A stretch of DNA of 64,000 bases, taken from positions 961,001 to 1,025,000 of the forward strand of contig NZ_JAOSLC020000003.1 in assembly GCF_026191475.2 (NCBI RefSeq), written 5' to 3'. Every line of letters begins with the position of its first letter. Position 1 is the stretch's first letter. The translations under genes and the position numbers were made by a program. Shown in pieces: positions 1 to 64,000 of this stretch. Source of the DNA: Polaribacter ponticola (GTDB lineage: Bacteria > Bacteroidota > Bacteroidia > Flavobacteriales > Flavobacteriaceae). The notes beneath the pieces were generated by a model. The model was not told where the DNA came from. It saw nothing but the letters and a program-made list of their open reading frames with translations, and searched no databases.

Positions 1-7
1 AATTAAG

Positions 8-1128
8 ATGTCTCAAAAAAAGAACTAAAAGAAATTGCAAAACTATTCTTTAAATTAGGAAGCATTGCTTTTGGTGGCCCTGCAGCTCATATTGCCATGA
101 TGGAAGATGAAGTTGTTAAAAAAAGAAAATGGATGACACAAGAGCATTTTCTTGACCTTATTGGAGCAACTAATTTAATTCCGGGTCCGAATTCTACAGA
201 AATGACTATGCATTGCGGTCATGAACGCGCAGGTTGGAAAGGTCTTATTATAGCTGGAATTTGTTTTATTTTTCCTGCAGTTATTTTAACAACTCTTTTA
301 GGCTGGCTTTACCAAGAATATGGTAAACTGCCAGAAGTTGAGCCTTTTATTTATGGAATAAAACCTGCAGTAATCTCAATAATAGTAATGGCTGCTTTTC
401 GGTTAGGCAAAAAAGCGTTAAAAAATATAAAACTTGCAATTTTAGGTTTTATAACTTTAGTAGCTTGCTTACTTGGTTTAAATGAAATAATTGCACTTTT
501 TGGATGTGGTATTCTGGGATTATTACTTTATTATTTTAAAAAAAACAAGAATAATATAAATAGTTTCCTTCCTTTAATATTCTTACAAGTTTTTGAACCA
601 TCTAAAATTGGAACCTTAAAGATATTTATAGTATTCTTAAAAATAGGCGCAATACTTTATGGTAGTGGCTATGTTTTATTCGCCTTTTTAGATACTGAGT
701 TAGTTGCAAATGGATGGTTAACAAAACAAGTTTTAATTGATGCAATTGCTGTAGGACAAATAACTCCTGGACCTGTTTTATCTACTGCTACATTTATTGG
801 CTGGCAAATGAATGGGGTTTCAGGTGCAATTGTAGCAACCCTTGGAATTTTTCTCCCTTCATTTCTACTTGTGCTCTTATTAAATCCTTTTATTCCAAGA
901 ATGAGAAAATCTAAGGTAATAGGAGTAATTTTAGACGCCGTAAATGTTGCGTCTGTAGCATTAATAGCTGCAGTTTGTATAGGTATGATAAAAGACACAT
1001 TAATAGACTGGAGATCAATTTTAATTGGTATTACCAGTTTAATTATTGTGTTTGCTTTCAAAAAAACAAATAGTGCTTTTATCGTTTTAGGAGGAGCTCT
1101 TTTTGGCTATTTACTCACTTTTATATAA
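8..1128 (+). CDS. chrA: Chromate transporter ChrA (frameshift next to the start)
   Basis: Inner-membrane CHR-family transporter of the two-domain type. It shows the duplicated signatures: FGGPAAHIAMMEDEVV followed by PGPNSTEM in the first half, and TPGPVLSTATFIGW in the second, with about ten hydrophobic segments. Family members export chromate, though many are of unproven substrate. The ATG at 8 reads only six codons to a stop. One extra A in the A7 run at 15-21 joins it to the long frame and gives a normal N-terminus (MSQKKELKEIAKLFFKLG) and 373 residues. As sequenced, the first in-frame ATG is at 97, which would cut off the conserved FGGP region. Family call is firm; the frameshift is probably a consensus error. 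Confidence 0.88.
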
Positions 1129-1184
1129 ATGTTTAACCACAATTAATTTCCAAAAAGGAAAGGGTAATTTTAATTAAAAAATCT

Positions 1185-1664
1185 TTATTTCTTTTTTAGA
1201 ATGGGTATTTTTATAAGAGAAATAATTAAAAAAATAAGAGAAATAATCTCTAAAAAAACTCTACTCCAATGCCAATAACTCCAAACAATTAATTCTTTTT
1301 TTAATTCAACATCATTAAATGAAGCCAGATAAAACAACTCATTCGTTTCTTTAAAATACATATAAAAAGAAGAAACAAAAAGAATAGCAAATACAGAAGA
1401 AATTAGTGAATATTTAAAAGCTATAGATTTAATAATTTTAAGGTAAAAAGAAAATATTATTGGTATTAAAGCTGCAATAATTGTTAAAAATGTATAAAAA
1501 CTACCTATAGAAGGTCCAAATTTACTGTAATAAGCATAAAAATCACTTGCGGATAAAGATTGCCAATACGGAACCAACAAAACTCCTTCTGTTATTTGGC
1601 TTCCTATAAAAATAGCGAAAACAGCAATTGACAAAGTCAGTAAAAACTGTTTTAAAAAAATCAT
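1185..1664 (-). CDS. Small four-helix integral membrane protein, DUF1772-like
   Basis: A 159-residue protein with four predicted membrane helices (about residues 5-25, 52-75, 82-105 and 130-155). The first loop has the motif VLLVPYWQSL, which resembles DUF1772/anthrone-oxygenase-like membrane proteins, but that match is from memory and weak. Its ATG directly abuts the stop codon of the upstream TPR gene, so the two are very likely co-transcribed. No catalytic motif is visible and I assign no function. Confidence 0.6.
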   Translation of the reverse strand: MIFLKQFLLTLSIAVFAIFIGSQITEGVLLVPYWQSLSASDFYAYYSKFGPSIGSFYTFLTIIAALIPIIFSFYLKIIKSIAFKYSLISSVFAILFVSSFYMYFKETNELFYLASFNDVELKKELIVWSYWHWSRVFLEIISLIFLIISLIKIPILKKK

Positions 1665-3035
1665 CTATTCGTTCGCTTTTTTATAATCTACTAATATTTT
1701 TTGCACTTTTTGGCTATCCAAAACTGTTGGATAGATTTCTTTTAAGACTACATGGTAATTGTAATCTATTTTCATACCAGAAATTAAATGATTAAAACCG
1801 TATTTTTCTTTGTTTAAAATAAAAAACAAACCTGCCAATCTATACTCAATCTCAGCTAAGTTTTTATATGTTTTTTGGGCTTTATACAATATTTTAACTG
1901 CATCATTAAATTCCCCTAAAAAAGATAAAACATCTGTTAATCCAATATAAATTTCAAGAGAATCATCATTTAAAGCTAAACAATTTTCGAAACCCGAAAC
2001 TGCTTCTTCAAAAAAATTAAGTTTTAATTTAATTTCGGAGTACCTTCTCCAATAAGCAGAATTATCTTCATCTATTTTTAAAGCTTTAGAAATATAGTAA
2101 GAAGCTTTTTCGTAATTCTCTTCGTTAAAAAATAAATTGGTTAATAAAATCCAACCTCTATCTAATAACGGATCTTCATGTACTGCTTTTTTATAATAAG
2201 AAACTGCTGCCTCATATTTCTCTATTCTTTCATAACATTCACCAATTCTTACATAAGCAAAAGCCGTAGGATCATCTAATTCTAGTGTAATTAAATAATT
2301 ATCTATTGCTTCTTGATATCTTTCTAATGCTTCTAATGTTTTTGCTTTTTCTAAATAACCTCCAATAAAAGATTCATCAATTAAAACTGCATAATCAAAA
2401 GAGACTAAAGCTTCTTCATACATTTCTAGAATAAAATGCTGTCTTCCTAATTGATGCCAAGCAACTTCACAGTAAGGATTCCTATCTATATAATTGTTTA
2501 AATAAATTATTGCAGCTTCGTGTTTTTTTTCCATATCAAAGCAATACACAATATTATAGAGTGAAGAATAATCTTCGAAATCTACTTCTACACATTTTGC
2601 AAAATTTAAACGAGCATTTTCAAAATTGTCTAGATACAAAAATTCCATCCCCATAAAAGACCAAATATCTACTTTATCGTCTGTAAAAGTTAATGCTTTT
2701 TGTAAATGAATTATAGCTTCTTTATGGTTTCCTGTTTTAGAACTTATAGTAGCTTTTTGAATAAAAACCTCATCATTATTAGGTTCTAAACGCTCTACTC
2801 TTTTTAAAAGTGAAGATGCTTTATCTAATTCATTTTCAAAAATATAAAGTTCTACTCTAAGTAGTTTTAAATCTACCGATTGAGAATGTTGTTCTAAACC
2901 GAGTTTAACTGCTTTTTTTGCTAAAGAATGCTTCCCTGCATCTATATAATGAATAATAATTTCCTCAAACTCAACCAAATCGAAAAAATAGATACTATTG
3001 GTTTTAAGCATGGATTCAAACTTCGTTAAAGGCAT
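1665..3035 (-). CDS. Tetratricopeptide-repeat protein
   Basis: A 456-residue protein built almost entirely of TPR units of about 34 residues, visible as recurring patterns such as A..Y..KA...DP, with roughly eleven repeats. There is no signal peptide or membrane segment, so it is probably cytoplasmic. TPR arrays act as protein-binding scaffolds; the partner cannot be read from the sequence. It is first in a two-gene unit with the small membrane protein, with no spacing between them, and diverges from the pyrR operon across a 249-bp gap. Confidence 0.85.
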   Translation of the reverse strand: MPLTKFESMLKTNSIYFFDLVEFEEIIIHYIDAGKHSLAKKAVKLGLEQHSQSVDLKLLRVELYIFENELDKASSLLKRVERLEPNNDEVFIQKATISSKTGNHKEAIIHLQKALTFTDDKVDIWSFMGMEFLYLDNFENARLNFAKCVEVDFEDYSSLYNIVYCFDMEKKHEAAIIYLNNYIDRNPYCEVAWHQLGRQHFILEMYEEALVSFDYAVLIDESFIGGYLEKAKTLEALERYQEAIDNYLITLELDDPTAFAYVRIGECYERIEKYEAAVSYYKKAVHEDPLLDRGWILLTNLFFNEENYEKASYYISKALKIDEDNSAYWRRYSEIKLKLNFFEEAVSGFENCLALNDDSLEIYIGLTDVLSFLGEFNDAVKILYKAQKTYKNLAEIEYRLAGLFFILNKEKYGFNHLISGMKIDYNYHVVLKEIYPTVLDSQKVQKILVDYKKANE

Positions 3036-3242
3036 AACATAGGTATTTGAGTTCTTATTATAAATGTACTACAAGTCTTTAAAGCCATTATAAAAATTGA
3101 GTTTTGTTTTCAACAATTTAATTAACAACTTCTTTTTTACTTTTTAAATCAGATCAAAACCGTATAAAAACAAGCTCCATAATAGCTTTTTATGATGTTA
3201 TTTCTGGTCTTAAATTTTGCTTATACGTTTATTTATCCTAAT

Positions 3243-3273
3243 TTTGATTTTAAATAACTATCAACTAAATTTG
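3243..3273 (+). promoter_or_regulatory. Promoter of the pyrR-pyrB operon (TTTG-N19-TAAATTTG)
   Basis: TTTG at 3243-3246, exactly 19 bp, then TAAATTTG at 3266-3273. This is a full match to the Bacteroidota housekeeping promoter (-33 TTTG, -7 TAnnTTTG). The expected transcription start falls about 5-7 bp before the ATG at 3285, so the leader is almost absent. Confidence 0.8.
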
Positions 3274-3277
3274 ATAG
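3258..3277. promoter_or_regulatory. Inverted repeat over the pyrR -7 box, possible operator
   Basis: CTATCAA at 3258-3264 and its exact complement TTGATAG at 3271-3277 flank a 6-bp centre that overlaps the -7 element. A protein bound here would block the promoter. Which regulator might use it is unknown. Confidence 0.4.
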
Positions 3278-3284
3278 GTTTCTT

Positions 3285-3824
3285 ATGAGCAGAAAAACCT
3301 TACTTAACTCAAAAGATATTGAAATAATACTGCACAGATTAGCATGTCAGCTAATAGAAAACCACAATGATTTTTCTAATACCGTTTTAATTGGTTTACA
3401 ACCAAGAGGAACTTTTTTAGCAAACAGATTGGCTGCTTTGTTAAAAAACGAATACAGCATAAAAGATTTAAAAACGGGCTTATTAGATATTACTTTTTAT
3501 AGAGACGATTTTAGAAGAAGAAATGCTCCTTTAGCAGCAACAACCACAGAAATCGATTTTTTAATTGAAGGAAAAAAAGTAGTAATTATTGATGATGTTT
3601 TATTTTCTGGTAGAAGTATTAGAGCTGCATTAACAGCAATTCAATCTTATGGAAGACCAGAAAATATTGAGTTATTAGTTTTAATAGACAGAAGGTTTAG
3701 TAGACATTTACCAATACAACCCAATTATAGAGGCAGACAAGTAGATGCTATTAATGAAGAACGAGTTTTGGTTACTTGGAGAGAAACACATAAAAAAGAC
3801 GCAGTTTATATAGAACAGAAGTAA
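3285..3824 (+). CDS. pyrR: Bifunctional pyr operon regulator / uracil phosphoribosyltransferase PyrR
   Basis: 179 residues, the usual PyrR length. It has the type I phosphoribosyltransferase PRPP loop VVIIDDVLFSGRSI at about residues 98-111 and the PyrR-typical GLQPRG and DITFYRDDF stretches. PyrR converts uracil plus PRPP to UMP, and in Firmicutes it also regulates pyr mRNA by attenuation. Here the promoter lies so close to the start codon that there is no room for an attenuator. Any regulatory role would have to work differently, or only the enzyme activity remains. First gene of a tight operon; pyrB starts 1 bp after its stop. Confidence 0.93.
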   Translation: MSRKTLLNSKDIEIILHRLACQLIENHNDFSNTVLIGLQPRGTFLANRLAALLKNEYSIKDLKTGLLDITFYRDDFRRRNAPLAATTTEIDFLIEGKKVVIIDDVLFSGRSIRAALTAIQSYGRPENIELLVLIDRRFSRHLPIQPNYRGRQVDAINEERVLVTWRETHKKDAVYIEQK

Positions 3825-3825
3825 T

Positions 3826-4755
3826 ATGGATCAATTAAGTGTAGAACATCTATTAGGCATAAAATATTTGAATGCAAATGATATAGATCTTATTTTTAAA
3901 ACTGCAGATCATTTTAAAGAAGTAATTAATAGACCTATAAAAAAAGTACCTTCTCTTAGAGATATTACTATTGCTAATTTATTTTTTGAGAACAGCACTA
4001 GAACAAAATTATCTTTTGAACTTGCAGAAAAAAGACTTTCTGCAGATGTAATTAATTTTTCGGCAGGTCAATCTTCTGTAAAAAAAGGAGAAACTTTAAT
4101 AGATACTGTAAACAATATTTTATCTATGAAAGTAGATATTGTTGTAATGAGACATGGTAGTGTTGGTGCAGGTGTTTTCTTATCTAACCATGTAGATGCT
4201 AAAATTATTAATGCTGGAGATGGAACTCACGAACATCCTACACAAGCGCTGTTAGATTCTTATTCTATAAGAGAAAAATTAGGATCAGTAAAAGGAAAGA
4301 AAATAGTTATTATAGGAGATATTTTACATTCTAGAGTTGCATTATCTAATATATACGCATTGCAATTACAAGGGGCTCAAGTTAAGGTTTGTGGACCAAC
4401 AACTTTAATTCCTAAATACATTACAAGTTTAGGTGTAGAAGTTGAAACCAATCTAAAAAAAGCATTGGAATGGTGTGATGTTGCTAATGTTTTACGTGTT
4501 CAACATGAAAGAATGGATATAAAATACTTCCCTTCTACTAGAGAATACACACAGTTATTTGGAATTAATCAAGAAATTTTAAACAATCTTGGCAAGAAAA
4601 TTGTAATAATGCATCCAGGACCAATAAATAGAGGTGTAGAAATTACAAGTGATGTTGCAGACTCAGATCAATCTATTATATTAAGTCAAGTAGAAAATGG
4701 AGTAGCAGTAAGAATGGCTGTTATCTATTTATTAGCACAACAAATTAAAAGGTAG
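3826..4755 (+). CDS. pyrB: Aspartate carbamoyltransferase, catalytic chain
   Basis: Catalyses carbamoyl phosphate plus L-aspartate to N-carbamoyl-aspartate, the committed step of pyrimidine synthesis. 309 residues, normal length. The carbamoyl-phosphate loop reads FFENSTRTKLSFE (STRT conserved), followed by HPTQALLD and the C-terminal HPGPINRG aspartate-binding loop. No regulatory chain (pyrI) is adjacent. It follows pyrR by 1 bp and precedes a small STAS-like gene by 4 bp. Confidence 0.95.
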   Translation: MDQLSVEHLLGIKYLNANDIDLIFKTADHFKEVINRPIKKVPSLRDITIANLFFENSTRTKLSFELAEKRLSADVINFSAGQSSVKKGETLIDTVNNILSMKVDIVVMRHGSVGAGVFLSNHVDAKIINAGDGTHEHPTQALLDSYSIREKLGSVKGKKIVIIGDILHSRVALSNIYALQLQGAQVKVCGPTTLIPKYITSLGVEVETNLKKALEWCDVANVLRVQHERMDIKYFPSTREYTQLFGINQEILNNLGKKIVIMHPGPINRGVEITSDVADSDQSIILSQVENGVAVRMAVIYLLAQQIKR

Positions 4756-4759
4756 ATAC

Positions 4760-5092
4760 ATGCGTGTTGAGCAAAAAGAAAATTACACACTAATTGTTTC
4801 GGATGAAGATTCGTTTTTAAAATTTTACAATAATTATATAAAATCGAAAAAAACATTCGAAAAAGAGCACTTAATACTTCAAATTTCTGATGAAATAAAT
4901 ATTTCTAATGAAGATTTTTTATTATTTTTGAGTAATGCCGAACAAAAAAAGGAAAATGGCACATCATTTGTTATTATAAATAGTAACATTAATATTGATG
5001 ATTTTCCTGATAATTTCAACATTGTTCCTACTTTAATTGAAGCAGTAGACATTTTAGAAATGGAAGCTATAGAGAGAGAATTAGGATTTTAA
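4760..5092 (+). CDS. Conserved small protein, STAS-like, in the pyr-rnz operon
   Basis: 110 residues without signal peptide or membrane helix. The alternating hydrophobic strands and helices and the acidic C-terminus (EAVDILEMEAIERELGF) resemble STAS/anti-sigma-antagonist-fold proteins often found before rnz in Flavobacteriia. The fold assignment is inference from pattern and position. Starts 4 bp after pyrB. Confidence 0.65.
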   Translation: MRVEQKENYTLIVSDEDSFLKFYNNYIKSKKTFEKEHLILQISDEINISNEDFLLFLSNAEQKKENGTSFVIINSNINIDDFPDNFNIVPTLIEAVDILEMEAIERELGF

Positions 5093-5105
5093 TCCCTCAA
5101 AATAA

Positions 5106-5426
5106 ATGATGAAAAAACTACTTTTATTGCTATTCTTTACAATTTCTACAATTGTTTTTTCGCAAGAAAAATCTATAGAAAATTTATCTGCAGCACCAAA
5201 TCCTTTTACTAATTCAACTAAAATTTCATTTAACGCTATTAATAGTTCTACTATTATCTTAAATGTAAAAAATGTGTTAGGTAAAACTGTTTTTAAAAAA
5301 ACTTATAAAACAAAGTTGGGAAAAAACGCTATCCCTTTTTATAAAAACGACTTATCTACGGGTATTTATATTTATAGTATTCAAGATAAAAATAAAATTA
5401 CCTCAAAACGTTTTGTAATTAAATGA
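5106..5426 (+). CDS. Mini-protein: signal peptide plus T9SS type A sorting domain only
   Basis: 106 residues. Residues 1-20 form a signal peptide ending near VFSQ. The rest is a T9SS C-terminal sorting domain: LSAAPNPF at the start, NVLGKTVFKKTYK in the middle, GIYIYSIQDKN and KRFVIK at the end. There is no passenger domain between the two. The stop overlaps the rnz start (ATGA), so it is translationally coupled to a tRNA-maturation nuclease. It may be a surface mini-protein or the remnant of a longer secreted protein. Confidence 0.8.
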   Translation: MMKKLLLLLFFTISTIVFSQEKSIENLSAAPNPFTNSTKISFNAINSSTIILNVKNVLGKTVFKKTYKTKLGKNAIPFYKNDLSTGIYIYSIQDKNKITSKRFVIK

Positions 5427-6343
5427 GTATACACCTAACTATTCTAGGTTGTCATTCTGCTACGCCTCGTGTAAACGCATTTCCTACTTCACAGTATTTA
5501 GAAATAAACAACCGTCATTTTTTAATTGATTGTGGAGAAGGTACTCAACGACAAATGCGTAAATACAAAGTTGGTTTTTCTAAAATTAATCATATTTTTA
5601 TTTCTCATTTACATGGAGATCATTTTTATGGTTTAGTTGGCCTACTAGCAACTTATGGGATTTTAAGTAGAGAAAAAGAACTTCATATTTATGGCCCTAA
5701 AGGGATAAAAGAAGTAACCCTTTTACAATTAAAAATTTCTCAATCTCATGCTAAATATCCTATGATTTTTCATGAGTTACAATCAAAAGAAAGTGAGCTT
5801 ATTTTTGAAGACGATAAAGTTTCTGTTAAAACAATCCCATTAAATCACAGAGTTTACACAAATGGTTATTTGTTTACAGAAAAAGAAAAAGCAAGAAAAT
5901 TGCATATGGATAATATTAGCAACTACGAAGAAATTAGTAAAGCTGATTACCTAAACATAAAAGCTGGTAAAAACATTACGTTATCTACTGGAGAAGTTAT
6001 ACCAAATGAAGAACTTACCTTACCTCCAAAAAAAGCTTTAAGCTATGCATTTTGTAGCGATACCAAATACAAACCAAATATAGTTCCAATTATAAAAAAC
6101 ACCGATTTATTATATCATGAAGCTACTTTTTTAGCAGATAGAGAAGATTTAGCTATAAAAACGAAACATGCAACTTCTAAACAAGCCGCACAAATTGCTA
6201 AGGATGCAAATGTTAAGCAATTAATAATTGGTCATTATTCTGGTAGATATAAAGATATTACTTTGTTTCAAAAAGAAGCAAAAGAAATTTTTAAAAACAC
6301 TTACTTAGCAGAACCTGGAAAAAACTTTAAAGTAGATGAATAG
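5423..6343 (+). CDS. rnz: Ribonuclease Z (tRNA 3'-endonuclease)
   Basis: Removes 3' trailers from tRNA precursors. 306 residues, the normal length of the short-form enzyme. The metallo-beta-lactamase zinc motif reads SHLHGDHFYG at about residues 60-69. Further metal ligands appear in the CSDTKY segment and near HATSKQAA and GHYSGRY, the usual RNase Z order. Translationally coupled to the T9SS mini-protein upstream and overlapping the regulator gene downstream by 8 bp. Confidence 0.95.
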   Translation: MSIHLTILGCHSATPRVNAFPTSQYLEINNRHFLIDCGEGTQRQMRKYKVGFSKINHIFISHLHGDHFYGLVGLLATYGILSREKELHIYGPKGIKEVTLLQLKISQSHAKYPMIFHELQSKESELIFEDDKVSVKTIPLNHRVYTNGYLFTEKEKARKLHMDNISNYEEISKADYLNIKAGKNITLSTGEVIPNEELTLPPKKALSYAFCSDTKYKPNIVPIIKNTDLLYHEATFLADREDLAIKTKHATSKQAAQIAKDANVKQLIIGHYSGRYKDITLFQKEAKEIFKNTYLAEPGKNFKVDE

Positions 6344-7105
6344 TAAAAAAATAAATTCTATTTACAATGAAATTTTTGAAACATATCCAAAAGTTGAAAT
6401 TGAAGAACACATTAAAAAATTAATAGAATTAGATTACTATTATCCTTACAACTCTACTTTTTATTGCATTACAAACACAGTTCATAAAAACTTTGAATAT
6501 ATAAGTAAAAACTTTACGAGTTGCACTGGCTTATCTAGAGATAAATTAATGAACGGTGGTATGGATTATTATTGGTCTTTATTTCATCCTGATGATATTA
6601 ATCTTTGGCTTAAAAGTTTAACAGATTTAATGACGTTTACTATGACCGAATTAAATGATGCACAGCGTAAGAGAATGAGTTATACTTGGAATTACAGAAT
6701 TAAAGTAGCTAATAATTCTTATGTAAACATTATTCAAAATACAACTCCTTTACAGTTCGATGAAACAAACAAACCTATTATTGGTATGGCACATTATACT
6801 GTTTTAGATGGTAATATAAAAATGGATATTTGCGCTAGTGCAAAATACTTAAATGAAAAAAATGAATATGAAACATTATTTTATAAAAATGTTTCTAGTT
6901 CAAAATTATTAGACTTTATTACTAATAGAGAAAGAGATATTATACGTTTAATTATTACAAAAAATACTAGCGAATCAATTGCAGAAAAATTAAATATTAG
7001 TATTCACACAGTTAACACACATAGAAGAAATATTTTAAAAAAATAAATATAAATTCAACTTTCGAGTTAATCAGTTACTTTAAAAATAATCCAAAATTAA
7101 TATAA
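6336..7105 (+). CDS. PAS-like / LuxR-type transcriptional regulator (3' frameshift)
   Basis: N-terminal PAS-like sensor (about residues 35-165, FYCITNTVHKNFEYISKNF ... FHPDDINLW) and a C-terminal LuxR helix-turn-helix (NRERDIIRLI ... IAEKLNISIHTVNTHRRNI). As sequenced it stops right after HRRNILKK at 7046. One extra A in the A7 run at 7037-7043 extends it to 7105 with the expected family tail ININSTFELISYFK, giving 256 residues. Last gene of the pyrR operon; its ligand and targets are unknown. A 15-bp palindrome and a small-RNA promoter start immediately after the restored stop. Confidence 0.82.
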
Positions 7106-7106
7106 T

Positions 7107-7121
7107 TACTCATAATGAGTA
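7107..7121. promoter_or_regulatory. Palindrome TACTCAT-A-ATGAGTA, possible operator
   Basis: Perfect inverted repeat with 7-bp arms and a 1-bp centre. It abuts the TTGACA-like element (7122-7127) of the promoter that follows. The position suits a regulator site. The PAS/LuxR protein encoded just upstream is an obvious but unproven candidate. Confidence 0.45.
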
Positions 7122-7152
7122 TTGACATGGAAAGAAAGTTACAGTAAATTTG
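7122..7152 (+). promoter_or_regulatory. Orphan promoter TTG-N20-TAAATTTG
   Basis: TTGACA at 7122-7127 and TAAATTTG at 7145-7152, with 20 bp between TTG and the -7 box. This is one base off the ideal Bacteroidota spacing. The only thing downstream on this strand before the convergent gene is the hairpin-closed element at 7158-7237. Confidence 0.55.
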
Positions 7153-7157
7153 TAATA

Positions 7158-7237
7158 GAATTGGATTGGTTTTATTAAAATATTTTGAAAAGGAAAATTT
7201 GCTAACTACTATTTAACCAATCCAATTTTCTTTTTTT
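7158..7237 (+). ncRNA. Candidate small RNA closed by a 13-bp terminal stem
   Basis: AATTGGATTGGTT at 7159-7171 pairs perfectly with AACCAATCCAATT at 7215-7227. The second arm is followed by a T-rich tract ending in T7 (7231-7237) that runs into the stop of the convergent gene. The expected start of the upstream promoter (about 7157-7159) coincides with the 5' arm, giving an RNA of about 80 nt with a 43-nt loop. That loop is too long for an ordinary terminator. It could still serve as a terminator for the two convergent genes. Confidence 0.45.
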
Positions 7238-7598
7238 AATACTGATTTGTAGACAACAACACTAAAGTACAAGCAATTTCTGCTTCTATATTGCTCTCTT
7301 GCAATAATTGCACAAACTCAATATTTTCTGTTCCTGGATTAAAAATTACTCTTCTTGGTTTTAAACCAATTATATAATTATAATAATTTTCTTGTCTTTT
7401 AGAGTTTAAATATAATGTAACAGTATCTATGTTTTCATAATCTAGTTTTTCATCATCCACAACTACATTACCAACCTTACCTTTTCTCAACCCTAAAGCT
7501 CTTACTGGTAGGTTTTTATCTATTAACCTTTTAATAGCAATATTAGAATACCTATTCGGGTTTGTTGATGCTCCAATAACTAAAGTTACATTTTTCAT
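7236..7598 (-). CDS. CoA-binding domain protein (CoA_binding_2 family)
   Basis: A 120-residue single-domain Rossmann protein beginning VTLVIGASTNPNRYSNIA, the nucleotide-binding loop typical of small CoA-binding proteins (YccU-like). The IDTVTLYLN and IIGLKPRRVIFNPGTEN segments also fit the family. Cellular role is unknown. Monocistronic; convergent with the candidate small RNA, whose T-tract touches its stop codon. Confidence 0.85.
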   Translation of the reverse strand: MKNVTLVIGASTNPNRYSNIAIKRLIDKNLPVRALGLRKGKVGNVVVDDEKLDYENIDTVTLYLNSKRQENYYNYIIGLKPRRVIFNPGTENIEFVQLLQESNIEAEIACTLVLLSTNQY

Positions 7599-7694
7599 AG
7601 TGTTAATATTACGTTAAAGACTGTTAATTCTAGTAACAAAGATAAACATTTGGACGTCTATAAGACATCAATAAAAAATAAAATCAACCAAAAT

Positions 7695-10150
7695 ATGAAG
7701 AAATTAATACTACTTATTATGTTAGTAATTACCGGAAACTCCTTTGCTCAACTAGCAAAAAATGAGCTTCCAAAACCAGGGTCTGTAACTGGAAAAGTAA
7801 TTGACAATAAAACAAATGAAACTTTACCTTATGTAAATATAGTTGTTAGAGATATGGCTAAAAAAATTATTACTGGAGGTATTACAGATGATAACGGTAT
7901 GTTTACTGTTAAAGATTTACCTAAAGGAAATAGCTTAGTTGAAGTACAATTTATGGGTTATAAAATTTATTCTAAAAAAATTAATATCTCAAATAAATCT
8001 AAAAAAATAAACCTAGGAACTATAAGACTTATTGAAGATGCGGCTACTTTAGATGAAATTGTTGTGAGAGCAGAAACCTCTACAGTAGTACAAAAAGTAG
8101 ATAGAAAAGTTATTAATGTTGGTAAAGATTTAACCGCTACCGGTACAACAGCTTCAGAGCTTTTAAACAATGTACAATCTGTAAGTGTCGATAGCCAAAC
8201 AGGCGGTATAAGTTTACGTGGAAACGAAAACGTAAGAATTTTAGTTGATGGTAAACCAACAAATATTTCTGCTGCTCAATTGTTAAAGCAAATTCCATCT
8301 ACTTCTATAAAAAGTATCGAATTAATTACAAATCCCTCAGCAAAATACAATCCAGAAGGAATGAGCGGAATTATAAATATAATTTTAAATAAGAATGCAA
8401 ATATGGGCTTTAATGGGTCTATAGATTCTGGTGTAACTGCAGGGCATTATGTACGTTATAATGCATCTACAAACATGAACTATAAAACAGGAAAAGTAAA
8501 CTTTTTGGAAACTATGGTTACAATGGTGGTGATAATTATAACTATGGATTTGTAAACAGACCTAATGCTAATAGATTGCAAGATTTTGTTTTTAAAAACA
8601 AAAATAATTCTCACTTAGCAAAATTAGGAGCCGATATTTATTTAGATGATAAAAACACTTTATCTTTTTATACTACACAAAACTGGTTTACTGGTGGCGG
8701 AGATGGAAGAACTATCATTTCGGAAAATGGAACTGTATTAGCAATATCTCCATCAATTCAAAATCAAGAAAATAAAACTGGAGCTTATAATATAAATTAT
8801 AAAAAAGAATTTGAAAAAGAAGGACATAATATTGAGTTTGAAGCCACGTATTCTGACACAAAGTCTCCTGAAGATGCAGAAAACTTAAATACATTAAGCA
8901 ATACTGCTGATGCAGATTATAAAGCATTAAATTACTCAAACGATATTACAAGAAAAAGTAACAATACATTATTAAACTTAGATTATACGAATCCGGTTTC
9001 TAAAGAAGGAAAATTAGAATTAGGTTTAGAATATAGAGCAGATAATACTACAAACATAAACGCCACAGATCAAGAAATTGAAACTTTTGATGTAAACGGA
9101 AATAGTCAAGGTTTTTCTTTATTAGGTAATTCTGACTTTGAATATGATAGAAAAATATTTTCTGCCTATGCTAATTATGGCCATAAATTCGGGAAATTAA
9201 CAATGCAATTAGGTGCTAGATTAGAGCAATTTGAAGTTGATGGGACTTTTAATCAAGACGGGCAAGTAACACAAAGTGTAAACGATGAAATTTTTAGCAT
9301 TTATCCTTCTGCATTTTTCACTTACGCACCTTCAGATAAAAACCAATTTCAATTAAGTTATAGTAGAAGAGTTGATAGACCAGGAATTGGACAAGTTAAT
9401 CCAATTAGAGAATGGAGTACTCCGCTAATTACTTCTATTGGTAATGCAGCTTTAATGCCACAATTTACAAACTCATTTGAGGTTAATTATACTCGTCAAA
9501 TAAAAAATGGATCATTTACAGTTGGTTCTTTTTATAGAGCTATAAATGATAACATTTCTCGTGTAACTTATAAAGATCCTGCAGATCCTACAAATGTAAG
9601 ACAGATTTTATCTTTTACTAATTTTGAAGATACAAGCGCTTATGGTTTAGAATTCTCTTTAAATTATAAAGTGGCAAATTGGTGGAGAATTAATTCTAGT
9701 ATGGATTTCTATTCTCAAAAACAATTTGGAACAGTAGATTTAACCACAGCAAATGCACAAAGAGTAGAAGTTACAAACGAGGTATTTAACGGTAGAATCA
9801 GTAATAGTTTTAAAGTTTCTAAGAGATTAAATTTACAATTATTTGCAATGTATAGAGGACCTCAAGAAGACATACAATGGAAAACAAAAAATATGTGGAT
9901 GGTTAATACGGGTGCAAGTTTAAAAGTTTTAAACGGTAAAGGAAGTATTAATTTTAGAGTAAATGATATTTTTCAAGGCATGAAATTTGCCTTTAATTCA
10001 TCTAGCCCATTTGTACAAAACGGACAATTTAATTGGGAAAGCAGAACAGCTTATTTAGGTTTCAACTATAGGTTTGGTAATGGAAAAAACAGAGCAAAAC
10101 AACGTAGACAAAGAGACGATAACACAAAACAAAGTGGTGGTGGTTTTTAA
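7695..10150 (+). CDS. TonB-dependent-receptor-like outer-membrane beta-barrel protein (frameshifted)
   Basis: Outer-membrane protein of the OMP_b-brl_3 type. Domain order: signal peptide (MKKLILLIMLVITGNSFAQ), carboxypeptidase-regulatory-like domain (about 25-115, GSVTGKVIDNKTNETLPYVN), plug-like domain (about 120-215, LVDGKPTNISAAQLLKQIP), then a long beta-barrel ending in an aromatic strand and a basic tail. Two reading frames are joined if the T5 run at 8502-8506 had one more T, which gives 818 residues. I chose the ATG at 7695 because it starts the signal peptide; the frame is open from 7650. The ligand is unknown. Confidence 0.87.
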
Positions 10151-10183
10151 TAATCATGCTCTAAAATAAATTCCCCAAAAAGT

Positions 10184-10219
10184 AAAAAGGTTTTGCAACA
10201 ATGTTGCAAAACCTTTTTT
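10184..10219. terminator. Bidirectional terminator
   Basis: AAAAAGGTTTTGCAAC (10184-10199) and its exact complement (10203-10218) around a 3-nt loop, with T-runs on both strands. It lies between the convergent receptor and fabH genes. Confidence 0.85.
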
Positions 10220-10251
10220 ATGCTTAAAAAACTAAATTAGAAACTGATATA

Positions 10252-11259
10252 TTACCAACGTATAATAACAGAACCCCAAGTAAAACCACTACCAAAAGCA
10301 GCTAAAACTACTAAATCATTATCCTTTATCTTTCCTTTTTCCCAAGCTTCCGTTAAAGCAATAATTACAGAAGCGGCAGTTGTGTTACCATACTTCATTA
10401 TATTATTATATACTTTATCGTCTGATAATTGAAATTTCTTTTGGATAAACTGTGCGATACGTAAATTTGCTTGATGCGGAATTAACATATCTATATCTTC
10501 TTTTTGTAAGTTGTTCGCTTCTAAACCTTCTATAATAGCTTCAGAGAAACGACCTATTGCGTGTTTAAACACAAATTGTCCATTCATATACGGATAATAA
10601 GAAACATCTTCAGGATCATTTTTTTCTAAAATTTCTGGCACCCATCTTTGAGTTGAAGGACCTTCTAAAACCAATTCTTTAGCATGTTTTCCTTCAGAAT
10701 GCAGATGAGAAGATAAAATTCCTCTTCCTTTTTCTTCACTTCTAGATAAAACAGCAGCTCCTGCTCCATCTCCAAAAATCACAGTAACTCCTCTACCTCT
10801 TGTAGATCTTTCTAAACCTCCAGAATGGTTTTCTGCACCAATAACTAAAATGTTTTTATACATTCCTGTTTTTATAAATTGATCAGCAACAGACATAGCG
10901 TAAATAAACCCAGAACACTGGTTACGTACATCTAAAGCACCAATTGTTGGCATATCTAACATTTCTTGAACTTGAACTCCTCCTCCAGGAAAATACATAT
11001 CTGGACTTAAAGTAGCAAAAACTATAAAATCGATATCGTCCTTTGTTAAACCAGCTCTTTCTATTGCAATTCTAGAAGCCTTTGCTCCCATTACTGCAGT
11101 AGTATCTTCTGTTTTTGGATCTATCCATCTTCTTTCTTTTATACCTGTTCTCTCTTGTATCCATTCATCAGATGTATCCATAAACTCCTTTAAATCATTG
11201 TTAGTTACAACGTTTTCTGGAACATAATACCCTAAACCAGTAATTTTTGAATTATACAT
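10252..11259 (-). CDS. fabH: 3-oxoacyl-[acyl-carrier-protein] synthase III (KASIII)
   Basis: Starts fatty-acid synthesis by condensing acetyl-CoA (or a branched acyl-CoA) with malonyl-ACP. 335 residues. The catalytic triad is visible: Cys in NQCSGFIYA (about residue 114), His in IPHQANLRI and Asn in GNTTAAS. Monocistronic here; fabH genes linked to plsX/rpmF are not seen. Bacteroidota often carry several FabH paralogues, so this may not be the only copy. Confidence 0.93.
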   Translation of the reverse strand: MYNSKITGLGYYVPENVVTNNDLKEFMDTSDEWIQERTGIKERRWIDPKTEDTTAVMGAKASRIAIERAGLTKDDIDFIVFATLSPDMYFPGGGVQVQEMLDMPTIGALDVRNQCSGFIYAMSVADQFIKTGMYKNILVIGAENHSGGLERSTRGRGVTVIFGDGAGAAVLSRSEEKGRGILSSHLHSEGKHAKELVLEGPSTQRWVPEILEKNDPEDVSYYPYMNGQFVFKHAIGRFSEAIIEGLEANNLQKEDIDMLIPHQANLRIAQFIQKKFQLSDDKVYNNIMKYGNTTAASVIIALTEAWEKGKIKDNDLVVLAAFGSGFTWGSVIIRW

Positions 11260-11370
11260 AATATTTTGTGTGATTTTTTATTCTATCAATAAATTGAGCT
11301 ATCAAACATACTAATTTATTTATACCTTTACAATAACAAATAACCCAAAATTTTAAAAATCAATAAAATA

Positions 11371-12765
11371 ATGAATAGAAAAGACTTTTTATCTCTTTCT
11401 TCTAAGGCTGCAGTTTTCTTAGGTTTATCTGCAACAGCGATCTCTTGTAAAGAAGAAACCATAGAAAAAACAAATAATTTACTAAATAAAACAGCTAAAG
11501 GAACAGCTTTTGGCTTAAAATCTCCAAAAATTGATAACGTAAGAGTTGGTATTATTGGAGCCGGAAATAGAGGGCAAACTTTAATACAAATGTTCGACTG
11601 GCTGGTAAAAAACAACAATGCTACTATTGTTGCTATTTCTGATTTAAAAAAAGAAAAGACAGATAAACTTAATGCTCATTTACAAAAAACTCATGGTAAA
11701 ACTGCAGAAGCTTATTATGGTAACCCAGATGAATGGAAAAAAGTTGCAGATAGAGACGATATTGATTTACTAATTATTGCAACTCCTTGGGAAATGCATA
11801 CACCAATGGCTTTGTATGGTATGGAAAAAGGAAAACATGTGGCATCTGAAGTACCTATTGGTACTACTTTAGAAGATTGTTGGAAATTAGTAGAAACTGC
11901 AGAAAGAACTCAAAAACATTGTATGATGATGGAAAACTGTTGTTTTAACAATGAAGAATTGTGGGTTTTAAATATGGTAAATCAAGGTGTTTTTGGAGAC
12001 TTAACACATGCAGAAGGTGCTTACATTCATGATTTGCGTATCCATTTGTTGGATGAAAAATATTATGAAGATCAATGGAGAATAAAACATCATTTAAACA
12101 AAGACGGAAACTTCTATACAACACACGGTTTAGGACCAATTAGTCAGTATATGGATATTGGTCGTGGAGATACTTTTGATCATGTAGTTTCTATGAGTTC
12201 TAGAGAAAAGAGCTTAAGTGATGCTGCAAAAAGTGCCGGAATTGATAAATTCTCTAACGTAAAATGTGGTGATATGAATACCACAATGATTAAAACCAAA
12301 TTAGGCAAAACAATAATGCTACAATTTGATGTTCATACAGGTAGGCCTTATGATCGTTTAAATACTGTTGTAGGTACAAAAGCTGTACATGAAGGTTATC
12401 CTTCGAAATTATATATTAATGATGATGAATTGGCTTGGTGGGGACATAATTGGTTAGAAAAAGAGAAATATAAAGAATACAGAGAAAAATACAATCATCC
12501 GCTTTGGAGTAAATTAAAATCGCAAATTTCTGACAATTCTGTTGGCCATGGAGGAATGGATTTTGTAATGATTTATAGACTTATAAAATGTTTAAATCAA
12601 GGTTTGCCTTTAGATATAAATGTGTACGATAGTGTTCTTTGGAGTGCAATTACTCCATTATCAGAAATGTCTGTTGCACAAAATAGTTCATCTATTAAAG
12701 TTCCTGATTTTACAGGAGGAACATGGAAAAACAAGAACAAAACTGAAATGTTGAGAAATATTTAA
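11371..12765 (+). CDS. Gfo/Idh/MocA-family exported protein, probable GH109 glycosidase
   Basis: 464 residues. The N-terminus looks like a lipoprotein signal (lipobox near ATAISC). Next comes a Rossmann NAD-binding motif (VRVGIIGAGNRGQ) at about residue 56 and the conserved block THGLGPISQYMDIGRGD, which I associate with GH109 NAD-dependent alpha-N-acetylgalactosaminidases. These use NAD in a transient redox mechanism. The dehydrogenase family call is firm. The GH109 substrate is inference; a plain sugar oxidoreductase remains possible. Single gene, divergent from fabH. Confidence 0.78.
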   Translation: MNRKDFLSLSSKAAVFLGLSATAISCKEETIEKTNNLLNKTAKGTAFGLKSPKIDNVRVGIIGAGNRGQTLIQMFDWLVKNNNATIVAISDLKKEKTDKLNAHLQKTHGKTAEAYYGNPDEWKKVADRDDIDLLIIATPWEMHTPMALYGMEKGKHVASEVPIGTTLEDCWKLVETAERTQKHCMMMENCCFNNEELWVLNMVNQGVFGDLTHAEGAYIHDLRIHLLDEKYYEDQWRIKHHLNKDGNFYTTHGLGPISQYMDIGRGDTFDHVVSMSSREKSLSDAAKSAGIDKFSNVKCGDMNTTMIKTKLGKTIMLQFDVHTGRPYDRLNTVVGTKAVHEGYPSKLYINDDELAWWGHNWLEKEKYKEYREKYNHPLWSKLKSQISDNSVGHGGMDFVMIYRLIKCLNQGLPLDINVYDSVLWSAITPLSEMSVAQNSSSIKVPDFTGGTWKNKNKTEMLRNI

Positions 12766-12856
12766 AATGAGAAAAATGTCAGTTCAAGTGATTTTGAAAA
12801 ACAAAAAATTATATCGAGAACTTTTTTTAATACTTAACAAGTATAAAATCTAAACA

Positions 12857-12889
12857 AAAAGTCACGAATTAAAGAAATTCGTGGCTTTT
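12857..12889. terminator. Bidirectional terminator
   Basis: AAAAGTCACGAATT (12857-12870) pairs with AATTCGTGGCTTTT (12876-12889) with one G-U pair. It separates the convergent GH109-like and GMC oxidoreductase genes. Confidence 0.8.
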
Positions 12890-12892
12890 CTT

Positions 12893-14461
12893 TTATTCTT
12901 TACTCGGTATTTTACTCATCGCATATTCAGAAATTGCAGTAATCGATAAAGACGGATTTACTCCTGGGTTTGCAGAAATCATAGAACCGTCACAAACCAT
13001 CATATTTTTATATCCGTAGACCTTACATTCTTTATCTATAACACCAATAGAATTATCTTCTCCCATAACTGCGCCACCTAAAATATGTGCTGTTGTTGGG
13101 CTTCCTAATAATACATCTGTAAAGTTTGCATACGGAATGGCTTTTATCATCTTACCAAATTTTTTACCTAAAGTTAATGCTTCTGGTATAAAAGCATTTG
13201 GCTTCCTCCCTTCTTCTGTTACCGTTTTCATTCTAGTAAACGATCCTTTTTTTATACGTAAAGTGCTGTCTAAAGTTTGCATAAACAACAATACTGTAGT
13301 TCTTTTCGCATAGTTTTTAGCAAAAAGCGTTTTTAAAAATAACAAGGGTTGTTTTAATATAATTCCGAACATTCCTAAAAGTCTAAATAGTACAAATTTG
13401 TTATGAATGGTTGGTATGGTTAATGTTCTAAAAAAACTTGAACCCTCTCCATAACGAACAGGTTCTAAATGACTGTTTTCATCAGTATGTAAAACAGAAC
13501 CAATTGCAATTCCTTTAGAATAATCTTTATGATTCTTTTCGGTAGAAGTCATCACCAATAAAGATTCGTTATTTGTACGAATATTACACCCAACTTTGTC
13601 GGATAAATTTGGTAAACTCTTCTCTTTCAATTCTAATAATAACGGAACAGTTCCCATAACTCCGCCAGAAAAAATTACACCTTTTGCAGTTACTTTTCCT
13701 TTTAACTTCTTCCCAAGTTTTGACTTATATTTAATTGTATAACCGTCTGAACCATCTTTATCTCCTATTGGTGATACATTTACAACTTCTTTTTCTGCAA
13801 TTATTTTTGCTCCTAATTGTTGTGCTAAATACAAATAATTTTTATCTAATGTATTTTTAGAATTATACCTACAACCTGTCATACAAGCACCACAATGCAC
13901 ACAACCAGTTCTATCTGGGCCTTTTCCATTAAAATATGGGTCTTTTACCGTCTTACCAGCTTCTCCAAAATATACAGCAACTTTAGAAGGCTCAAAATGA
14001 TCTTCTTTACCTATTTCTTTTGCTAGTTGTTTTATTGCTAAATCTGATGCATCTAATTTGGGTGTTGTTTCTGCACCTAACATTCTATAAGCAGTATTAT
14101 AAAAAGGACCTAAAGTAGTTTTCCAATCATTTAAGGTTGCCCAACTACCCGATTTAAAAAACTGCTCTTTTGGTATTGGTAAAGTATTCGCATATGTTAA
14201 AGAACCGCCACCTACACCAACGCCAGAAAGTACAGTAACATGGTTTAAAAAAGTCATCTTAAAAAAACCTTGTAAACCTACTTGAGGCATCCATAACCAT
14301 TTTTTTAAATTCCAATTTGTTTTAGGAAAATCTTTAGCTTTAAACCATTTTCCTTTCTCTATAACCAGTACTTTATATCCTTTTTCTGATAAACGCAGCG
14401 CACTCACAGAACCGCCAAAACCACTTCCAATTATTACATAATCGTACTCTAAATTCGTCAT
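12893..14461 (-). CDS. GMC-family FAD oxidoreductase (cholesterol-oxidase-like)
   Basis: 522 residues from the ATG at 14461; the frame is open to 14476, which would add five residues, but 14461 places the FAD motif YVIIGSGFGG where it is expected. The C-terminal block GGAVMGED ... VCDGSMISANPGVNPSLSI is the GMC signature, and HCGACMTGC is a cysteine-rich insertion also seen in cholesterol-oxidase-like members. The flavin dehydrogenase/oxidase role is firm; the substrate (sterol, alcohol or sugar) is not. No signal peptide. Divergent from htpG. Confidence 0.85.
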   Translation of the reverse strand: MTNLEYDYVIIGSGFGGSVSALRLSEKGYKVLVIEKGKWFKAKDFPKTNWNLKKWLWMPQVGLQGFFKMTFLNHVTVLSGVGVGGGSLTYANTLPIPKEQFFKSGSWATLNDWKTTLGPFYNTAYRMLGAETTPKLDASDLAIKQLAKEIGKEDHFEPSKVAVYFGEAGKTVKDPYFNGKGPDRTGCVHCGACMTGCRYNSKNTLDKNYLYLAQQLGAKIIAEKEVVNVSPIGDKDGSDGYTIKYKSKLGKKLKGKVTAKGVIFSGGVMGTVPLLLELKEKSLPNLSDKVGCNIRTNNESLLVMTSTEKNHKDYSKGIAIGSVLHTDENSHLEPVRYGEGSSFFRTLTIPTIHNKFVLFRLLGMFGIILKQPLLFLKTLFAKNYAKRTTVLLFMQTLDSTLRIKKGSFTRMKTVTEEGRKPNAFIPEALTLGKKFGKMIKAIPYANFTDVLLGSPTTAHILGGAVMGEDNSIGVIDKECKVYGYKNMMVCDGSMISANPGVNPSLSITAISEYAMSKIPSKE

Positions 14462-14560
14462 AAAAGAAATTTCCAAATTGATAGATTCTAAATGTAGTAA
14501 AAAAACAGAAAACAGAAAGCAATTCTGTCATCTTGTCATAAATCTTTGTTTGGTATTTTT

Positions 14561-14593
14561 TTTGACTAATATTTATCACAAATAATAAATTTA
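14561..14593 (+). promoter_or_regulatory. Probable htpG promoter
   Basis: TTTG at 14561-14564 and TAAATTTA at 14586-14593, 21 bp apart, just before the htpG ATG at 14610. The last base of the -7 box deviates from TAnnTTTG. Confidence 0.4.
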
Positions 14594-14609
14594 ATAAAAC
14601 ATACATAAA

Positions 14610-16520
14610 ATGGCAAAAGGAAACATTAATGTATCGGTAGAAAACATTTTTCCACTGATTAAAAAATTCTTGTATTCAGATCACGAAATTTTTTTACGTG
14701 AATTAATTTCTAACGGAACAGATGCAACAACTAAGTTAAAACACTTAATTTCTATTGGTGAAGCAAAAACAGAGTTAGGAGATGCTAAAATTGAAATTAG
14801 TATTGATGAAGCTGCTAAGACAGTAACAATTAAAGATCAAGGTTTAGGAATGACAATGGATGAAGTTGAAAAATACATCAACCAAATTGCATTTTCTGGT
14901 GCTGAAGAATTTTTAGAAAAATATAAAGATGATAAAAACGAAACAGGTGTAATTGGGCATTTTGGTTTAGGTTTTTACTCTGCTTTTATGGTTGCTCATA
15001 AGGTAGATATCTTTACAAAATCTTTTAAAGATGCACCTGCTGCTCATTGGAATTGTGATGGTTCTCCTGAATATACACTAGTAGAACACGACAAAACTGA
15101 CAGAGGTACAGAAATTGTTTTACACATTGCAGAAGATTCTTTAGAATTTTTAAAAGAAGAAAAAATTGGTGGTTTATTAAACAAGTACAACCGTTTTAAC
15201 CAAGTACCAATTAAATTTGGAACTAAAGAAATTAACGATCCTGAGTTTACACCTGCAACTACAAAAGATGCTGAAGGTAAAGAAACTACAGAACCACATA
15301 AGCAAATTACTGTTGATAATATCATCAACAATACAAACCCAGCATGGACAAAAGCTCCTGCAGATTTAAATGATGAAGATTATACTAATTTCTACAGAGA
15401 ATTGTATCCAATGCAATTTGAAGAGTCTTTATTTCATATTCACTTAAATGTTGATTATCCTTTTAACTTAACAGGAATTTTATTTTTCCCTAAGTTAACG
15501 CAGAACATGGATATGCAAAAGGATAAAATCCAATTGTATCAAAACCAAGTGTATGTAACGGATAATGTTGAAGGGATTGTACCAGACTTTTTACAGATGT
15601 TAAAAGGTGTTATCGATTCTCCAGACATTCCTTTAAATGTTTCTCGTTCTGGATTACAAGCAGACGGAGCTGTAAAGAAAATATCTGGTTACATTACTAA
15701 AAAAGTAGCAGATAAATTAGCTTCTTTATTCAAAAAAGACAGAGCAGATTTTGAAACTAAATGGAACGATATTAAAGTAATTATTGAATATGGAATGTTG
15801 TCTGAAGATAAATTCTTTGACAAAGCAAAGAAATTTGCATTATACCCAACTGTTGCAGATACTTATTTTACGTTTGATGAGTTCGTTGAAAAAACTAAAG
15901 ACGCACAAACGGATAAAGATGGTAACCATGTTGTTTTATACACTTCTAACAAAGAAGCGCAACACAGTTATATACAAGATGCAACTGCAAAAGGTTACGA
16001 AGTTTTAGTATTAGATTCTCCTATTATTTCTCATTTAATGCAGAAATTAGAAGGGGGTGATGCTAAAGTGAAGTTTACAAGAGTAGATTCTGACTTTATT
16101 GATAACTTAATTAAGAAAGACGATAACGTAATTTCTAAATTAACAGATGCAGAAAAAGAAACTTTAAAGCCAATTATTGAAGCTGCTGTACCTAAAGAAA
16201 CGTATACAGTTCAATTAGAAGCGATGGATTCTGCTGCTTCTCCTTTTTTAATTACAGTACCAGAGTTTATGCGTAGAATGAAAGAAATGCAAGCTTCTGG
16301 TGGTGGTGGAATGATGGGAATGGGTAATTTTCCAGACATGTATAACTTAGTTGTTAATACAAACAGTCCGTTAGTTTCTGATATTTTAAATAATAAAGAT
16401 GAAGCTGCACAGAAAGGTTTAATTTCTCAGGCTTTTGATTTAGCTAAATTATCTCAAAACCTTTTACATGGTGAAGAGTTAACAAACTTTATTAAACGTT
16501 CTTACGAGCTAATTAAATAA
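14610..16520 (+). CDS. htpG: Molecular chaperone HtpG (Hsp90)
   Basis: ATP-dependent Hsp90 chaperone of the cytoplasm. 636 residues. GHKL ATPase signatures are in order: FLRELISNGTDA (about 27-38), DQGLGMT and GHFGLGFYSAFMVA. These are followed by the middle-domain SRSGLQAD and the C-terminal dimerisation region. A glycine/methionine-rich segment (GGGGMMGMGNF) lies near residue 570. Single gene with its own promoter and terminator. Confidence 0.97.
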   Translation: MAKGNINVSVENIFPLIKKFLYSDHEIFLRELISNGTDATTKLKHLISIGEAKTELGDAKIEISIDEAAKTVTIKDQGLGMTMDEVEKYINQIAFSGAEEFLEKYKDDKNETGVIGHFGLGFYSAFMVAHKVDIFTKSFKDAPAAHWNCDGSPEYTLVEHDKTDRGTEIVLHIAEDSLEFLKEEKIGGLLNKYNRFNQVPIKFGTKEINDPEFTPATTKDAEGKETTEPHKQITVDNIINNTNPAWTKAPADLNDEDYTNFYRELYPMQFEESLFHIHLNVDYPFNLTGILFFPKLTQNMDMQKDKIQLYQNQVYVTDNVEGIVPDFLQMLKGVIDSPDIPLNVSRSGLQADGAVKKISGYITKKVADKLASLFKKDRADFETKWNDIKVIIEYGMLSEDKFFDKAKKFALYPTVADTYFTFDEFVEKTKDAQTDKDGNHVVLYTSNKEAQHSYIQDATAKGYEVLVLDSPIISHLMQKLEGGDAKVKFTRVDSDFIDNLIKKDDNVISKLTDAEKETLKPIIEAAVPKETYTVQLEAMDSAASPFLITVPEFMRRMKEMQASGGGGMMGMGNFPDMYNLVVNTNSPLVSDILNNKDEAAQKGLISQAFDLAKLSQNLLHGEELTNFIKRSYELIK

Positions 16521-16544
16521 GCAACATAGTTGCATTAAGTATTT

Positions 16545-16572
16545 AAGCCTCCTTGTGAAAACTTGGAGGCTT
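16545..16572 (+). terminator. htpG terminator
   Basis: AAGCCTCC (16545-16552) and GGAGGCTT (16565-16572) with a 12-nt loop and T-rich flank, 25 bp after the htpG stop. Confidence 0.75.
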
Positions 16573-16609
16573 TATTATAAAACACTTTTTTAATATAAAT
16601 AGATTTCTA

Positions 16610-16975
16610 ATGCAATTAAAACATCTTTTTGTTTTTTTACTGATGTTCCTTCTTTCGGTTGCAGAATCTACTATTTATTGTCAAGAAAACACTTCTGATT
16701 ATTATCAATCTTCTAAGTTAATTCTGCAGAAAAAAAGAAATTTTAAAAACACTAAATTTAGTGCTTATAAGTTTCATATAAAATCTTATCAAGATTTTAT
16801 AGCGTTTTTCTTTAAAGTTATTCCCTTAAAATTTGTACTTAAAAAACAAATTCTACTTACTTTAAAAGTACAAAAGCAATTACATCAACATATTGCTTTA
16901 TTAAACCTCCAACATACTTTCTTAATTAATAGAATTACTACAAGCAATTCTATTACCAATCTATACATAGCTTAG
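16610..16975 (+). CDS. Small secreted hypothetical protein
   Basis: 121 residues beginning with a signal-peptide-like hydrophobic segment (LFVFLLMFLLSVAEST) with possible cleavage before QENTSDYY. The rest is lysine- and leucine-rich with no known motif. It lies alone between htpG and another tiny gene. Real-gene support is the signal peptide and the clean 3' end only. Confidence 0.5.
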   Translation: MQLKHLFVFLLMFLLSVAESTIYCQENTSDYYQSSKLILQKKRNFKNTKFSAYKFHIKSYQDFIAFFFKVIPLKFVLKKQILLTLKVQKQLHQHIALLNLQHTFLINRITTSNSITNLYIA

Positions 16976-17053
16976 AAGCTTATATCAATTCTAAGCAAAA
17001 GCTGAAAAGCTACAAATGATAAAACAAATGTCTCATCAATTATCATTCTTATT

Positions 17054-17236
17054 ATGTATAAACAGAAAAAAACATCACGTTTAGAAAAATCTAGACGACC
17101 AATATACTGGCTTAAAAGAAAAATTTTATTAATTACTACTGCATTAATGCTAGGTATGTCTAACTCCATAAACAACGAAGATAAATCCGTTTTTGAAAAA
17201 AACAACGAATTGAACAGCAAGATAAAAAATGATTAA
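17054..17236 (+). CDS. Very small single-helix membrane protein
   Basis: 60 residues: a basic N-terminus (YKQKKTSRLEKSRR), one hydrophobic segment (ILLITTALMLGMS) and a charged tail. A strong terminator begins 8 bp after its stop, which supports a real transcript. Function unknown; an antisense frame covers the same bases but has no such context. Confidence 0.45.
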   Translation: MYKQKKTSRLEKSRRPIYWLKRKILLITTALMLGMSNSINNEDKSVFEKNNELNSKIKND

Positions 17237-17244
17237 TCTGTTTT

Positions 17245-17283
17245 AAAAAGAGCTATTTAATATATTGTTAAACAGCTCTTTTT
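17245..17283 (+). terminator. Terminator after the 60-residue gene
   Basis: AAAAAGAGCT (17245-17254) and AGCTCTTTTT (17274-17283) form the stem around a 19-nt loop, followed by T/A-rich sequence. Confidence 0.65.
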
Positions 17284-17575
17284 AAAATTTGAATTTCTAT
17301 AAAAAAATCAACTAACTTCGTTTAATTCCTGATAAAATGAATTAAAACTCACATTATTATCATATTAAACGAACCTTCCATTTTTTTATAAACAGATCTT
17401 CTTAAAGTATTTAAAACTTAATTTATTTTAGTTAATTCGTATAATAAATTAATCAAGTTTTCGCTTTCACTAAATAAAATGTAACTTTAACCTTTAAAAA
17501 CGAACTAGTTACTCATTTTCGTTTTTAACTTTTTTAATAAACCCATAAGTTTGAGGGAATTTAAAATATAACAAT
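17284..17575. other. AT-rich intergenic region, no gene seen
   Basis: About 290 bp of very AT-rich sequence before the CarboxypepD-reg gene. I see no coding frame, RNA or convincing promoter match. Confidence 0.5.
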
Positions 17576-17983
17576 ATGAAAACAAATAACACTTTCGCTG
17601 CAAACAAATCCGTATTTAGTGTACTAACTTTATTTTTTGCACTTTTCTTATTTACAAACTCTTTTCAGGCTCAAAGTATTACCGTTAAAGGAGTTGTAAA
17701 AGGTAAAACCACTTATGAAACCGAATTATTAGATGGTGCTAATATTTATTTAAAAGGTACAAAAGTTGCAACAGCATCTAACAAAAAAGGAGCATTTACT
17801 TTTCCTGAAGAATTAAAAATTGGAGACGTTTTAGTATTTTCTTATTTAGGTTATGTAAAAAAGAGAGTTAAAATAAAAAAGAATTCTACTTTTATAAATG
17901 TTGTTTTAGAAGAAGATGATAACCAAATGTTAGGTGCTTTAAATAGTAGTAAACGTTTTAAATCTAAACGTAAAAAACAATAA
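17576..17983 (+). CDS. Secreted carboxypeptidase-regulatory-like domain protein
   Basis: 135 residues: a signal peptide (hydrophobic FSVLTLFFALFLFTNSFQAQ) and one CarboxypepD_reg-like beta-sandwich (ITVKGVVKGKTTYETELLDGAN split around TASNKKGAFTFP and VLVFSYLGYVKK). The tail is very basic (SKRFKSKRKKQ). This domain usually precedes TonB receptors; here it stands alone. It precedes a transglutaminase-like secreted protein by 7 bp, so the two are probably one operon. Confidence 0.8.
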   Translation: MKTNNTFAANKSVFSVLTLFFALFLFTNSFQAQSITVKGVVKGKTTYETELLDGANIYLKGTKVATASNKKGAFTFPEELKIGDVLVFSYLGYVKKRVKIKKNSTFINVVLEEDDNQMLGALNSSKRFKSKRKKQ

Positions 17984-17990
17984 CTAACAG

Positions 17991-18993
17991 ATGCAAAAAG
18001 GCCTTTTTATACTTATACTTTTTGTAAACACTTGTTTCGCGCAACAATCTGACTTTAAAGATATAGATTTTACTAGAGCAGATTTAATTGCTAAATCTTA
18101 CAAGAGTAAAAAAATTAGACCTTAATAAAATAACTTTTTCTCTTACTGAAAATTTAAAAACAGATGCAGAAAAATTAAGGGTTATTTATATGTGGATTTG
18201 CCACAACATAGCCAACGACTATAGATTATATGCTCTTAACGATAGAAAAAGAAAACGATTTAAAAATGATTCCATTCGTTTAAACGAATGGAATTCTCGT
18301 TTTAAAAAAGTACTTTTTAAAAAACTATTAAAGCGAAAAAAAACTATTTGTACTGGTTATGCTTATTTGTTAAAAGAAATGTGCAACATTGCAGATATAG
18401 AGGCTAAAATTGTAAATGGTTATGCTAGAACTACAGAGATTGATTTTGAAAAGTTAGTCTATCCAAACCACACTTGGAATGTTGTAAAACTTAATGATAA
18501 ATGGTATTTGTGCGACCCAACTTGGTCTACAGGAACTTCTTATCCTGATGAAAATAAGTTTGTTTTTGACTATAATGATGGTTATTTCTTAACAGAACCT
18601 AACATTTTTATTAAAAATCATCTACCTGTATATCATTATAACAGTCTTTTACAGAAAAAAGTTCCTTCATTTAAAGAGTTTTCTGAAATGCCACTTTTAT
18701 ACGGAGAAGCTTATTTGGTTTTAAAAGAACATATTACTCCTAACAAAATGCATCATGAAATTAAGCAAAACGAAACGTTTCTTTTTAAATATCAACTAAA
18801 GAAAAAAATAGATTTAAATAAAGTGAAATTTATTTTTAGCAGTGCAAATGAAAAAACAATAAAACCAAAAATTACCTTACAAAAAGATTTTTTAACTTTA
18901 CAACACACCTTTAAAAAAAGAGGCTTTTACGATGTACATCTTTATATAGAAAATAAAATTATAGCTACGTATACTTTTAAAATATATAAATAG
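17991..18993 (+). CDS. Secreted transglutaminase-like protein (frameshifted)
   Basis: The ATG at 17991 encodes a signal peptide (MQKGLFILILFVNTCFAQ) and about 24 further residues before an early stop. Removing one A from the A7 run at 18108-18114 joins it to the long frame, 333 residues. The transglutaminase-like triad is visible: Cys in KTICTGYAYLL, His in NHTWNVV and Asp in LCDPTWSTG, the layout of papain-fold peptidase-like proteins. Exported; substrate unknown. Directly downstream of the regulatory-domain protein. Confidence 0.82.
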
Positions 18994-19063
18994 GTCTTTA
19001 TTTCTATAAAAAAAATGATTTCAAAAATTACATTCAGAAAAAAAATAAAAAAAACGAACTAAG

Positions 19064-19093
19064 GGTGTAATAATTATAAATTTCTAACACTAA
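19064..19093 (+). promoter_or_regulatory. ECF-type promoter motif, copy 1 (before sigma gene)
   Basis: GGTGTAATA, 7 bp, ATTTCTAACACTAA. The same 9-mer, gap length and 14-mer recur at 20235-20264 before the third gene of the same locus. It lies 17 bp upstream of the sigma gene TTG start. Confidence 0.65.
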
Positions 19094-19110
19094 TTAAAAA
19101 AAGACAATTA

Positions 19111-19604
19111 TTGAGCAGCGATTTTTACACAACTTCAATTGTACCCTATTCAGGTATAATTATTAAAATCTGTAGAGCATATACTGATTCTCAGGAAGAT
19201 TTTGATGATTATTATCAGGAAGTCTGTTTGCAAATTTGGAAAAGTAAAGACCAATTTAGAGGAGATTCTAAATGGTCTACATGGATATATCGTTTGTCTT
19301 TAAATATATGCTTAACTCTTGTTAGAAAAAAGAAAAAACACGTCAGTTTTTTAACAACGATGCTGTAGAATTACAAGATGAAAGCGAAGATGCTTCAGCT
19401 TTTTCTAATGAAGATTTAAGTTTATTATACGCTGCAATTAAAAGATTATCAGAAATTGACAGAGCTGTAATTTTACTCTATTTAGAAGAAAAACCAAATA
19501 AAGAAATAGCAGAAATAATAGGAACTACACCAAATAATATTGGTGTACGAATTAACAGAATTAAAGAAAGGTTAAAAAAATTATTAGATGGAAAAATCAA
19601 TTGA
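19111..19604 (+). CDS. ECF RNA polymerase sigma factor, system 1 (frameshifted)
   Basis: Region 2 is clear (DDYYQEVCLQIWKS, FRGDSKWSTWIYRLSLNICL). Region 4 (AAIKRLSEIDRAVILLYL, EEKPNKEIAEIIGTTPNNIG) lies in another frame. One more A in the A6 run at 19333-19338 restores 164 residues. The start is TTG at 19111; no ATG is available. Overlaps the next gene by 17 bp. A promoter motif upstream recurs inside the locus, suggesting autoregulation. Confidence 0.85.
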
Positions 19605-20229
19605 ATCAATTTGGAAAGAAGGTTTTTTGGAGAAAAATGCTAATGTAGCTCCTAAAATCAATAATCTTTACAATAAAAAATCTATACATATTATAGACAA
19701 ATTCAAGAGAATGTTTAAAATAAACTTAAACGCTTTAGTACTATTTTCTTTTTTAGTTCTTGGAGGTTCTTTTCTTGTAAAAATACCAATAATGGGTATT
19801 ATGATGTTTATTCTTTTGAATGTATTGGTTTTTGTAAACAAAAAATTATTAAAAGGCTTAGAAAAAATAAATAAGAACGTAAGTAGTTATCAATACTTAA
19901 AATCTTTTGATGAATGGATGCAAGATCAAATTGCAATAAACATGAAAATGGCCAGATATATTTATCCTTACGTTTTTATTGCAATGGTTACCGGTTTTTG
20001 GTTTTCTGAACCTTTTAGAGAAACTATAGATAGAGTTTTTGGCAATTATCAACCAGATATGATGTTTGGTCTTCCAATATATTGGATAGTTTCCATGCTT
20101 GTTATCATAGTATTATTAGCCAAATTTGGAGGTAGAATTTATCTTTTAGATTTAAATATTGTGTATGGTCGAATCTTAAAAAAATTGGAAGAATTACTTT
20201 CTGATATGGAAGATTTAAGAAAAGAATAG
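19588..20229 (+). CDS. Four-helix membrane protein, probable anti-sigma partner
   Basis: 213 residues with a soluble N-terminus of about 45 residues, then hydrophobic segments near 46-64, 66-84, 122-141 and 160-182, ending in an acidic/basic helix. The start overlaps the sigma gene, so it is translationally coupled, which suits a membrane-bound sigma regulator. No zinc-binding anti-sigma motif is visible; the role is inferred from position only. Confidence 0.65.
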   Translation: MEKSIESIWKEGFLEKNANVAPKINNLYNKKSIHIIDKFKRMFKINLNALVLFSFLVLGGSFLVKIPIMGIMMFILLNVLVFVNKKLLKGLEKINKNVSSYQYLKSFDEWMQDQIAINMKMARYIYPYVFIAMVTGFWFSEPFRETIDRVFGNYQPDMMFGLPIYWIVSMLVIIVLLAKFGGRIYLLDLNIVYGRILKKLEELLSDMEDLRKE

Positions 20230-20234
20230 TTTAA

Positions 20235-20264
20235 GGTGTAATATTTTTTGATTTCTAACACTAA
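20235..20264 (+). promoter_or_regulatory. ECF-type promoter motif, copy 2
   Basis: GGTGTAATA, 7 bp, ATTTCTAACACTAA, identical in both conserved blocks and in spacing to 19064-19093. It lies 19 bp before the ATG of the next gene. Confidence 0.65.
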
Positions 20265-20283
20265 CTATATAAAGAACTAAATT

Positions 20284-20738
20284 ATGAACATACAAAACAC
20301 CAAAGATTTTTTAAAAATGAATTAAAAAAAGCAACTAACAAAAGAGAAATAAAAGTATACAAATCGTTTATTTCAATTCTTTCTAGTCTAGAAAATAAAG
20401 ATTTTACTGAAAATCAATTATCAATAATTGAAAAAGGAATTAAAAGTTTAGATTTAAAATCGAATCCTACTCACAAGAGAAAATTTTACAGTAAAAAACT
20501 ATCTATTTTTAAACAATTTTTAAAAAATGAATTCTCATTAATATCAGAAGGTTATTATACTGCTATTGGTATGAGTTTAGGTATGTCTTTTGGCGTAGCA
20601 ATAGGCACAAGTTTTGGTGTAACAGGTAACTCTTTAGGTTTGGTAATTGGTATGGCTATTGGTTTAGCAATTGGGCGCCATAAAGACCAAGAAGCAGAAG
20701 CGCAAAATAAAGTTTTAAAAAACAGTCCTTTAAATTAA
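20284..20738 (+). CDS. Small protein with glycine-zipper-like segment, ECF system 1 (frameshifted)
   Basis: The ATG at 20284 stops after 13 codons. One extra A in the A5 run at 20313-20317 opens a 151-residue frame. The N-terminal part is lysine-rich and helical (VYKSFISILSSLENKDFTE). Around residues 95-130 there is a repetitive small-residue segment (GMSLGMSFGVAIGTSFGV and GLVIGMAIGLAIG) like a glycine zipper, then an acidic end. It has its own copy of the locus promoter motif and a strong terminator. Function unknown. Confidence 0.65.
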
Positions 20739-20791
20739 AATTTTAATACAATAAAGCTAAATAATAATTCAGCTTAAAATTATTAAAAACC

Positions 20792-20819
20792 AAACCTTTC
20801 AGTTAATACTGAAAGGTTT
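20792..20819 (+). terminator. Terminator of ECF system 1
   Basis: AAACCTTTCAGT (20792-20803) and ACTGAAAGGTTT (20808-20819), 12-bp perfect stem, 4-nt loop, T-tract after. Confidence 0.88.
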
Positions 20820-20900
20820 TTTCATTTTCTAAACTAATAAAGCAGAAGATTACACAATTATTGGTAATTTGCAACCACATTCAATTTCTAAAATTAACAA

Positions 20901-21704
20901 ATGCAATTAAAAGATAAAACAGTTTTAATAACAGGTGGCGCATCTGGTATTGGTAAAATAATGGTTCGTTTAGCTTTAGAAAGAAATGCAAAAGTTGTTA
21001 TTTGGGATATTGATAAAACAGGCATCGATAAAACCATCAAAGAATTTTCTACACTAGGTTCAATTACAGGTTTTGTTGTTGATGTTTCTAATGGTAATGA
21101 AATACAAGAAGTTGCTAAAAAAGTAAAAAAAGAAATTGGCTTTATTGATGTTTTAATTAATAATGCAGGAATTATTGTTGGTAAATACTTTCATGAACAC
21201 ACAACTTCTGAAATTAACAAAACAATGGATATTAATGCAAATGCACCGATGTTAATTACTTCCGAGTTTTTAAACGATATGTTACAACAAAATTCTGGTC
21301 ATATCTGTAATATTGCTTCTTCTGGCGGATTAATATCTAACCCTAAAATGTCTGTTTATGTAGCAAGTAAGTGGTCTTTAATTGGTTGGTCTGATAGTTT
21401 GCGAATTGAAATGAAGCAACTAAAGAAAAATATTAATATAACTACAATAATGCCTTATTATATTAATACTGGAATGTTTGATGGTGTAAAATCTAAAATT
21501 CCAATTTTAGAACCAGAAGCAGCATCACTAACAATTATAAAAGCAATAGAAAAAAACAAAAAAATGATAACGATACCAGGATATATGTATCGTTTTGTAA
21601 AAATAGGACAAGCCACAATGTCTATTAACTTTTTTGATTGGTTTGCAGGTTCAGCTTTAGGCATTTACAAAACCATGGAGGTATTTACGGGTAGAAAAAA
21701 GTAA
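20901..21704 (+). CDS. Short-chain dehydrogenase/reductase
   Basis: 267-residue classical SDR. The NAD(P)-binding motif TGGASGIG is at residues 11-18, followed by NNAGI, an IASSGG catalytic Ser region and the YVASK active-site Tyr/Lys. An aspartate (WDID) at the end of strand 2 suggests NAD preference. The C-terminus carries a hydrophobic stretch (RFVKIGQATMSINFFDWFAG), as in retinol-dehydrogenase-like SDRs. Substrate unknown. Monocistronic. Confidence 0.9.
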   Translation: MQLKDKTVLITGGASGIGKIMVRLALERNAKVVIWDIDKTGIDKTIKEFSTLGSITGFVVDVSNGNEIQEVAKKVKKEIGFIDVLINNAGIIVGKYFHEHTTSEINKTMDINANAPMLITSEFLNDMLQQNSGHICNIASSGGLISNPKMSVYVASKWSLIGWSDSLRIEMKQLKKNINITTIMPYYINTGMFDGVKSKIPILEPEAASLTIIKAIEKNKKMITIPGYMYRFVKIGQATMSINFFDWFAGSALGIYKTMEVFTGRKK

Positions 21705-21760
21705 AAAAATCACTTTATAAAAAACGCTAAATTCCACAAAAACCATACTTACATTTAAAC

Positions 21761-21768
21761 TACCTTTG
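21761..21768 (+). promoter_or_regulatory. -7 promoter box TACCTTTG of the DEAD-box gene
   Basis: Exact TAnnTTTG match 15 bp before the ATG at 21784. No clear -33 TTTG is seen. Confidence 0.4.
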
Positions 21769-21783
21769 CAATAAAAATATTAA

Positions 21784-23020
21784 ATGCAGTTTTCTGAATT
21801 TCCTTTCAATAAATCGATCTTAAAAGCAGTTTCCGAAGAACGATTTCATACTCCAACTTTAGTACAAAAAAACAATTCCTTTAGTTTTAGCAAACAAAAA
21901 CGTAATTGTTTCTGCGCAAACAGGTACAGGAAAAACTGCTGCATTTGCACTGCCTATTATTCAGTTGTTATTTGATAAAACAGGTTTAAAAGAAGAGGAA
22001 GGTAAAGAGATAAAGTCATTAATTATTACGCCTACTCGTGAGTTAGCAATACAAATTGCAGAAAACTTTAAAACCTATAGCAAATACACAAATTTAACAA
22101 GTACTGCCATTTTTGGTGGTGTTTCTCTTGAACCGCAAAAAGATATTTTAGCCGATGGTGTAGATATTTTAATTGCAACACCAGGTAGGTTAATAGACCT
22201 CTATTTACAAGGATTCATCGACTTAAGTCTTATTAAAATATTTGTATTAGATGAAGCAGATTTAATGCTAGATATGGGTTTTATAAACGACGTAAAAAAA
22301 ATAGAACGTTTATGTCCTAAGAAAAAACAAACCTTACTTTTTTCTGCAACCATACCAGAAAAAATAGATGAGTTAGCAAAAACGATGCTTCAAAAATCTG
22401 TTAAGGTAGAAATAAATCCAGAAGAGACTACGGCAAAAAACATTGGGCAGTTATTATATTACCTTCCAAAAAAGAATAAAACCGATTTGTGTTTACAATT
22501 ATTAAGAACCACAATTAATGGAAAAATAATAATTTTTAGACGCACAAAATTGGGTGTAGATAAGCTAGAACAAACACTACTTAAAAATGATTATAACGTA
22601 GTAAGTATTCATGGTGATAAATCGCAAGCAATTAGAAACAAAGCAATAGAAGATTTTAAAGACAAAAAAGCAACTATTTTAATTGCTACAGATGTTGCAG
22701 CACGTGGTATTGACATTACAAATGTAGATGCTATTATTAATTTTGACATACCAAATGTACCAGAAACGTATGTGCATAGAATTGGTAGAACTGGTAGAGC
22801 AGGTAAATCTGGAATTGCATTTTCTTTTTGCTCACCAGATGAAAATGCATACATTAAAACTATAGAAGCTTTAATTGAGAAAAAGATTAAGATTATAGAC
22901 GATCATCCGTATATAATTAACAAACCAAAGCATAAAAAATTACAACCTAATACGGTTAGTAAAAACAAAAAAGGTAGAAAGTCTGAAAATTCTAAGAAGA
23001 ATAAAAAACGCTGGTATTAA
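21784..23020 (+). CDS. DEAD-box RNA helicase, RhlE-like (frameshifted)
   Basis: ATP-dependent RNA helicase of the cytoplasm. Motifs in order after frame repair: Q-motif region (F..P....T.VQ), Walker A SAQTGTGKTAA, PTRELA, VLDEADLML (DEAD), SAT, and HRIGRTGRAG. The frame breaks in the A7 run at 21866-21872; six A residues give QKTIPLVLANKN and a 411-residue protein. It ends in a lysine-rich tail (KNKKGRKSENSKKNKKRWY) that probably binds RNA. Confidence 0.9.
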
Positions 23021-23101
23021 ATAACATCCCTCTTTATTTTAAATAAAAACTTATAAATTAAAAAACGTAAATTTAAAATCTAAATTTTAAGAGATTCACT
23101 T

Positions 23102-24001
23102 ATGAAATGGAAAGGTAGAAGCAAAAGTTCTAATGTAGATGATAGAAGAGGCATGTCTTCTGGTCGTTCTAACAGCGGTGGTGGTTTAGGCAGTTTAAGT
23201 CCAATGATAATTGGTTTATTACTAAAATTAATTACTACTAAAAAAGGGTTAATTATAGCAGCAATTGTTTTTGGTGTTATGTACTTTACTGGCAACAATC
23301 CTTTAAACTTTTTAACAGGTAATACAAATCAAGTTACCAATACTACAAATTATAAGGGTTCTGCAAAAGAAAACGAATTAGCAGATTTTAGCTCTGTTAT
23401 TTTAAAAAACACAGAAGAAATCTGGAATGGTCTTTTATCAAATTACAGAGAACCAACTTTAGTTTTATTTACAAATTCTGTTTCTTCCGCTTGTGGTTCT
23501 GCTTCTAGTTCTACAGGTCCTTTTTATTGTCCTGCAGACGAAAAACTATATATCGATTTAAGCTTTTTTCAAGAAATGGAAACTCGATTAAATGCTCCTG
23601 GAGATTTTGCACAAGCATATGTTATTGCGCATGAAGTTGGACATCATATTCAAAATATTACTGGCATAAGTGATAAAGTACAGAGAATGCGAGGTAAAGT
23701 AAGCCAAACCGAATACAATAAATACTCTGTAAAATTAGAATTACAAGCAGACTTTTTAGCGGGTGTTTGGGCACATCATTCTCAGAAAATGAATCAAATA
23801 ATGGACAAAGGAGATTTACAAGAAGCATTAAACGCTGCTTTTGCTATTGGTGATGATCGTTTACAAAAACAATCTAGCGGTAGAGTTGTACCAGATTCTT
23901 TTACACATGGTACTTCTGCACAAAGAATGCGTTGGTTTACAAAAGGTTTTGAAACCGGTGATGTGAACCAAGGTGATACATTTACTGCTTCATCACTTTA
24001 A
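23102..24001 (+). CDS. Neutral zinc metallopeptidase, YpfJ family
   Basis: 299 residues. A glycine/serine-rich N-terminus is followed by one membrane helix (GLIIAAIVFGVMYFTG), then the peptidase domain with the zinc motif IAHEVGHHIQN (HExxH) near residue 177 and the conserved QADFLAGVWAHH. Members of this family are single-pass membrane proteins whose substrates are undefined. Precedes a GNAT gene by 18 bp. Confidence 0.9.
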   Translation: MKWKGRSKSSNVDDRRGMSSGRSNSGGGLGSLSPMIIGLLLKLITTKKGLIIAAIVFGVMYFTGNNPLNFLTGNTNQVTNTTNYKGSAKENELADFSSVILKNTEEIWNGLLSNYREPTLVLFTNSVSSACGSASSSTGPFYCPADEKLYIDLSFFQEMETRLNAPGDFAQAYVIAHEVGHHIQNITGISDKVQRMRGKVSQTEYNKYSVKLELQADFLAGVWAHHSQKMNQIMDKGDLQEALNAAFAIGDDRLQKQSSGRVVPDSFTHGTSAQRMRWFTKGFETGDVNQGDTFTASSL

Positions 24002-24019
24002 TGATAATATTTAAATTAC

Positions 24020-24535
24020 ATGCATACCATTAGAAAAGCTACCATTACAGATGCTAAAAAGTTAGCAGAAATTGCAAAAGCTTCATTTTTAGTGGCACAT
24101 GGTCATTCTGCTCCTAAAAAAGATATAGACAACTACGTCGCTAAAAACTTTAAAGAATTAAATTTTCAACAAGAATTAGAAAACCCAAAAAATTTATATT
24201 TTTTAATATATTCTGATGATAAAATTGCAGGATATTCTAAACTTATTTTAAATTCTGCCAATGAAAACGTAGCTGATAAAAACATAGCTCAAATGAGTAG
24301 ATTGTATTTATTAGAAGAATTTTATGGATTAAGTCTTGGCAAAGAGTTATTCAATTTTAATGTTGCTTTTTCTAAGCAAAATAATCAAAAAGGAATTTGG
24401 TTAGCAGTTTGGATTGAAAACCAAAGAGCTATTAAATTTTACACAAAAATGGGTATCAAAAAAGTAGGAAGTTTTGATTATGAAATCTCTGAAGCAAATT
24501 CCAATCCTAATCATATTTTATTTTTAGAATTTTAG
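24020..24535 (+). CDS. GNAT-family N-acetyltransferase
   Basis: 171 residues with acetyl-CoA-binding motif A region (MSRLYLLEEFYGLSLGKEL) and motif B (WLAVWIENQRAIKFYTKMGI). Transfers an acetyl group to an amine; acceptor unknown. Follows the zinc peptidase closely, so probably the same transcript. Confidence 0.87.
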   Translation: MHTIRKATITDAKKLAEIAKASFLVAHGHSAPKKDIDNYVAKNFKELNFQQELENPKNLYFLIYSDDKIAGYSKLILNSANENVADKNIAQMSRLYLLEEFYGLSLGKELFNFNVAFSKQNNQKGIWLAVWIENQRAIKFYTKMGIKKVGSFDYEISEANSNPNHILFLEF

Positions 24536-24691
24536 TTTTAATCAATAAATACTTACAGACACTTATTTTTTTCACTTACCTTTTACATTCTTAAATTGCT
24601 ATAAAGTAACCTTTTTTGTTTAATAGAAAAAGTAAAATTCGTTGGGCATAGAAAATTCTGTATCTTACAATCCGTTAATTATAATTTTACA

Positions 24692-25516
24692 ATGGAAAAC
24701 TTATTAAACTTTTTTGAAACGATGCCTTCGTGGCAGAAATTATTGTGGATTTTCATTTGCATTTCAGCAAATTGGATTGTAGAATTAATTATTCCATTAG
24801 TAAAATTTGAGTACAAAAAATGGAAACACGCTGGTGTTAACCTCGTTTTTCTTGCAATGGATTTAAGCATTAATCTATTATTCGGAATTTTAACTCTAGG
24901 TATTTTTACTTGGTTATCTACCAATCAAATTGGATTATTAAATATGATTGATTTACCTATTTGGGTAGAATTACTAATTGCAGTTATGGCTTTAGATTTT
25001 ACGGCTCAATATTTTGTGCATTATCTTTTACACAAAGTACCATTTATGTGGCGTTTTCACATGATACATCACTCAGACACAACAGTAGACGCAACAAGTG
25101 CTACAAGACATCATCCAGGAGATTATTTAATGAGAGAAGTTTTTGCTTTAGTCGTTATTTTAATATTCGGAATACCACTAGCCTATTATCTATTTTATAG
25201 AATGGTAACTGTGTTTTTTGCATATTTTACACATGCTAATTTTTACATACCAAAAACCTTAGATAAGATTTTAAGTTTGGTTTTTGTAACACCAAATATG
25301 CACAAGTTTCATCATCATTTCGAAATGCCTTGGACAGATACTAATTTTGGGAATATTTTTTCTTTTTGGGATCGAATTTTCGGGACTTTAACCTATGAAG
25401 ATCCTAAAAAAGTGCAATTTGGATTAGATTTATTAGATAGTACTAAAGATCAAGATATTATGTATCAACTAAAAGTTCCTTTTAATAAAGATATTAAACT
25501 TACAACTGATAAATGA
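24692..25516 (+). CDS. Sterol desaturase / fatty acid hydroxylase superfamily protein
   Basis: 274-residue membrane di-iron enzyme with about five hydrophobic segments. All three histidine clusters are present: HYLLH, FHMIHHSD and NMHKFHHH. These oxidise or hydroxylate lipid or carotenoid-type substrates; which one cannot be told. Its stop overlaps the ATG of the following PD40-SnoaL gene. Confidence 0.9.
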   Translation: MENLLNFFETMPSWQKLLWIFICISANWIVELIIPLVKFEYKKWKHAGVNLVFLAMDLSINLLFGILTLGIFTWLSTNQIGLLNMIDLPIWVELLIAVMALDFTAQYFVHYLLHKVPFMWRFHMIHHSDTTVDATSATRHHPGDYLMREVFALVVILIFGIPLAYYLFYRMVTVFFAYFTHANFYIPKTLDKILSLVFVTPNMHKFHHHFEMPWTDTNFGNIFSFWDRIFGTLTYEDPKKVQFGLDLLDSTKDQDIMYQLKVPFNKDIKLTTDK

Positions 25517-26694
25517 ATCGATTAATTCTTCTTTTTTTAGGTATTTCAACAACCTTATTTTGTCAAAAAAATACAGAAATACATGTTTTTGATATTTTAT
25601 TAGATGATGAAAATTATCTATTAAAAAACGGAAAAAACATTTCTAATAATGAAGGATATGATAGTCAACCCTTTTTTTATGACTTAGAAAAAATTCTTTA
25701 CGCTTCTAATAGAAATGGAAATACAGAGATTGTTTTAACAAATATAAATTCGGAGTCAAAAACGGCTAACATAAGATCAAATACACCAAATGGAGGCGAA
25801 TATTCTCCTCAGAGAATACCTAATTCTAGTCAATTTTCTGCAGTTCGTTTAGATAATGATGGTTTACAACGTTTTTATAAATACGATAGAAAATCTAAAA
25901 AAAGCACAGAACTTATTCCTGATTTAAAAGTAGCTTATCCTGCTTGGTTTGATAAAAACACTGTAATTGCTGTTTCAATTGTAAACGACTCTCTAGAACT
26001 CTTTGTTTGTGATTTAAAAAAGAAAACAAACCTTTCTGTTTCTAAAAATGTTGGTCGTTCTGTTCATAGAATTCCTAATTCTAATTTAGTAAGTTTTATC
26101 AGTAAAGAAAATAAAAAATATTGGTTAGTTAAATCTCTAAATCCTATTACTAAAGAGATTAAAACAATAACCTCTGTTGGTTTATCTGAAGATGTTACTT
26201 GGTTACCAAATGGAATTTTACTTATATCTAAAGGAAATTCTATTTATAAATTTAATCCGAAAAAAGACAAATACCCAAGCTTATTTTATAGTTTTATTGA
26301 TGAAAACATTACTAATATTTCTAGAATTGCTGTTAATAAAAACGGAACAAAACTAGCCTTAGTTGCAGAAGTTTCTCCTGAGTATTTAGCACAAGAACAA
26401 TTAGATGGATATAATAATAGAGATATTGATGCTTTTTTAAAGCCTTATGCAAAAAATGTAAAAGTATATCGTTTTCCTAACAAACTAGATTATGAAGGTT
26501 TGGATACTATGCGAAATAGATATGAAAGTTATTTTAAAAACACAACCGATTTAAATTGCAAATTAATTAAACGAATTGTACACAAAGACCAAGTTATAGA
26601 TCATGAATTAGTAACTGCAAACGGAAGAACTTTTAAAGCAGTTGCAATTTATAAAATGAAAAACGGTAAAATTGCATCTGTTACTTTTTTATAA
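25513..26694 (+). CDS. Secreted PD40 beta-propeller fused to a SnoaL/NTF2-like domain
   Basis: 393 residues. Signal peptide (MNRLILLFLGISTTLFCQ), then a TolB-like PD40/WD40 propeller (about 30-290, blades such as DLEKILYASNRNGNTEIVL and GGEYSPQRIPNS). The C-terminal domain of about 100 residues (LDGYNNRDIDAFLKPYAK ... AVAIYKMKNGKIASV) is a clear SnoaL/NTF2-like fold. The two domains are not usually fused. Translationally coupled to the hydroxylase gene upstream. Confidence 0.78.
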   Translation: MNRLILLFLGISTTLFCQKNTEIHVFDILLDDENYLLKNGKNISNNEGYDSQPFFYDLEKILYASNRNGNTEIVLTNINSESKTANIRSNTPNGGEYSPQRIPNSSQFSAVRLDNDGLQRFYKYDRKSKKSTELIPDLKVAYPAWFDKNTVIAVSIVNDSLELFVCDLKKKTNLSVSKNVGRSVHRIPNSNLVSFISKENKKYWLVKSLNPITKEIKTITSVGLSEDVTWLPNGILLISKGNSIYKFNPKKDKYPSLFYSFIDENITNISRIAVNKNGTKLALVAEVSPEYLAQEQLDGYNNRDIDAFLKPYAKNVKVYRFPNKLDYEGLDTMRNRYESYFKNTTDLNCKLIKRIVHKDQVIDHELVTANGRTFKAVAIYKMKNGKIASVTFL

Positions 26695-26695
26695 A

Positions 26696-27105
26696 CTACT
26701 CAAAACGTTTGTTCAAATGGTTTTTTAAGAAAAACACTTGTGCAATAAGCATTAATCCGAATAAAAAAATTGCGTATAATACAGTATTTGAAACTGCAAA
26801 ACTTTCTAAAACATTAGGTATTTGTATTTTTTCTATAAATGAAAAATCTAATTCTGGCATTGTAAATAAAGGCTTCTCTTGAGATTTAAAAGGGATTAAA
26901 ACTACAGCTAAAACAATACTTAAAATTACAAACCAAGCTTTTTTAGATATTAATGCTTTTGAATTTAATACACTTTTAGAATTTTCTAAAACAATTGCGC
27001 TCATTAAAGAAGTAGTAAAATCTTTAGAAGGGCTTTCTTCTTTAATTTCTTGTATATACTTTTTAGCAAAAGTATCTAGCTCTATATTTTTTTATTTTCT
27101 TCCAT
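26696..27105 (-). CDS. Small two-helix membrane protein, probable anti-sigma factor, system 2 (frameshifted)
   Basis: The ATG at 27105 overlaps the end of the sigma gene. As sequenced it stops after 7 codons. One more A in the minus-strand A7 (27087-27093) gives MEENKKNIELDTFAKKYI and a 136-residue protein. A short cytoplasmic helical N-terminus is followed by two membrane helices (about 60-77 and 107-127). Position and layout suit an anti-sigma factor; there is no recognisable domain. Confidence 0.65.
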
Positions 27106-27675
27106 AATGATTAATTAATTCTGGTTCTACATTTTCTTCTACGATAGCTAATAATCTTTTTCTTGCTCTATATAATTTTACTTTTAAATTAGCTTCAGAT
27201 AAATTGGTTACCTCAATAATTTCCTTTAAACTTAATTCATCAAAGTAAAACATCCAAAGTATAGAGCGTTCTTCTTCTGGCATTTTTAATAAACAATCGT
27301 TCATTACTTTTGCCCTTTCCTTTCTTTCTATTCCTTGTAAAATATTATCAACAGATTTTATCTGATTATATGTTATCTCATTAATTTCTAATGAATTATT
27401 ATGATTTTTATTTTTTTAATAGCATCTAAACACGCATGATACGCTATTCTGTACAACCAAGTACTAAACTTAGAATCTCCTTTAAACTTATGTAAGTTCT
27501 TAAAAGCTTTTACAAATGTATCTTGACTAATTTCTTCTGCTTCCTCTCTATTTTTAGTCATTTTAAAAGCCAAACTAAACACCATATTTTTATAGGTATC
27601 AACAAGATAAGCAAACGCATTTGTATCTCCATTGATGACTTTATTAATATATAGTTGGTCTTTAGTTGTAGTCAT
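27092..27675 (-). CDS. ECF RNA polymerase sigma factor, system 2 (frameshifted)
   Basis: Region 2: AEEISQDTFVKAFKNLHKF and FSTWLYRIAYHACLDAIKK. Region 4: LLKMPEEERSILWMFYFDE and SLKEIIEVTNLSEANLKVKL. The two halves are in different frames; one more A in the minus-strand A7 (27411-27417) joins them into 194 residues. A motif shared with the divergent gene at 28070 lies directly upstream, pointing to autoregulation. The downstream membrane protein overlaps it. Confidence 0.87.
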
Positions 27676-27680
27676 TTTAC

Positions 27681-27712
27681 CTTTGACTGATAAACATTAT
27701 CATAGGTTACAA
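27681..27712 (-). promoter_or_regulatory. ECF promoter motif before sigma gene, system 2
   Basis: On the minus strand: TTGTAACC, 16 bp, AGTCAAAG. The divergent copy at 27998-28029 is TTGTAACC, 16 bp, CGTCAAAG. The motif sits just before the sigma ATG at 27675. Confidence 0.65.
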
Positions 27713-27790
27713 TATTTATTGATTTTTTTAAAATAATATTTTTTTAGATCATTTACTAAATTATTCCTTTTGTGTATTTTGATGAAACTC

Positions 27791-27910
27791 TGTCAATTCG
27801 AGTGAATTTTAAGACTGAAATGAGTAAAATTTGTATCGAGAACAGGAATTTTAGCTTATAAATTAGTTCTCGTTACAATTTTTCGTTCCTTAAAATCACC
27901 CGAACTGACA
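27791..27910. repeat. 120-bp imperfect inverted repeat (flavobacterial intergenic palindrome)
   Basis: The left arm (27791-27843, beginning TGTCAATTCGAGTGA and ending CGAGAAC) matches the reverse complement of the right arm (27866-27910, GTTCTCG ... CGAACTGACA) with a few mismatches, around a loop of about 22 bp. It would fold into a long hairpin. I recall similar TGTCA-TTCGAGTGA...CGAGAAC palindromes scattered between genes in Flavobacteriaceae; copy number here cannot be checked from one window. Confidence 0.75.
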
Positions 27911-27997
27911 TTCTTTTATGTTTTAAACTCAAAAAACACAACTGGTTAAGTTACATTAAATAACAGGAATTAAGTTCTTAGAAAAAAAACTAATTTA

Positions 27998-28029
27998 TTG
28001 TAACCTTTATTTAAATGCAATCGTCAAAG
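27998..28029 (+). promoter_or_regulatory. ECF promoter motif before the divergent gene, system 2
   Basis: TTGTAACC (27998-28005), 16 bp, CGTCAAAG (28022-28029). Same spacing and nearly the same elements as the motif before the sigma gene. It also matches the general ECF form with a CGTC -10. ATG at 28070. Confidence 0.68.
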
Positions 28030-28069
28030 CTACAAACACAATAAAATTAATCATTTAAAACAATAAATT

Positions 28070-28450
28070 ATGGAAGTAGCAGTTTTAGCAGTAATATTTG
28101 GAAGCATTTTTGGAGTATTTTATTTATATTTTTCTACAAGAAATAAAGAACGTTTAGCATTAATAGAGAAAGGTGCAGATGCAAGTATCTTTATGTCTAG
28201 TAAAAAAAGAAATGCTGCTCCTTTTTGGAAAATTTTAATTTTAAACTTAGGATTATTAGCAGTAGGTATCGGTTTTGGAATTTTGTTAGGGTCGCTACTA
28301 AGTTATAACTTTGGTTATAGTGGAAACTACCAAGACAGACCAACAAACTATATTAGTTCAGAAACTTTGTATGCAGCATCAATCTTTTTATGTGCAGGAG
28401 CATCTCTATTAATCGGTTTTAATATTACAAAAAAATTAGATCAAGAATAA
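28070..28450 (+). CDS. Small membrane protein, DUF6249-like
   Basis: 126 residues: helix 1 at about 4-22, a basic loop with RNKERLALIEKGADASIF (a pattern of DUF6249-like Bacteroidota proteins), then helices near 52-78 and 102-120. It carries the same ECF promoter motif as the divergent sigma gene, so it is a likely direct target of sigma system 2. Function unknown. Confidence 0.75.
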   Translation: MEVAVLAVIFGSIFGVFYLYFSTRNKERLALIEKGADASIFMSSKKRNAAPFWKILILNLGLLAVGIGFGILLGSLLSYNFGYSGNYQDRPTNYISSETLYAASIFLCAGASLLIGFNITKKLDQE

Positions 28451-28472
28451 ATAAAAAATCTATCTCAATTTT

Positions 28473-28502
28473 AAACCATTTCATTTTTATATGAAGTGGT
28501 TT
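28473..28502 (+). terminator. Terminator after the DUF6249-like gene
   Basis: AAACCATTTCAT (28473-28484) and ATGAAGTGGTTT (28491-28502), one G-U pair, followed by a T-run. Confidence 0.78.
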
Positions 28503-28543
28503 TTTTTAAAAAAGTCTGTATCTTTAGAAAAATATTTGTTTTA

Positions 28544-29869
28544 ATGAGTAACGATTATAAAGATAGTAAGTTTAAAGAACTACTAAATAAATTACAACAA
28601 GAAAGTTGGCAACTAGAATTATTAATTTCTGGTTTTGCTATTTTTGGATTAATTTCTGCACTACCTCATTTAACAACTGCACTAAATATTGCAAAAAACG
28701 AAGCTCAACCCTATGCTTTAGCCATATTGTACATTGCTTTCATATCTTGTTCTATTTTAATTTTCAATTTATTAATTCACGTAATCTTAAGAGGTTTATG
28801 GATCGGAGCCTTGGGTTTGCGTTATGTTTCTGGAGATATTGAATTCGAAAAATTAAATTACACTAATAAGTTTACAAATCATTTAAAAAAGAAAATTGTT
28901 TCTTTTGATAGATATATTGCTCGTTTAGAAAATTACTGTAGCGTAATGTTCGCAGTATCTTTCTTATTAATTTTCTATGTAATTTCAATTTTTCTGTTAA
29001 TTTTATCAATTGTAATTGTAGCTAAACTTATCGTAGATAATGATAATATACAAATAGACTTCAGACAAATAATAGGAATACCAATATTGGTATTTTTATC
29101 AATTGGGGCAATACTTGTTTTTATAGATTTTTTTACCCAAGGTTATTTAAAAAAGAAAAAATGGCTTTCAAAAATATACTTTCCGTTTTATTGGGTTTTT
29201 AGCTATATAACGCTTACTTTTTTATACAGACCACTTGTTTACAACTTTTTAGATAATAAATTTACAAGAAGAATTAGTTTTTTCTTGGTACCATCTTACA
29301 TTGCAATTTTATTTTTAATCTCATTTAAAAACAGTAAAACTAATTATTTAGAATCTGCAAAATTTGTATCAGAAGCTTATATAAATGATAAAAATTATGA
29401 AGATTTATTAATTAAGGATGATGACTTTGCAAAAATAGCAACCATACAATCTAAAGTAATAACAGAACCTTATCTTAAGGTTTTTAAAGTATTTAATGAA
29501 AACTTAGAAAATCAGATTTATAATTTTCATCCTTTATTAAAACCAAAAAAAGATCGTAGAGGTTTATCAACAGATATTATAATGTTTGATTCTACTAGCT
29601 CTTTAAGAGAACGAGATAGTTTATTAAATAAGTATTTAGAAATCTTTAATAAAACGCATAAAGTATATTTAGATTCTGTAAAATTTGAGTCTGCTTTTTT
29701 AATTTCTGAAAACAAAAAAAATCAAAAAGGTTTTGAAGCTTATATTGGTATTAAAAACATTTCTGAAGGGAAGCATATTTTAAAAATGAAACGCTTAGTA
29801 AAGAAGAAAAAAGATACTATTCTTGTTACAGATATAAATATTCCTTTTTGGTATTATAAAAACAATTAA
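28544..29869 (+). CDS. Polytopic membrane protein of unknown function
   Basis: 441 residues from the ATG at 28544 (MSNDYKDSKF). An earlier in-frame ATG at 28496 lies inside the terminator of the preceding gene, so I reject it. About six hydrophobic segments lie in residues 25-280 (near 30-50, 68-95, 145-175, 190-215, 228-250 and 262-278). They are followed by a soluble C-terminal domain of about 150 residues rich in Lys and Asp. I do not recognise the family. The following gene starts 4 bp after its stop. Confidence 0.72.
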   Translation: MSNDYKDSKFKELLNKLQQESWQLELLISGFAIFGLISALPHLTTALNIAKNEAQPYALAILYIAFISCSILIFNLLIHVILRGLWIGALGLRYVSGDIEFEKLNYTNKFTNHLKKKIVSFDRYIARLENYCSVMFAVSFLLIFYVISIFLLILSIVIVAKLIVDNDNIQIDFRQIIGIPILVFLSIGAILVFIDFFTQGYLKKKKWLSKIYFPFYWVFSYITLTFLYRPLVYNFLDNKFTRRISFFLVPSYIAILFLISFKNSKTNYLESAKFVSEAYINDKNYEDLLIKDDDFAKIATIQSKVITEPYLKVFKVFNENLENQIYNFHPLLKPKKDRRGLSTDIIMFDSTSSLRERDSLLNKYLEIFNKTHKVYLDSVKFESAFLISENKKNQKGFEAYIGIKNISEGKHILKMKRLVKKKKDTILVTDINIPFWYYKNN

Positions 29870-29873
29870 TGTA

Positions 29874-30449
29874 GTGAATACAAAACCAGAACTTTATTTT
29901 AAAAATGATGTTGAATGGCGTAATTGGCTGTCTAAAAACTATAATTCTTCAATAGGAATTTATTTAATTTTTTACAAAGTAGAAAATGATGAAGAATCTA
30001 TGAGATGGGAAGAAGCTGTAAAAGTTGCTTTGTGCTATGGTTGGATAGATTCTACCGTAAAAAGTTTAGGAAATGGTAAGAGAAGGCAATATTTCTGCAG
30101 AAGAAATCCTAAAAGTATTTGGAGTGCGCTCAATAAAAAATACATTAAAGAATTAACTAAGAATAATTTAATGCACAAAAGCGGATTAGAGATCATTGAA
30201 ATAGGCAAAAAAAATGGTTCTTGGTTTGCGTTGGATGCTGTTGAGAAAGGCATAATTCCAGAAGAATTACAAACGGAATTTGATAAAAATAAAATAGCTT
30301 TTACAAACTACCAAAATTTTGCTCCTAGTTACAGAAAAAGTTATTTATACTGGTTACAACAAGCAAAAAGAGATACCACAAGAAAAAACCGAATTAAAGA
30401 AATAATTCGGTTGTGTGAAGAGAATATTAAATCTCGTGATAATTGGTAA
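29874..30449 (+). CDS. YdeI/OmpD-associated family protein
   Basis: 191 residues from a GTG start. The family's conserved core is present: WEEAVKVALCYGWIDSTVKS, RRNPKSIWSALNKKY, and a C-terminal SYLYWLQQAKRDTTRKNRIKE. Cytoplasmic; reported family members have no firm biochemical role. Likely co-transcribed with the membrane protein 4 bp upstream. Confidence 0.85.
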   Translation: MNTKPELYFKNDVEWRNWLSKNYNSSIGIYLIFYKVENDEESMRWEEAVKVALCYGWIDSTVKSLGNGKRRQYFCRRNPKSIWSALNKKYIKELTKNNLMHKSGLEIIEIGKKNGSWFALDAVEKGIIPEELQTEFDKNKIAFTNYQNFAPSYRKSYLYWLQQAKRDTTRKNRIKEIIRLCEENIKSRDNW

Positions 30450-30453
30450 ACAA

Positions 30454-31914
30454 CTATAATCCATTCATAAAGCTCCCATAAGGATCTCTAAATTGAGTGC
30501 CTTCTGTAAAACGATGTTTACTTAGTTTTTTAAACTCTACCAATGCCCACAAAATAAATTCTTTTATAAAATATGCGTCACTTTTTTTAATATTTGGTTG
30601 ATATTTTGCTATAAATACTTCTAAAGGTTTTATTTTATCAAGTTCCAATTTGTATCTTGTTTCAGAAAATTCGTCTAAAAGTTCAAAATCTTCATCAAAA
30701 TTAAAAAACCAAGAAACAATAGCATCATAAGGAGATTCGTCTTCTTGCTTTTCTAATTTTTTAATCACAGGAAAATAAGTAGGAAATAATGTTTTTATTG
30801 CTCTTCTAATTAAAGTTTCTGCAACAACTTGTGCTCCTTCTTGTTCGCCTTCGTAAACCAATTCTACTTTACCTGTAATTGCTGGTATAATTCCGTCAAA
30901 ATCATTTAAACGAATCATAGTTTCAGAATCACCAGATAAAATGACTCTTCTTTCTGCAGTACTTAATAAATTCTCGTAAGCAGAAATACTTAAACGTGCA
31001 CTCACGCCACTTTTAGCATCAATGTATTCGCTTTCTCTTGCTTCAAAAACAATTTGTTCTAACAAGTCTTTTGCCAATTCTGGCACTTGTATAAAATCTT
31101 GTTTTATGTTTTTCGCTTCTTGCTGTGTAATAGTTTTAGCAGTTTCAATATCCTCTGGATAATGTGTTAAAATCTGTGAACCAATTCTATCTTTTAAAGG
31201 TGTAACAATACTACCTCTATTGGTATAATCTTCAGGATTTGCTGTAAATACAAACTGCATATCTAAAGGCAAACGCAATTTAAAACCACGTATTTGAATA
31301 TCGCCTTCTTGTAAAATATTAAACAAAGCCACTTGAATTCTAGCTTGTAAATCTGGCAATTCATTAATTACAAAAATACATCTGTTTGCTCTTGGAATCA
31401 TTCCATAATGGATAACTCTATCATCTGCATAACTCAACTTTAAATTGGCCGCTTTAATAGGATCTACATCACCAATAATATCTGCAACAGTAACATCTGG
31501 AGTTGCCAATTTTTCTGCAAAACGCTCACTTCTATGCAACCAAAAAATCGGAGTTTCATCTCCTTTTTCTTTGATCAATTCTATTGCAAATCTTGAAATC
31601 GGATTTAAAGGATCATCGTTAACCTCAGAACCTTTTACAACAGGTATGTATTCATCTAACAAATCGACCATCAACCTTGCCAAACGTGTTTTTGCTTGAC
31701 CTCTTAATCCTAATAAATTAATATTATGTCTACTTAAAATTGCTCTTTCTAATTCAGGAATTACTGTGTTTTCATAACCATGAACACCTTTAAAAACAGT
31801 TTCTTTATTCATCATTTTACTGATGAGATTTTCTCTCAGTTCGTCTTTTATAGACTTTGATTCATAACCTGCTTCTTTTAATTCTCCTATAGTTGTAATT
31901 TGTTGTAAATTCAT
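30454..31914 (-). CDS. AAA ATPase, magnesium-chelatase subunit I-like (MoxR/BchI type)
   Basis: 486 residues. The ATPase core has Walker A GLRGQAKTRL (the usual second Gly before Lys is Ala) and a Walker B-like VINELPDL (Asn where Asp is usual). The BchI-type MQFVFTANPEDYTNRG and LKDRIGSQI follow. The C-terminal half is helical and acidic. It pairs with the VWA gene 28 bp upstream, as in chelatase-like or MoxR-VWA chaperone modules. There is no other tetrapyrrole gene nearby, so a metal-insertion or protein-remodelling role is more likely than chlorophyll synthesis. Confidence 0.85.
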   Translation of the reverse strand: MNLQQITTIGELKEAGYESKSIKDELRENLISKMMNKETVFKGVHGYENTVIPELERAILSRHNINLLGLRGQAKTRLARLMVDLLDEYIPVVKGSEVNDDPLNPISRFAIELIKEKGDETPIFWLHRSERFAEKLATPDVTVADIIGDVDPIKAANLKLSYADDRVIHYGMIPRANRCIFVINELPDLQARIQVALFNILQEGDIQIRGFKLRLPLDMQFVFTANPEDYTNRGSIVTPLKDRIGSQILTHYPEDIETAKTITQQEAKNIKQDFIQVPELAKDLLEQIVFEARESEYIDAKSGVSARLSISAYENLLSTAERRVILSGDSETMIRLNDFDGIIPAITGKVELVYEGEQEGAQVVAETLIRRAIKTLFPTYFPVIKKLEKQEDESPYDAIVSWFFNFDEDFELLDEFSETRYKLELDKIKPLEVFIAKYQPNIKKSDAYFIKEFILWALVEFKKLSKHRFTEGTQFRDPYGSFMNGL

Positions 31915-31942
31915 TTTTATCTTATCTCTCTTCTCTTGATTC

Positions 31943-33076
31943 TTAATTATCCTCTAATCCTTTTTTTCTATTTGTTTCATAATCTTCAAAAATCATTTCA
32001 CCTAAACCTTTTAAGCCAGTATAAAATGCTTTTCCTTGATTTGCTTGTGTAAATGCTTTTACAAATTGCATTAAGTAAGGATCTTGTGCAATCATAAAAG
32101 TAGTAATTGGTATGTGCAACTTTCTGGCTTGTTGAGCCATTGCATAACACTTATTTACAATGTGTGTATCCAAACCATTACTATTTTTATAATATTGTCC
32201 ATCAGGCAAACGCAAGCAACTTGGTTTACCATCTGTAATCATAAAAATCTGTTTGTTGGTATTTTTCTTTCTACGTAATAAATCCATAGCCAATTGCAAA
32301 CCAGCAACAGTATTTGTGTGATATGGCCCAACTTGTAAATAAGGTAAATCTTTAATTTTGATGGTCCAAGCATCATTTCCAAAAACTAAAATATCTAAAG
32401 TGTCTTTTGGGTAACGTGTTGTAATTAATTCAGCCAAAGCCATTGCAACTTTTTTGGCAGGTGTAATTCTATCTTCACCATACAGAATCATTGAGTGACT
32501 AATATCAATCATTAACACAGTACTCATCTGACTTTTATGCATGGTTTCTTCCACCACCAAATCATTTTCAGAAAGCGTAAAATCGCCAATTCCATTATTA
32601 ATTTGTGCGTTTCTAATGCTTTCAGTCATGGAAACTCTATCTAAATTATCTCCAAATTGATACGCTCTAAAATCTCCTGTATGTTCATCTCCAATTCCTG
32701 GCGATTTACTTTTATGATTTCCAGAACCACTTCTTTTAATTTTACCAAAAATATGATTTAACGCTTGTTGGCGAATAGCTCGTTCAGTTTTTGGAGTAAT
32801 TTTAGTGCCTCCTGTTCCATCACCTTTTATCTCTTCTTTTATGTACCCTTTTTTCTTTAAATCTTCAACAAAATCATCAATGGTATAATTCTCATCAGTT
32901 AAATTATACTCTTTATCTAAAGAGCGTAGCCAATCTATGGCTTCATCAAAATCGCCAGAAGTATGCGTAATTAATTCTTTGAATATTTCAAATAACTTAT
33001 CAAAAGGAGATTGATATTCTTCCTCATAAGTTTTAAAAATAAATCCTTTTCTCTTATTGTTATTTATCATTACCAT
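31943..33076 (-). CDS. VWA-domain protein, partner of the AAA ATPase
   Basis: 377 residues. The C-terminal von Willebrand A domain (about 190-370) has a complete metal site: DISHS (MIDAS DxSxS), a conserved Thr in GPYHTNT and the ITDGKPS segment. The N-terminal half is charged and helical. No signal peptide. First gene of a two-gene unit with the AAA ATPase; the arrangement is the D/I subunit pair of chelatase-like machines. The client is unknown. Confidence 0.87.
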   Translation of the reverse strand: MVMINNNKRKGFIFKTYEEEYQSPFDKLFEIFKELITHTSGDFDEAIDWLRSLDKEYNLTDENYTIDDFVEDLKKKGYIKEEIKGDGTGGTKITPKTERAIRQQALNHIFGKIKRSGSGNHKSKSPGIGDEHTGDFRAYQFGDNLDRVSMTESIRNAQINNGIGDFTLSENDLVVEETMHKSQMSTVLMIDISHSMILYGEDRITPAKKVAMALAELITTRYPKDTLDILVFGNDAWTIKIKDLPYLQVGPYHTNTVAGLQLAMDLLRRKKNTNKQIFMITDGKPSCLRLPDGQYYKNSNGLDTHIVNKCYAMAQQARKLHIPITTFMIAQDPYLMQFVKAFTQANQGKAFYTGLKGLGEMIFEDYETNRKKGLEDN

Positions 33077-33195
33077 AAAAATAAGCTTTTAAGCAACGTA
33101 TTTTAAGACATTAACATTAGTTTATTATATGCTAATATCAATTTGTTTTATAAATACATTAAAAGATTAAACAAAAAAAATTATATATTTACAAT

Positions 33196-34070
33196 ATGGC
33201 TAAAATTCTAATTACAGGTGGCACAGGTTTGGTTGGTAAAAGATTAACAAAAATGTTAGTTAAGAATAATCATGAAGTGCTTGTTTTAAGTAGAAGTCCA
33301 AAGAAGGAAAATGAATTTAGATGGAATCTTTCTGAAAATTTTATAGATAAGAAAGCTTTAGAAAACGTTGATTATATTATTCATTTAGCTGGTGCAGGTA
33401 TTGCTGATAAACGTTGGACAGACGAAAGAAAAAAATAATTATTGATAGTAGAGTTAAAACTGCCAACCTACTTTTTAACAAAATAATTGAATATAAAATT
33501 AATTTAAAAGGATTTATTTCTGCATCTGGAATTGGATATTACGGAGCAATAACCAACAATAAAACTTATAAAGAAACAGACAAACCAGGAACTGATTTTA
33601 TTGCTAATGTTTGTAAACAATGGGAAAAAGCAGCAGAACAATTTTCTAATAAAAACATTCCGGTAACTATATTAAGAACAGGGATTGTATTATCTAAAGA
33701 AGGAGGCGCATTAGAAAAAATGAAAACGCCAATACTATCTCCTTTAGGTTCTGGAAAACAACATATACCTTGGATTCATATTGATGATTTATGTCTGATG
33801 TATTTAAATGCAGTAGAAGGTAATTTAACAGGTGTCTTTAACGCGGTTACTCCAGAAAACCATACGAGTAAAACATTTTCTAAAACACTAGCAAAAAACC
33901 TAAAAAGACCTTATTTAGCAATTGGGGTTCCTAGTTTTCTTTTAAAATTGATGTTTGGTAATTTGTCTGTAATATTACTAAAAGGAAGTAAAATTTCTGC
34001 AAAAAAAATCGAAAAGAGAGGTTTCTCTTTTCGATTTAGAACGCTTAAAAAAGCATTAAATAATTTATAA
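33196..34070 (+). CDS. TIGR01777-family NAD-dependent epimerase/dehydratase (frameshifted)
   Basis: Atypical SDR of the YfcH/TIGR01777 type, 291 residues after repair. N-terminal ILITGGTGLVGKRL, then HLAGAGIADKRWT, SRVKTANLL, SASGIGYYG, RTGIVLSKEGGAL and WIHIDDLC in the usual order. The frame breaks in the A7 run at 33429-33435; eight A residues restore it. Physiological substrate unknown for the family. Confidence 0.88.
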
Positions 34071-34075
34071 TTATT

Positions 34076-34699
34076 TTAAAATGTAGTTGTAATATTTAAT
34101 GCTACTTCACTCCAAGTTTTAGAAACTCCATCTGCTCCTTTATGTAAATCTAAACAAGCAGTATTTAAAGATGCTAAGGCTGCAGAAGCATTCCAATTGT
34201 TTACATCCATAATAGCTTTCATATTAAAAGACTTGTCTGCAATTGTATATGTAAATGGTACGTTTTTCTCAACACCATTCATTTTAATAGTTGCTACTCC
34301 ATTTGTATCATCTATAATCACTAATTTACCAGAAAGTAATTTTGTGTTATCCATAATACCAAAAAAGAACTTTTTAATTTTAAAATCTCTGCTTGTGTCT
34401 TTTGTAAAAATACTACTTACAGGTATAGAAAATTCAGTATTATTTATTGCTTCTTTAATGCTGTTTCCTTCTCCACCTGAAAGAACATCTACTTTTTTAA
34501 ACTGACCACCAACTCCTACTTTTGCAGAAGTTTTATAAGCAGTAAAGTTAATTTCATTTTTTGCGTTAGAAACAGAAAATGCAGCTTTAGATTTTTTAGT
34601 TTCAGCTTTGGTTTCTGTTTTTTTTACTTCTGATTTACATGCTGAAAAATTAAACGCAGTTGCGATCACTAAAAATGATATTACAAATATTTTTTTCAT
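34076..34699 (-). CDS. YceI-family lipoprotein
   Basis: 207 residues. Lipoprotein signal with lipobox NFSAC near residue 20, a charged linker, then a YceI-like lipocalin-type barrel (AKVGVGGQFKKVDV, GVATIKMNGVEKNVPFTY). YceI proteins bind polyisoprenoid-like lipids. Last gene of the ftsH-cdsA-psd block, 16 bp after the acyl-CoA-binding-protein gene. Confidence 0.82.
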   Translation of the reverse strand: MKKIFVISFLVIATAFNFSACKSEVKKTETKAETKKSKAAFSVSNAKNEINFTAYKTSAKVGVGGQFKKVDVLSGGEGNSIKEAINNTEFSIPVSSIFTKDTSRDFKIKKFFFGIMDNTKLLSGKLVIIDDTNGVATIKMNGVEKNVPFTYTIADKSFNMKAIMDVNNWNASAALASLNTACLDLHKGADGVSKTWSEVALNITTTF

Positions 34700-34715
34700 G
34701 ATTATTATCTTTTAA

Positions 34716-34991
34716 TTAAATTGTTTTGGCTAATTCTATGTATTCCTTTTTGGCTTGTTCTGCAGACATACCATTTAATTGCATCCAAGCATTAAACTTA
34801 AAAGCACTTCTTACATCAGAACCACTATTAAACGAGAATTTATTACCAAAGTTAGCTTGCTTATAATAAGCATAAAACTTTAGCATAACATCTGGAGCAA
34901 CTGCTTTTTTTAATTTAGATATTCTATCAAAAGCTGCTTTATACTCTTTGTCTAATTGCGTACTATTTTCCTGCGATAACTTGGACACCAC
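34716..34991 (-). CDS. Acyl-CoA-binding protein
   Basis: 91-residue four-helix ACBP. Family hallmarks: LKFYAYYKQA (YxxYKQA) near the middle and FNAWMQLNGMSAEQAKKEYI near the C-terminus. It binds and buffers long-chain acyl-CoA in the cytoplasm. Its start lies 29 bp inside the end of psd, so it is coupled to phospholipid synthesis genes. Confidence 0.9.
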   Translation of the reverse strand: MVSKLSQENSTQLDKEYKAAFDRISKLKKAVAPDVMLKFYAYYKQANFGNKFSFNSGSDVRSAFKFNAWMQLNGMSAEQAKKEYIELAKTI

Positions 34992-35619
34992 CTTTTACTT
35001 TATCTCCTAATTTTACATTTACTTTAGTCCCTAAAGGCAAATAAACATCAACTCTAGATCCAAATTTTATAAATCCAGCATCTGTTCCTTGTACAACTTT
35101 ATCTCCTTCTTTAGCGTAGTTTACTATTCTTTTCGCTAAAGCTCCTGCAATTTGTCTATATAAAATCTCACCAATGGTTTTATTTTCTATAACAACTGTA
35201 GTTCTTTCATTTTCTGTAGATGCTTTAGGATGCCAAGCAACTAAATATTTTCCTGGATGATATTTACTATACTTAACAATACCACTCATTGCGTATCTTG
35301 TAACATGCACATTTATTGGCGACATAAAGATTGAAACTTGTAATCTTTTATCTTTAAAATATTCTGGTTCTTCAACTTCTTCTATAACCACTACTTTACC
35401 ATCTACAGGAGCAATAATTACATTGTCATCTAAATTTGTAACTCTTTTAGGATTTCTAAAAAATTGCAATACAATAATAACGAATCCTAAAATAATAACT
35501 TGAATAGCTTTAACTAACCAATTGATATCAATAAAATTTTCTGCTAATAAAATTCCTGCTATAGCTATTATAAACGTAATTACAATAATTTTATAACCTT
35601 CCTTATGAAATTTGATCAT
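34963..35619 (-). CDS. psd: Phosphatidylserine decarboxylase proenzyme
   Basis: Makes phosphatidylethanolamine from phosphatidylserine. 218 residues, short bacterial form, with two N-terminal membrane helices (about 10-50). The self-cleavage site that forms the pyruvoyl group is IKFGSRVDVYLP. PVDGKVV and NVHVTRYAMSG are also conserved. Follows cdsA by 3 bp. Confidence 0.95.
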   Translation of the reverse strand: MIKFHKEGYKIIVITFIIAIAGILLAENFIDINWLVKAIQVIILGFVIIVLQFFRNPKRVTNLDDNVIIAPVDGKVVVIEEVEEPEYFKDKRLQVSIFMSPINVHVTRYAMSGIVKYSKYHPGKYLVAWHPKASTENERTTVVIENKTIGEILYRQIAGALAKRIVNYAKEGDKVVQGTDAGFIKFGSRVDVYLPLGTKVNVKLGDKVKGGVQVIAGK

Positions 35620-35622
35620 GTT

Positions 35623-36417
35623 TTATATAATAAAGTTAATATACAAATATACGAATGGGGCAGCAAACAACAAACTATCTAATCTATCTAAAATACCACC
35701 ATGCCCTGGCATTATATTTCCACTATCTTTAATTTTAGCTTGCCTCTTGAATTTAGATTCTACTAAATCTCCAATAGTGCCAATTACTGAAACTATTATA
35801 CTAATAACTAACCAATTTAACATAGAAAAGTCTAAATTAAATTTACTTATAAATATAGCAGCTACTAGGGAGAAAACCAATCCACCTATAAAACCTTCAA
35901 TCGTTTTTTTAGGTGAAACAGAAGGAAACAATTTATTCTTTCCAAAGTTTTTACCAACTAAAAAAGCAAAAGAGTCGTTTACCCATATTATAGATAAAAT
36001 ACTAATCATTAATTCTGGATGAAAACTGTTTTCGTAAAAAGGTAATAATACTAAAAAACACATAGAAAATATAACGTATCTTATCGTTACAGCTAGTTTA
36101 GTACTTGTTGTAGAAAATTTAATTTCTATTTTAGTAAATAGTTGATAAATTAAAAAAATAGAAGAGATAATAGTTACTGCTAAAATTCCAACAGTTGCTA
36201 AACTATCAGGTTTACTTAATACTAAAAATATAACTGCTGCAAAAAAAACATAAGAAATATAGTTTTTTAATTTTATCATTCTAATAAATTCCCAAACAGA
36301 CAAAAAACCAAACACAGTAATTAATACTAAATAAGATTCTTTAGAAAATAATATTGCCGAAATAAATATTAAAACGAAAATAATTCCAGAAAAACTCCTT
36401 CTTAAAAGGTTGCGCAT
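35623..36417 (-). CDS. cdsA: Phosphatidate cytidylyltransferase
   Basis: Forms CDP-diacylglycerol from CTP and phosphatidate. 264 residues with about seven membrane helices. The CDP-DAG synthase signature GDLVESKFKRQAKIKDSG continues into MPGHGGILDRLDSLLF near the C-terminus. 1 bp between the LUD gene stop and its start. Confidence 0.95.
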   Translation of the reverse strand: MRNLLRRSFSGIIFVLIFISAILFSKESYLVLITVFGFLSVWEFIRMIKLKNYISYVFFAAVIFLVLSKPDSLATVGILAVTIISSIFLIYQLFTKIEIKFSTTSTKLAVTIRYVIFSMCFLVLLPFYENSFHPELMISILSIIWVNDSFAFLVGKNFGKNKLFPSVSPKKTIEGFIGGLVFSLVAAIFISKFNLDFSMLNWLVISIIVSVIGTIGDLVESKFKRQAKIKDSGNIMPGHGGILDRLDSLLFAAPFVYLYINFII

Positions 36418-36418
36418 A

Positions 36419-37000
36419 TTATAAATCTTCTAATAGCAGCAAATATAAGTTTTTTGAGTTACTGTTGCCATAGTTTAAAAAATTATCATCACTTTTATTA
36501 ATCATGTAATTCTTTATGGCAGATATATTCGTAGGTAAACTTTTAGTGCAATTTGTTTTGATTCCTGTTAACCCTTGCCCAGTATCTTTAACCAACTGAC
36601 TAGTAGTAGCATAAACTATAAAATTTTCTGGATAATCTCTTAATTTAGTACTCCCTAATTGATTAGAAGAAAACAAAACGTCTCCATTATCTGCTATTAA
36701 ATGTTCGCAAGAAGCAAAAACTGGAGTATCAATATTAAAATTACTTACAATCTTTATGTTTTTTTTAAATAAAGGGGCAAGTCGTTTATCCAAAAGGAAA
36801 ATTTCTTTCCAATTGTTTTCAGAAATCACTCTTTCAAGGTTATCAATTACTTCCTCTTTTTTTACAGAATACAGAAACTTACCACCTTTTTCTACAAAAT
36901 TGTGTACGAATAAATCATCAAGAGATAATTTTACATCTTGTTTCTGTATTTCTTCATCCTCCTTTACGGGGATATTAAAAAGTTTTTTAAAAAAATTCAT
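36419..37000 (-). CDS. LUD-domain protein (LutC-like)
   Basis: 193 residues. The second half shows the LUD core (FASCEHLIADNGDVLFSS, then a Gln/Gly-rich turn and IVYATTSQLVKDT). In lactate-utilisation operons this domain belongs to LutB/LutC, but here it sits between ftsH and cdsA, a conserved Bacteroidota position. Role unknown. Confidence 0.78.
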   Translation of the reverse strand: MNFFKKLFNIPVKEDEEIQKQDVKLSLDDLFVHNFVEKGGKFLYSVKKEEVIDNLERVISENNWKEIFLLDKRLAPLFKKNIKIVSNFNIDTPVFASCEHLIADNGDVLFSSNQLGSTKLRDYPENFIVYATTSQLVKDTGQGLTGIKTNCTKSLPTNISAIKNYMINKSDDNFLNYGNSNSKNLYLLLLEDL

Positions 37001-37009
37001 TCTAAAAAA

Positions 37010-38980
37010 TTATTCTTCTGATATTTTATCTACTTCAGAAGTCTTTACTTCTTCTGTTTTAACCTCTTCGATTTCAGTATCAAATGGTCTTTTACCAAAA
37101 ATCTCTTGTAAATCATCCTTAAAAATAACTTCTTTTTCTAATAGCAATTCTGCTAACACTGTTAGCTTTTCTTTATTTTTTTCTAAAAGTTCGATAGCTC
37201 TTACATATTGAGCTTCAATCATCTTAGAAATTTCTTTATCAATTTTCTTCGCAGTATCTTCACTATAAGGTTTTACAAAACCATCATTACCAGAAGAATC
37301 ATAATATGTAATATTACCAACTTCATCATTTAAACCATAAACGGTTACCATGGCTCTGGCTTGTTTTGTAACCTTTTCTAAATCACTTAAAGCACCTGTA
37401 GAAATTTTATTAAAAATAATTTTCTCTGCTGCTCTACCTCCTAAAGTAGCACACATTTCGTCTAACATTTGTTCTGTCTGAACAATCATTCTTTCTGCCG
37501 GTAAATACCACGCAGCTCCTAATGATTGACCTCTTGGTACAATAGTTACTTTAACTAATGGTGCTGCATGTTCTAACATCCAACTTATTGTTGCATGCCC
37601 TGCTTCATGAAAAGCGATTACTTTCTTTTCTTTTGGTGTAATAACTTTATTTTTCTTTTCTAAACCACCAACAATTCTATCTACAGCATCTAAAAAATCT
37701 TGATGATGTATTGCTTTTTTACCTGTTCTTGCTGCAATTAAAGCCGCTTCATTACACATATTTGCAATATCTGCTCCAGAAAAACCTGGTGTTTGTTGTG
37801 CCAAAAAATCAATTTTAACATCATCTGCAAGTTTTAAAGGTTTAATATGAACTTCAAAAATTTCTTTTCTTTCATTTATATTAGGTAAATCTACATAGAT
37901 TTGACGGTCGAAACGACCCGCACGCATTAATGCGCTATCTAATACATCTGCTCTATTTGTAGCTGCTAGCACTATTACATTAGTATCTGTTCCAAAACCA
38001 TCCATTTCAGTCAATAATTGATTTAACGTATTTTCACGTTCATCATTACCGCCAGTCATACTATTTTTTCCACGAGCTCTACCAATTGCATCTATCTCAT
38101 CAATAAAAATAATAGATGGAGATTTTTGTTGTGCTTGTTTAAATAAATCTCTAACTCGAGAAGCTCCTACTCCAACAAACATTTCTACAAAATCTGAACC
38201 AGATAAAGAAAAGAAAGGCACATCTGCTTCACCTGCTACAGCTTTGGCTAATAATGTTTTTCCTGTTCCTGGAGGACCAACTAACAAGGCTCCTTTTGGA
38301 ATTTTACCTCCTAAAGAAGTATATTTTTCAGGATTTTTTAAGAAATCTACAATTTCTTGTACTTCTTCTTTTGCTCCTTCTAACCCTGCTACATTTTCGA
38401 ATGTAGTTTTTACTTTAGTGTCTTTATCAAATAATTTAGCTTTCGATTTACCAATACTAAATATTTGGCCTCCACCACCAGATCCTGCACCACCACCAGA
38501 CATTCTTTTCATAAAAAACAACCAAACTCCAATTAAAATAATAAATGGCAAAAAACCAAGAAAAGCATCAAAAACACTTGTTTGCTCCTTATTATCTATA
38601 TCTACAATTAAGTTTTTTTCTTTTTTTACTAAGGTTATACTTTCTTCAAAAGTTCTTAAGTCTCCAAAATTGTATTCGTATACAGGAGAACCCGGTCTGT
38701 AAAAAGTAGAAGTTGTTTGTTTTTTATGAGCCTCTTTTTTTAAAGCATCATTGGTTAGAAATATTTGTGCAATATCTCTATTTACAACTACAATTTCTTT
38801 AATATCATTATCTCTTAATATTTCTTCAAATTTATTTTTAGAAATACTTTTTGAGGCTAAATCACCACTATTAAAAAATTGAATTGCAATTATTGCAATA
38901 AAAATTGCCCCATAAATCCAATAAGAATTAAACTTAAATTTAGGCATTTTTGATTTGTTATCTTTATTTGAATCACTCAT
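37010..38980 (-). CDS. ftsH: ATP-dependent zinc metalloprotease FtsH
   Basis: Membrane-anchored AAA+ protease. 656 residues: helix at about 15-32, periplasmic domain, second helix at about 137-158, AAA module with GPPGTGKT (Walker A) and FIDEIDAIG (Walker B), SRH region, then the protease domain with zinc motif HEAGH. An acidic tail rich in Glu/Val ends the protein. Second gene of the rsfS-led transcript. Confidence 0.97.
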
Positions 38981-39000
38981 ATATTAAAAAATGAATAAGA

Positions 39001-39369
39001 TTAATTAGGATTAATTTTGGTAATTTTTGCATCTCCCCAAAGGCTTTCGATATCGTAATAATCTCTAACCTGTTTTTGAAAGATATGAACTGCTACATTA
39101 ACATAGTCCATTAAAACCCACTCAGAGTTTGTTTGTCCTTCTATATGCCAAGGTTTATCTTTAAGTTCTTTACTCACCATTTTTTGAACAGAACCAGAAA
39201 TAGCATTCACTTGTGTATTAGAATTACCAGAACAGATTATAAAATAATCGCAAACAGTATTCTCAATTTCTCTTAAATCAAGTAATTGAATATCCTCTCC
39301 TTTTACCTCATCAATACCCTTTATAATTACAGCGATTAGATCGTCTGTGCTTACTTGCTTTTTTGTCAT
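39001..39369 (-). CDS. rsfS: Ribosomal silencing factor RsfS
   Basis: 122 residues. Binds uL14 and prevents subunit joining under starvation. Conserved segments: DYFIICSGNSNTQVNAIS, PWHIEGQTNSEWVLMDY and VAVHIFQKQVRDYYDIE LW. First gene of the rsfS-ftsH-LUD-cdsA-psd-acbp-yceI series. Confidence 0.94.
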   Translation of the reverse strand: MTKKQVSTDDLIAVIIKGIDEVKGEDIQLLDLREIENTVCDYFIICSGNSNTQVNAISGSVQKMVSKELKDKPWHIEGQTNSEWVLMDYVNVAVHIFQKQVRDYYDIESLWGDAKITKINPN

Positions 39370-39390
39370 TAGTTTTTTTCTAATTTATCG

Positions 39391-39398
39391 CAAAGTTA
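39391..39398 (-). promoter_or_regulatory. -7 promoter box TAACTTTG of the rsfS-ftsH block
   Basis: Exact TAnnTTTG match on the minus strand, 21 bp before the rsfS ATG. No clear -33 element is visible. Confidence 0.4.
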
Positions 39399-39455
39399 TT
39401 CTTTTTTTGCGAGTTTTTTGCTTAATATTGAACTACTTTACACTTTATTTAACAC

Positions 39456-40187
39456 TTGAAAATAATCAAACTTAATGCCATTGATTCTACCAATTCTTTT
39501 TTAAAAGAAATGGCAGCCAATTCTACTCTCGAAAATTTTACTGTAATTGTAACTCAAGAACAGACAAATGGTCGTGGTCAACAAGAAAGCACCTGGGTTT
39601 CCGAACCCCATAAAAACCTAACTACCAGCATATTTACTAATAATTTAAATTTAGAAACCTATTATCAAAAATACTTAAACTTTGCTGTTTGTTTATCTAT
39701 ATTTGAAGTACTTAATACTAAAAAAATTTCTAATTTAAGAATAAAGTGGCCTAACGACATTATGGCAGAAAACAAAAAAATCTGCGGTCTATTAATAGAG
39801 AACACAATTAAAGGTAGTAAAATTAATAATTCTATTATAGGAATTGGGTTAAATGTGAATCAAGAAGTGTTTCCTAGTTATTTGAAAAATGTAGCTTCTT
39901 TAAAAAATCTTACTAATATCAATTTTGATTTAGAACTATTATTAATTGAAATTGTTGAAAAATTAAAAGAAAAAATTACGATTCTATTATCAAAAGAGTA
40001 TGGTGTTTTAGAAACAGAATATTTAAATGTTTTGTATAAAAAAAACATCCCAACTATGTTTAAAGATAGTAACGATGTTTTGTTTATGGGTAAAATTATT
40101 GGAATATCTGATCTCGGTTATCTAGAAATAGAGTTAGAAGATGAAAGTATCCAACAATTTGGTATTAAAGAAGTTTCTCTAGCTTAA
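39456..40187 (+). CDS. birA: Biotin--[acetyl-CoA-carboxylase] ligase
   Basis: Attaches biotin to the carrier domain of acetyl-CoA carboxylase. 243 residues from a TTG start; no ATG is suitably placed. Signatures: DSTNSFLKE, QTNGRGQQESTWVS (biotinyl-AMP loop GRGxxx), RIKWPNDIM and KICGLLIE. There is no N-terminal DNA-binding domain, so it is a class I ligase without repressor function. Convergent overlap of 9 bp with the SRPBCC gene. Confidence 0.93.
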   Translation: MKIIKLNAIDSTNSFLKEMAANSTLENFTVIVTQEQTNGRGQQESTWVSEPHKNLTTSIFTNNLNLETYYQKYLNFAVCLSIFEVLNTKKISNLRIKWPNDIMAENKKICGLLIENTIKGSKINNSIIGIGLNVNQEVFPSYLKNVASLKNLTNINFDLELLLIEIVEKLKEKITILLSKEYGVLETEYLNVLYKKNIPTMFKDSNDVLFMGKIIGISDLGYLEIELEDESIQQFGIKEVSLA

Positions 40188-40571
40188 ACCTTCTAAATTA
40201 TCAGTTAACGTTTCTATAAAACTATTTAGTGGTTTTTTTACCATCATAGCCATCATCATATTAAATTTACCGTTAAAATCTAACTGTACTTCAGAAGAAG
40301 TAGCATCTATTCCATCAATATTTGCAACTAACTCGAAATCTAATTTACTACTAGCTGCCCCTAAAGTAATACTAGAATATTCTATTTGTTCTTTTAAAAC
40401 CAATCTAATTTCTGGCATCCCTTTTAATCCGAAGATAAAAGAATCTCCATCTACTTCAAATTTCTGAATAGATTCGGGCATTAACTGTTCAAAGTTTTTT
40501 AAATCGGTTAAAAACTCAAAAGTTTCTTTTTGAGACTTGTTTACAGTTACTTTATTTCCATTAATATTCAT
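40179..40571 (-). CDS. SRPBCC (START/Bet v1-like) family protein
   Basis: 130 residues with the helix-grip pattern of small SRPBCC proteins (KETFEFLTDLKNFEQLMPE at the start, a long amphipathic C-terminal helix). These bind hydrophobic ligands; ligand unknown. It lies 18 bp downstream of pyrE and is probably co-transcribed with it. Confidence 0.8.
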   Translation of the reverse strand: MNINGNKVTVNKSQKETFEFLTDLKNFEQLMPESIQKFEVDGDSFIFGLKGMPEIRLVLKEQIEYSSITLGAASSKLDFELVANIDGIDATSSEVQLDFNGKFNMMMAMMVKKPLNSFIETLTDNLEGLS

Positions 40572-40589
40572 ATTCTTTCTAGTTTTATT

Positions 40590-41231
40590 TTATTGATTCC
40601 ACTCACTTGGGTTTGCTCTCCACTCTTGCAAAGTAGCCAATTCTTTTTGTGTAATATAATTACTTTCTAAAGCTTGCTCTAGTAAATTATCGTAATTACT
40701 AAGCGTGGTTAAACTTACGTTTTTTTCTTTAAAGTTTTCTGTAGCAATATCAAATCCGTAAGAAAAGATGGCAACCATCCCTTTAACAACAGCTCCAGCT
40801 TCTTTTAATGCAGCAACTGCATTTAAACTACTGTTACCTGTGCTAATTAAATCTTCAATTACCACTACGTTTTGTCCGCTTTCTAAATGCCCCTCAATTT
40901 GGTTTTTTCTTCCGTGTTTTTTAGGTTCTGGTCTTACATATACAAATGGCACGCCTAATTCTTGGGCAACTAATATACCAATTGCAATTGCGCCAGTAGC
41001 AACACCAGCAATAACATCTGGCTTGCCATACTCTAATTCAGCAATTTTTGCAATTTCTTCTTTTAAAAAGACACGCACAGGAGGATATGAAAGTGTTACC
41101 CTATTATCACAATAAATAGGAGATTTCCATCCAGAAGCCCAATTAAAAGGTTCTGATGGGCTTAACTTTATTGCTTTAATTTGCAACAAAAGTTCAGCAG
41201 TTTTTTTTGCAGTATCTTTGTTTAAAATCAT
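40590..41231 (-). CDS. pyrE: Orotate phosphoribosyltransferase
   Basis: Converts orotate and PRPP to orotidine 5'-phosphate in pyrimidine synthesis. 213 residues from the ATG at 41231; an upstream in-frame extension to 41318 runs through the divergent Nudix gene and is rejected. PRPP loop VVVIEDLISTGNSS and the KKHGRKNQIEG flexible loop are intact. A TACATTTG box (41236-41243) lies 5 bp before the ATG, so the mRNA may be nearly leaderless. Confidence 0.94.
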   Translation of the reverse strand: MILNKDTAKKTAELLLQIKAIKLSPSEPFNWASGWKSPIYCDNRVTLSYPPVRVFLKEEIAKIAELEYGKPDVIAGVATGAIAIGILVAQELGVPFVYVRPEPKKHGRKNQIEGHLESGQNVVVIEDLISTGNSSLNAVAALKEAGAVVKGMVAIFSYGFDIATENFKEKNVSLTTLSNYDNLLEQALESNYITQKELATLQEWRANPSEWNQ

Positions 41232-41238
41232 ATCGCAA

Positions 41239-41835
41239 ATGTATAAAGTTTTTGTAAATGATGCCCTTATAATTTTAACATCTTCGTTAAAAAAAGAAAA
41301 TAATTTTCCAACGTACAATTTTAAGGATATTGTAGTCGATAAAATTATACAACAACTACAGAATAAAGAAGCTCTTGGTCTTACTTTATACTCTTCTAAT
41401 TTAGAGAAAGACTGGAAAAAATTTACCAGTTTTATGACGGTAATTCCTGCTGCTGGCGGATTAGTGCTTAACAGTAAAAAAGAAATACTCTTTATTTACA
41501 GAAATAATGTTTGGGATTTACCTAAAGGCTGGATCGAAAAAAACGAAGCTATAGAAACTGCTGCTATTAGAGAAGTAGAAGAAGAATGTGGTATTTTCGA
41601 TTTAACAATTACTAAAAAACTACTTACCACTTATCATATTTATTTTCACAAAGGCATAAAACTAAAAAAAACACATTGGTTTTTAATGACTTCTAATTAT
41701 GATAAAGAATTAATACCACAATTAGAAGAAGGCATAACCAAAGTTTGTTTTAAAAATGTCTTTAAAACTGATGAAGCTTTAAAAAACACCTACGCAAATA
41801 TAAAATTAGTGTATGATACTTATAAAGAAGGCTAG
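41239..41835 (+). CDS. Nudix hydrolase
   Basis: 198 residues from the ATG at 41239; an earlier in-frame ATG at 41218 would overlap the pyrE start. The Nudix box is complete: G-(x5)-E-(x7)-REVEEECGI starting at GWIEKNEA. The N-terminal 65 residues are family-specific. Hydrolyses a nucleoside-diphosphate-linked compound, identity unknown. Only 7 bp separate its start codon from that of divergent pyrE. Confidence 0.88.
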   Translation: MYKVFVNDALIILTSSLKKENNFPTYNFKDIVVDKIIQQLQNKEALGLTLYSSNLEKDWKKFTSFMTVIPAAGGLVLNSKKEILFIYRNNVWDLPKGWIEKNEAIETAAIREVEEECGIFDLTITKKLLTTYHIYFHKGIKLKKTHWFLMTSNYDKELIPQLEEGITKVCFKNVFKTDEALKNTYANIKLVYDTYKEG

Positions 41836-41853
41836 TTTTTTAAAAAAACGGAG

Positions 41854-41861
41854 TATCTTTG
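41854..41861 (+). promoter_or_regulatory. -7 promoter box TATCTTTG of the SulP gene
   Basis: Exact TAnnTTTG match, 26 bp before the ATG at 41888. Confidence 0.4.
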
Positions 41862-41887
41862 CCGACTTTTAAAAGCGATAAAACATT

Positions 41888-43549
41888 ATGACTGAATTTA
41901 TTAGAAAAATAATACCAAATGCTAAAGATGATGTCTTAGCAGGAATCACAGTTTCTTTAGCTATGATACCAGAAGTTGTAGCTTTTGCTTTTGTTGCTCA
42001 AATAGATCCTTTAGTTGCACTTTCTGGGGCATTTATTATCGGATTAATTACTGCTATTTTTGGCGGAAGACCAGGTTTAATTTCTGGCGCTGCAGGTGCT
42101 GTTGCTGTAATTTTTGTTTCTATGATTGCAGAAGGCCATACAAAAGGAATGTTGTTTGATGCACCTGTAGATAATATGGGCTATTTCTATTTACTTGCCT
42201 GTGTAATTTTAATGGGTGTTATACAAATACTTGCTGGTGTTTTTAAATTAGGTCGTTTTGTACGTTTAATTCCGCATTCTGTAATGATGGGATTTGTAAA
42301 CGGATTAGCAATCGTAATTTTTTGGGCGCAAGTAAAAATGTTTTCTCATAAAACATTATCGGTTTCAAAAGAAGGTGTAAAAGAGTATGTGAGCACTTTT
42401 ATGAGCGGAACAGAATTATATATTATGCTAGGTTTAGTTGGTTTAACAATGGCCATTATATGGGTATTGCCAAAAATCACTAAAAAGATACCGGCATCTT
42501 TAACAGCTATTTTAATTACTACATTAATTGTTGTTTTTTCTGGAATGGAAGTTTCAACCGTAGGTTCTTATATTATTGAAGGTGGAGGAACTGGTTTAAA
42601 AGGAGAATTTCCAACACCTAATTTAGAGCTTTGGCAAAATTTACCTTTTAATTTAGACACGCTAACATTTATTTTACCTTTTGCTTTTTTAGCGGCTTCT
42701 GTTGGTTTAATTGAGTCTTTAATGACCATGAATTTAGTAGATGAATTAACAGAAACTAGAGGAAACGGAAACAGAGAATGTGTTGCACAAGGAGCTGGTA
42801 ATATTGTAAGTGGTTTGTTTGGTGGAACTGGTGGTTGTGGTATGATTGGGCAAACTGTTATAAATATTAATGCTGGCGGACGTGGACGTTTATCTGGTAT
42901 TATGATGGCAATAACCTTACTTACTTTTATTCTTTTTACTGATAAATTAATAGAACAAGTGCCTATTGCTGCATTAGTTGGTGTTATGTTTATGATGGTT
43001 ATAGAAACTTTTGCTTGGTCTAGTTTTAGAATTTTAAAGAAAATACCTAAGTCAGATGCTTTTGTACTAATTATAGTTTCTACCGTAACTGTAATTTTTG
43101 ATTTAGCAATTGCAGTTTTTGTAGGTGTTATTGTTTCTGCATTGGTTTTTGCTTGGGAAAGCGCTAAGAAAATTAGAGCTAGAAAACGTATTAAAGAAGA
43201 CGGAACGAAAGTTTATGAAATTTGGGGACCTCTTTTCTTTGGTAGTATTTCTGCTTTTAATGAAAAGTTTGATGTTAAAAACGACCCAGAAAATGTAGAG
43301 ATAGATTTTGTAGAAGCTCGTGTTTCCGATCATTCTGCTATAGAAGCTATTTTTGCTTTAGTAGAAAAATACCAAGCTGCAAATAAAAAAATTACACTAA
43401 AACATTTAAGCGAAGATTGTAAATTATTACTTTATAAATCTAGCCCGATATTTACAGATATTATTATAGAAGATATCGATGATCCTCGTTATCATTTAGC
43501 GGCTAATCCAGAAAAGTTCCCTAAAGCTTTGAAAGAATATAAGTTTTAG
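41888..43549 (+). CDS. SulP-family inorganic anion transporter
   Basis: 553 residues with 10-12 membrane helices. SulP features: GITVSLAMIPEVVAFAF in helix 1, the FGGRPGLISGAAGAVAV segment and GGTGGCGMIGQTVININAGG. The cytoplasmic C-terminus (about 440-553) is a STAS-like domain. Sulfate or bicarbonate are the usual substrates; the sequence does not decide between them. Confidence 0.9.
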   Translation: MTEFIRKIIPNAKDDVLAGITVSLAMIPEVVAFAFVAQIDPLVALSGAFIIGLITAIFGGRPGLISGAAGAVAVIFVSMIAEGHTKGMLFDAPVDNMGYFYLLACVILMGVIQILAGVFKLGRFVRLIPHSVMMGFVNGLAIVIFWAQVKMFSHKTLSVSKEGVKEYVSTFMSGTELYIMLGLVGLTMAIIWVLPKITKKIPASLTAILITTLIVVFSGMEVSTVGSYIIEGGGTGLKGEFPTPNLELWQNLPFNLDTLTFILPFAFLAASVGLIESLMTMNLVDELTETRGNGNRECVAQGAGNIVSGLFGGTGGCGMIGQTVININAGGRGRLSGIMMAITLLTFILFTDKLIEQVPIAALVGVMFMMVIETFAWSSFRILKKIPKSDAFVLIIVSTVTVIFDLAIAVFVGVIVSALVFAWESAKKIRARKRIKEDGTKVYEIWGPLFFGSISAFNEKFDVKNDPENVEIDFVEARVSDHSAIEAIFALVEKYQAANKKITLKHLSEDCKLLLYKSSPIFTDIIIEDIDDPRYHLAANPEKFPKALKEYKF

Positions 43550-43566
43550 AGGAAAGTGTAGTTTTA

Positions 43567-43992
43567 TCAGTAATGCAAACCTTTTACTGCTATTTCTGCT
43601 GAATATAAAGAAACAAAATCTTTATCATTTAAAAATTCATTATACAATGCTGCAATTAGATATTTTCTAATTGCAGCATTATTGTTTTCTCCTTTTTCAT
43701 TTCCTAAGTGAACACCTCTTTTATATATGGCAAATAATTTATGCTTCTGTTTTATTTCAAAACCATTAATATCATAATAAACATCTGTTTCAGCTTCATG
43801 CCAATCAGTCCAATAAAACCATTCATTTGTAGTATTGAATGTCAACAATTCTTCCTCCCATTTTAACCCTAAACTTTCTACATACAGCTTAGCTTGATTC
43901 TCTGTTTCACAATAATACTCTCCATTATTAAAACAATATCCCTCATTCATTCCTTTTCCATTGAAATCATTTACTCTAGCATATTTTTTCAT
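43567..43992 (-). CDS. Hypothetical protein divergent from the XRE regulator
   Basis: 141 residues, no signal peptide or membrane helix, rich in aromatic residues (EWFYWTDWHEAETDVYYD). I do not recognise the family. Its start shares a 80-bp regulatory region, with an inverted-repeat operator, with the XRE gene. It may be a third member of that accessory module. Confidence 0.6.
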   Translation of the reverse strand: MKKYARVNDFNGKGMNEGYCFNNGEYYCETENQAKLYVESLGLKWEEELLTFNTTNEWFYWTDWHEAETDVYYDINGFEIKQKHKLFAIYKRGVHLGNEKGENNNAAIRKYLIAALYNEFLNDKDFVSLYSAEIAVKGLHY

Positions 43993-44023
43993 ATTTAATA
44001 ATTTATGTAAATATATAAAATTG

Positions 44024-44061
44024 ATACTTATTGTATGTTGATAAAAGAATACAATAAGTAT
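44024..44061. promoter_or_regulatory. 13-bp inverted repeat, likely XRE operator
   Basis: ATACTTATTGTAT (44024-44036) and its exact complement ATACAATAAGTAT (44049-44061), 12 bp apart. Each arm is itself a near-palindrome (ATAC-N5-GTAT), so it offers two dimer sites. It lies between the divergent hypothetical gene and the XRE gene. Confidence 0.65.
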
Positions 44062-44072
44062 AGTTTAGATAA

Positions 44073-44351
44073 ATGGTAAATAAATTTATTCTTAAAGAAT
44101 TTGGAGTAAGAATTCGAGAGCTAAGACTAGAAAATAATTTAAGTCAAGAAAAACTTTCTTTTAAAACAGGCTTTCATAGAACTTATATTGGAATGATAGA
44201 AAGAGGTGAAAGAAATATTTCCCTAACTAATATTGCAGTATTTTCTAAGGTTTTTGAAATGGATTTATCGGATTTATTAAACTTCAAAAATCAGAATAAG
44301 AATCTAAGTTATCATAATTACAAATTAAAGACTGATAAATTAGATGAGTAG
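44073..44351 (+). CDS. XRE-family helix-turn-helix regulator
   Basis: 92 residues with a single HTH_3 domain (FGVRIRELRLENNLSQEKLS, FHRTYIGMIERGERNISL). The layout is that of the small control (C) proteins of restriction-modification and defence modules. Its last 8 bp overlap the start of the nuclease-helicase gene. An inverted repeat directly upstream suggests autoregulation. Confidence 0.87.
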   Translation: MVNKFILKEFGVRIRELRLENNLSQEKLSFKTGFHRTYIGMIERGERNISLTNIAVFSKVFEMDLSDLLNFKNQNKNLSYHNYKLKTDKLDE

Positions 44352-46296
44352 AGCTTATTATAAAAATTCAATTTCAAAATTTGTTCTAGAAGATTCAAAT
44401 TCAATTTTAGGGCAATTAAGCTTAAATCACACTAATCGTTCATTAGAAGATTTACAAAAAAATGCATGGGTAAAACAGATTGAAATTCTTAAGAATGAAT
44501 TAAAACAAGTAAACGGGGCAATCTATTTTGAATTTCAAATCCCCAGAATGGGAAAAAGAGTAGATAATATTATTATAGTTGATGATTGTGTTTTTGTTAT
44601 TGAATTTAAAGTTGGAGATGATAAATATGGTAAACATGCAGAACTACAAGTAATAGACTACTGTTTAGATTTAAAAAATTTCCATGAAGGAAGTCACTTT
44701 GTCAAATTGATTCCTTTATTGGTAGCTACTAATGCTGAAGATAGTCTTGTTAATATAAATGAAGTATTAAAACACAACGAAGTTGCAAAATGTAATAAAA
44801 AAGGAATAAAAAAAGTATTGAAAGTTTTATTCAGAATCCCAAAGATAAAATTGATATTAAAATTTGGGAGAACTCAATATACAAACCAACTCCAACAATT
44901 ATTGAATTTGCTCAATCATTATACAAAGGACATGATGTAAAAGAAATATCTAGGCATGATTCTGAAAAAATAAACCTAGCTAAAACTTCTAATTATATTA
45001 ATGAAGTTATAGAAAGTTCTAAATTAAATAATAAAAAGTCAATTTGCTTTATAACTGGAGTTCCAGGAGCAGGAAAAACTCTAGCTGGGTTGAATATAGC
45101 AAACGAAAGAATGAGGGCTGATGAAGATGAACATGCTGTTTTTCTTTCAGGAAATGGACCTTTAGTAGAAGTATTAAGAGAAGCTTTAGCTAGGGATTTA
45201 GTTTTATCATCAAAAGAGAAAGAAGAAAGAGTAACAAAAGACGATGCAAAAAGAAGGACAAATACTTTTATTCAAAATATACATCACTTTAGAGACGAAT
45301 ATCTAACTCCTAATCTAATTCCAACAGAAAAAGTTGTTGTTTTCGATGAAGCTCAAAGAGCATGGAATAAAAAACAAGTTAGTTCTTTCATGAAAAGAAA
45401 AAGAGGTCTTGAAGATTTTGAAATGTCTGAACCCGAATTTTTGATGAGATGTTATGAATCGTCATCAAGACTGGTGCACAATTGTTTGTCTTATTGGAGG
45501 TGGTCAAGAAATAAATACAGGTGAAGCTGGATTAGAAGAATGGATTAATGCTTTTCAAAATGAATTTGAAGATTGGGAAATTCATTTTTCAAATTCAATT
45601 ATTAACAGCACAAATTATATAAAAACAGAGACTCAACGAACTTGGTTATTAAAAAATGGAATTTCTGAAAAAGACTTACATTTATCCGTCTCTCTACGTT
45701 CTTATAGGTCTGAACAAGTGTCTGCATTTGTGCATGAATTATTAGAATTAAATTTAGATAATACTAAAAAACTATATTCTGAAATTAAAAACTCATTTCC
45801 GTTTTTCTTAACAAGAGATATAGATACAGCAAAAGATTGGTTAAGAAAAGAAAGTAAAGGTACAGAAAGGATAGGATTAGTAGCGTCTTCAGGTGCAAGA
45901 AGGTTAAAAGCTTTAGGCCTTGACGTAAAGAATGAAATATCAGCCCCTAACTGGTTTCTAAACTCAAGTGATGATATTAGGTCTTCATCTTTTCTAGAAG
46001 ATATTGCAACTGAATTTGATATTCAAGGACTCGAAATTGAGAGAACTTGTTTAATATGGGGAGCAAATTTTCATATAGTAAATAATAAATGGAAATACCA
46101 AAGTTTCAAAGGCACAAAGTGGATGAATATTAATCAAGAAATAACTAAAAGCTATCTCAAAAACACTTATCGTGTTTTATTGACTAGAGCTAGACAAGGA
46201 ATGATTATCTACATTCCTAAAGGCTCAAATATAGACCATACAAGACCAGATATATTTTATGATGAAACTTATAAATATTTAAAAAAATCGGCATAG
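44344..46296 (+). pseudogene. Nuclease-helicase with SLFN group 3-type (DUF2075) helicase domain, two frameshifts
   Basis: About 650 residues after repair. The N-terminal part resembles a PD-(D/E)xK nuclease (RVDNIIIVDD ... FVIEFKVG: Asp, then Glu-x-Lys). Next comes the DUF2075/SLFN-g3 helicase core: Walker A TGVPGAGKTLAG, Walker B VVVFDEAQRAW, IGGGQEINTGEAG, and YRVLLTRARQGMIIY at the end. Break 1: A7 at 44808-44814 needs eight A. Break 2: one extra base near 45447-45453, not in a homopolymer. It may be a truly decayed gene or two sequencing errors. Coupled to the XRE gene; a possible phage-defence effector. Confidence 0.75.
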
Positions 46297-46306
46297 AAGA
46301 ATTATT

Positions 46307-48521
46307 CTAAACCAACCCTTCATCCACCAAAGGCAAACTTCTATAACGCTTCCCAGTTGCATTAAAAATAGCATTACAAATTGCAGGCGCCATAATAGGA
46401 ACACCAGGTTCTCCAACACCGGTTGGAGGTTCAGTGCATTTTATCTAAAATATCTATATAAATGTTTGGTGCATCTTTCATTCTTGTCATTTGGTAATCG
46501 AAGAAATTATTTTGTTCTACAGCGCCTTCTTTGGCAGAAATTTTACCGTACAACGCTAAAGACATTCCAAAAATAGCAGCGCCTTCTAATTGATTTTTAA
46601 CATTGTCTTTATTTAATGCCAAACCACAATCTATAGTAGTCCAAATATTTTCAACTTTTACTTTTTTATCGTTTACAGAAACCTCAACGATGGTTGCTAC
46701 ATAACTATAAAAGCTATAATGGATTGCAACACCAAAACCATGATTCTCTGGTAATTTTTTGCCCCAATTTGCATTTTTAGCTGTGGTTTTTAACACCTCT
46801 TTCATTCGTTTTGAGTTGTACGGATGTTCAGATTTACCATGAATAATTCTATCTTTTCCTAACAAATCTAAATGAAACTGTACAGGATCTTTTTTAGCAG
46901 CAAATGCCATTTCATCTACAAAAGAATTATTACCAAAACCACTATGTATATTTACCACAGAACGCATCCAACCAATTCTTAAATGTGCTTCTGCTTTTAC
47001 ATTTTCTAATCTAAAATTATCTAATTCGTACGGATTATTCGTAAACCCTTGGTTTAATTCTAAGCCAGAAGTATAATCAGACATTGGTTTAAAAGAAGAC
47101 ACAATTGATGGTACTGCAACTCTTTGTAACCAACCAGAAACATTTCCTTTTTTATCTAAACTTGCTTTTAAATATTGCGCACTAGTAGAATGATAAAAAC
47201 TATGTTTTATATCGTCTTCACGCGTCCAAACAACCTGTACAGGCGCATTTATTTTTTTTGATAAAGCAACCGCTTCTACCACAAAATCTGATTTAGATTT
47301 ACGCCCAAAACCGCCACCTAAAAAAGTAACATTTATTGTTACGTTTTCTAAAGGAATCTCAAAGAAATGTGCAATTTCTGCTCTTGCCGTTTGCGGATCT
47401 TGCAAAGGCGCCCAAACCTCAATTTTATCATTTTGAAACCAAGCGGTAGCATTTGGCACTTCCATTGGCGCATGTACCAAAAACGGAACATGATAGGTTG
47501 CTTCTACCACTTTTTCTGCATCGCTAAAAGCAGCCGATACATTACCTCTACTTCCAGGAACTACTTTTCCGTTTACTTGTAATCTCTCTGTTAAAGTCTC
47601 TTTAAATTTATCGGTATCAAAAGAATGATTATCGCCATAATCCCATTCTATATTTAAGTTTAGTTTTCCTTGAAAAGCAGACCATGTATTATTTGCAATT
47701 ACTGCAACACCGCCCAATGCTCCAAAAAACTGACCTGTTGGTGGTACAATTCTATCTAAAGTAATTACTTTCTCTACACCTGCTGTTTTTTCTGCATCAG
47801 AACTATCAACACTTTTAACGGTTCCGAAAGTTACCGGACATCTTGCAATTGCTGCAAATTTCATATTCGGTATTCTAACATCTATTCCGTAAGTTGCAGT
47901 ACCGTGTGTAAAATCTTTTAAATCGACACTTTTTAAAGTTTTACCTATAAATTTAAAATCTTCTACTTTTTTAAGTTTGATGGTTGCTTCATCCGGAATT
48001 GCAACTTTTAAAGCTTCAACAACTAAATCGCCAAAGAAAATTGTATCATTTGTTTTTTTATTGATAATAAAATGATTTTCTGCTTTACAAACTGCTTCAT
48101 CAACATTCCATTTTTTTGCAGCAGCTGTAATTAACATCGCTTTTGCAGTTGCTCCCATTTTACGCATCGGTTCTAATAAAGTTCTTACACTTGCAGAACC
48201 ATCTGTATTCTGATTGCCATATTTGGCATTTCCTGTTGCTTGTTTTACGGTAATGTATTTCCAATCGGCTTCTAATTCATCTGCAATTGCAGATGCTAAA
48301 GAAGTTCTAATACCTTGTCCCATTTCAGATCGAGAAGCTATTAAAATAATGTTACCACTTTGCTGCATTTGCACAAATAAATTAGGCGTAAAAATTCCAT
48401 CTGTTTGTGGTAAAAATTCTTTTTTATCCGAAGATATTGTACAACCTAAAATAATTCCGCTAGAAGCTAAACCAAATAATTTTACAAAATCTCTACGGTT
48501 TATTTGTTGTATGTTGCTCAT
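46307..48521 (-). CDS. Molybdenum hydroxylase large subunit (xanthine dehydrogenase family; frameshift near 3' end)
   Basis: 737 residues after repair. Exported by Tat: [12 protein letters not shown] at the N-terminus. Molybdopterin-cytosine-dinucleotide-binding subunit of the isoquinoline 1-oxidoreductase/aldehyde dehydrogenase type, with [14 protein letters not shown] and [17 protein letters not shown]. As sequenced it stops at 46431; dropping one base near 46432-46445 adds the expected tail ([20 protein letters not shown] and [14 protein letters not shown]). Start overlaps the 2Fe-2S subunit gene. Substrate unknown, possibly an aldehyde or N-heterocycle. Confidence 0.88.
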
Positions 48522-48979
48522 ATTGCTTCGTTTTTAAGTTCAATGGCTTTATGAATCGCTTTTCTAATTCTCGTATAAGTTCCGCATCTACAAATATTAT
48601 CGCTCATTGCTTTATCAATATCTTTGTCTGTAGGTTTTGCTATTTTATCTAACAAAGAAGTTGCGGCTATTAATTGCCCAGATTGACAATAACCACATTG
48701 TGGCACATTACCATCGTTCCAAGCTTTACGCAAAAATTCTAAATTATTAGAAGACCCTTCAATTGTAAAAATCTCTTTTCCTATTCCGTAAGAAACAGGC
48801 ATACTACAAGATTTTGTTAAATTACCATCAATTAAAATAGAACATGCTCCACATTGTGCAACACCACAACCAAATTTAGTACCTGTTAAACCAATAATAT
48901 CTCTAATTGCCCATAAAAGAGGCATATCTTCCTGCACCTCTATGGAATACGATTTTCCGTTAATTGAAAGTGAAATCAT
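48518..48979 (-). CDS. Molybdenum hydroxylase small subunit, (2Fe-2S)-binding
   Basis: 153 residues. It has the plant-type 2Fe-2S cluster ligands (FGCGVAQCGAC with a fourth Cys in SCSMP) and the second cluster (QCGYCQSGQ and NICRCGTYTRIRKA). Passes electrons from the molybdenum subunit encoded next, whose start overlaps its stop (ATGA). No separate FAD subunit is present, as in the IorAB-like two-subunit enzymes. Confidence 0.92.
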   Translation of the reverse strand: MISLSINGKSYSIEVQEDMPLLWAIRDIIGLTGTKFGCGVAQCGACSILIDGNLTKSCSMPVSYGIGKEIFTIEGSSNNLEFLRKAWNDGNVPQCGYCQSGQLIAATSLLDKIAKPTDKDIDKAMSDNICRCGTYTRIRKAIHKAIELKNEAI

Positions 48980-49075
48980 TTTATTTATAAATTTTGTGCT
49001 TACAAGGTAGTCAAATTTTAAAAAATATTTTAACTCATTCTTCTTAAATAAAATTTTACTTTTTTTACCTCTTAA

Positions 49076-49091
49076 AATTGGTTAACCAATT
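49076..49091. promoter_or_regulatory. Perfect 16-bp palindrome AATTGGTTAACCAATT, GntR/FadR-type operator
   Basis: The symmetrical TGGTTAACCA core with AAT flanks has the form of FadR-subfamily GntR operators (consensus like AATTGGTnnACCAATT for uronate and lactate regulators). It is centred about 21 bp before the ATG at 49105. No gntR gene is in the window. Confidence 0.6.
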
Positions 49092-49104
49092 AAAAATCAT
49101 ATAT

Positions 49105-50172
49105 ATGAAGTTATTTTTTTTAATTAGTATTTTATATATTTTAAGCATAACAAATACAAGTTCGCAAGTTGTATTATCAGCTAATGGCGCTGGCGATACC
49201 TATAAATTAATAAATTCTGTTCTTGCACCAAACTATGATGTTGTTGAAGTGCCAGATTGTAATCATGCTAGTTTTGGAAGACATATAGATGAAGTTTTTG
49301 ACACAGATTTAAACAAAAATGTATTTCGTTTTTTTATACATACAGAAAATGATAACGATCGTTGTAAAAATTTTGATAGACAACGTAATGAAATTAAAAC
49401 GTATGATAAAAGTCCGGAAAATTTAAAAGGAATTGAAGGCGAAAAAGTGATTTATAAATGGAAAATGAAAATTGATGCTAATTTTAAAGCGTCCTCTAGC
49501 TTTACACATTTACATCAATTAAAATCTGTTGATGGCGATTACGCATCGATACCAATGTATACTTTAACTGCTAGAAAAGGTACACCAGATAAATTAGAAT
49601 TAAGACAAACAAATACCAACGACCAAGAGACTTTAATAAAAGTAGATTTATCTTTATTAAAAGGACATTGGGTAGAAATTACCGAAAAAATAGCGTTTGG
49701 AAACAACGAAACTTATTCTATAAAAATAGAAAGAATAGATAACCAAAAAGTTGTTTTAGAATATAAAAATACTAATATTGGAAATTGGCAACAAGGTGCA
49801 GAATTTGTAAGACCTAAATGGGGAATTTATAGAAGCTTAAATAATGTTGCCGACTTAAGATACGAAGAGGTTTTGTTTGCAGATTTTAGTGTAGAAGAAG
49901 TAAGCACATTAAGTTTAAATAATTTAAAAGCAAATAATCAGCTGATTAAAACATACCCGAATCCTGCAAAAGACACATTACATTTAACCGAAAACGCGAG
50001 TAATAATTATGATACTATTTTAATTTTTAACGTTTTAGGGAAACAAATAGATAGAAAACAAAACAATAATAAGTCTACAGTAGATGTATCTAATTTAAAA
50101 AAAGGATCTTATTATTTTATCTTTAAAAAGGATGAAAAAATTGTGAGTAAAAACACAGTTATTATAAAATAA
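49105..50172 (+). CDS. T9SS-secreted polysaccharide-lyase-like protein
   Basis: 355 residues from the ATG at 49105, which begins a signal peptide (MKLFFLISILYILSIT); the frame is open from 49078. The catalytic-looking domain (about 25-270) has FDRQRNEIKTYDKSP, SFTHLHQLKSVDG, TLTARKG and RPKWGIYRSL, a pattern of jelly-roll/heparinase-I- or glucuronan-lyase-like proteins. A T9SS type A sorting domain ends the protein (TYPNPAKDTLHL). Family number is uncertain. The GntR-type palindrome upstream fits uronate-controlled expression. Confidence 0.75.
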   Translation: MKLFFLISILYILSITNTSSQVVLSANGAGDTYKLINSVLAPNYDVVEVPDCNHASFGRHIDEVFDTDLNKNVFRFFIHTENDNDRCKNFDRQRNEIKTYDKSPENLKGIEGEKVIYKWKMKIDANFKASSSFTHLHQLKSVDGDYASIPMYTLTARKGTPDKLELRQTNTNDQETLIKVDLSLLKGHWVEITEKIAFGNNETYSIKIERIDNQKVVLEYKNTNIGNWQQGAEFVRPKWGIYRSLNNVADLRYEEVLFADFSVEEVSTLSLNNLKANNQLIKTYPNPAKDTLHLTENASNNYDTILIFNVLGKQIDRKQNNNKSTVDVSNLKKGSYYFIFKKDEKIVSKNTVIIK

Positions 50173-50179
50173 CACAATT

Positions 50180-51284
50180 TTAAAACAAAATACAAACTGG
50201 CATTGAGATAGAAATCTCATCCACAAAAGTTAATTTACCTGTTTTAAAATTTCTTTTAAAAGAAACGATATTGTCTGTATCTTGATTTGCTACTAACAAA
50301 AAATCTTCATTTGGTGAAAATGAAAAACTTCTTGGACTTTTACCTAAAACAGATTGATATCCTATTGTTTTTAGCGTTCCGTTTTCTGAATTTACTTTAT
50401 AAATAGCAATAGAATTATCTCCGCGATTAGAAGCATATAAAAACTTACCGTCTTTTGTGATATGAATATCTGCTGCTTTACTAAATGCCGTAAATCCTTT
50501 TGGAAGTGTGGAAATTGAAGAATCTATATAATAATTTTCTTCTTTTTCTTTTACCAGTGAAACCGTATTGTTAAGTTCATTTAAAACATAAATCCATTTA
50601 TTATTTGGATGAAAAGTTAAATGTCTTGGACCAGCTCCTTCAGCCAGTTTTAATGTTTTCTGATTGGTAAAAAAACTCGTTTTTACTTGTATCAATTGTA
50701 GAAAACCATAATTGATTTGTGCCTAAATCTACAGAAATCACTTCGTTTTTTGAGGGATGAAACCACGTAGAATGTGCATGCGGTGCTTCTTGTCTTTTGG
50801 TTGTTCCTTTTCCTGTATGTTGTTGTACAGCTACTAAATCTGATAATTCACCTGTATTTTTTGCGTTTAATAAGCCTACATTTCCGCCAGAATAATTAGC
50901 TACTAAAACCTGATTTTTATTGTTTACGGTTACAAAACAAGGATGTGCTCCTCCAGATTTGGAAGTGCTAATTAAAATTAACGAGTCGTTTTCAATTTTA
51001 TAAGATTTTACAAAACCGGTTCCGTTTTTATCCGTTTCATCAACTGTAAAAAGTGTTTTAGAATCTTTACTTTTTGCTAAAAAAGAAGGATTATTGGTTG
51101 CTGCAACTAATCCTATTTTGTTTAATTTTCCTTCTTTAGAAATACTAATTTTATAAATTCCTTTGCTTTCTTTTTTTGTATAGGTTCCTACATAAAAAGT
51201 ATTATTTTCTTCTAAAGTAGAAGTACAACTACTTATTAAAACTACGGCAATTAACATTGTAAATACTATTGATAATTTATTCAT
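50180..51284 (-). CDS. Lactonase-family lipoprotein, seven-bladed propeller (frameshifted)
   Basis: 367 residues after removing one base from the A7 run at 50669-50675 (T7 on the coding strand). Lipoprotein signal with lipobox LISSC. Blades follow the 6-phosphogluconolactonase-like pattern (FYVGTYTKKESKGIY, APHAHSTWFHPS, GAGPRHLTFHPN, FSFSPNEDFLLVANQ), ending in PVCILF as is typical. Likely periplasmic or outer-membrane anchored sugar lactonase. Overlaps the PPOX-like gene by 8 bp. Confidence 0.87.
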
Positions 51285-51795
51285 GCTTAAAATTTATCTG
51301 TGGAGTTTTCCAGGTTATTGAGTCTCCTAAAAGCTGATGTTTTTCGCTAACTACATTGGCTTTTTTAGGAACAAATTTTATTAAAGTATAATCTGTATCT
51401 CTATTTTTATAAAAGTTTTCCCAATCTGATTTCCAGAAATTGTCTTTGGCTTTTTTCGTATTTACAATACTTGCAACTCCTTGTAAAGTAACATAACTAA
51501 CACTTTCTTTATCAAAATAATAAAGAGATACATTTTTGTTTTTTCTAATTTGCTTTACTTTTAAACTATGTGTATTTGTACCCAACCAAACTGTAAAATC
51601 TGCTTCTGGTAAAAAAGGATCCATGGTTCTTACATTTGCTACTCCTAAAGAATCTACTGTAATTAATGCGCAGTTTTTTGCGGTAATCATAATTTCTTTT
51701 GCGACTTCTTTAATGTCTTTTTTAACAACATTATTTGTATTGGTGCAACTCATAAAAAAGATTAGTAATAAAGTATTCAGAAAATATTTCATCAA
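51277..51795 (-). CDS. Lipoprotein with pyridoxamine 5'-phosphate oxidase-like fold
   Basis: 172 residues. Lipobox FFMSC near residue 16, then a split-barrel flavin-binding-like domain (CALITVDSLGVANVRTM, DFTVWLGTNTHSLKVKQI, NVSLYYFDKES) of the general-stress-protein-26/PPOX type. An exported version of this normally cytoplasmic fold. It lies between the M14 peptidase and lactonase genes on the same strand. Confidence 0.78.
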   Translation of the reverse strand: MMKYFLNTLLLIFFMSCTNTNNVVKKDIKEVAKEIMITAKNCALITVDSLGVANVRTMDPFLPEADFTVWLGTNTHSLKVKQIRKNKNVSLYYFDKESVSYVTLQGVASIVNTKKAKDNFWKSDWENFYKNRDTDYTLIKFVPKKANVVSEKHQLLGDSITWKTPQINFKHE

Positions 51796-51805
51796 AAATT
51801 ACAAT

Positions 51806-53553
51806 TTAAAAAACTTTAAAAATAGGTAAGCGTAAATGTGCTTTTTCATAATAAGGTGAATTCTTATAAATGAAATCTAGTTGCAATCTTGGGTTTTTAG
51901 CAAATTTTTCATCCGAAGTTAACTTTTCTTCAAAAGCTGTTTTTAAAGCTGTGTTTTCTTTTAATAACTTTTCTGCAACTTCTTCAAACACATAACCAGA
52001 ATAGCCTTCTTTTTGTTGTAAAATAGTATCGAAAAAATTCCAATTAAAAAAGAATCTGTTGCTTCTGCTTCTAAGGTTTCTAGTAAATAACGTACGCCAT
52101 TTTGGTTTGTAGTGATTAGTAAATCTCCTGCTTTAAAAGTAATTTCTTGTAATGATTTTTCTACAACTGTATTATAATGTAAATAATGACCTTCATAAGG
52201 TGCTTTTCTACTTTTAAAATCTTTAATATGGTTTACCTCTACATTAATTACTGTATCGTTTTCAAAATACGTGTATTCTATAGCGTTATTATTTAACCTA
52301 TCAATAACGTTATGCCAGCCGCTTTGTAAAATATAAGCTTTTGGAATTGTAACTTCTTTGGTTACCGCAAATTCATCAAAGTATTTAACCTCTTTATCAA
52401 AAGGTAAACTTCTATCATAAAATAATCTTTTACCGTTGGTTACTTTACTATCGATTTCTTCACCTTCATATCCTTTAAAATTTAAGGTTCTAAACTTTTC
52501 TTTGTCAACTTTATAATGAATAGGATATGTTTTTTTTGCTAAAATTTCATCCGTTGCTTTAGCACGTAAATCTTTTATAACTTCTGAGTTCTCTTCTGTA
52601 AAATCGAAAGCAGAAAAAAGCAGCTCATAAGTTTGTTCTACTCTTGTTTTATAAGGTTTTAGCATGTGTGTTTCTACCATTAAACCGAGTGTATGAAACA
52701 ATGTTGTGTAGCCTGTAGAATATCTTGGAGAATCGAAAAACTGAGAAAAACCTGCTTCTGGTGTTGTACCCCAAACATTTACATAAGGTGTAATATTTAT
52801 ATTTTTTTCTTTTAAAGACGCTTCTAATTCTGGTCGCATTTCGTTCTGTAAAAACGCACCTAAATTACCGCCTAATTTATTATGTTGTGTAAATAAATGA
52901 GTAATTGCATATTGATAATCGGCGCCATTACTTACATGATTGTCTATAAAAACATCCGGATTTACAGTATGAAAAATTTCTGCAAAAGTGGCTGCATTTT
53001 TAGTGCCTTGTTTTATAAAATCTCTGTTTAAATCGTAATTTCTAGCATTTCCTCTAAAACCGTATTCTAAAGGTCCGTTTTGGTTTGCTCTCGAATGCGA
53101 ATTTCTATTTAAAGAACCGCCAACATTATACACAGGAATAACACAAATAATAGAATTTTTATATTTTTCGATTAAAGAATCATTTTGAACAATGTCTCTT
53201 AATAACAACATAGAAGCATCAATTCCATCTGATTCTCCTGGATGAATTCCGTTGTTAATTAAAATTCTATTTTTTGTCGAATTATTAATTTCATCAACAT
53301 TATAAATTCCTTCTCGGTTAAAAGTTACCAAATGCAAAGGTTCGCCAGCATCTGTTTGCCCAAAAGAAAATAATGAAATCTGACTATATTCTTCGGATAG
53401 TTTGGTGTAATAAGAAATTACATCTTTGTATTCTGGTGTTTCCGTTCCTTTTGAAGTTTCGAAAAGGGTTGTAAAATCTGTATTTTCTTTAGATGATGAA
53501 TCGCAAGAAATTATTAGAATACATAGTGTAATAAGAAATACTATTTTTTTCAT
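51806..53553 (-). CDS. M14-family zinc carboxypeptidase lipoprotein (frameshifted)
   Basis: 582 residues after adding one base to the A6 run at 52046-52051. Lipobox ILIISC. The catalytic domain shows NNGIHPGESDG (zinc His and Glu) with FIDNHVSNGADYQY carrying the third ligand. The long C-terminal domain ends SPYYEKAHLRLPIFKVF only in the repaired frame. Probably a periplasmic or surface peptidase; specificity unknown. Confidence 0.86.
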
Positions 53554-53587
53554 TTTAATGAATAATTAAAAATAAATGAAATATAAA

Positions 53588-54043
53588 TTATTTAACTCTA
53601 ACAGAAGCAGGAACTAATTTTGTGTAATCTCCATCGTTTCTTATTACATCTCTTACAATTGAAGAAGAAATGTAAGAAGTACTTGCTGCTGTTAATAAAA
53701 ACACGGTTTCTATTGGCGCTAAATCTCTATTTGTATGTGCAATTGCTTTTTCAAACTCAAAATCTGCAGGGTTTCTTAATCCTCTAAAAATAAAATCTAC
53801 GTTATTCTCCTGACAAAAATGAACTGTTAACCCTTTATAAGTAACTACTTTAATTTTAGGTTCGTGTTTAAAGCAATCTTCAATAAATTTTTTGCGTTCT
53901 TCTAACGAAAACATATACTTTTTATCGGCATTTACACCAATAGCAATAATTAATTCATCAAACAACTTTACGCCTCTTTCTATAATATCTACATGTCCTA
54001 ATGTTAAAGGATCAAACGACCCTGGAAAAATTGCTCTTTTCAT
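53588..54043 (-). CDS. coaD: Phosphopantetheine adenylyltransferase
   Basis: Penultimate step of coenzyme A synthesis. 151 residues. Nucleotidyl-transferase motif PGSFDPLTLGH at residues 7-17, RGLRNPADFEFE, and the C-terminal YISSSIVRDV loop. Follows ddl on the same strand with a 98-bp gap. Confidence 0.96.
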   Translation of the reverse strand: MKRAIFPGSFDPLTLGHVDIIERGVKLFDELIIAIGVNADKKYMFSLEERKKFIEDCFKHEPKIKVVTYKGLTVHFCQENNVDFIFRGLRNPADFEFEKAIAHTNRDLAPIETVFLLTAASTSYISSSIVRDVIRNDGDYTKLVPASVRVK

Positions 54044-54141
54044 ATGTTTACCTATTATTTGCCACTAATTCATAAATTATCTTTACTATAAACGAACTTT
54101 AAATTTCACGAATTTATAACTATTAATTCGTGTATTTATTT

Positions 54142-55115
54142 CTATCCACAAGCACTAACAATTGCACTTTCAAATAACTCACTTAAACTTATATCTGCTG
54201 CTTTTGCTTGTTGCGGCAAAATACTTTCTTCCGTCATTCCTGGAACGGTATTCATTTCTAAAAAATAAGGTTCTCCATCCACAAAAATATATTCAGATCT
54301 AGAAAAACCAGACATATTTAAAATATTATACACTTTTTCTGCAACAACTTCTACCCTATTTTGTTCTTCTGCGGATATTCTTGCAGGTGTAATTTCTTGC
54401 GATTTTCCTTCGTATTTTGCTTCATAATCAAAGAAATCATTTTCAGATACAATTTCTGTAATTGGCAAAACTTTGGTTGCTCCTTTATACTGTATAACAC
54501 CAACTGAAACCTCTATTCCATCTAAAAAAGATTCAATTAAAATTTCTGAATCTTCTTTATAAGCAGTTTCTATTGCAGGTAAAATATCTTCTTTTGTATG
54601 TGCTTTTGAGATACCGTAGCTAGAACCTGCATTATTTGGTTTTACAAAACATGGCAAACCAACTTTGCTTATAATCTTATCTAAATTTACAACATCGCCT
54701 TTGTTTAAATAAATAGAAACGGCTGTTTTTATTCCGTATTCTTTAACAACACTTAAAGTATCTCTCTTATTAAACGTTAATGACATTTGATAAAATGGTG
54801 CAGACGTATGTTTAAGTCCTATTAAATTAAAATACGCTAATAATTCTCCATTTTCTCCTGGGTTTCCATGAATTGCATTAAAAACACAATCGAACGTAAT
54901 TTTTGTTTTATTAAGTACAAACGAAAAATCGTTTTTATTAATAAAATATTCATTATTATCATCATCTAAAGCCACCCATTTTTCTTTTAAAATATGTACT
55001 CTAAAAGCTTGGTATTTATTTTTATTTAAATGATTGTAAACAACATTTCCGCTCTTTAAAGAAATATTAACTTCGGATGAAAAACCACCCATTACAATTG
55101 CTATATTTTTTTCAT
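54142..55115 (-). CDS. ddl: D-alanine--D-alanine ligase (frameshift at the start)
   Basis: Makes D-Ala-D-Ala for peptidoglycan. ATP-grasp enzyme with FNAIHGNPGENG, VKPNNAGSSYGISK, and the C-terminal FLEMNTVPGMTEES. The frame is open upstream to 55146 with an unnatural N-terminus. The ATG at 55115 gives MKK followed by a stop, but one more A in the minus-strand A7 (55106-55112) restores MKKNIAIVMGGFSSEVN, 324 residues, the usual start. I take 55115. Confidence 0.94.
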
Positions 55116-55179
55116 CAATTCTAAAATAATAAAACAAATTTATCAAAATATAAATAGAAACAACAACGTTTAGTTTTTA

Positions 55180-55187
55180 TATCTTTG
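55180..55187 (+). promoter_or_regulatory. -7 promoter box TATCTTTG of the PASTA-rluD unit
   Basis: Exact TAnnTTTG match, 21 bp before the ATG at 55209. Confidence 0.4.
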
Positions 55188-55208
55188 TACGTCTTAAAAA
55201 CATACTAT

Positions 55209-55763
55209 ATGAGTATCTTTCAGTTTCTTAAAAGTAAAACTTTCTTTAAACAAATTGCATTTGCAATTATTGGTTTTATCATTGTTATTTTTTCATTAAA
55301 ATTTTGGTTAAATAGTACTACAAATCACGATCAAAAAATACAAGTTCCAGAATTACATAAACTTACTATTTCTGAAGCAGAAAGAACTTTAAAAGAATTA
55401 GATTTAGACTTTAAAGTAATAGATAGCGCAAGTTATAACCCAACGTATCCTAAAAAATCGGTTATAGAACAAAGCCCAGAAGCTGGCGATTTTGTAAAAG
55501 AAAAGCGTAAGATTTATTTAACTTTAAATCCGTCTAAATATAGAGATATTACAATACCAGATTTAAACGGACGTACAAAAAGGCAAGCTGTTTCAGAATT
55601 ACAAGCTATCGGTTTTATTGTTGGTACAAAGTTTTCTTATGTTAGAGATATTGGAAAAGATGTTGTTAGGGGTTTAAGACACAACGGAAAAATTATAAAC
55701 CCTAATGATAAACTACCAAAAAACTCTATTATTCAGTTAGTTTTAGGTGACGGAAGAAGGTAA
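55209..55763 (+). CDS. PASTA-domain membrane protein
   Basis: 184 residues from the ATG at 55209. One N-terminal membrane helix (QIAFAIIGFIIVIFSLKFWL), then two PASTA-type repeats (VPELHKLTISEAERTLKEL; IPDLNGRTKRQAVSELQAIG), ending GLRHNGKIINPNDKLPKNS. There is no kinase domain. It sits between ddl and rluD, a common Bacteroidota position, and may sense or bind peptidoglycan. Confidence 0.87.
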   Translation: MSIFQFLKSKTFFKQIAFAIIGFIIVIFSLKFWLNSTTNHDQKIQVPELHKLTISEAERTLKELDLDFKVIDSASYNPTYPKKSVIEQSPEAGDFVKEKRKIYLTLNPSKYRDITIPDLNGRTKRQAVSELQAIGFIVGTKFSYVRDIGKDVVRGLRHNGKIINPNDKLPKNSIIQLVLGDGRR

Positions 55764-55800
55764 TTAGAGTTTAAGTAAACAACAAAATAAAGTAAACGAT

Positions 55801-56841
55801 TTGCAAGAAAACAATAATCAAGAAATAGAAAATGATGATTTATACGAACATCACAGATTTACAGCTAGTGAAGGACAAGAACCTTTAAGAGTTGATAAAT
55901 TTTTAATGAACTTTGTTGAAAATGCTACAAGAAATAAAGTACAACAAGCTGCAAAAGCTGGTAATGTTTTGGTTAACGATGTTGCTGTAAAATCTAACCA
56001 TAAAGTAAAACCTAATGATGTTGTAAGAGTTGTTTTATCTTATCCGCCAGCAGAACAATTATTAGTTGCAGAAGACATTCCGTTAGATATTGTTTATGAA
56101 GATGATACTGTAATGGTGGTAAATAAACCAGCAGGAATGGTTGTGCATCCAGGTCATGGAAATTATTCTGGTACTTTGGTTAATGGCTTAATACATCATA
56201 TAGAAAGTTTACCAACAAATTCTAATGAAAGACCAGGTTTGGTGCATAGAATTGACAAAGATACAAGTGGTTTATTAGTAGTTGCAAAAACAGAATTTGC
56301 AATGGCACATTTGTCTAAACAGTTTTTTGACAGAACTACAGAGCGTTTATATTATGCTTTAGTTTGGGGAAATGTAGATGAAGATGAAGGCACAATTGAA
56401 GGAAATATTGGACGTAGCTTAAAAAACAGGTTACAAATGTCTGTTTTTCCTGATGGAGAATTCGGTAAACATGCGGTAACACATTATAAAGTTTTAGAAC
56501 GTTTAACGTATGTTACGCTAGTACAATGTAAATTAGAAACAGGAAGAACACACCAAATTAGAGCTCATTTTAAATATATTGGACACACTCTTTTTAATGA
56601 TGAACGTTATGGGGGTGATGATATTTTAAAAGGTACAACGTTTACAAAATACAAGCAATTTGTACACAACTGTTTTAAAGTTTTACCAAGACAAGCTTTA
56701 CATGCAAAAACATTAGGTTTTACGCACCCAACAACGGGTGAATTTATGCGTTTTAACTCTGAAATACCTAAAGACATTACAGATTGTTTAGAGAAATGGA
56801 GAACCTATTCTGAGAATTCTAAAGATGTAGAATTAGATTAA
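55801..56841 (+). CDS. rluD: 23S rRNA pseudouridine synthase RluD
   Basis: 346 residues from a TTG start. N-terminal S4 RNA-binding domain (VDKFLMNFVENATRNKVQQA), then the RluA/D catalytic motif HRIDKDTSGLLVVAK with the active-site Asp, and GRTHQIRAHF. RluD modifies helix 69 of 23S rRNA. Follows the PASTA gene by 37 bp and ends in a strong terminator. Confidence 0.93.
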   Translation: MQENNNQEIENDDLYEHHRFTASEGQEPLRVDKFLMNFVENATRNKVQQAAKAGNVLVNDVAVKSNHKVKPNDVVRVVLSYPPAEQLLVAEDIPLDIVYEDDTVMVVNKPAGMVVHPGHGNYSGTLVNGLIHHIESLPTNSNERPGLVHRIDKDTSGLLVVAKTEFAMAHLSKQFFDRTTERLYYALVWGNVDEDEGTIEGNIGRSLKNRLQMSVFPDGEFGKHAVTHYKVLERLTYVTLVQCKLETGRTHQIRAHFKYIGHTLFNDERYGGDDILKGTTFTKYKQFVHNCFKVLPRQALHAKTLGFTHPTTGEFMRFNSEIPKDITDCLEKWRTYSENSKDVELD

Positions 56842-56863
56842 ACAATTTATAGTATAAAAAAAC

Positions 56864-56891
56864 AGCTATTTAGATTCGAATCTAAATAGCT
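56864..56891. terminator. Bidirectional terminator, 28-bp perfect palindrome
   Basis: Symmetrical about the TTCGAA centre at 56875-56880; the arms are AGCTATTTAGATTC and its complement, followed by T8. Separates convergent rluD and the hydrolase gene. Confidence 0.88.
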
Positions 56892-56915
56892 ATTTTTTTT
56901 ATGGAAAAGGATAAA

Positions 56916-57833
56916 TTACTCTAACATCCAACGGAATAGATTTTCTTTATCTATGATAGACCAACTATGCGGATGTCTTTCTCCGTTTGCTCTAAATCCT
57001 TTATTTTGTGTAGCTATATAAGTTACATTTTTATATCCCTTACTTTTTAAAGATTTTGATAAATGCTTAATATAATATGCATTTGTATGCTCATAATCAG
57101 TTCTTCTATTTTCTTTCCACCAAGCAACATCTGGTTCTGTATATAATCTTATTTTGGTATTTTTAAGATTGTCTAAATTTTTAGTATAATCAGATTCCAT
57201 CGTATAAACAGCATTCTTCTCATACATTGAAATTCCGTTTTTAGGACTTCCAAGTTTATCATTAAACATCTTAATAATCCAATTGCTTTCTGCTACAGAA
57301 ACTTCTGAAAAATTTTTCTTAATATTTAATTCAGATGCTTTGTAAAGCGCCAAAAGATCTATTGGTGAATCTGCTATAAAAACCCCTTTAGGATCAATAT
57401 AAAACTCCTTCATTCCGTTTATATAATTACTGATAAGCATACTCACAATTCCGCCACTAGAAAAACCTCCTATAAAAATATTTTTGTTTTGTAAATTATG
57501 ATTTTCTAATGTTTTTTGTAAAAGAGTTGCTAAACCTTTCTTATCATCTTCTTCTAGCCAAAGCTTACTAGAGTAATTCATTAAAAGCAAACTAACATTG
57601 TTCTTCTTAGCAATATTTGTTATTTTAAATTCTCTTTTTATGTCTTCTGGTTTTTCACCAAAACCACCAAATAGTATTAAAACAGTTTTAGAATCTTTGC
57701 TTGCTTTTATCAATTCAAAATCATCAGTTTTAACAACTTCTGTTATGGTTTCTTTTTTTACAATTGTCTTTTTTTCTAATTTACAAGAAACAAACATTGC
57801 AATAAAAAATAGAATTGTAAGGTATTTATTCAT
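56916..57833 (-). CDS. Alpha/beta-hydrolase-fold lipoprotein
   Basis: 305 residues with lipobox AMFVSC. The nucleophile elbow is GGFSSGG (about residue 122), followed by an Asp in IADSPIDLL and a His near the C-terminus (RHPHSWS), the usual order for a Ser-Asp-His triad. The strand before the elbow reads VLILFGGFGEKP. Exported hydrolase, probably esterase-like; substrate unknown. Confidence 0.77.
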   Translation of the reverse strand: MNKYLTILFFIAMFVSCKLEKKTIVKKETITEVVKTDDFELIKASKDSKTVLILFGGFGEKPEDIKREFKITNIAKKNNVSLLLMNYSSKLWLEEDDKKGLATLLQKTLENHNLQNKNIFIGGFSSGGIVSMLISNYINGMKEFYIDPKGVFIADSPIDLLALYKASELNIKKNFSEVSVAESNWIIKMFNDKLGSPKNGISMYEKNAVYTMESDYTKNLDNLKNTKIRLYTEPDVAWWKENRRTDYEHTNAYYIKHLSKSLKSKGYKNVTYIATQNKGFRANGERHPHSWSIIDKENLFRWMLE

Positions 57834-57873
57834 TTAAAACTTATTATAAATTCTAAAATAATAAGATAGTATT

Positions 57874-58583
57874 TTAAGTTACACTCTTATTATTACGATC
57901 TGTATTATTATCTCTTTTTAACAAAAAGATAAAACTAGAAGAGATTAAAAACAATAGAATTGATACAACTATTATGATAACTCTCTTAGTTTTAAAAGTT
58001 TCTAAAACTTGATTATTTCTATCTTCAATAACTTTTACAAAAATATCTAATGGGTCAATAATTCGTTTTAATGAAGAATTATAACGCTCATCAAATAATG
58101 AATTACGTGCAGATTCTAGATTTGATTTTTCTTTAAGCTCACTAAAATTAACATTTTCTTTTAAATTGTCTTTCATTGTATTAAAAGCCATTTTCTCAAC
58201 CAAAACTAATTGATCTGAAAGTTCTTGAGATGACTTTAATAAATCGAATTCTATTTTCTTTACACCTAAATTTCTTAAACTATCTAATATAGATATTGTT
58301 CTACCATCTGGTCTTGGTATTGCTCCATGTGCAACTTTTAAGCTCTTTTCATATTCTTGTTCATAAAAAGAATCACCTGTCATTACATATAGTCTTGCAA
58401 AGTCTGTTAATTCTTTAGAATGTGTTCTTAACTCACTAGCAAGCTTAAAAGATTTATATCTAACTTCTTGACTTTCGGCTAAATTATCTGTATTTTTTAT
58501 TAAAAAATACACTGCAAACAACATCGAAAACATTAAGCATAAAACTAATTTTTTTAGTATTCTTATTTTTTTAAATCTTTCAT
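57874..58583 (-). CDS. Two-helix membrane protein with four-helix-bundle sensor-like domain, no output domain (frameshifted)
   Basis: 236 residues after repair. As sequenced the first ATG is at 58533. The natural ATG at 58583 is cut off by an A7 (58566-58572) that should be A8, adding MKDLKKIRILKKLVLCL. Layout: N-terminal membrane helix, a long helical periplasmic domain (about 30-200) like the 4HB_MCP sensors, second membrane helix, then only a dozen charged residues. No HAMP, kinase or MCP domain follows. It may pair with a separate signalling protein. Confidence 0.7.
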
Positions 58584-58653
58584 TTTTTTGATGTTTTTTT
58601 ATAAATATATTAATTTATAATGAAAATTTAAAAAAATTTACTAAAATCAACAA

Positions 58654-59121
58654 CTAACAACATCCAGAACCAGGAGCACAACTAGAACCTTCCATTTCAG
58701 AAAATTGTAATTTTGGCTTTTCTGCAGGAATACCACAAGCATCTAACGCTAAACAAGCAGTAATTTTAGATGTTAATAAAAAATTGGTTCCGTCAAACTC
58801 TAAATTATATTTACCAATTGTTTCTTTACCTTGGTACTCTACTTCAATTTCTAAATCTTCAAACTTAAAAATCTTTTCTGATAACTCTATAATGTTTACT
58901 AATTTTTCTGGGTGTAATCTGTGATCGTAATCATTTTCTTCCCAAAGCTGAAAATTAATAACAGTTTCACTTCTTACTTTACCTCCGCAATCTATAAAGT
59001 CTTTGGTAATTTTACCAACTTCTGTTACGTGAAAATGAGCCGGAACTAATTCTCCGTTTGGTAATTGGAACGCTATTTTTTCTAAACCACTTAAATGACT
59101 TTTAATTTCTGATAATTTCAT
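58654..59121 (-). CDS. DUF6428-family protein of the arsenic-type cluster
   Basis: 155 residues, soluble. The cysteine-rich end (SSCAPGSGCC) and Cys-containing FIDCGGKV and ITACLALDACG suggest metal or metalloid binding. It recurs next to arsR and arsC-like genes in Bacteroidota (family recalled as DUF6428). 5 bp after the phosphatase gene, so co-transcribed. Confidence 0.78.
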   Translation of the reverse strand: MKLSEIKSHLSGLEKIAFQLPNGELVPAHFHVTEVGKITKDFIDCGGKVRSETVINFQLWEENDYDHRLHPEKLVNIIELSEKIFKFEDLEIEVEYQGKETIGKYNLEFDGTNFLLTSKITACLALDACGIPAEKPKLQFSEMEGSSCAPGSGCC

Positions 59122-59126
59122 ATTAT

Positions 59127-59738
59127 TTATTTTTTAATTTGTGAGAATATGTACAACATTTCTGTTGCTATTTGTAAACTTCTTTCTTCATATTTTTCTG
59201 CTTGCTGCTCTGTATTGTCAAACAATTTAGGATCTTCATAAGTAATTGGTATCCTTTTTTCTGCACCAGCAATAAATGGGCAATTTCCGTCTGCGTGAGA
59301 ACAGGTCATAATTGCTGCAAACTCAGAAACAGGATTAAACTCATCATCATATTTTTTAGAAAAAGCAATTATAGGATGAGAATTATCATCAAACTTAATA
59401 GCATAAATAGGATTTTTTGCATCAGCAATTTTCTGAATTTCGAATCCTTGTTTCGTTAATGTTTCACCAACTTTAGGAAACATAGCTGTTGCTTCTGTTC
59501 CTCCTGAATAGGTAGTTACATTATTTATATCAAAATAATTAGCCATAGTTTGAGCCCATATTTGACTTAAATGACTTCGTCTTGAATTATGTGTACAAAT
59601 AAAATTTATGTTTGCTGTTTTATTTGCATCAACTTTATCTTGAACAAAATTAATTAATGGTAGTAAAACCAATTTTCTTTCTTCTGCAATTACATCAGTT
59701 TTTAATTCTGATATTACTTTTTTAATCTTTTGATTCAT
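59127..59738 (-). CDS. Arsenate-reductase-like low-molecular-weight phosphatase
   Basis: 203 residues from the ATG at 59738; an open extension to 59771 overlaps arsR and is rejected. The catalytic P-loop is ICTHNSRRSHLSQ (CX5R), followed later by MTCSHADGNCPF with further Cys residues and YEDPKLFDN with the acid Asp. This matches the thioredoxin-type arsenate reductases. Second gene of the arsR unit. Confidence 0.85.
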   Translation of the reverse strand: MNQKIKKVISELKTDVIAEERKLVLLPLINFVQDKVDANKTANINFICTHNSRRSHLSQIWAQTMANYFDINNVTTYSGGTEATAMFPKVGETLTKQGFEIQKIADAKNPIYAIKFDDNSHPIIAFSKKYDDEFNPVSEFAAIMTCSHADGNCPFIAGAEKRIPITYEDPKLFDNTEQQAEKYEERSLQIATEMLYIFSQIKK

Positions 59739-59761
59739 TTCTTCTTTATTTCTTTTATTTC

Positions 59762-60088
59762 TTAACAACAACTTCCTGTTGAATTTTTATTTAAAAACTG
59801 CCCCATTAAGTTTTGTATTTCTTCCCAATTTTCATCGTGAATACAATAACAAACACTTGTACCTTCAATAGTTCCTTTTATAATACCTACTTTTTTTAAT
59901 TCTTTTAAATGCTGAGAAATAGTAGGTTGTGCTAAACCAATCTCTTTTACCAAATCTCCACAAACACAAGATTCTAATTTTATTAAAAACTCTAAAATTG
60001 CAACTCTAGCAGGATGTCCTAAAACTTTTGCAATAGCAGCTATCTTATTCTGCTCTTCTGTAAATATTTCTGACTTCGTTAAACCCAT
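59762..60088 (-). CDS. arsR: ArsR/SmtB-family metalloregulator
   Basis: 108-residue winged-helix repressor. The metal-binding ELCVC-like motif reads LESCVCGDLVKEI on the recognition-helix side, and the HTH is LAQPTISQHLKELKKVG. It ends in SCC. Family members release DNA on binding arsenite or other thiophilic metals. First gene of arsR - phosphatase - DUF6428; no arsenite exporter lies within the window. Confidence 0.9.
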   Translation of the reverse strand: MGLTKSEIFTEEQNKIAAIAKVLGHPARVAILEFLIKLESCVCGDLVKEIGLAQPTISQHLKELKKVGIIKGTIEGTSVCYCIHDENWEEIQNLMGQFLNKNSTGSCC

Positions 60089-60101
60089 CTTAATTTGTTT
60101 A

Positions 60102-60117
60102 TTGCAATATTACGATT
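60102..60117. promoter_or_regulatory. Candidate ArsR operator
   Basis: ATTGCAATATTACGAT is an imperfect dyad (AT-G-AATATT-C-AT) located 13 bp upstream of the arsR ATG. The placement suits repression; two symmetry mismatches reduce confidence. Confidence 0.4.
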
Positions 60118-60141
60118 AATGCTTTAAATAAAAAAGGTTTT

Positions 60142-61052
60142 CTATATATTTTTAGATAAATCAAACATATAACCTATAGATAAGTTAAAGAAACTTGTGT
60201 TAGATAAAGTGTCTTCTGTAATGGTAGCATTGGGTAAATTTAAGTTATAACCTAACTCAAAATCCCAAGAATTAATAGTTAAAGAAACCGGAAAATTAAT
60301 TTGTGTGTTTAATAAATCAAAAATATCAAAACTTGTAGTTTGCAAAAACCTTTGCCCATTAGACAAAACAATTTGTTCTGTAAATAAAGTTTGTTTTGCA
60401 ATAATAAAATTGATGCTTGGTTTAAAACGAATTCCTAATTTTTCCGTTCTTTTTAATGTAAAATTTACATAAGAGTTAGATACAATTTGATAAGAATTAT
60501 CAGTTCCAAAAATATAAGAAGCAGCTATTGTGCTACCTAATGTTCTTGTTTTATTTCTAATACCAAGACTAACATCAAATGAATTTGTAAAATCATCGTA
60601 CTCTTCAGAATAAAAATATTTGGTGTAACCTATATTGTAAAGTACGTTTTTCTTGCTGCCAATAGAATTAAAATAACCTAAAGAAACACTTGTAAAATCC
60701 CAACTTGGAGCAAAGTTTTCATAATAAATTCCGGAAACACTTGCATTAAAACCAGAGGAATGATAATAAGAAACTTGCGGTATTAAATTAAATTGATCTG
60801 TACCAGAATCTCTACCAGAAAAATAAGTATTACTATTATAAGATACTGATGTGTATAAGAAATTATAAGAGAAACCACTTTCTACAAGTTCATCTAAAAA
60901 TTGCTGATCTTCAAAAAAAGTTCATCAATTAAACCATCTAAATCTTCTAAACTTTCTTCTTGTGCATAAGAACAAAAAGAGGTTGCCATTGAAAACAATA
61001 GCAACCCAAAAACCTTAATTGTGTTTTTAAATCTTATTAAAAGATGCTTCAT
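60142..61052 (-). CDS. Outer-membrane beta-barrel protein of ECF system 3 (frameshifted)
   Basis: 303 residues. The ATG at 61052 encodes a signal peptide (GLLLFSMATSFCSYAQ) and an acidic stretch, then stops. One more base in the A7 run at 60913-60919 opens a frame with alternating aromatic beta-strands (FNASVSGIYYENFAPSW, KNVLYNIGYTKYFYSEEY) to the stop at 60142, ending in an outer-membrane-like terminal strand (LSIGYMFDLSK). The repaired middle has no internal start codon, so automatic callers see only the last 74 codons. Function unknown. Confidence 0.72.
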
Positions 61053-61058
61053 AAATAG

Positions 61059-61541
61059 TTAAAAGCTAATTTCCTCTATTTCTTTTTTCTTACCATTATT
61101 AGCATTATTTTTTCTTGGACCATCTTTAAGTTCTCCTCTATCTTTAGAAGTTCTAATTTTATCAATTCGTTCTTTTAGCATTTTTCTTTGCTCGCCCGTT
61201 AACGTTTTTCTAAAATTATCTCTAGCTTTTCTTAAACTAACTTGCTGCTTCTTTACCAAACTTTTTTGTTCTCTAGAAAAAGTAGCAACTAGTTGTTTTC
61301 TTAATTCTGCTTTAGAAATTGTTCTATCTCTTAAAATAACTAATTGTTCTTTGGTAAGCGATGCTTTAAAAGCATCTCTATTTGTTTTCATTACCAATTT
61401 TTCTTTCTCTAACAAATCTCTTTGTTGTTTTGTTAACTCTTTTTTAATTACATTAAAATTAGAGTCTTGAGCAGAAATTACTGTATTAAATAGCATCAAA
61501 CTAAAAAAGCTTAAGGTTAATATGATGTTTTTTAATTTCAT
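61059..61541 (-). CDS. Secreted Spy/CpxP-like protein with four LTxxQ-type motifs
   Basis: 160 residues. Signal peptide ends near VISAQ. The rest is highly charged and helical with LTKQQ, LTKEQ, FSREQ and LTGEQ at intervals, the LTxxQ pattern of the periplasmic stress chaperones Spy/CpxP. It lies downstream of an ECF sigma locus and upstream of the barrel gene (6 bp). Chaperone role is inference. Confidence 0.72.
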   Translation of the reverse strand: MKLKNIILTLSFFSLMLFNTVISAQDSNFNVIKKELTKQQRDLLEKEKLVMKTNRDAFKASLTKEQLVILRDRTISKAELRKQLVATFSREQKSLVKKQQVSLRKARDNFRKTLTGEQRKMLKERIDKIRTSKDRGELKDGPRKNNANNGKKKEIEEISF

Positions 61542-61587
61542 TTTAATAGTTTATTTACGCTAGAAAATCTAAAGTACAAATTTATAA

Positions 61588-62454
61588 TTAACAAGCGTCT
61601 TTTGCTGCATGTTTTTCTGTTTCATTATTTATAGTTGCTGTAGTACCATCTTTATACTCGATATCTACAGGGTAATTTAATGCTGGTTTTACAGTTGCAT
61701 CTGGGTTTGCTTTTCTCCACTCTCTAAGCAACTTAAAATCTGATCTTTCATTAACTTCTATTACAGATGCGTCTTCCATTGTAAAACTTACTGGTAATAC
61801 TAATTTAAAACATTTTCTTTTGTCTTTTCCTTTTTTGCAAGAATCTTTAACGGTATCCAATTCATCTCTATCAATTAAAGTTTGTGTTGTACCATCTTCT
61901 AAAGTTACATCTACAGGAAAAACTAAATCTGGTCTAGTAGTTTCATCTGGATTTGTATCATACCATTCTCTAATTAAAGTCCAATCATCTTTACTTGTTA
62001 AGGTAATAGAAGTTGCATCTGGCATTATAAAATCTATAGGATACACAAAATCAAAACATTTATGTCTTCTCTTTTTTCTTCGCTCATTTGTGTCTGTTAA
62101 TTTTCTTCCATCTAAAGAGAAAAATATTTCACTCGTTTTTTCTTGTCTAGAGTCGTTATCTGTTGCTATAGAAACTTTATAGCCTAATCCGTTTGCTAAA
62201 AAAGCACTTTCTGCATAACTATCTGCTAAATCTTCTGTAAAAATAGTTGCTGTTGCTGTTGGCAAATCTGTAACCGCAACAGTTGTTTTTGCAGCAACAT
62301 CTATACTTTCTATTAAAGAAGTATCGTCTGACATTTCTACACCTTCAGAATCTGAACAAGATGTAAATAATAAAGCTGATAAAATAAAAGCTGTAATAGT
62401 AAAAAATAAAATACTAGATTTAAAAATGCGCTCTTTTGAAATTGAAATTTTCAT
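61588..62454 (-). CDS. Lipoprotein with two tandem ~75-residue Cys-bounded repeats
   Basis: 288 residues. Lipobox LFTSC near residue 33. From about residue 133 two homologous units follow: KCFDFVYPIDFIMPD ... ETTRPDLVFPVDVTLEDGTT ... VKDSC and KCFKLVLPVSFTMED ... ATVKPALNYPVDIEYKDGTT ... AKDAC. Each begins and ends with a Cys that could pair. The gene carries the locus ECF promoter motif. I recognise no named domain. Confidence 0.75.
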   Translation of the reverse strand: MKISISKERIFKSSILFFTITAFILSALLFTSCSDSEGVEMSDDTSLIESIDVAAKTTVAVTDLPTATATIFTEDLADSYAESAFLANGLGYKVSIATDNDSRQEKTSEIFFSLDGRKLTDTNERRKKRRHKCFDFVYPIDFIMPDATSITLTSKDDWTLIREWYDTNPDETTRPDLVFPVDVTLEDGTTQTLIDRDELDTVKDSCKKGKDKRKCFKLVLPVSFTMEDASVIEVNERSDFKLLREWRKANPDATVKPALNYPVDIEYKDGTTATINNETEKHAAKDAC

Positions 62455-62493
62455 AATAAGTAAAGTTTTTAATTAATAATTGTTTCTATTTAT

Positions 62494-62521
62494 TTAGAAC
62501 TACATTTTTTAAAATAGTTTG
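62494..62521 (-). promoter_or_regulatory. ECF promoter motif, system 3, copy before the lipoprotein
   Basis: Minus strand: CAAACTATTT, 13 bp, TCTAA. Identical elements and spacing to 63075-63102 and 63671-63698. Confidence 0.7.
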
Positions 62522-62527
62522 AAAAAA

Positions 62528-63064
62528 TTATAAAATAATTGTTTCAATCATTCCTTCATTTATATAATCATCTAATAATGTGTCTTCTACAAACAAAGAA
62601 TTTAAAATTAAATTATCTAATTTTTGTTCAGAAAGTTCTGCTTTTACTAAAACCTCGTTAAATAAGGTTGCATCTTCAAACGCATCTATTTCAGATTCTT
62701 CTATTAGTAAAGAGTTGATTAAAACATCATCTGAAAAAACAAAAGACTCTATTGTATTAGTTTCTAAACTATTATAATTACTAGAACTTTGCAACCAAAC
62801 TGTTAAGCTAAGTATAAAAACTAAAGAAGCCGCTGCTATATATTTAAATTGAGGTTGCATCCAAATGATGTTCCCTTTTTTAGAAATAACTTCTTCTGTT
62901 ACCTGTTCTTCTTTTATTTTATCTAAAATAGACATCTTAGATTTCACAAAATATCCTTCAGGAATATCTGTTCCTAAATATTTTTTATGATGTTTAGAAA
63001 TATCACCTTTTAAACCTTCTTTTAGAAAGCTTTGTTTGCTGTTATTTTCTGTCGATTTTTTCAT
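62528..63064 (-). CDS. Single-helix protein next to ECF sigma, probable anti-sigma factor
   Basis: 178 residues: a cytoplasmic N-terminus of about 90 residues (HKKYLGTDIPEGYFVKSK), one membrane helix (FKYIAAASLVFILSLTVWL), and an acidic exported C-terminus. The topology is that of a membrane anti-sigma factor. It follows the sigma gene and has its own copy of the locus motif. No conserved domain is visible, so the role is inferred. Confidence 0.68.
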   Translation of the reverse strand: MKKSTENNSKQSFLKEGLKGDISKHHKKYLGTDIPEGYFVKSKMSILDKIKEEQVTEEVISKKGNIIWMQPQFKYIAAASLVFILSLTVWLQSSSNYNSLETNTIESFVFSDDVLINSLLIEESEIDAFEDATLFNEVLVKAELSEQKLDNLILNSLFVEDTLLDDYINEGMIETIIL

Positions 63065-63074
63065 AATATATTAG

Positions 63075-63102
63075 TTAGACCCTACTTTTTAAAAATAGTT
63101 TG
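63075..63102 (-). promoter_or_regulatory. ECF promoter motif, system 3, copy before the anti-sigma gene
   Basis: Minus strand: CAAACTATTT (63102-63093), 13 bp, TCTAA (63079-63075), 11 bp before the ATG at 63064. Confidence 0.7.
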
Positions 63103-63105
63103 GAT

Positions 63106-63645
63106 TTATAAAAATATTTTTTCTTCAATAATTTTTACTGCTGTGTAATAAGTAGATTTTAATGTACTTTCTGATATTTCTAATATTTCAGAAATTTGCC
63201 TAAAACTCATGTCATCAAAATACTTCATATTAAAAACCAGTTTTTGCTTTTCTTTAAAACCGTTTATAATTTTATGCAGTTTTTGCTGAATTTCACCTCC
63301 ATCTAAATAGGCGTCTTCAAACAAGGAGGCTAAATTAGATTCTGAAACCTCATCAATATTATCATATCTTTTTTTGTTATTTTTTTCGAGAAATCTAATA
63401 GATTCATTGTATGCAATTCTATACATCCAAGTATGCAAACTGCTTTTCCCTTCAAACTTTATAATACTTTTATAAATTCTGATAAAAGTGTTCTGTAAAA
63501 CGTCATCTGCGTTTTCATGAGTAGTTACAATTCTTCTAATATGCCAATACAAACGTTCTTGATAAGCATCAAGAAGTTCACTAAAAGCGATATCTTTTAG
63601 TGCAGGATTTTTTAACTTAATTACAAGTTCTGCGTCTTTACTCAA
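63106..63645 (-). CDS. ECF RNA polymerase sigma factor, system 3
   Basis: 179 residues. Region 2: ADDVLQNTFIRIYKSIIKF and LHTWMYRIAYNESIRFLEK. Region 4: GFKEKQKLVFNMKYFDDMSFRQISEILEISESTLKS (split here around MKYFDD). Intact frame, unlike the other two sigma genes in the window. Preceded by the same motif found before its two downstream genes, which points to autoregulation. Confidence 0.92.
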   Translation of the reverse strand: MSKDAELVIKLKNPALKDIAFSELLDAYQERLYWHIRRIVTTHENADDVLQNTFIRIYKSIIKFEGKSSLHTWMYRIAYNESIRFLEKNNKKRYDNIDEVSESNLASLFEDAYLDGGEIQQKLHKIINGFKEKQKLVFNMKYFDDMSFRQISEILEISESTLKSTYYTAVKIIEEKIFL

Positions 63646-63670
63646 GTATTGTTTGGTTGGTTACTATTCT

Positions 63671-63698
63671 TTAGACACAAGATAAAAGAAATAGTTTG
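63671..63698 (-). promoter_or_regulatory. ECF promoter motif, system 3, copy before the sigma gene
   Basis: Minus strand: CAAACTATTT (63698-63689), 13 bp, TCTAA (63675-63671), 25 bp before the sigma ATG. Confidence 0.7.
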
Positions 63699-63746
63699 AA
63701 AAAAACTCTAAATTATATTTTGATTGGCTAAACAAACTAATTACAA

Positions 63747-64000
63747 TCAATCTCCATAAGGGCAAGATGCAAAATAATCTTGAATGTTAAATTTTCTATC
63801 TTCAAAAAAAGAATCTAAAATTTTAAAATGCTTTATTCTATCAATTCTAAAAGCTCTATACTCGATTCTTAAATGACACCAAGCAATTAAAATCCATTTA
63901 TTGTTTGTAGAATACATAGCGCAAGGTTCTATCTTTCTGAAAGATATTGATGGATCATCTGCTTTTTGATAATTAATTTCTACATAATTAAAACTAGTAA
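63747..64000 (-). CDS. WYL-domain transcriptional regulator, C-terminal part (cut by window edge)
   Basis: The minus-strand frame is open from the window edge to the TGA at 63747. It encodes the end of a WYL domain: PCAMYSTNNKWILIAWCHLR followed by EYRAFRIDRIKH and a short tail ending ASCPYGD. Such proteins (YafY type) join an N-terminal HTH to a ligand-sensing WYL domain; the HTH part lies outside the window. Confidence 0.8.
   Translation of the reverse strand, partial: TSFNYVEINYQKADDPSISFRKIEPCAMYSTNNKWILIAWCHLRIEYRAFRIDRIKHFKILDSFFEDRKFNIQDYFASCPYGD

Follow-up and report, generated by a model that had tools for sequence, protein, structure and literature searches.

The organization of the locus described here is closest to that of the CirY/CirZ-Spy system of Phocaeicola vulgatus, in which an ECF sigma factor, its anti-sigma factor and a Spy-like protein are encoded in one cluster, and for which regulon data exist; in the accessible part of that account, the sigma gene, spy and two other genes go up when the anti-sigma gene is deleted, and spy is described as co-transcribed with cirYZ (PMC13114119). 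Sigma/anti-sigma/Spy cassettes are already known in Bacteroidales from this example, and the word ‘undescribed’, applied to the envelope-stress response in a sequence-only reading of our locus, has to be qualified. The same source deals with EcfO-Reo of Phocaeicola and Bacteroides, a sigma/anti-sigma pair whose proposed role is the sensing of envelope stress and whose regulon includes surface lipoproteins (NigD); Reo is described as spanning from the cytoplasm to the cell surface (PMC13114119). In the flavobacteria, the main-text account of the Flavobacterium psychrophilum promoter map has a single class of ECF type, SM6, whose -10 element includes a CGT box and which is linked to T9SS genes; the set includes one ECF/anti-sigma operon, and other ECF-controlled starts are said there perhaps to await discovery (PMC9723704). 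We found few ECF regulons of Flavobacteriaceae in the openly licensed PMC literature, and among the same texts no paper was found by combining Polaribacter, sigma factor, ECF and promoter, or YHYH, sulfatase and Flavobacteri-.

The window (the whole stretch of DNA that was analysed, 64,000 nucleotides from Polaribacter ponticola) resembles CirYZ-Spy, as far as the accessible account of that system goes, in carrying co-directional sigma, anti-sigma and Spy-like genes, the likeness being one of gene layout, with the Spy identity itself below threshold. It differs in that separate copies of the promoter element precede the anti-sigma gene and the output, in the addition of a lipoprotein gene and a putative barrel gene to the cluster, and in the presence of a further sigma cassette whose -35 element is shifted. 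The lipoprotein gene lies between the anti-sigma and Spy-like genes in the window, whereas none lies between them in L099, L103, L106 and others (L, G and C numbers are our labels for loci, genomes and contigs). The putative anti-sigma factor also departs from Reo, as described, in having one hydrophobic segment (residues 73–91 or thereabouts, by hydropathy) with only about 87 residues beyond it.

Promoters of the sigma-E type have a -10 element TCTAA and an AAC-containing -35 element, and, like those of Escherichia coli RpoE, the predicted promoters in the window have both. As in the RpoE–RseA pair, the sigma factor has regions 2 and 4, and PDB 1or7 is its second-best match among solved structures (1.5e-13). 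However, it scores only 74.0 on the RpoE equivalog model TIGR02939, below the cut-off of 236.15, and the putative anti-sigma factor differs from the RpoE–RseA case in having no match in Pfam or NCBIfam at E up to 1, including no known anti-sigma domain. The likeness to SM6 is that of an ECF-type promoter class inferred in a flavobacterium; in contrast to SM6, the -10 element is TCTAA in all three window copies, without CGT, and the main-text account of the F. psychrophilum ECF promoters has no AAAC...GTCTAA motif (PMC9723704).

We read the locus as an autoregulated cassette of an ECF sigma factor and a putative anti-sigma factor, the sigma factor recognizing CAAACTATTT-N12-KTCTAA and firing three promoters, P1–P3, and perhaps a few distal genes; we give this reading a probability of about 0.8.

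The cassette and its three candidate promoters

Table 1. Features of the cassette, with positions in the window.
Feature	Position	Strand	Basis
P1, candidate promoter of the sigma gene, CAAACTATTT-N13-TCTAA	63671..63698	-	exact match
P2, candidate promoter in the sigma/anti-sigma gap, CAAACTATTT-N13-TCTAA	63075..63102	-	exact match
P3, candidate promoter ahead of the output operon, CAAACTATTT-N13-TCTAA	62494..62521	-	exact match
ECF sigma factor, 179 aa, TTG start	63106..63645	-	Sigma70_r2, Sigma70_r4_2, TIGR02937
Putative anti-sigma factor, 178 aa	62528..63064	-	position, one hydrophobic segment, alignment
Lipoprotein, 288 aa	61588..62454	-	lipobox Cys33, N-terminal alpha/beta domain, doubled Cys-to-Cys stretch
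LTXXQ/Spy-CpxP-like protein, 160 aa	61059..61541	-	PF07813 below cut-off, weak structural matches
Putative outer-membrane barrel gene	60142..61052	-	frameshifted at T run near 60920 in window

The three identical motifs that the sequence-only reading had pointed out (Table 1) are all present with zero mismatches, and none of 100 dinucleotide shuffles of the window held as many (mean 0.00). Each does lie shortly before one of three consecutive genes, with 25 nt from the TCTAA of P1 to the start of the sigma gene, 10 nt from that of P2 to the anti-sigma ATG and 39 nt from that of P3 to the lipoprotein ATG; given the usual start distance, the 10 nt at P2 would leave the anti-sigma message almost leaderless. 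The 10-mer and the 5-mer are identical in the three copies, whereas the spacers and flanks differ.

In the whole genome (3,581,969 bases in five contigs), where the earlier reading had suggested a search, these copies were the only exact matches to the full motif. When up to two mismatches were allowed, 82 matches were obtained, compared with 71 for the pattern read backwards, so the loosened matches are background; a spacer one base longer gave one exact match, and 68 matches against 88 in the backward control. The shorter core, AAACTATT-N14-TCTAA, had five exact matches, namely P1–P3, C2:17339 and C4:60492. Equal frequency inside coding regions had been named beforehand as evidence against a promoter; all five exact core matches were intergenic, compared with 18 of the 25 one-mismatch core loci examined (of 52 listed) that fell inside an ORF of at least 100 aa.

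The sigma factor matched Sigma70_r2 (PF04542; 2.7e-14, 53.1 bits) and Sigma70_r4_2 (PF08281; 1.3e-10, 41.2 bits), both above the Pfam cut-offs, and TIGR02937 in NCBIfam (99.1 bits against a cut-off of 42.9). A short protein with sigma-70 regions 2 and 4, preceded by an apparently autoregulatory promoter with an AAC-type -35 element and a fixed spacer, has at the sequence level what is expected of an ECF sigma factor. The next gene adjoins that of the sigma factor, and this position, together with the lone hydrophobic segment of the product, fits a membrane anti-sigma factor, which the protein presumably is. An alignment of 32 of its 45 listed homologues with the paralogue and the window protein showed a conserved H-x3-LG-x3-P-x2-YF-x2-SK segment N-terminal to the hydrophobic segment.

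In the lipoprotein, a Cys-to-Cys stretch of about 75 aa occurs twice (C133–C206 and C215–C288), and C33, C133, C206, C215 and C288 were invariant in all 19 sequences aligned. The model (pLDDT 85.0) has an N-terminal alpha/beta domain followed by repeated strand–strand–helix units. Residues 50–132 gave weak structural matches (best Z 5.2–5.8), mostly to Bacteroides-group periplasmic proteins, several of them titled DUF2874, and structural comparison of the C-terminal repeats gave nothing clear, a result that does not in itself make them a new fold. A Rib/YPDG domain was considered and rejected, all of its matches being below cut-off.

For the 160-aa protein encoded next, a Spy/CpxP-like identity is the best lead, short of established. 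It scored 19.7 bits on PF07813, below the Pfam cut-off of 24.3; the homologue in L122 scored 20.3 bits, and that in L100 had no LTXXQ match in Pfam. CpxP and Spy filled the top four places of a Foldseek search with the model (pLDDT 73.5), weakly, at E 1.3–2.2; a second structural comparison gave CpxP at Z 5.9 (rmsd 4.9 over 105 residues) and Spy at Z 5.0–5.1, all weak and interspersed with unrelated chains at Z 5.0–5.5. LTXXQ-like motifs are present, and glutamines 40, 66, 92 and 118 were invariant in 40 of 40 aligned sequences (39 of the 47 listed homologues and the window protein). The frameshifted L105 was excluded from all three protein alignments.

The last gene, which had been called a barrel gene, is frameshifted in the window and open in L081 (303 aa), and the L081 homologue has no Pfam match, so that the barrel assignment stands as putative. 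Homopolymer-type breaks were seen both at the T run of this gene and in another ECF sigma gene at about 27158–27621 (C3:988415, C3:988158), which lies in two frames; both breaks may be assembly errors. Directly downstream of the barrel gene, window positions 58654–60088 encode an ArsR regulator, an LMWPc-like protein (below cut-off) and a DUF6428 protein, and on the other side of the cassette about 50 nt separate P1 from the end of a WYL-domain gene upstream.

Conservation of the elements among related loci

Upstream regions were compared, as the earlier reading had also suggested, at 80 homologous sigma loci among the matches listed, from named genomes, the strict element being AAAC-Y-N17-TCTWA. 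Among these, strict AAAC-N18-TCTWA was found within 200 nt upstream of the sigma gene at 55 of 80 loci, around the sigma/anti-sigma junction at 33 of 80, and between the anti-sigma gene and the next gene at 33 of the 66 loci at which both ORFs were found; 16 other spacer lengths (10 to 26) gave 0–5 in these three regions. At the same 80 loci the sigma interior held none at N18, and the 2 kb far upstream held one at N18 and up to six at other spacers. The strict site was absent upstream of the sigma gene in 25 of the 80 listed loci and from the junction in 47.

Among the 20 closest loci in the matches listed, strict sites numbered 6 at P1, 16 at P2 and 20 at P3, and relaxed sites (AAAC-N18-TCNWA) 17, 19 and 20, the count at P1 rising because many P1 copies in Polaribacter carry GTCAAA in place of GTCTAA. 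All three strict sites occurred together at 11 of the 80 listed loci. The part that is fixed across relatives is AAAC-N18-TC; the first C and the last T vary, as does TCTAA itself at P1. The claim that the spacers differ and the elements are invariant consequently holds within the window and not across relatives.

The order sigma, anti-sigma, (lipoprotein), Spy-like, barrel is kept, and recurs in several genera. The lipoprotein gene was found at 19 of the 20 closest loci and at none of the 60 others among the matches listed, and where it was not found (for example L083, L099, L103 and L106) any third site stands before the Spy-like gene. The sequence-only reading had taken the lipoprotein, the Spy-like protein and the barrel together as the output; the conserved order bears this out, although the last two genes would be transcribed from P3 by read-through and the Spy-like protein, as noted above, does not reach the Pfam cut-off.

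A 10-mer and a 5-mer that are identical in three places could also have arisen by recent, functionless duplication of one intergenic segment. The differing spacers and flanks are not what such duplication would leave, and sites are retained at loci in which the sigma factor is only 57–63% identical; together with the conservation and the spacer scan, these results led us to reject duplication, to which we give virtually no credence.

The paralogous cassette and -35 specificity

The P. ponticola genome encodes a second sigma factor of this kind, at about C4:153465–153477, which is 51% identical to the first and is followed by a gene for a TM protein. This paralogous family was found in all 29 genus genomes searched, and 19 of the 29, a set chosen to include carriers, had a second, window-like sigma match. 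A relaxed site with the -35 element TAAACCTTTT was present in 28 of 29 sigma-upstream regions and in 29 of 29 junction regions of the paralogue cassettes, and in the P. ponticola genome the TAAACCTTTT variant had exact matches only at the paralogue cassette, twice. The two cassettes share the -10 element and the spacer, and their -35 elements differ at about three positions; in this genome the exact TAAACCTTTT and AAACTATT site sets do not overlap. The third gene of the paralogue cassette (142 aa in L032) had no LTXXQ match in Pfam, and a Spy-like output common to both cassettes is therefore not established.

The existence of the second cassette bears on whether the elements are promoters at all. 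They might instead be binding sites for a transcription factor, such as the WYL-domain regulator encoded just upstream of P1. ECF promoters, however, are laid out with an AAC-containing -35 element and a -10 element at a characteristic spacing, and the element found here is non-palindromic and bipartite, with AAC and TCTAA in ECF-like spacing 10–39 nt before the gene starts; moreover, a second, paralogous sigma cassette in another place also carries an element of this class, and the bases of the element change together with the sigma group. We therefore rejected the transcription-factor explanation, which we consider very improbable. That the motif copies are promoters is strongly supported, as judged from sequence comparison, because they are conserved in relatives, the spacer length is strict, and a paralogous cassette has the same layout with a shifted -35 element. 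The earlier proposal of a sigma-specific promoter before the sigma factor's own gene, the anti-sigma gene and the output is upheld on the same grounds, the sigma factor itself presumably binding the motif.

For the sigma factors, 20 window-type sequences (the window, L081–L098 and L129) were compared with 29 core-type sequences, 61 of the 80 loci being left out of this contrast. Region-4 positions 164, 167 and 168, which align with S172, F175 and R176 of E. coli sigma-E, residues that we take to contact -35 DNA, separate the two groups. However, 48 of the 179 positions, distributed along the entire sigma factor, do so at a level of at least 0.9, and the data hence do not single out these three. 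Across all sites found, in a comparison that took in all 80 listed loci, position 6 of the -35 element, at which the search admitted only C or T, was T in 60 of 61 sites belonging to S164/Y167 sigma factors, C in 43 of 46 belonging to A164/F167 and C in 42 of 67 belonging to A164/H167. At position 7, A was the base in 50 of the 61 sites of the first class, and T in 45 of the 46 sites of the second and 51 of the 67 of the third. The sequences are related, so these pairings of residue and base are not independent events.

Distal sites and the proposed response

The exact core, with K before TCTAA, was sought in 57 genomes of the genus grouped by their match to the anti-sigma factor. There were 43 sites in the 15 genomes with a strong match (backward control, 16), seven in the four with a weak match (control, 2) and 23 in the 38 without a match (control, 27), and the counts of the strong and no-match groups differed with a Mann–Whitney p of 5.8e-7. 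However, 25 of the 43 sites are the cassettes themselves, and the 18 outside compare with a backward control of 16 in the same 15 genomes, so that the number of distal sites does not by itself exceed chance. The distal regulon is accordingly tentative, the support for some of its sites coming only from the kind of gene behind them.

Surroundings were examined for 12 of the 18 outside sites in sigma-bearing genomes and for 9 of the 30 sites in other genomes; the choice was made by eye and fell mostly on sites with G before TCTAA. Sites on the proper strand, 16–61 nt before an ATG, preceded a YHYH lipoprotein gene in five genomes, a sulfatase lipoprotein gene in two and a gene for a fused sulfatase–YHYH protein in one. 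The two distal core sites of P. ponticola lie 17 and 29 nt before an ATG; that at C4:60492 precedes a di-haem peroxidase gene with a T9SS tail, and that at C2:17339, judged by inspection, an N-terminal remnant of a sulfatase lipoprotein gene, the rest of which is at C2:7485. One example of each kind was assigned by Pfam (YHYH, PF14240; sulfatase, PF00884; CCP_MauG, PF03150), as was a SCO1/SenC gene (PF02630) two places behind one YHYH gene; no YHYH match was obtained in the P. ponticola genome at E up to 0.001. Of the other sites, those of L255 and L260 preceded unrelated genes, six lacked an ATG ORF within 250 nt (L242, L244, L251, L254, L257, L259) and three fell in or across an ORF (L243, the second site of L248, L253).

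Several observations concern the neighbourhoods of these sites. The sulfatase lipoprotein gene of P. ponticola is seemingly split, its promoter and N-terminus lying at C2:17.3 kb beside a transposase-like ORF, presumably of the IS110 type, and its remainder at C2:7485–8336, about 9 kb away. In L245, L248, L249, L256, L262 and L264, YHYH lipoprotein genes are followed by another gene, which we take to be MORN-like, and by a SCO1-type gene; in L262 and L264, the YHYH group is preceded by a small sigma-like gene and an LTXXQ-type gene and followed by genes that are presumably CotH-like. In L242, L244 and L251, a site of the same form lies upstream of a large ORF (>700 aa) beside a gene that we assume to be ABC-permease-like, and one of these genomes (G041) has no anti-sigma match; chance, descent or another sigma factor may possibly account for these three sites.

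When the families behind the sites were approached from the genes, AAAC-N18-TCTWA was present in 17 of 40 upstream regions, compared with two for 12 other spacers together; eight of the 17 sites (L269, L271, L272, L273, L278, L286, L290, L305) had themselves led to those genes, and the independent finds amount to 9 of 32. By class, sites were found for 6 of 11 YHYH genes, 1 of 6 in a second YHYH group, 3 of 10 sulfatase genes, 6 of 8 fused genes and 1 of 5 peroxidase genes. By their coordinates, peroxidase and YHYH genes adjoin in G025, peroxidase and sulfatase genes in G045, and sulfatase and YHYH genes in G002, G003 and G049. Some genomes also have fusions of sulfatase with YHYH, assigned by Pfam in L252 and judged by length in the others. 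Such changing pairs and fusions suggest that the peroxidase, sulfatase lipoprotein and YHYH genes form one functional module.

The target families also yielded intermediate TAAACTTTT sites, some of them in genomes (G040, G038) that have no window-type sigma match, which would be expected if the promoters were shared, the core paralogue (about C4:153465) also or mainly driving them and the regulon belonging to both sigma factors; the common -10 element and spacer, with about three differing -35 positions, would also fit such sharing. Yet each exact variant in the P. ponticola genome occurs only at its own cassette, or, for AAACTATT, in two more places, and the recognition-helix positions differ between the sigma groups. 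In four genomes that have a target site and one sigma match only, none of the four sites is AAACTATT, which likewise argues against sharing, and we hold it to be doubtful.

We favour the reading in which the window sigma factor serves its own cassette, and its computational support consists of the motif, its strict spacing, its position before three genes in relatives, the gene order, and the parallel divergence of the -35 element and the sigma factor. In the mechanism that we propose, the single-TM anti-sigma factor would hold the sigma factor at the inner membrane through its short cytoplasmic H-x3-LG-x3-P-x2-YF segment until a signal in the cell envelope, probably envelope stress, frees it. 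The freed sigma factor, with RNA polymerase, would then fire the three near-identical promoters, P1 giving more sigma factor (positive feedback), P2 more anti-sigma factor (a separate negative feedback) and P3 the lipoprotein, the Spy/CpxP-like protein and the putative barrel. Distal surface genes may be fired as well, in P. ponticola the di-haem peroxidase gene and the sulfatase lipoprotein stump, and in relatives those of YHYH and sulfatase lipoproteins. Taken as a whole, the observation from which this analysis started was confirmed and its interpretation partly supported; the distal sites and the paralogous system formed no part of it.

The nature of the signal could be a different one. 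SCO1/SenC, CCP_MauG and YHYH among the genes behind the sites, and the ArsR, LMWPc-like and DUF6428 genes directly downstream in the window, would suit a cassette that answers to metals or redox and not to the misfolding of envelope proteins. The LTXXQ protein would then act as a CnrX/ZraP-type metal sensor, with SCO1, di-haem peroxidase and YHYH as the redox output. It is nevertheless CpxP and Spy that head the structural lists, though weakly, and an ArsR homologue was found near the cassette in only 9 of the 20 closest loci among the matches listed (some contigs end early); a metal or redox signal seems to us unlikely, and envelope stress remains our preferred assignment.

A broader picture, which we offer tentatively and at rather less than even odds, is that Polaribacter and its relatives carry two paralogous cassettes, each with separate self-driven promoters for its sigma and anti-sigma genes, and that their -35 elements are split between CAAACTATTT and TAAACCTTTT, the likeliest cause being recognition-helix positions of region 4 such as 164, 167 and 168. 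The two would jointly control a mix-and-match surface module of YHYH lipoprotein, sulfatase lipoprotein, di-haem peroxidase and SCO1, and so make up a two-channel envelope response.

For the family, a comparative promoter consensus takes an anonymous ECF gene to a predicted regulon, and the cassette would present a feedback design in which activator and presumed inhibitor have separate sigma-driven promoters. The paralogue pair amounts to a natural experiment on -35 specificity; the distal sites, should they prove real, would offer a first regulatory handle on the YHYH lipoproteins.
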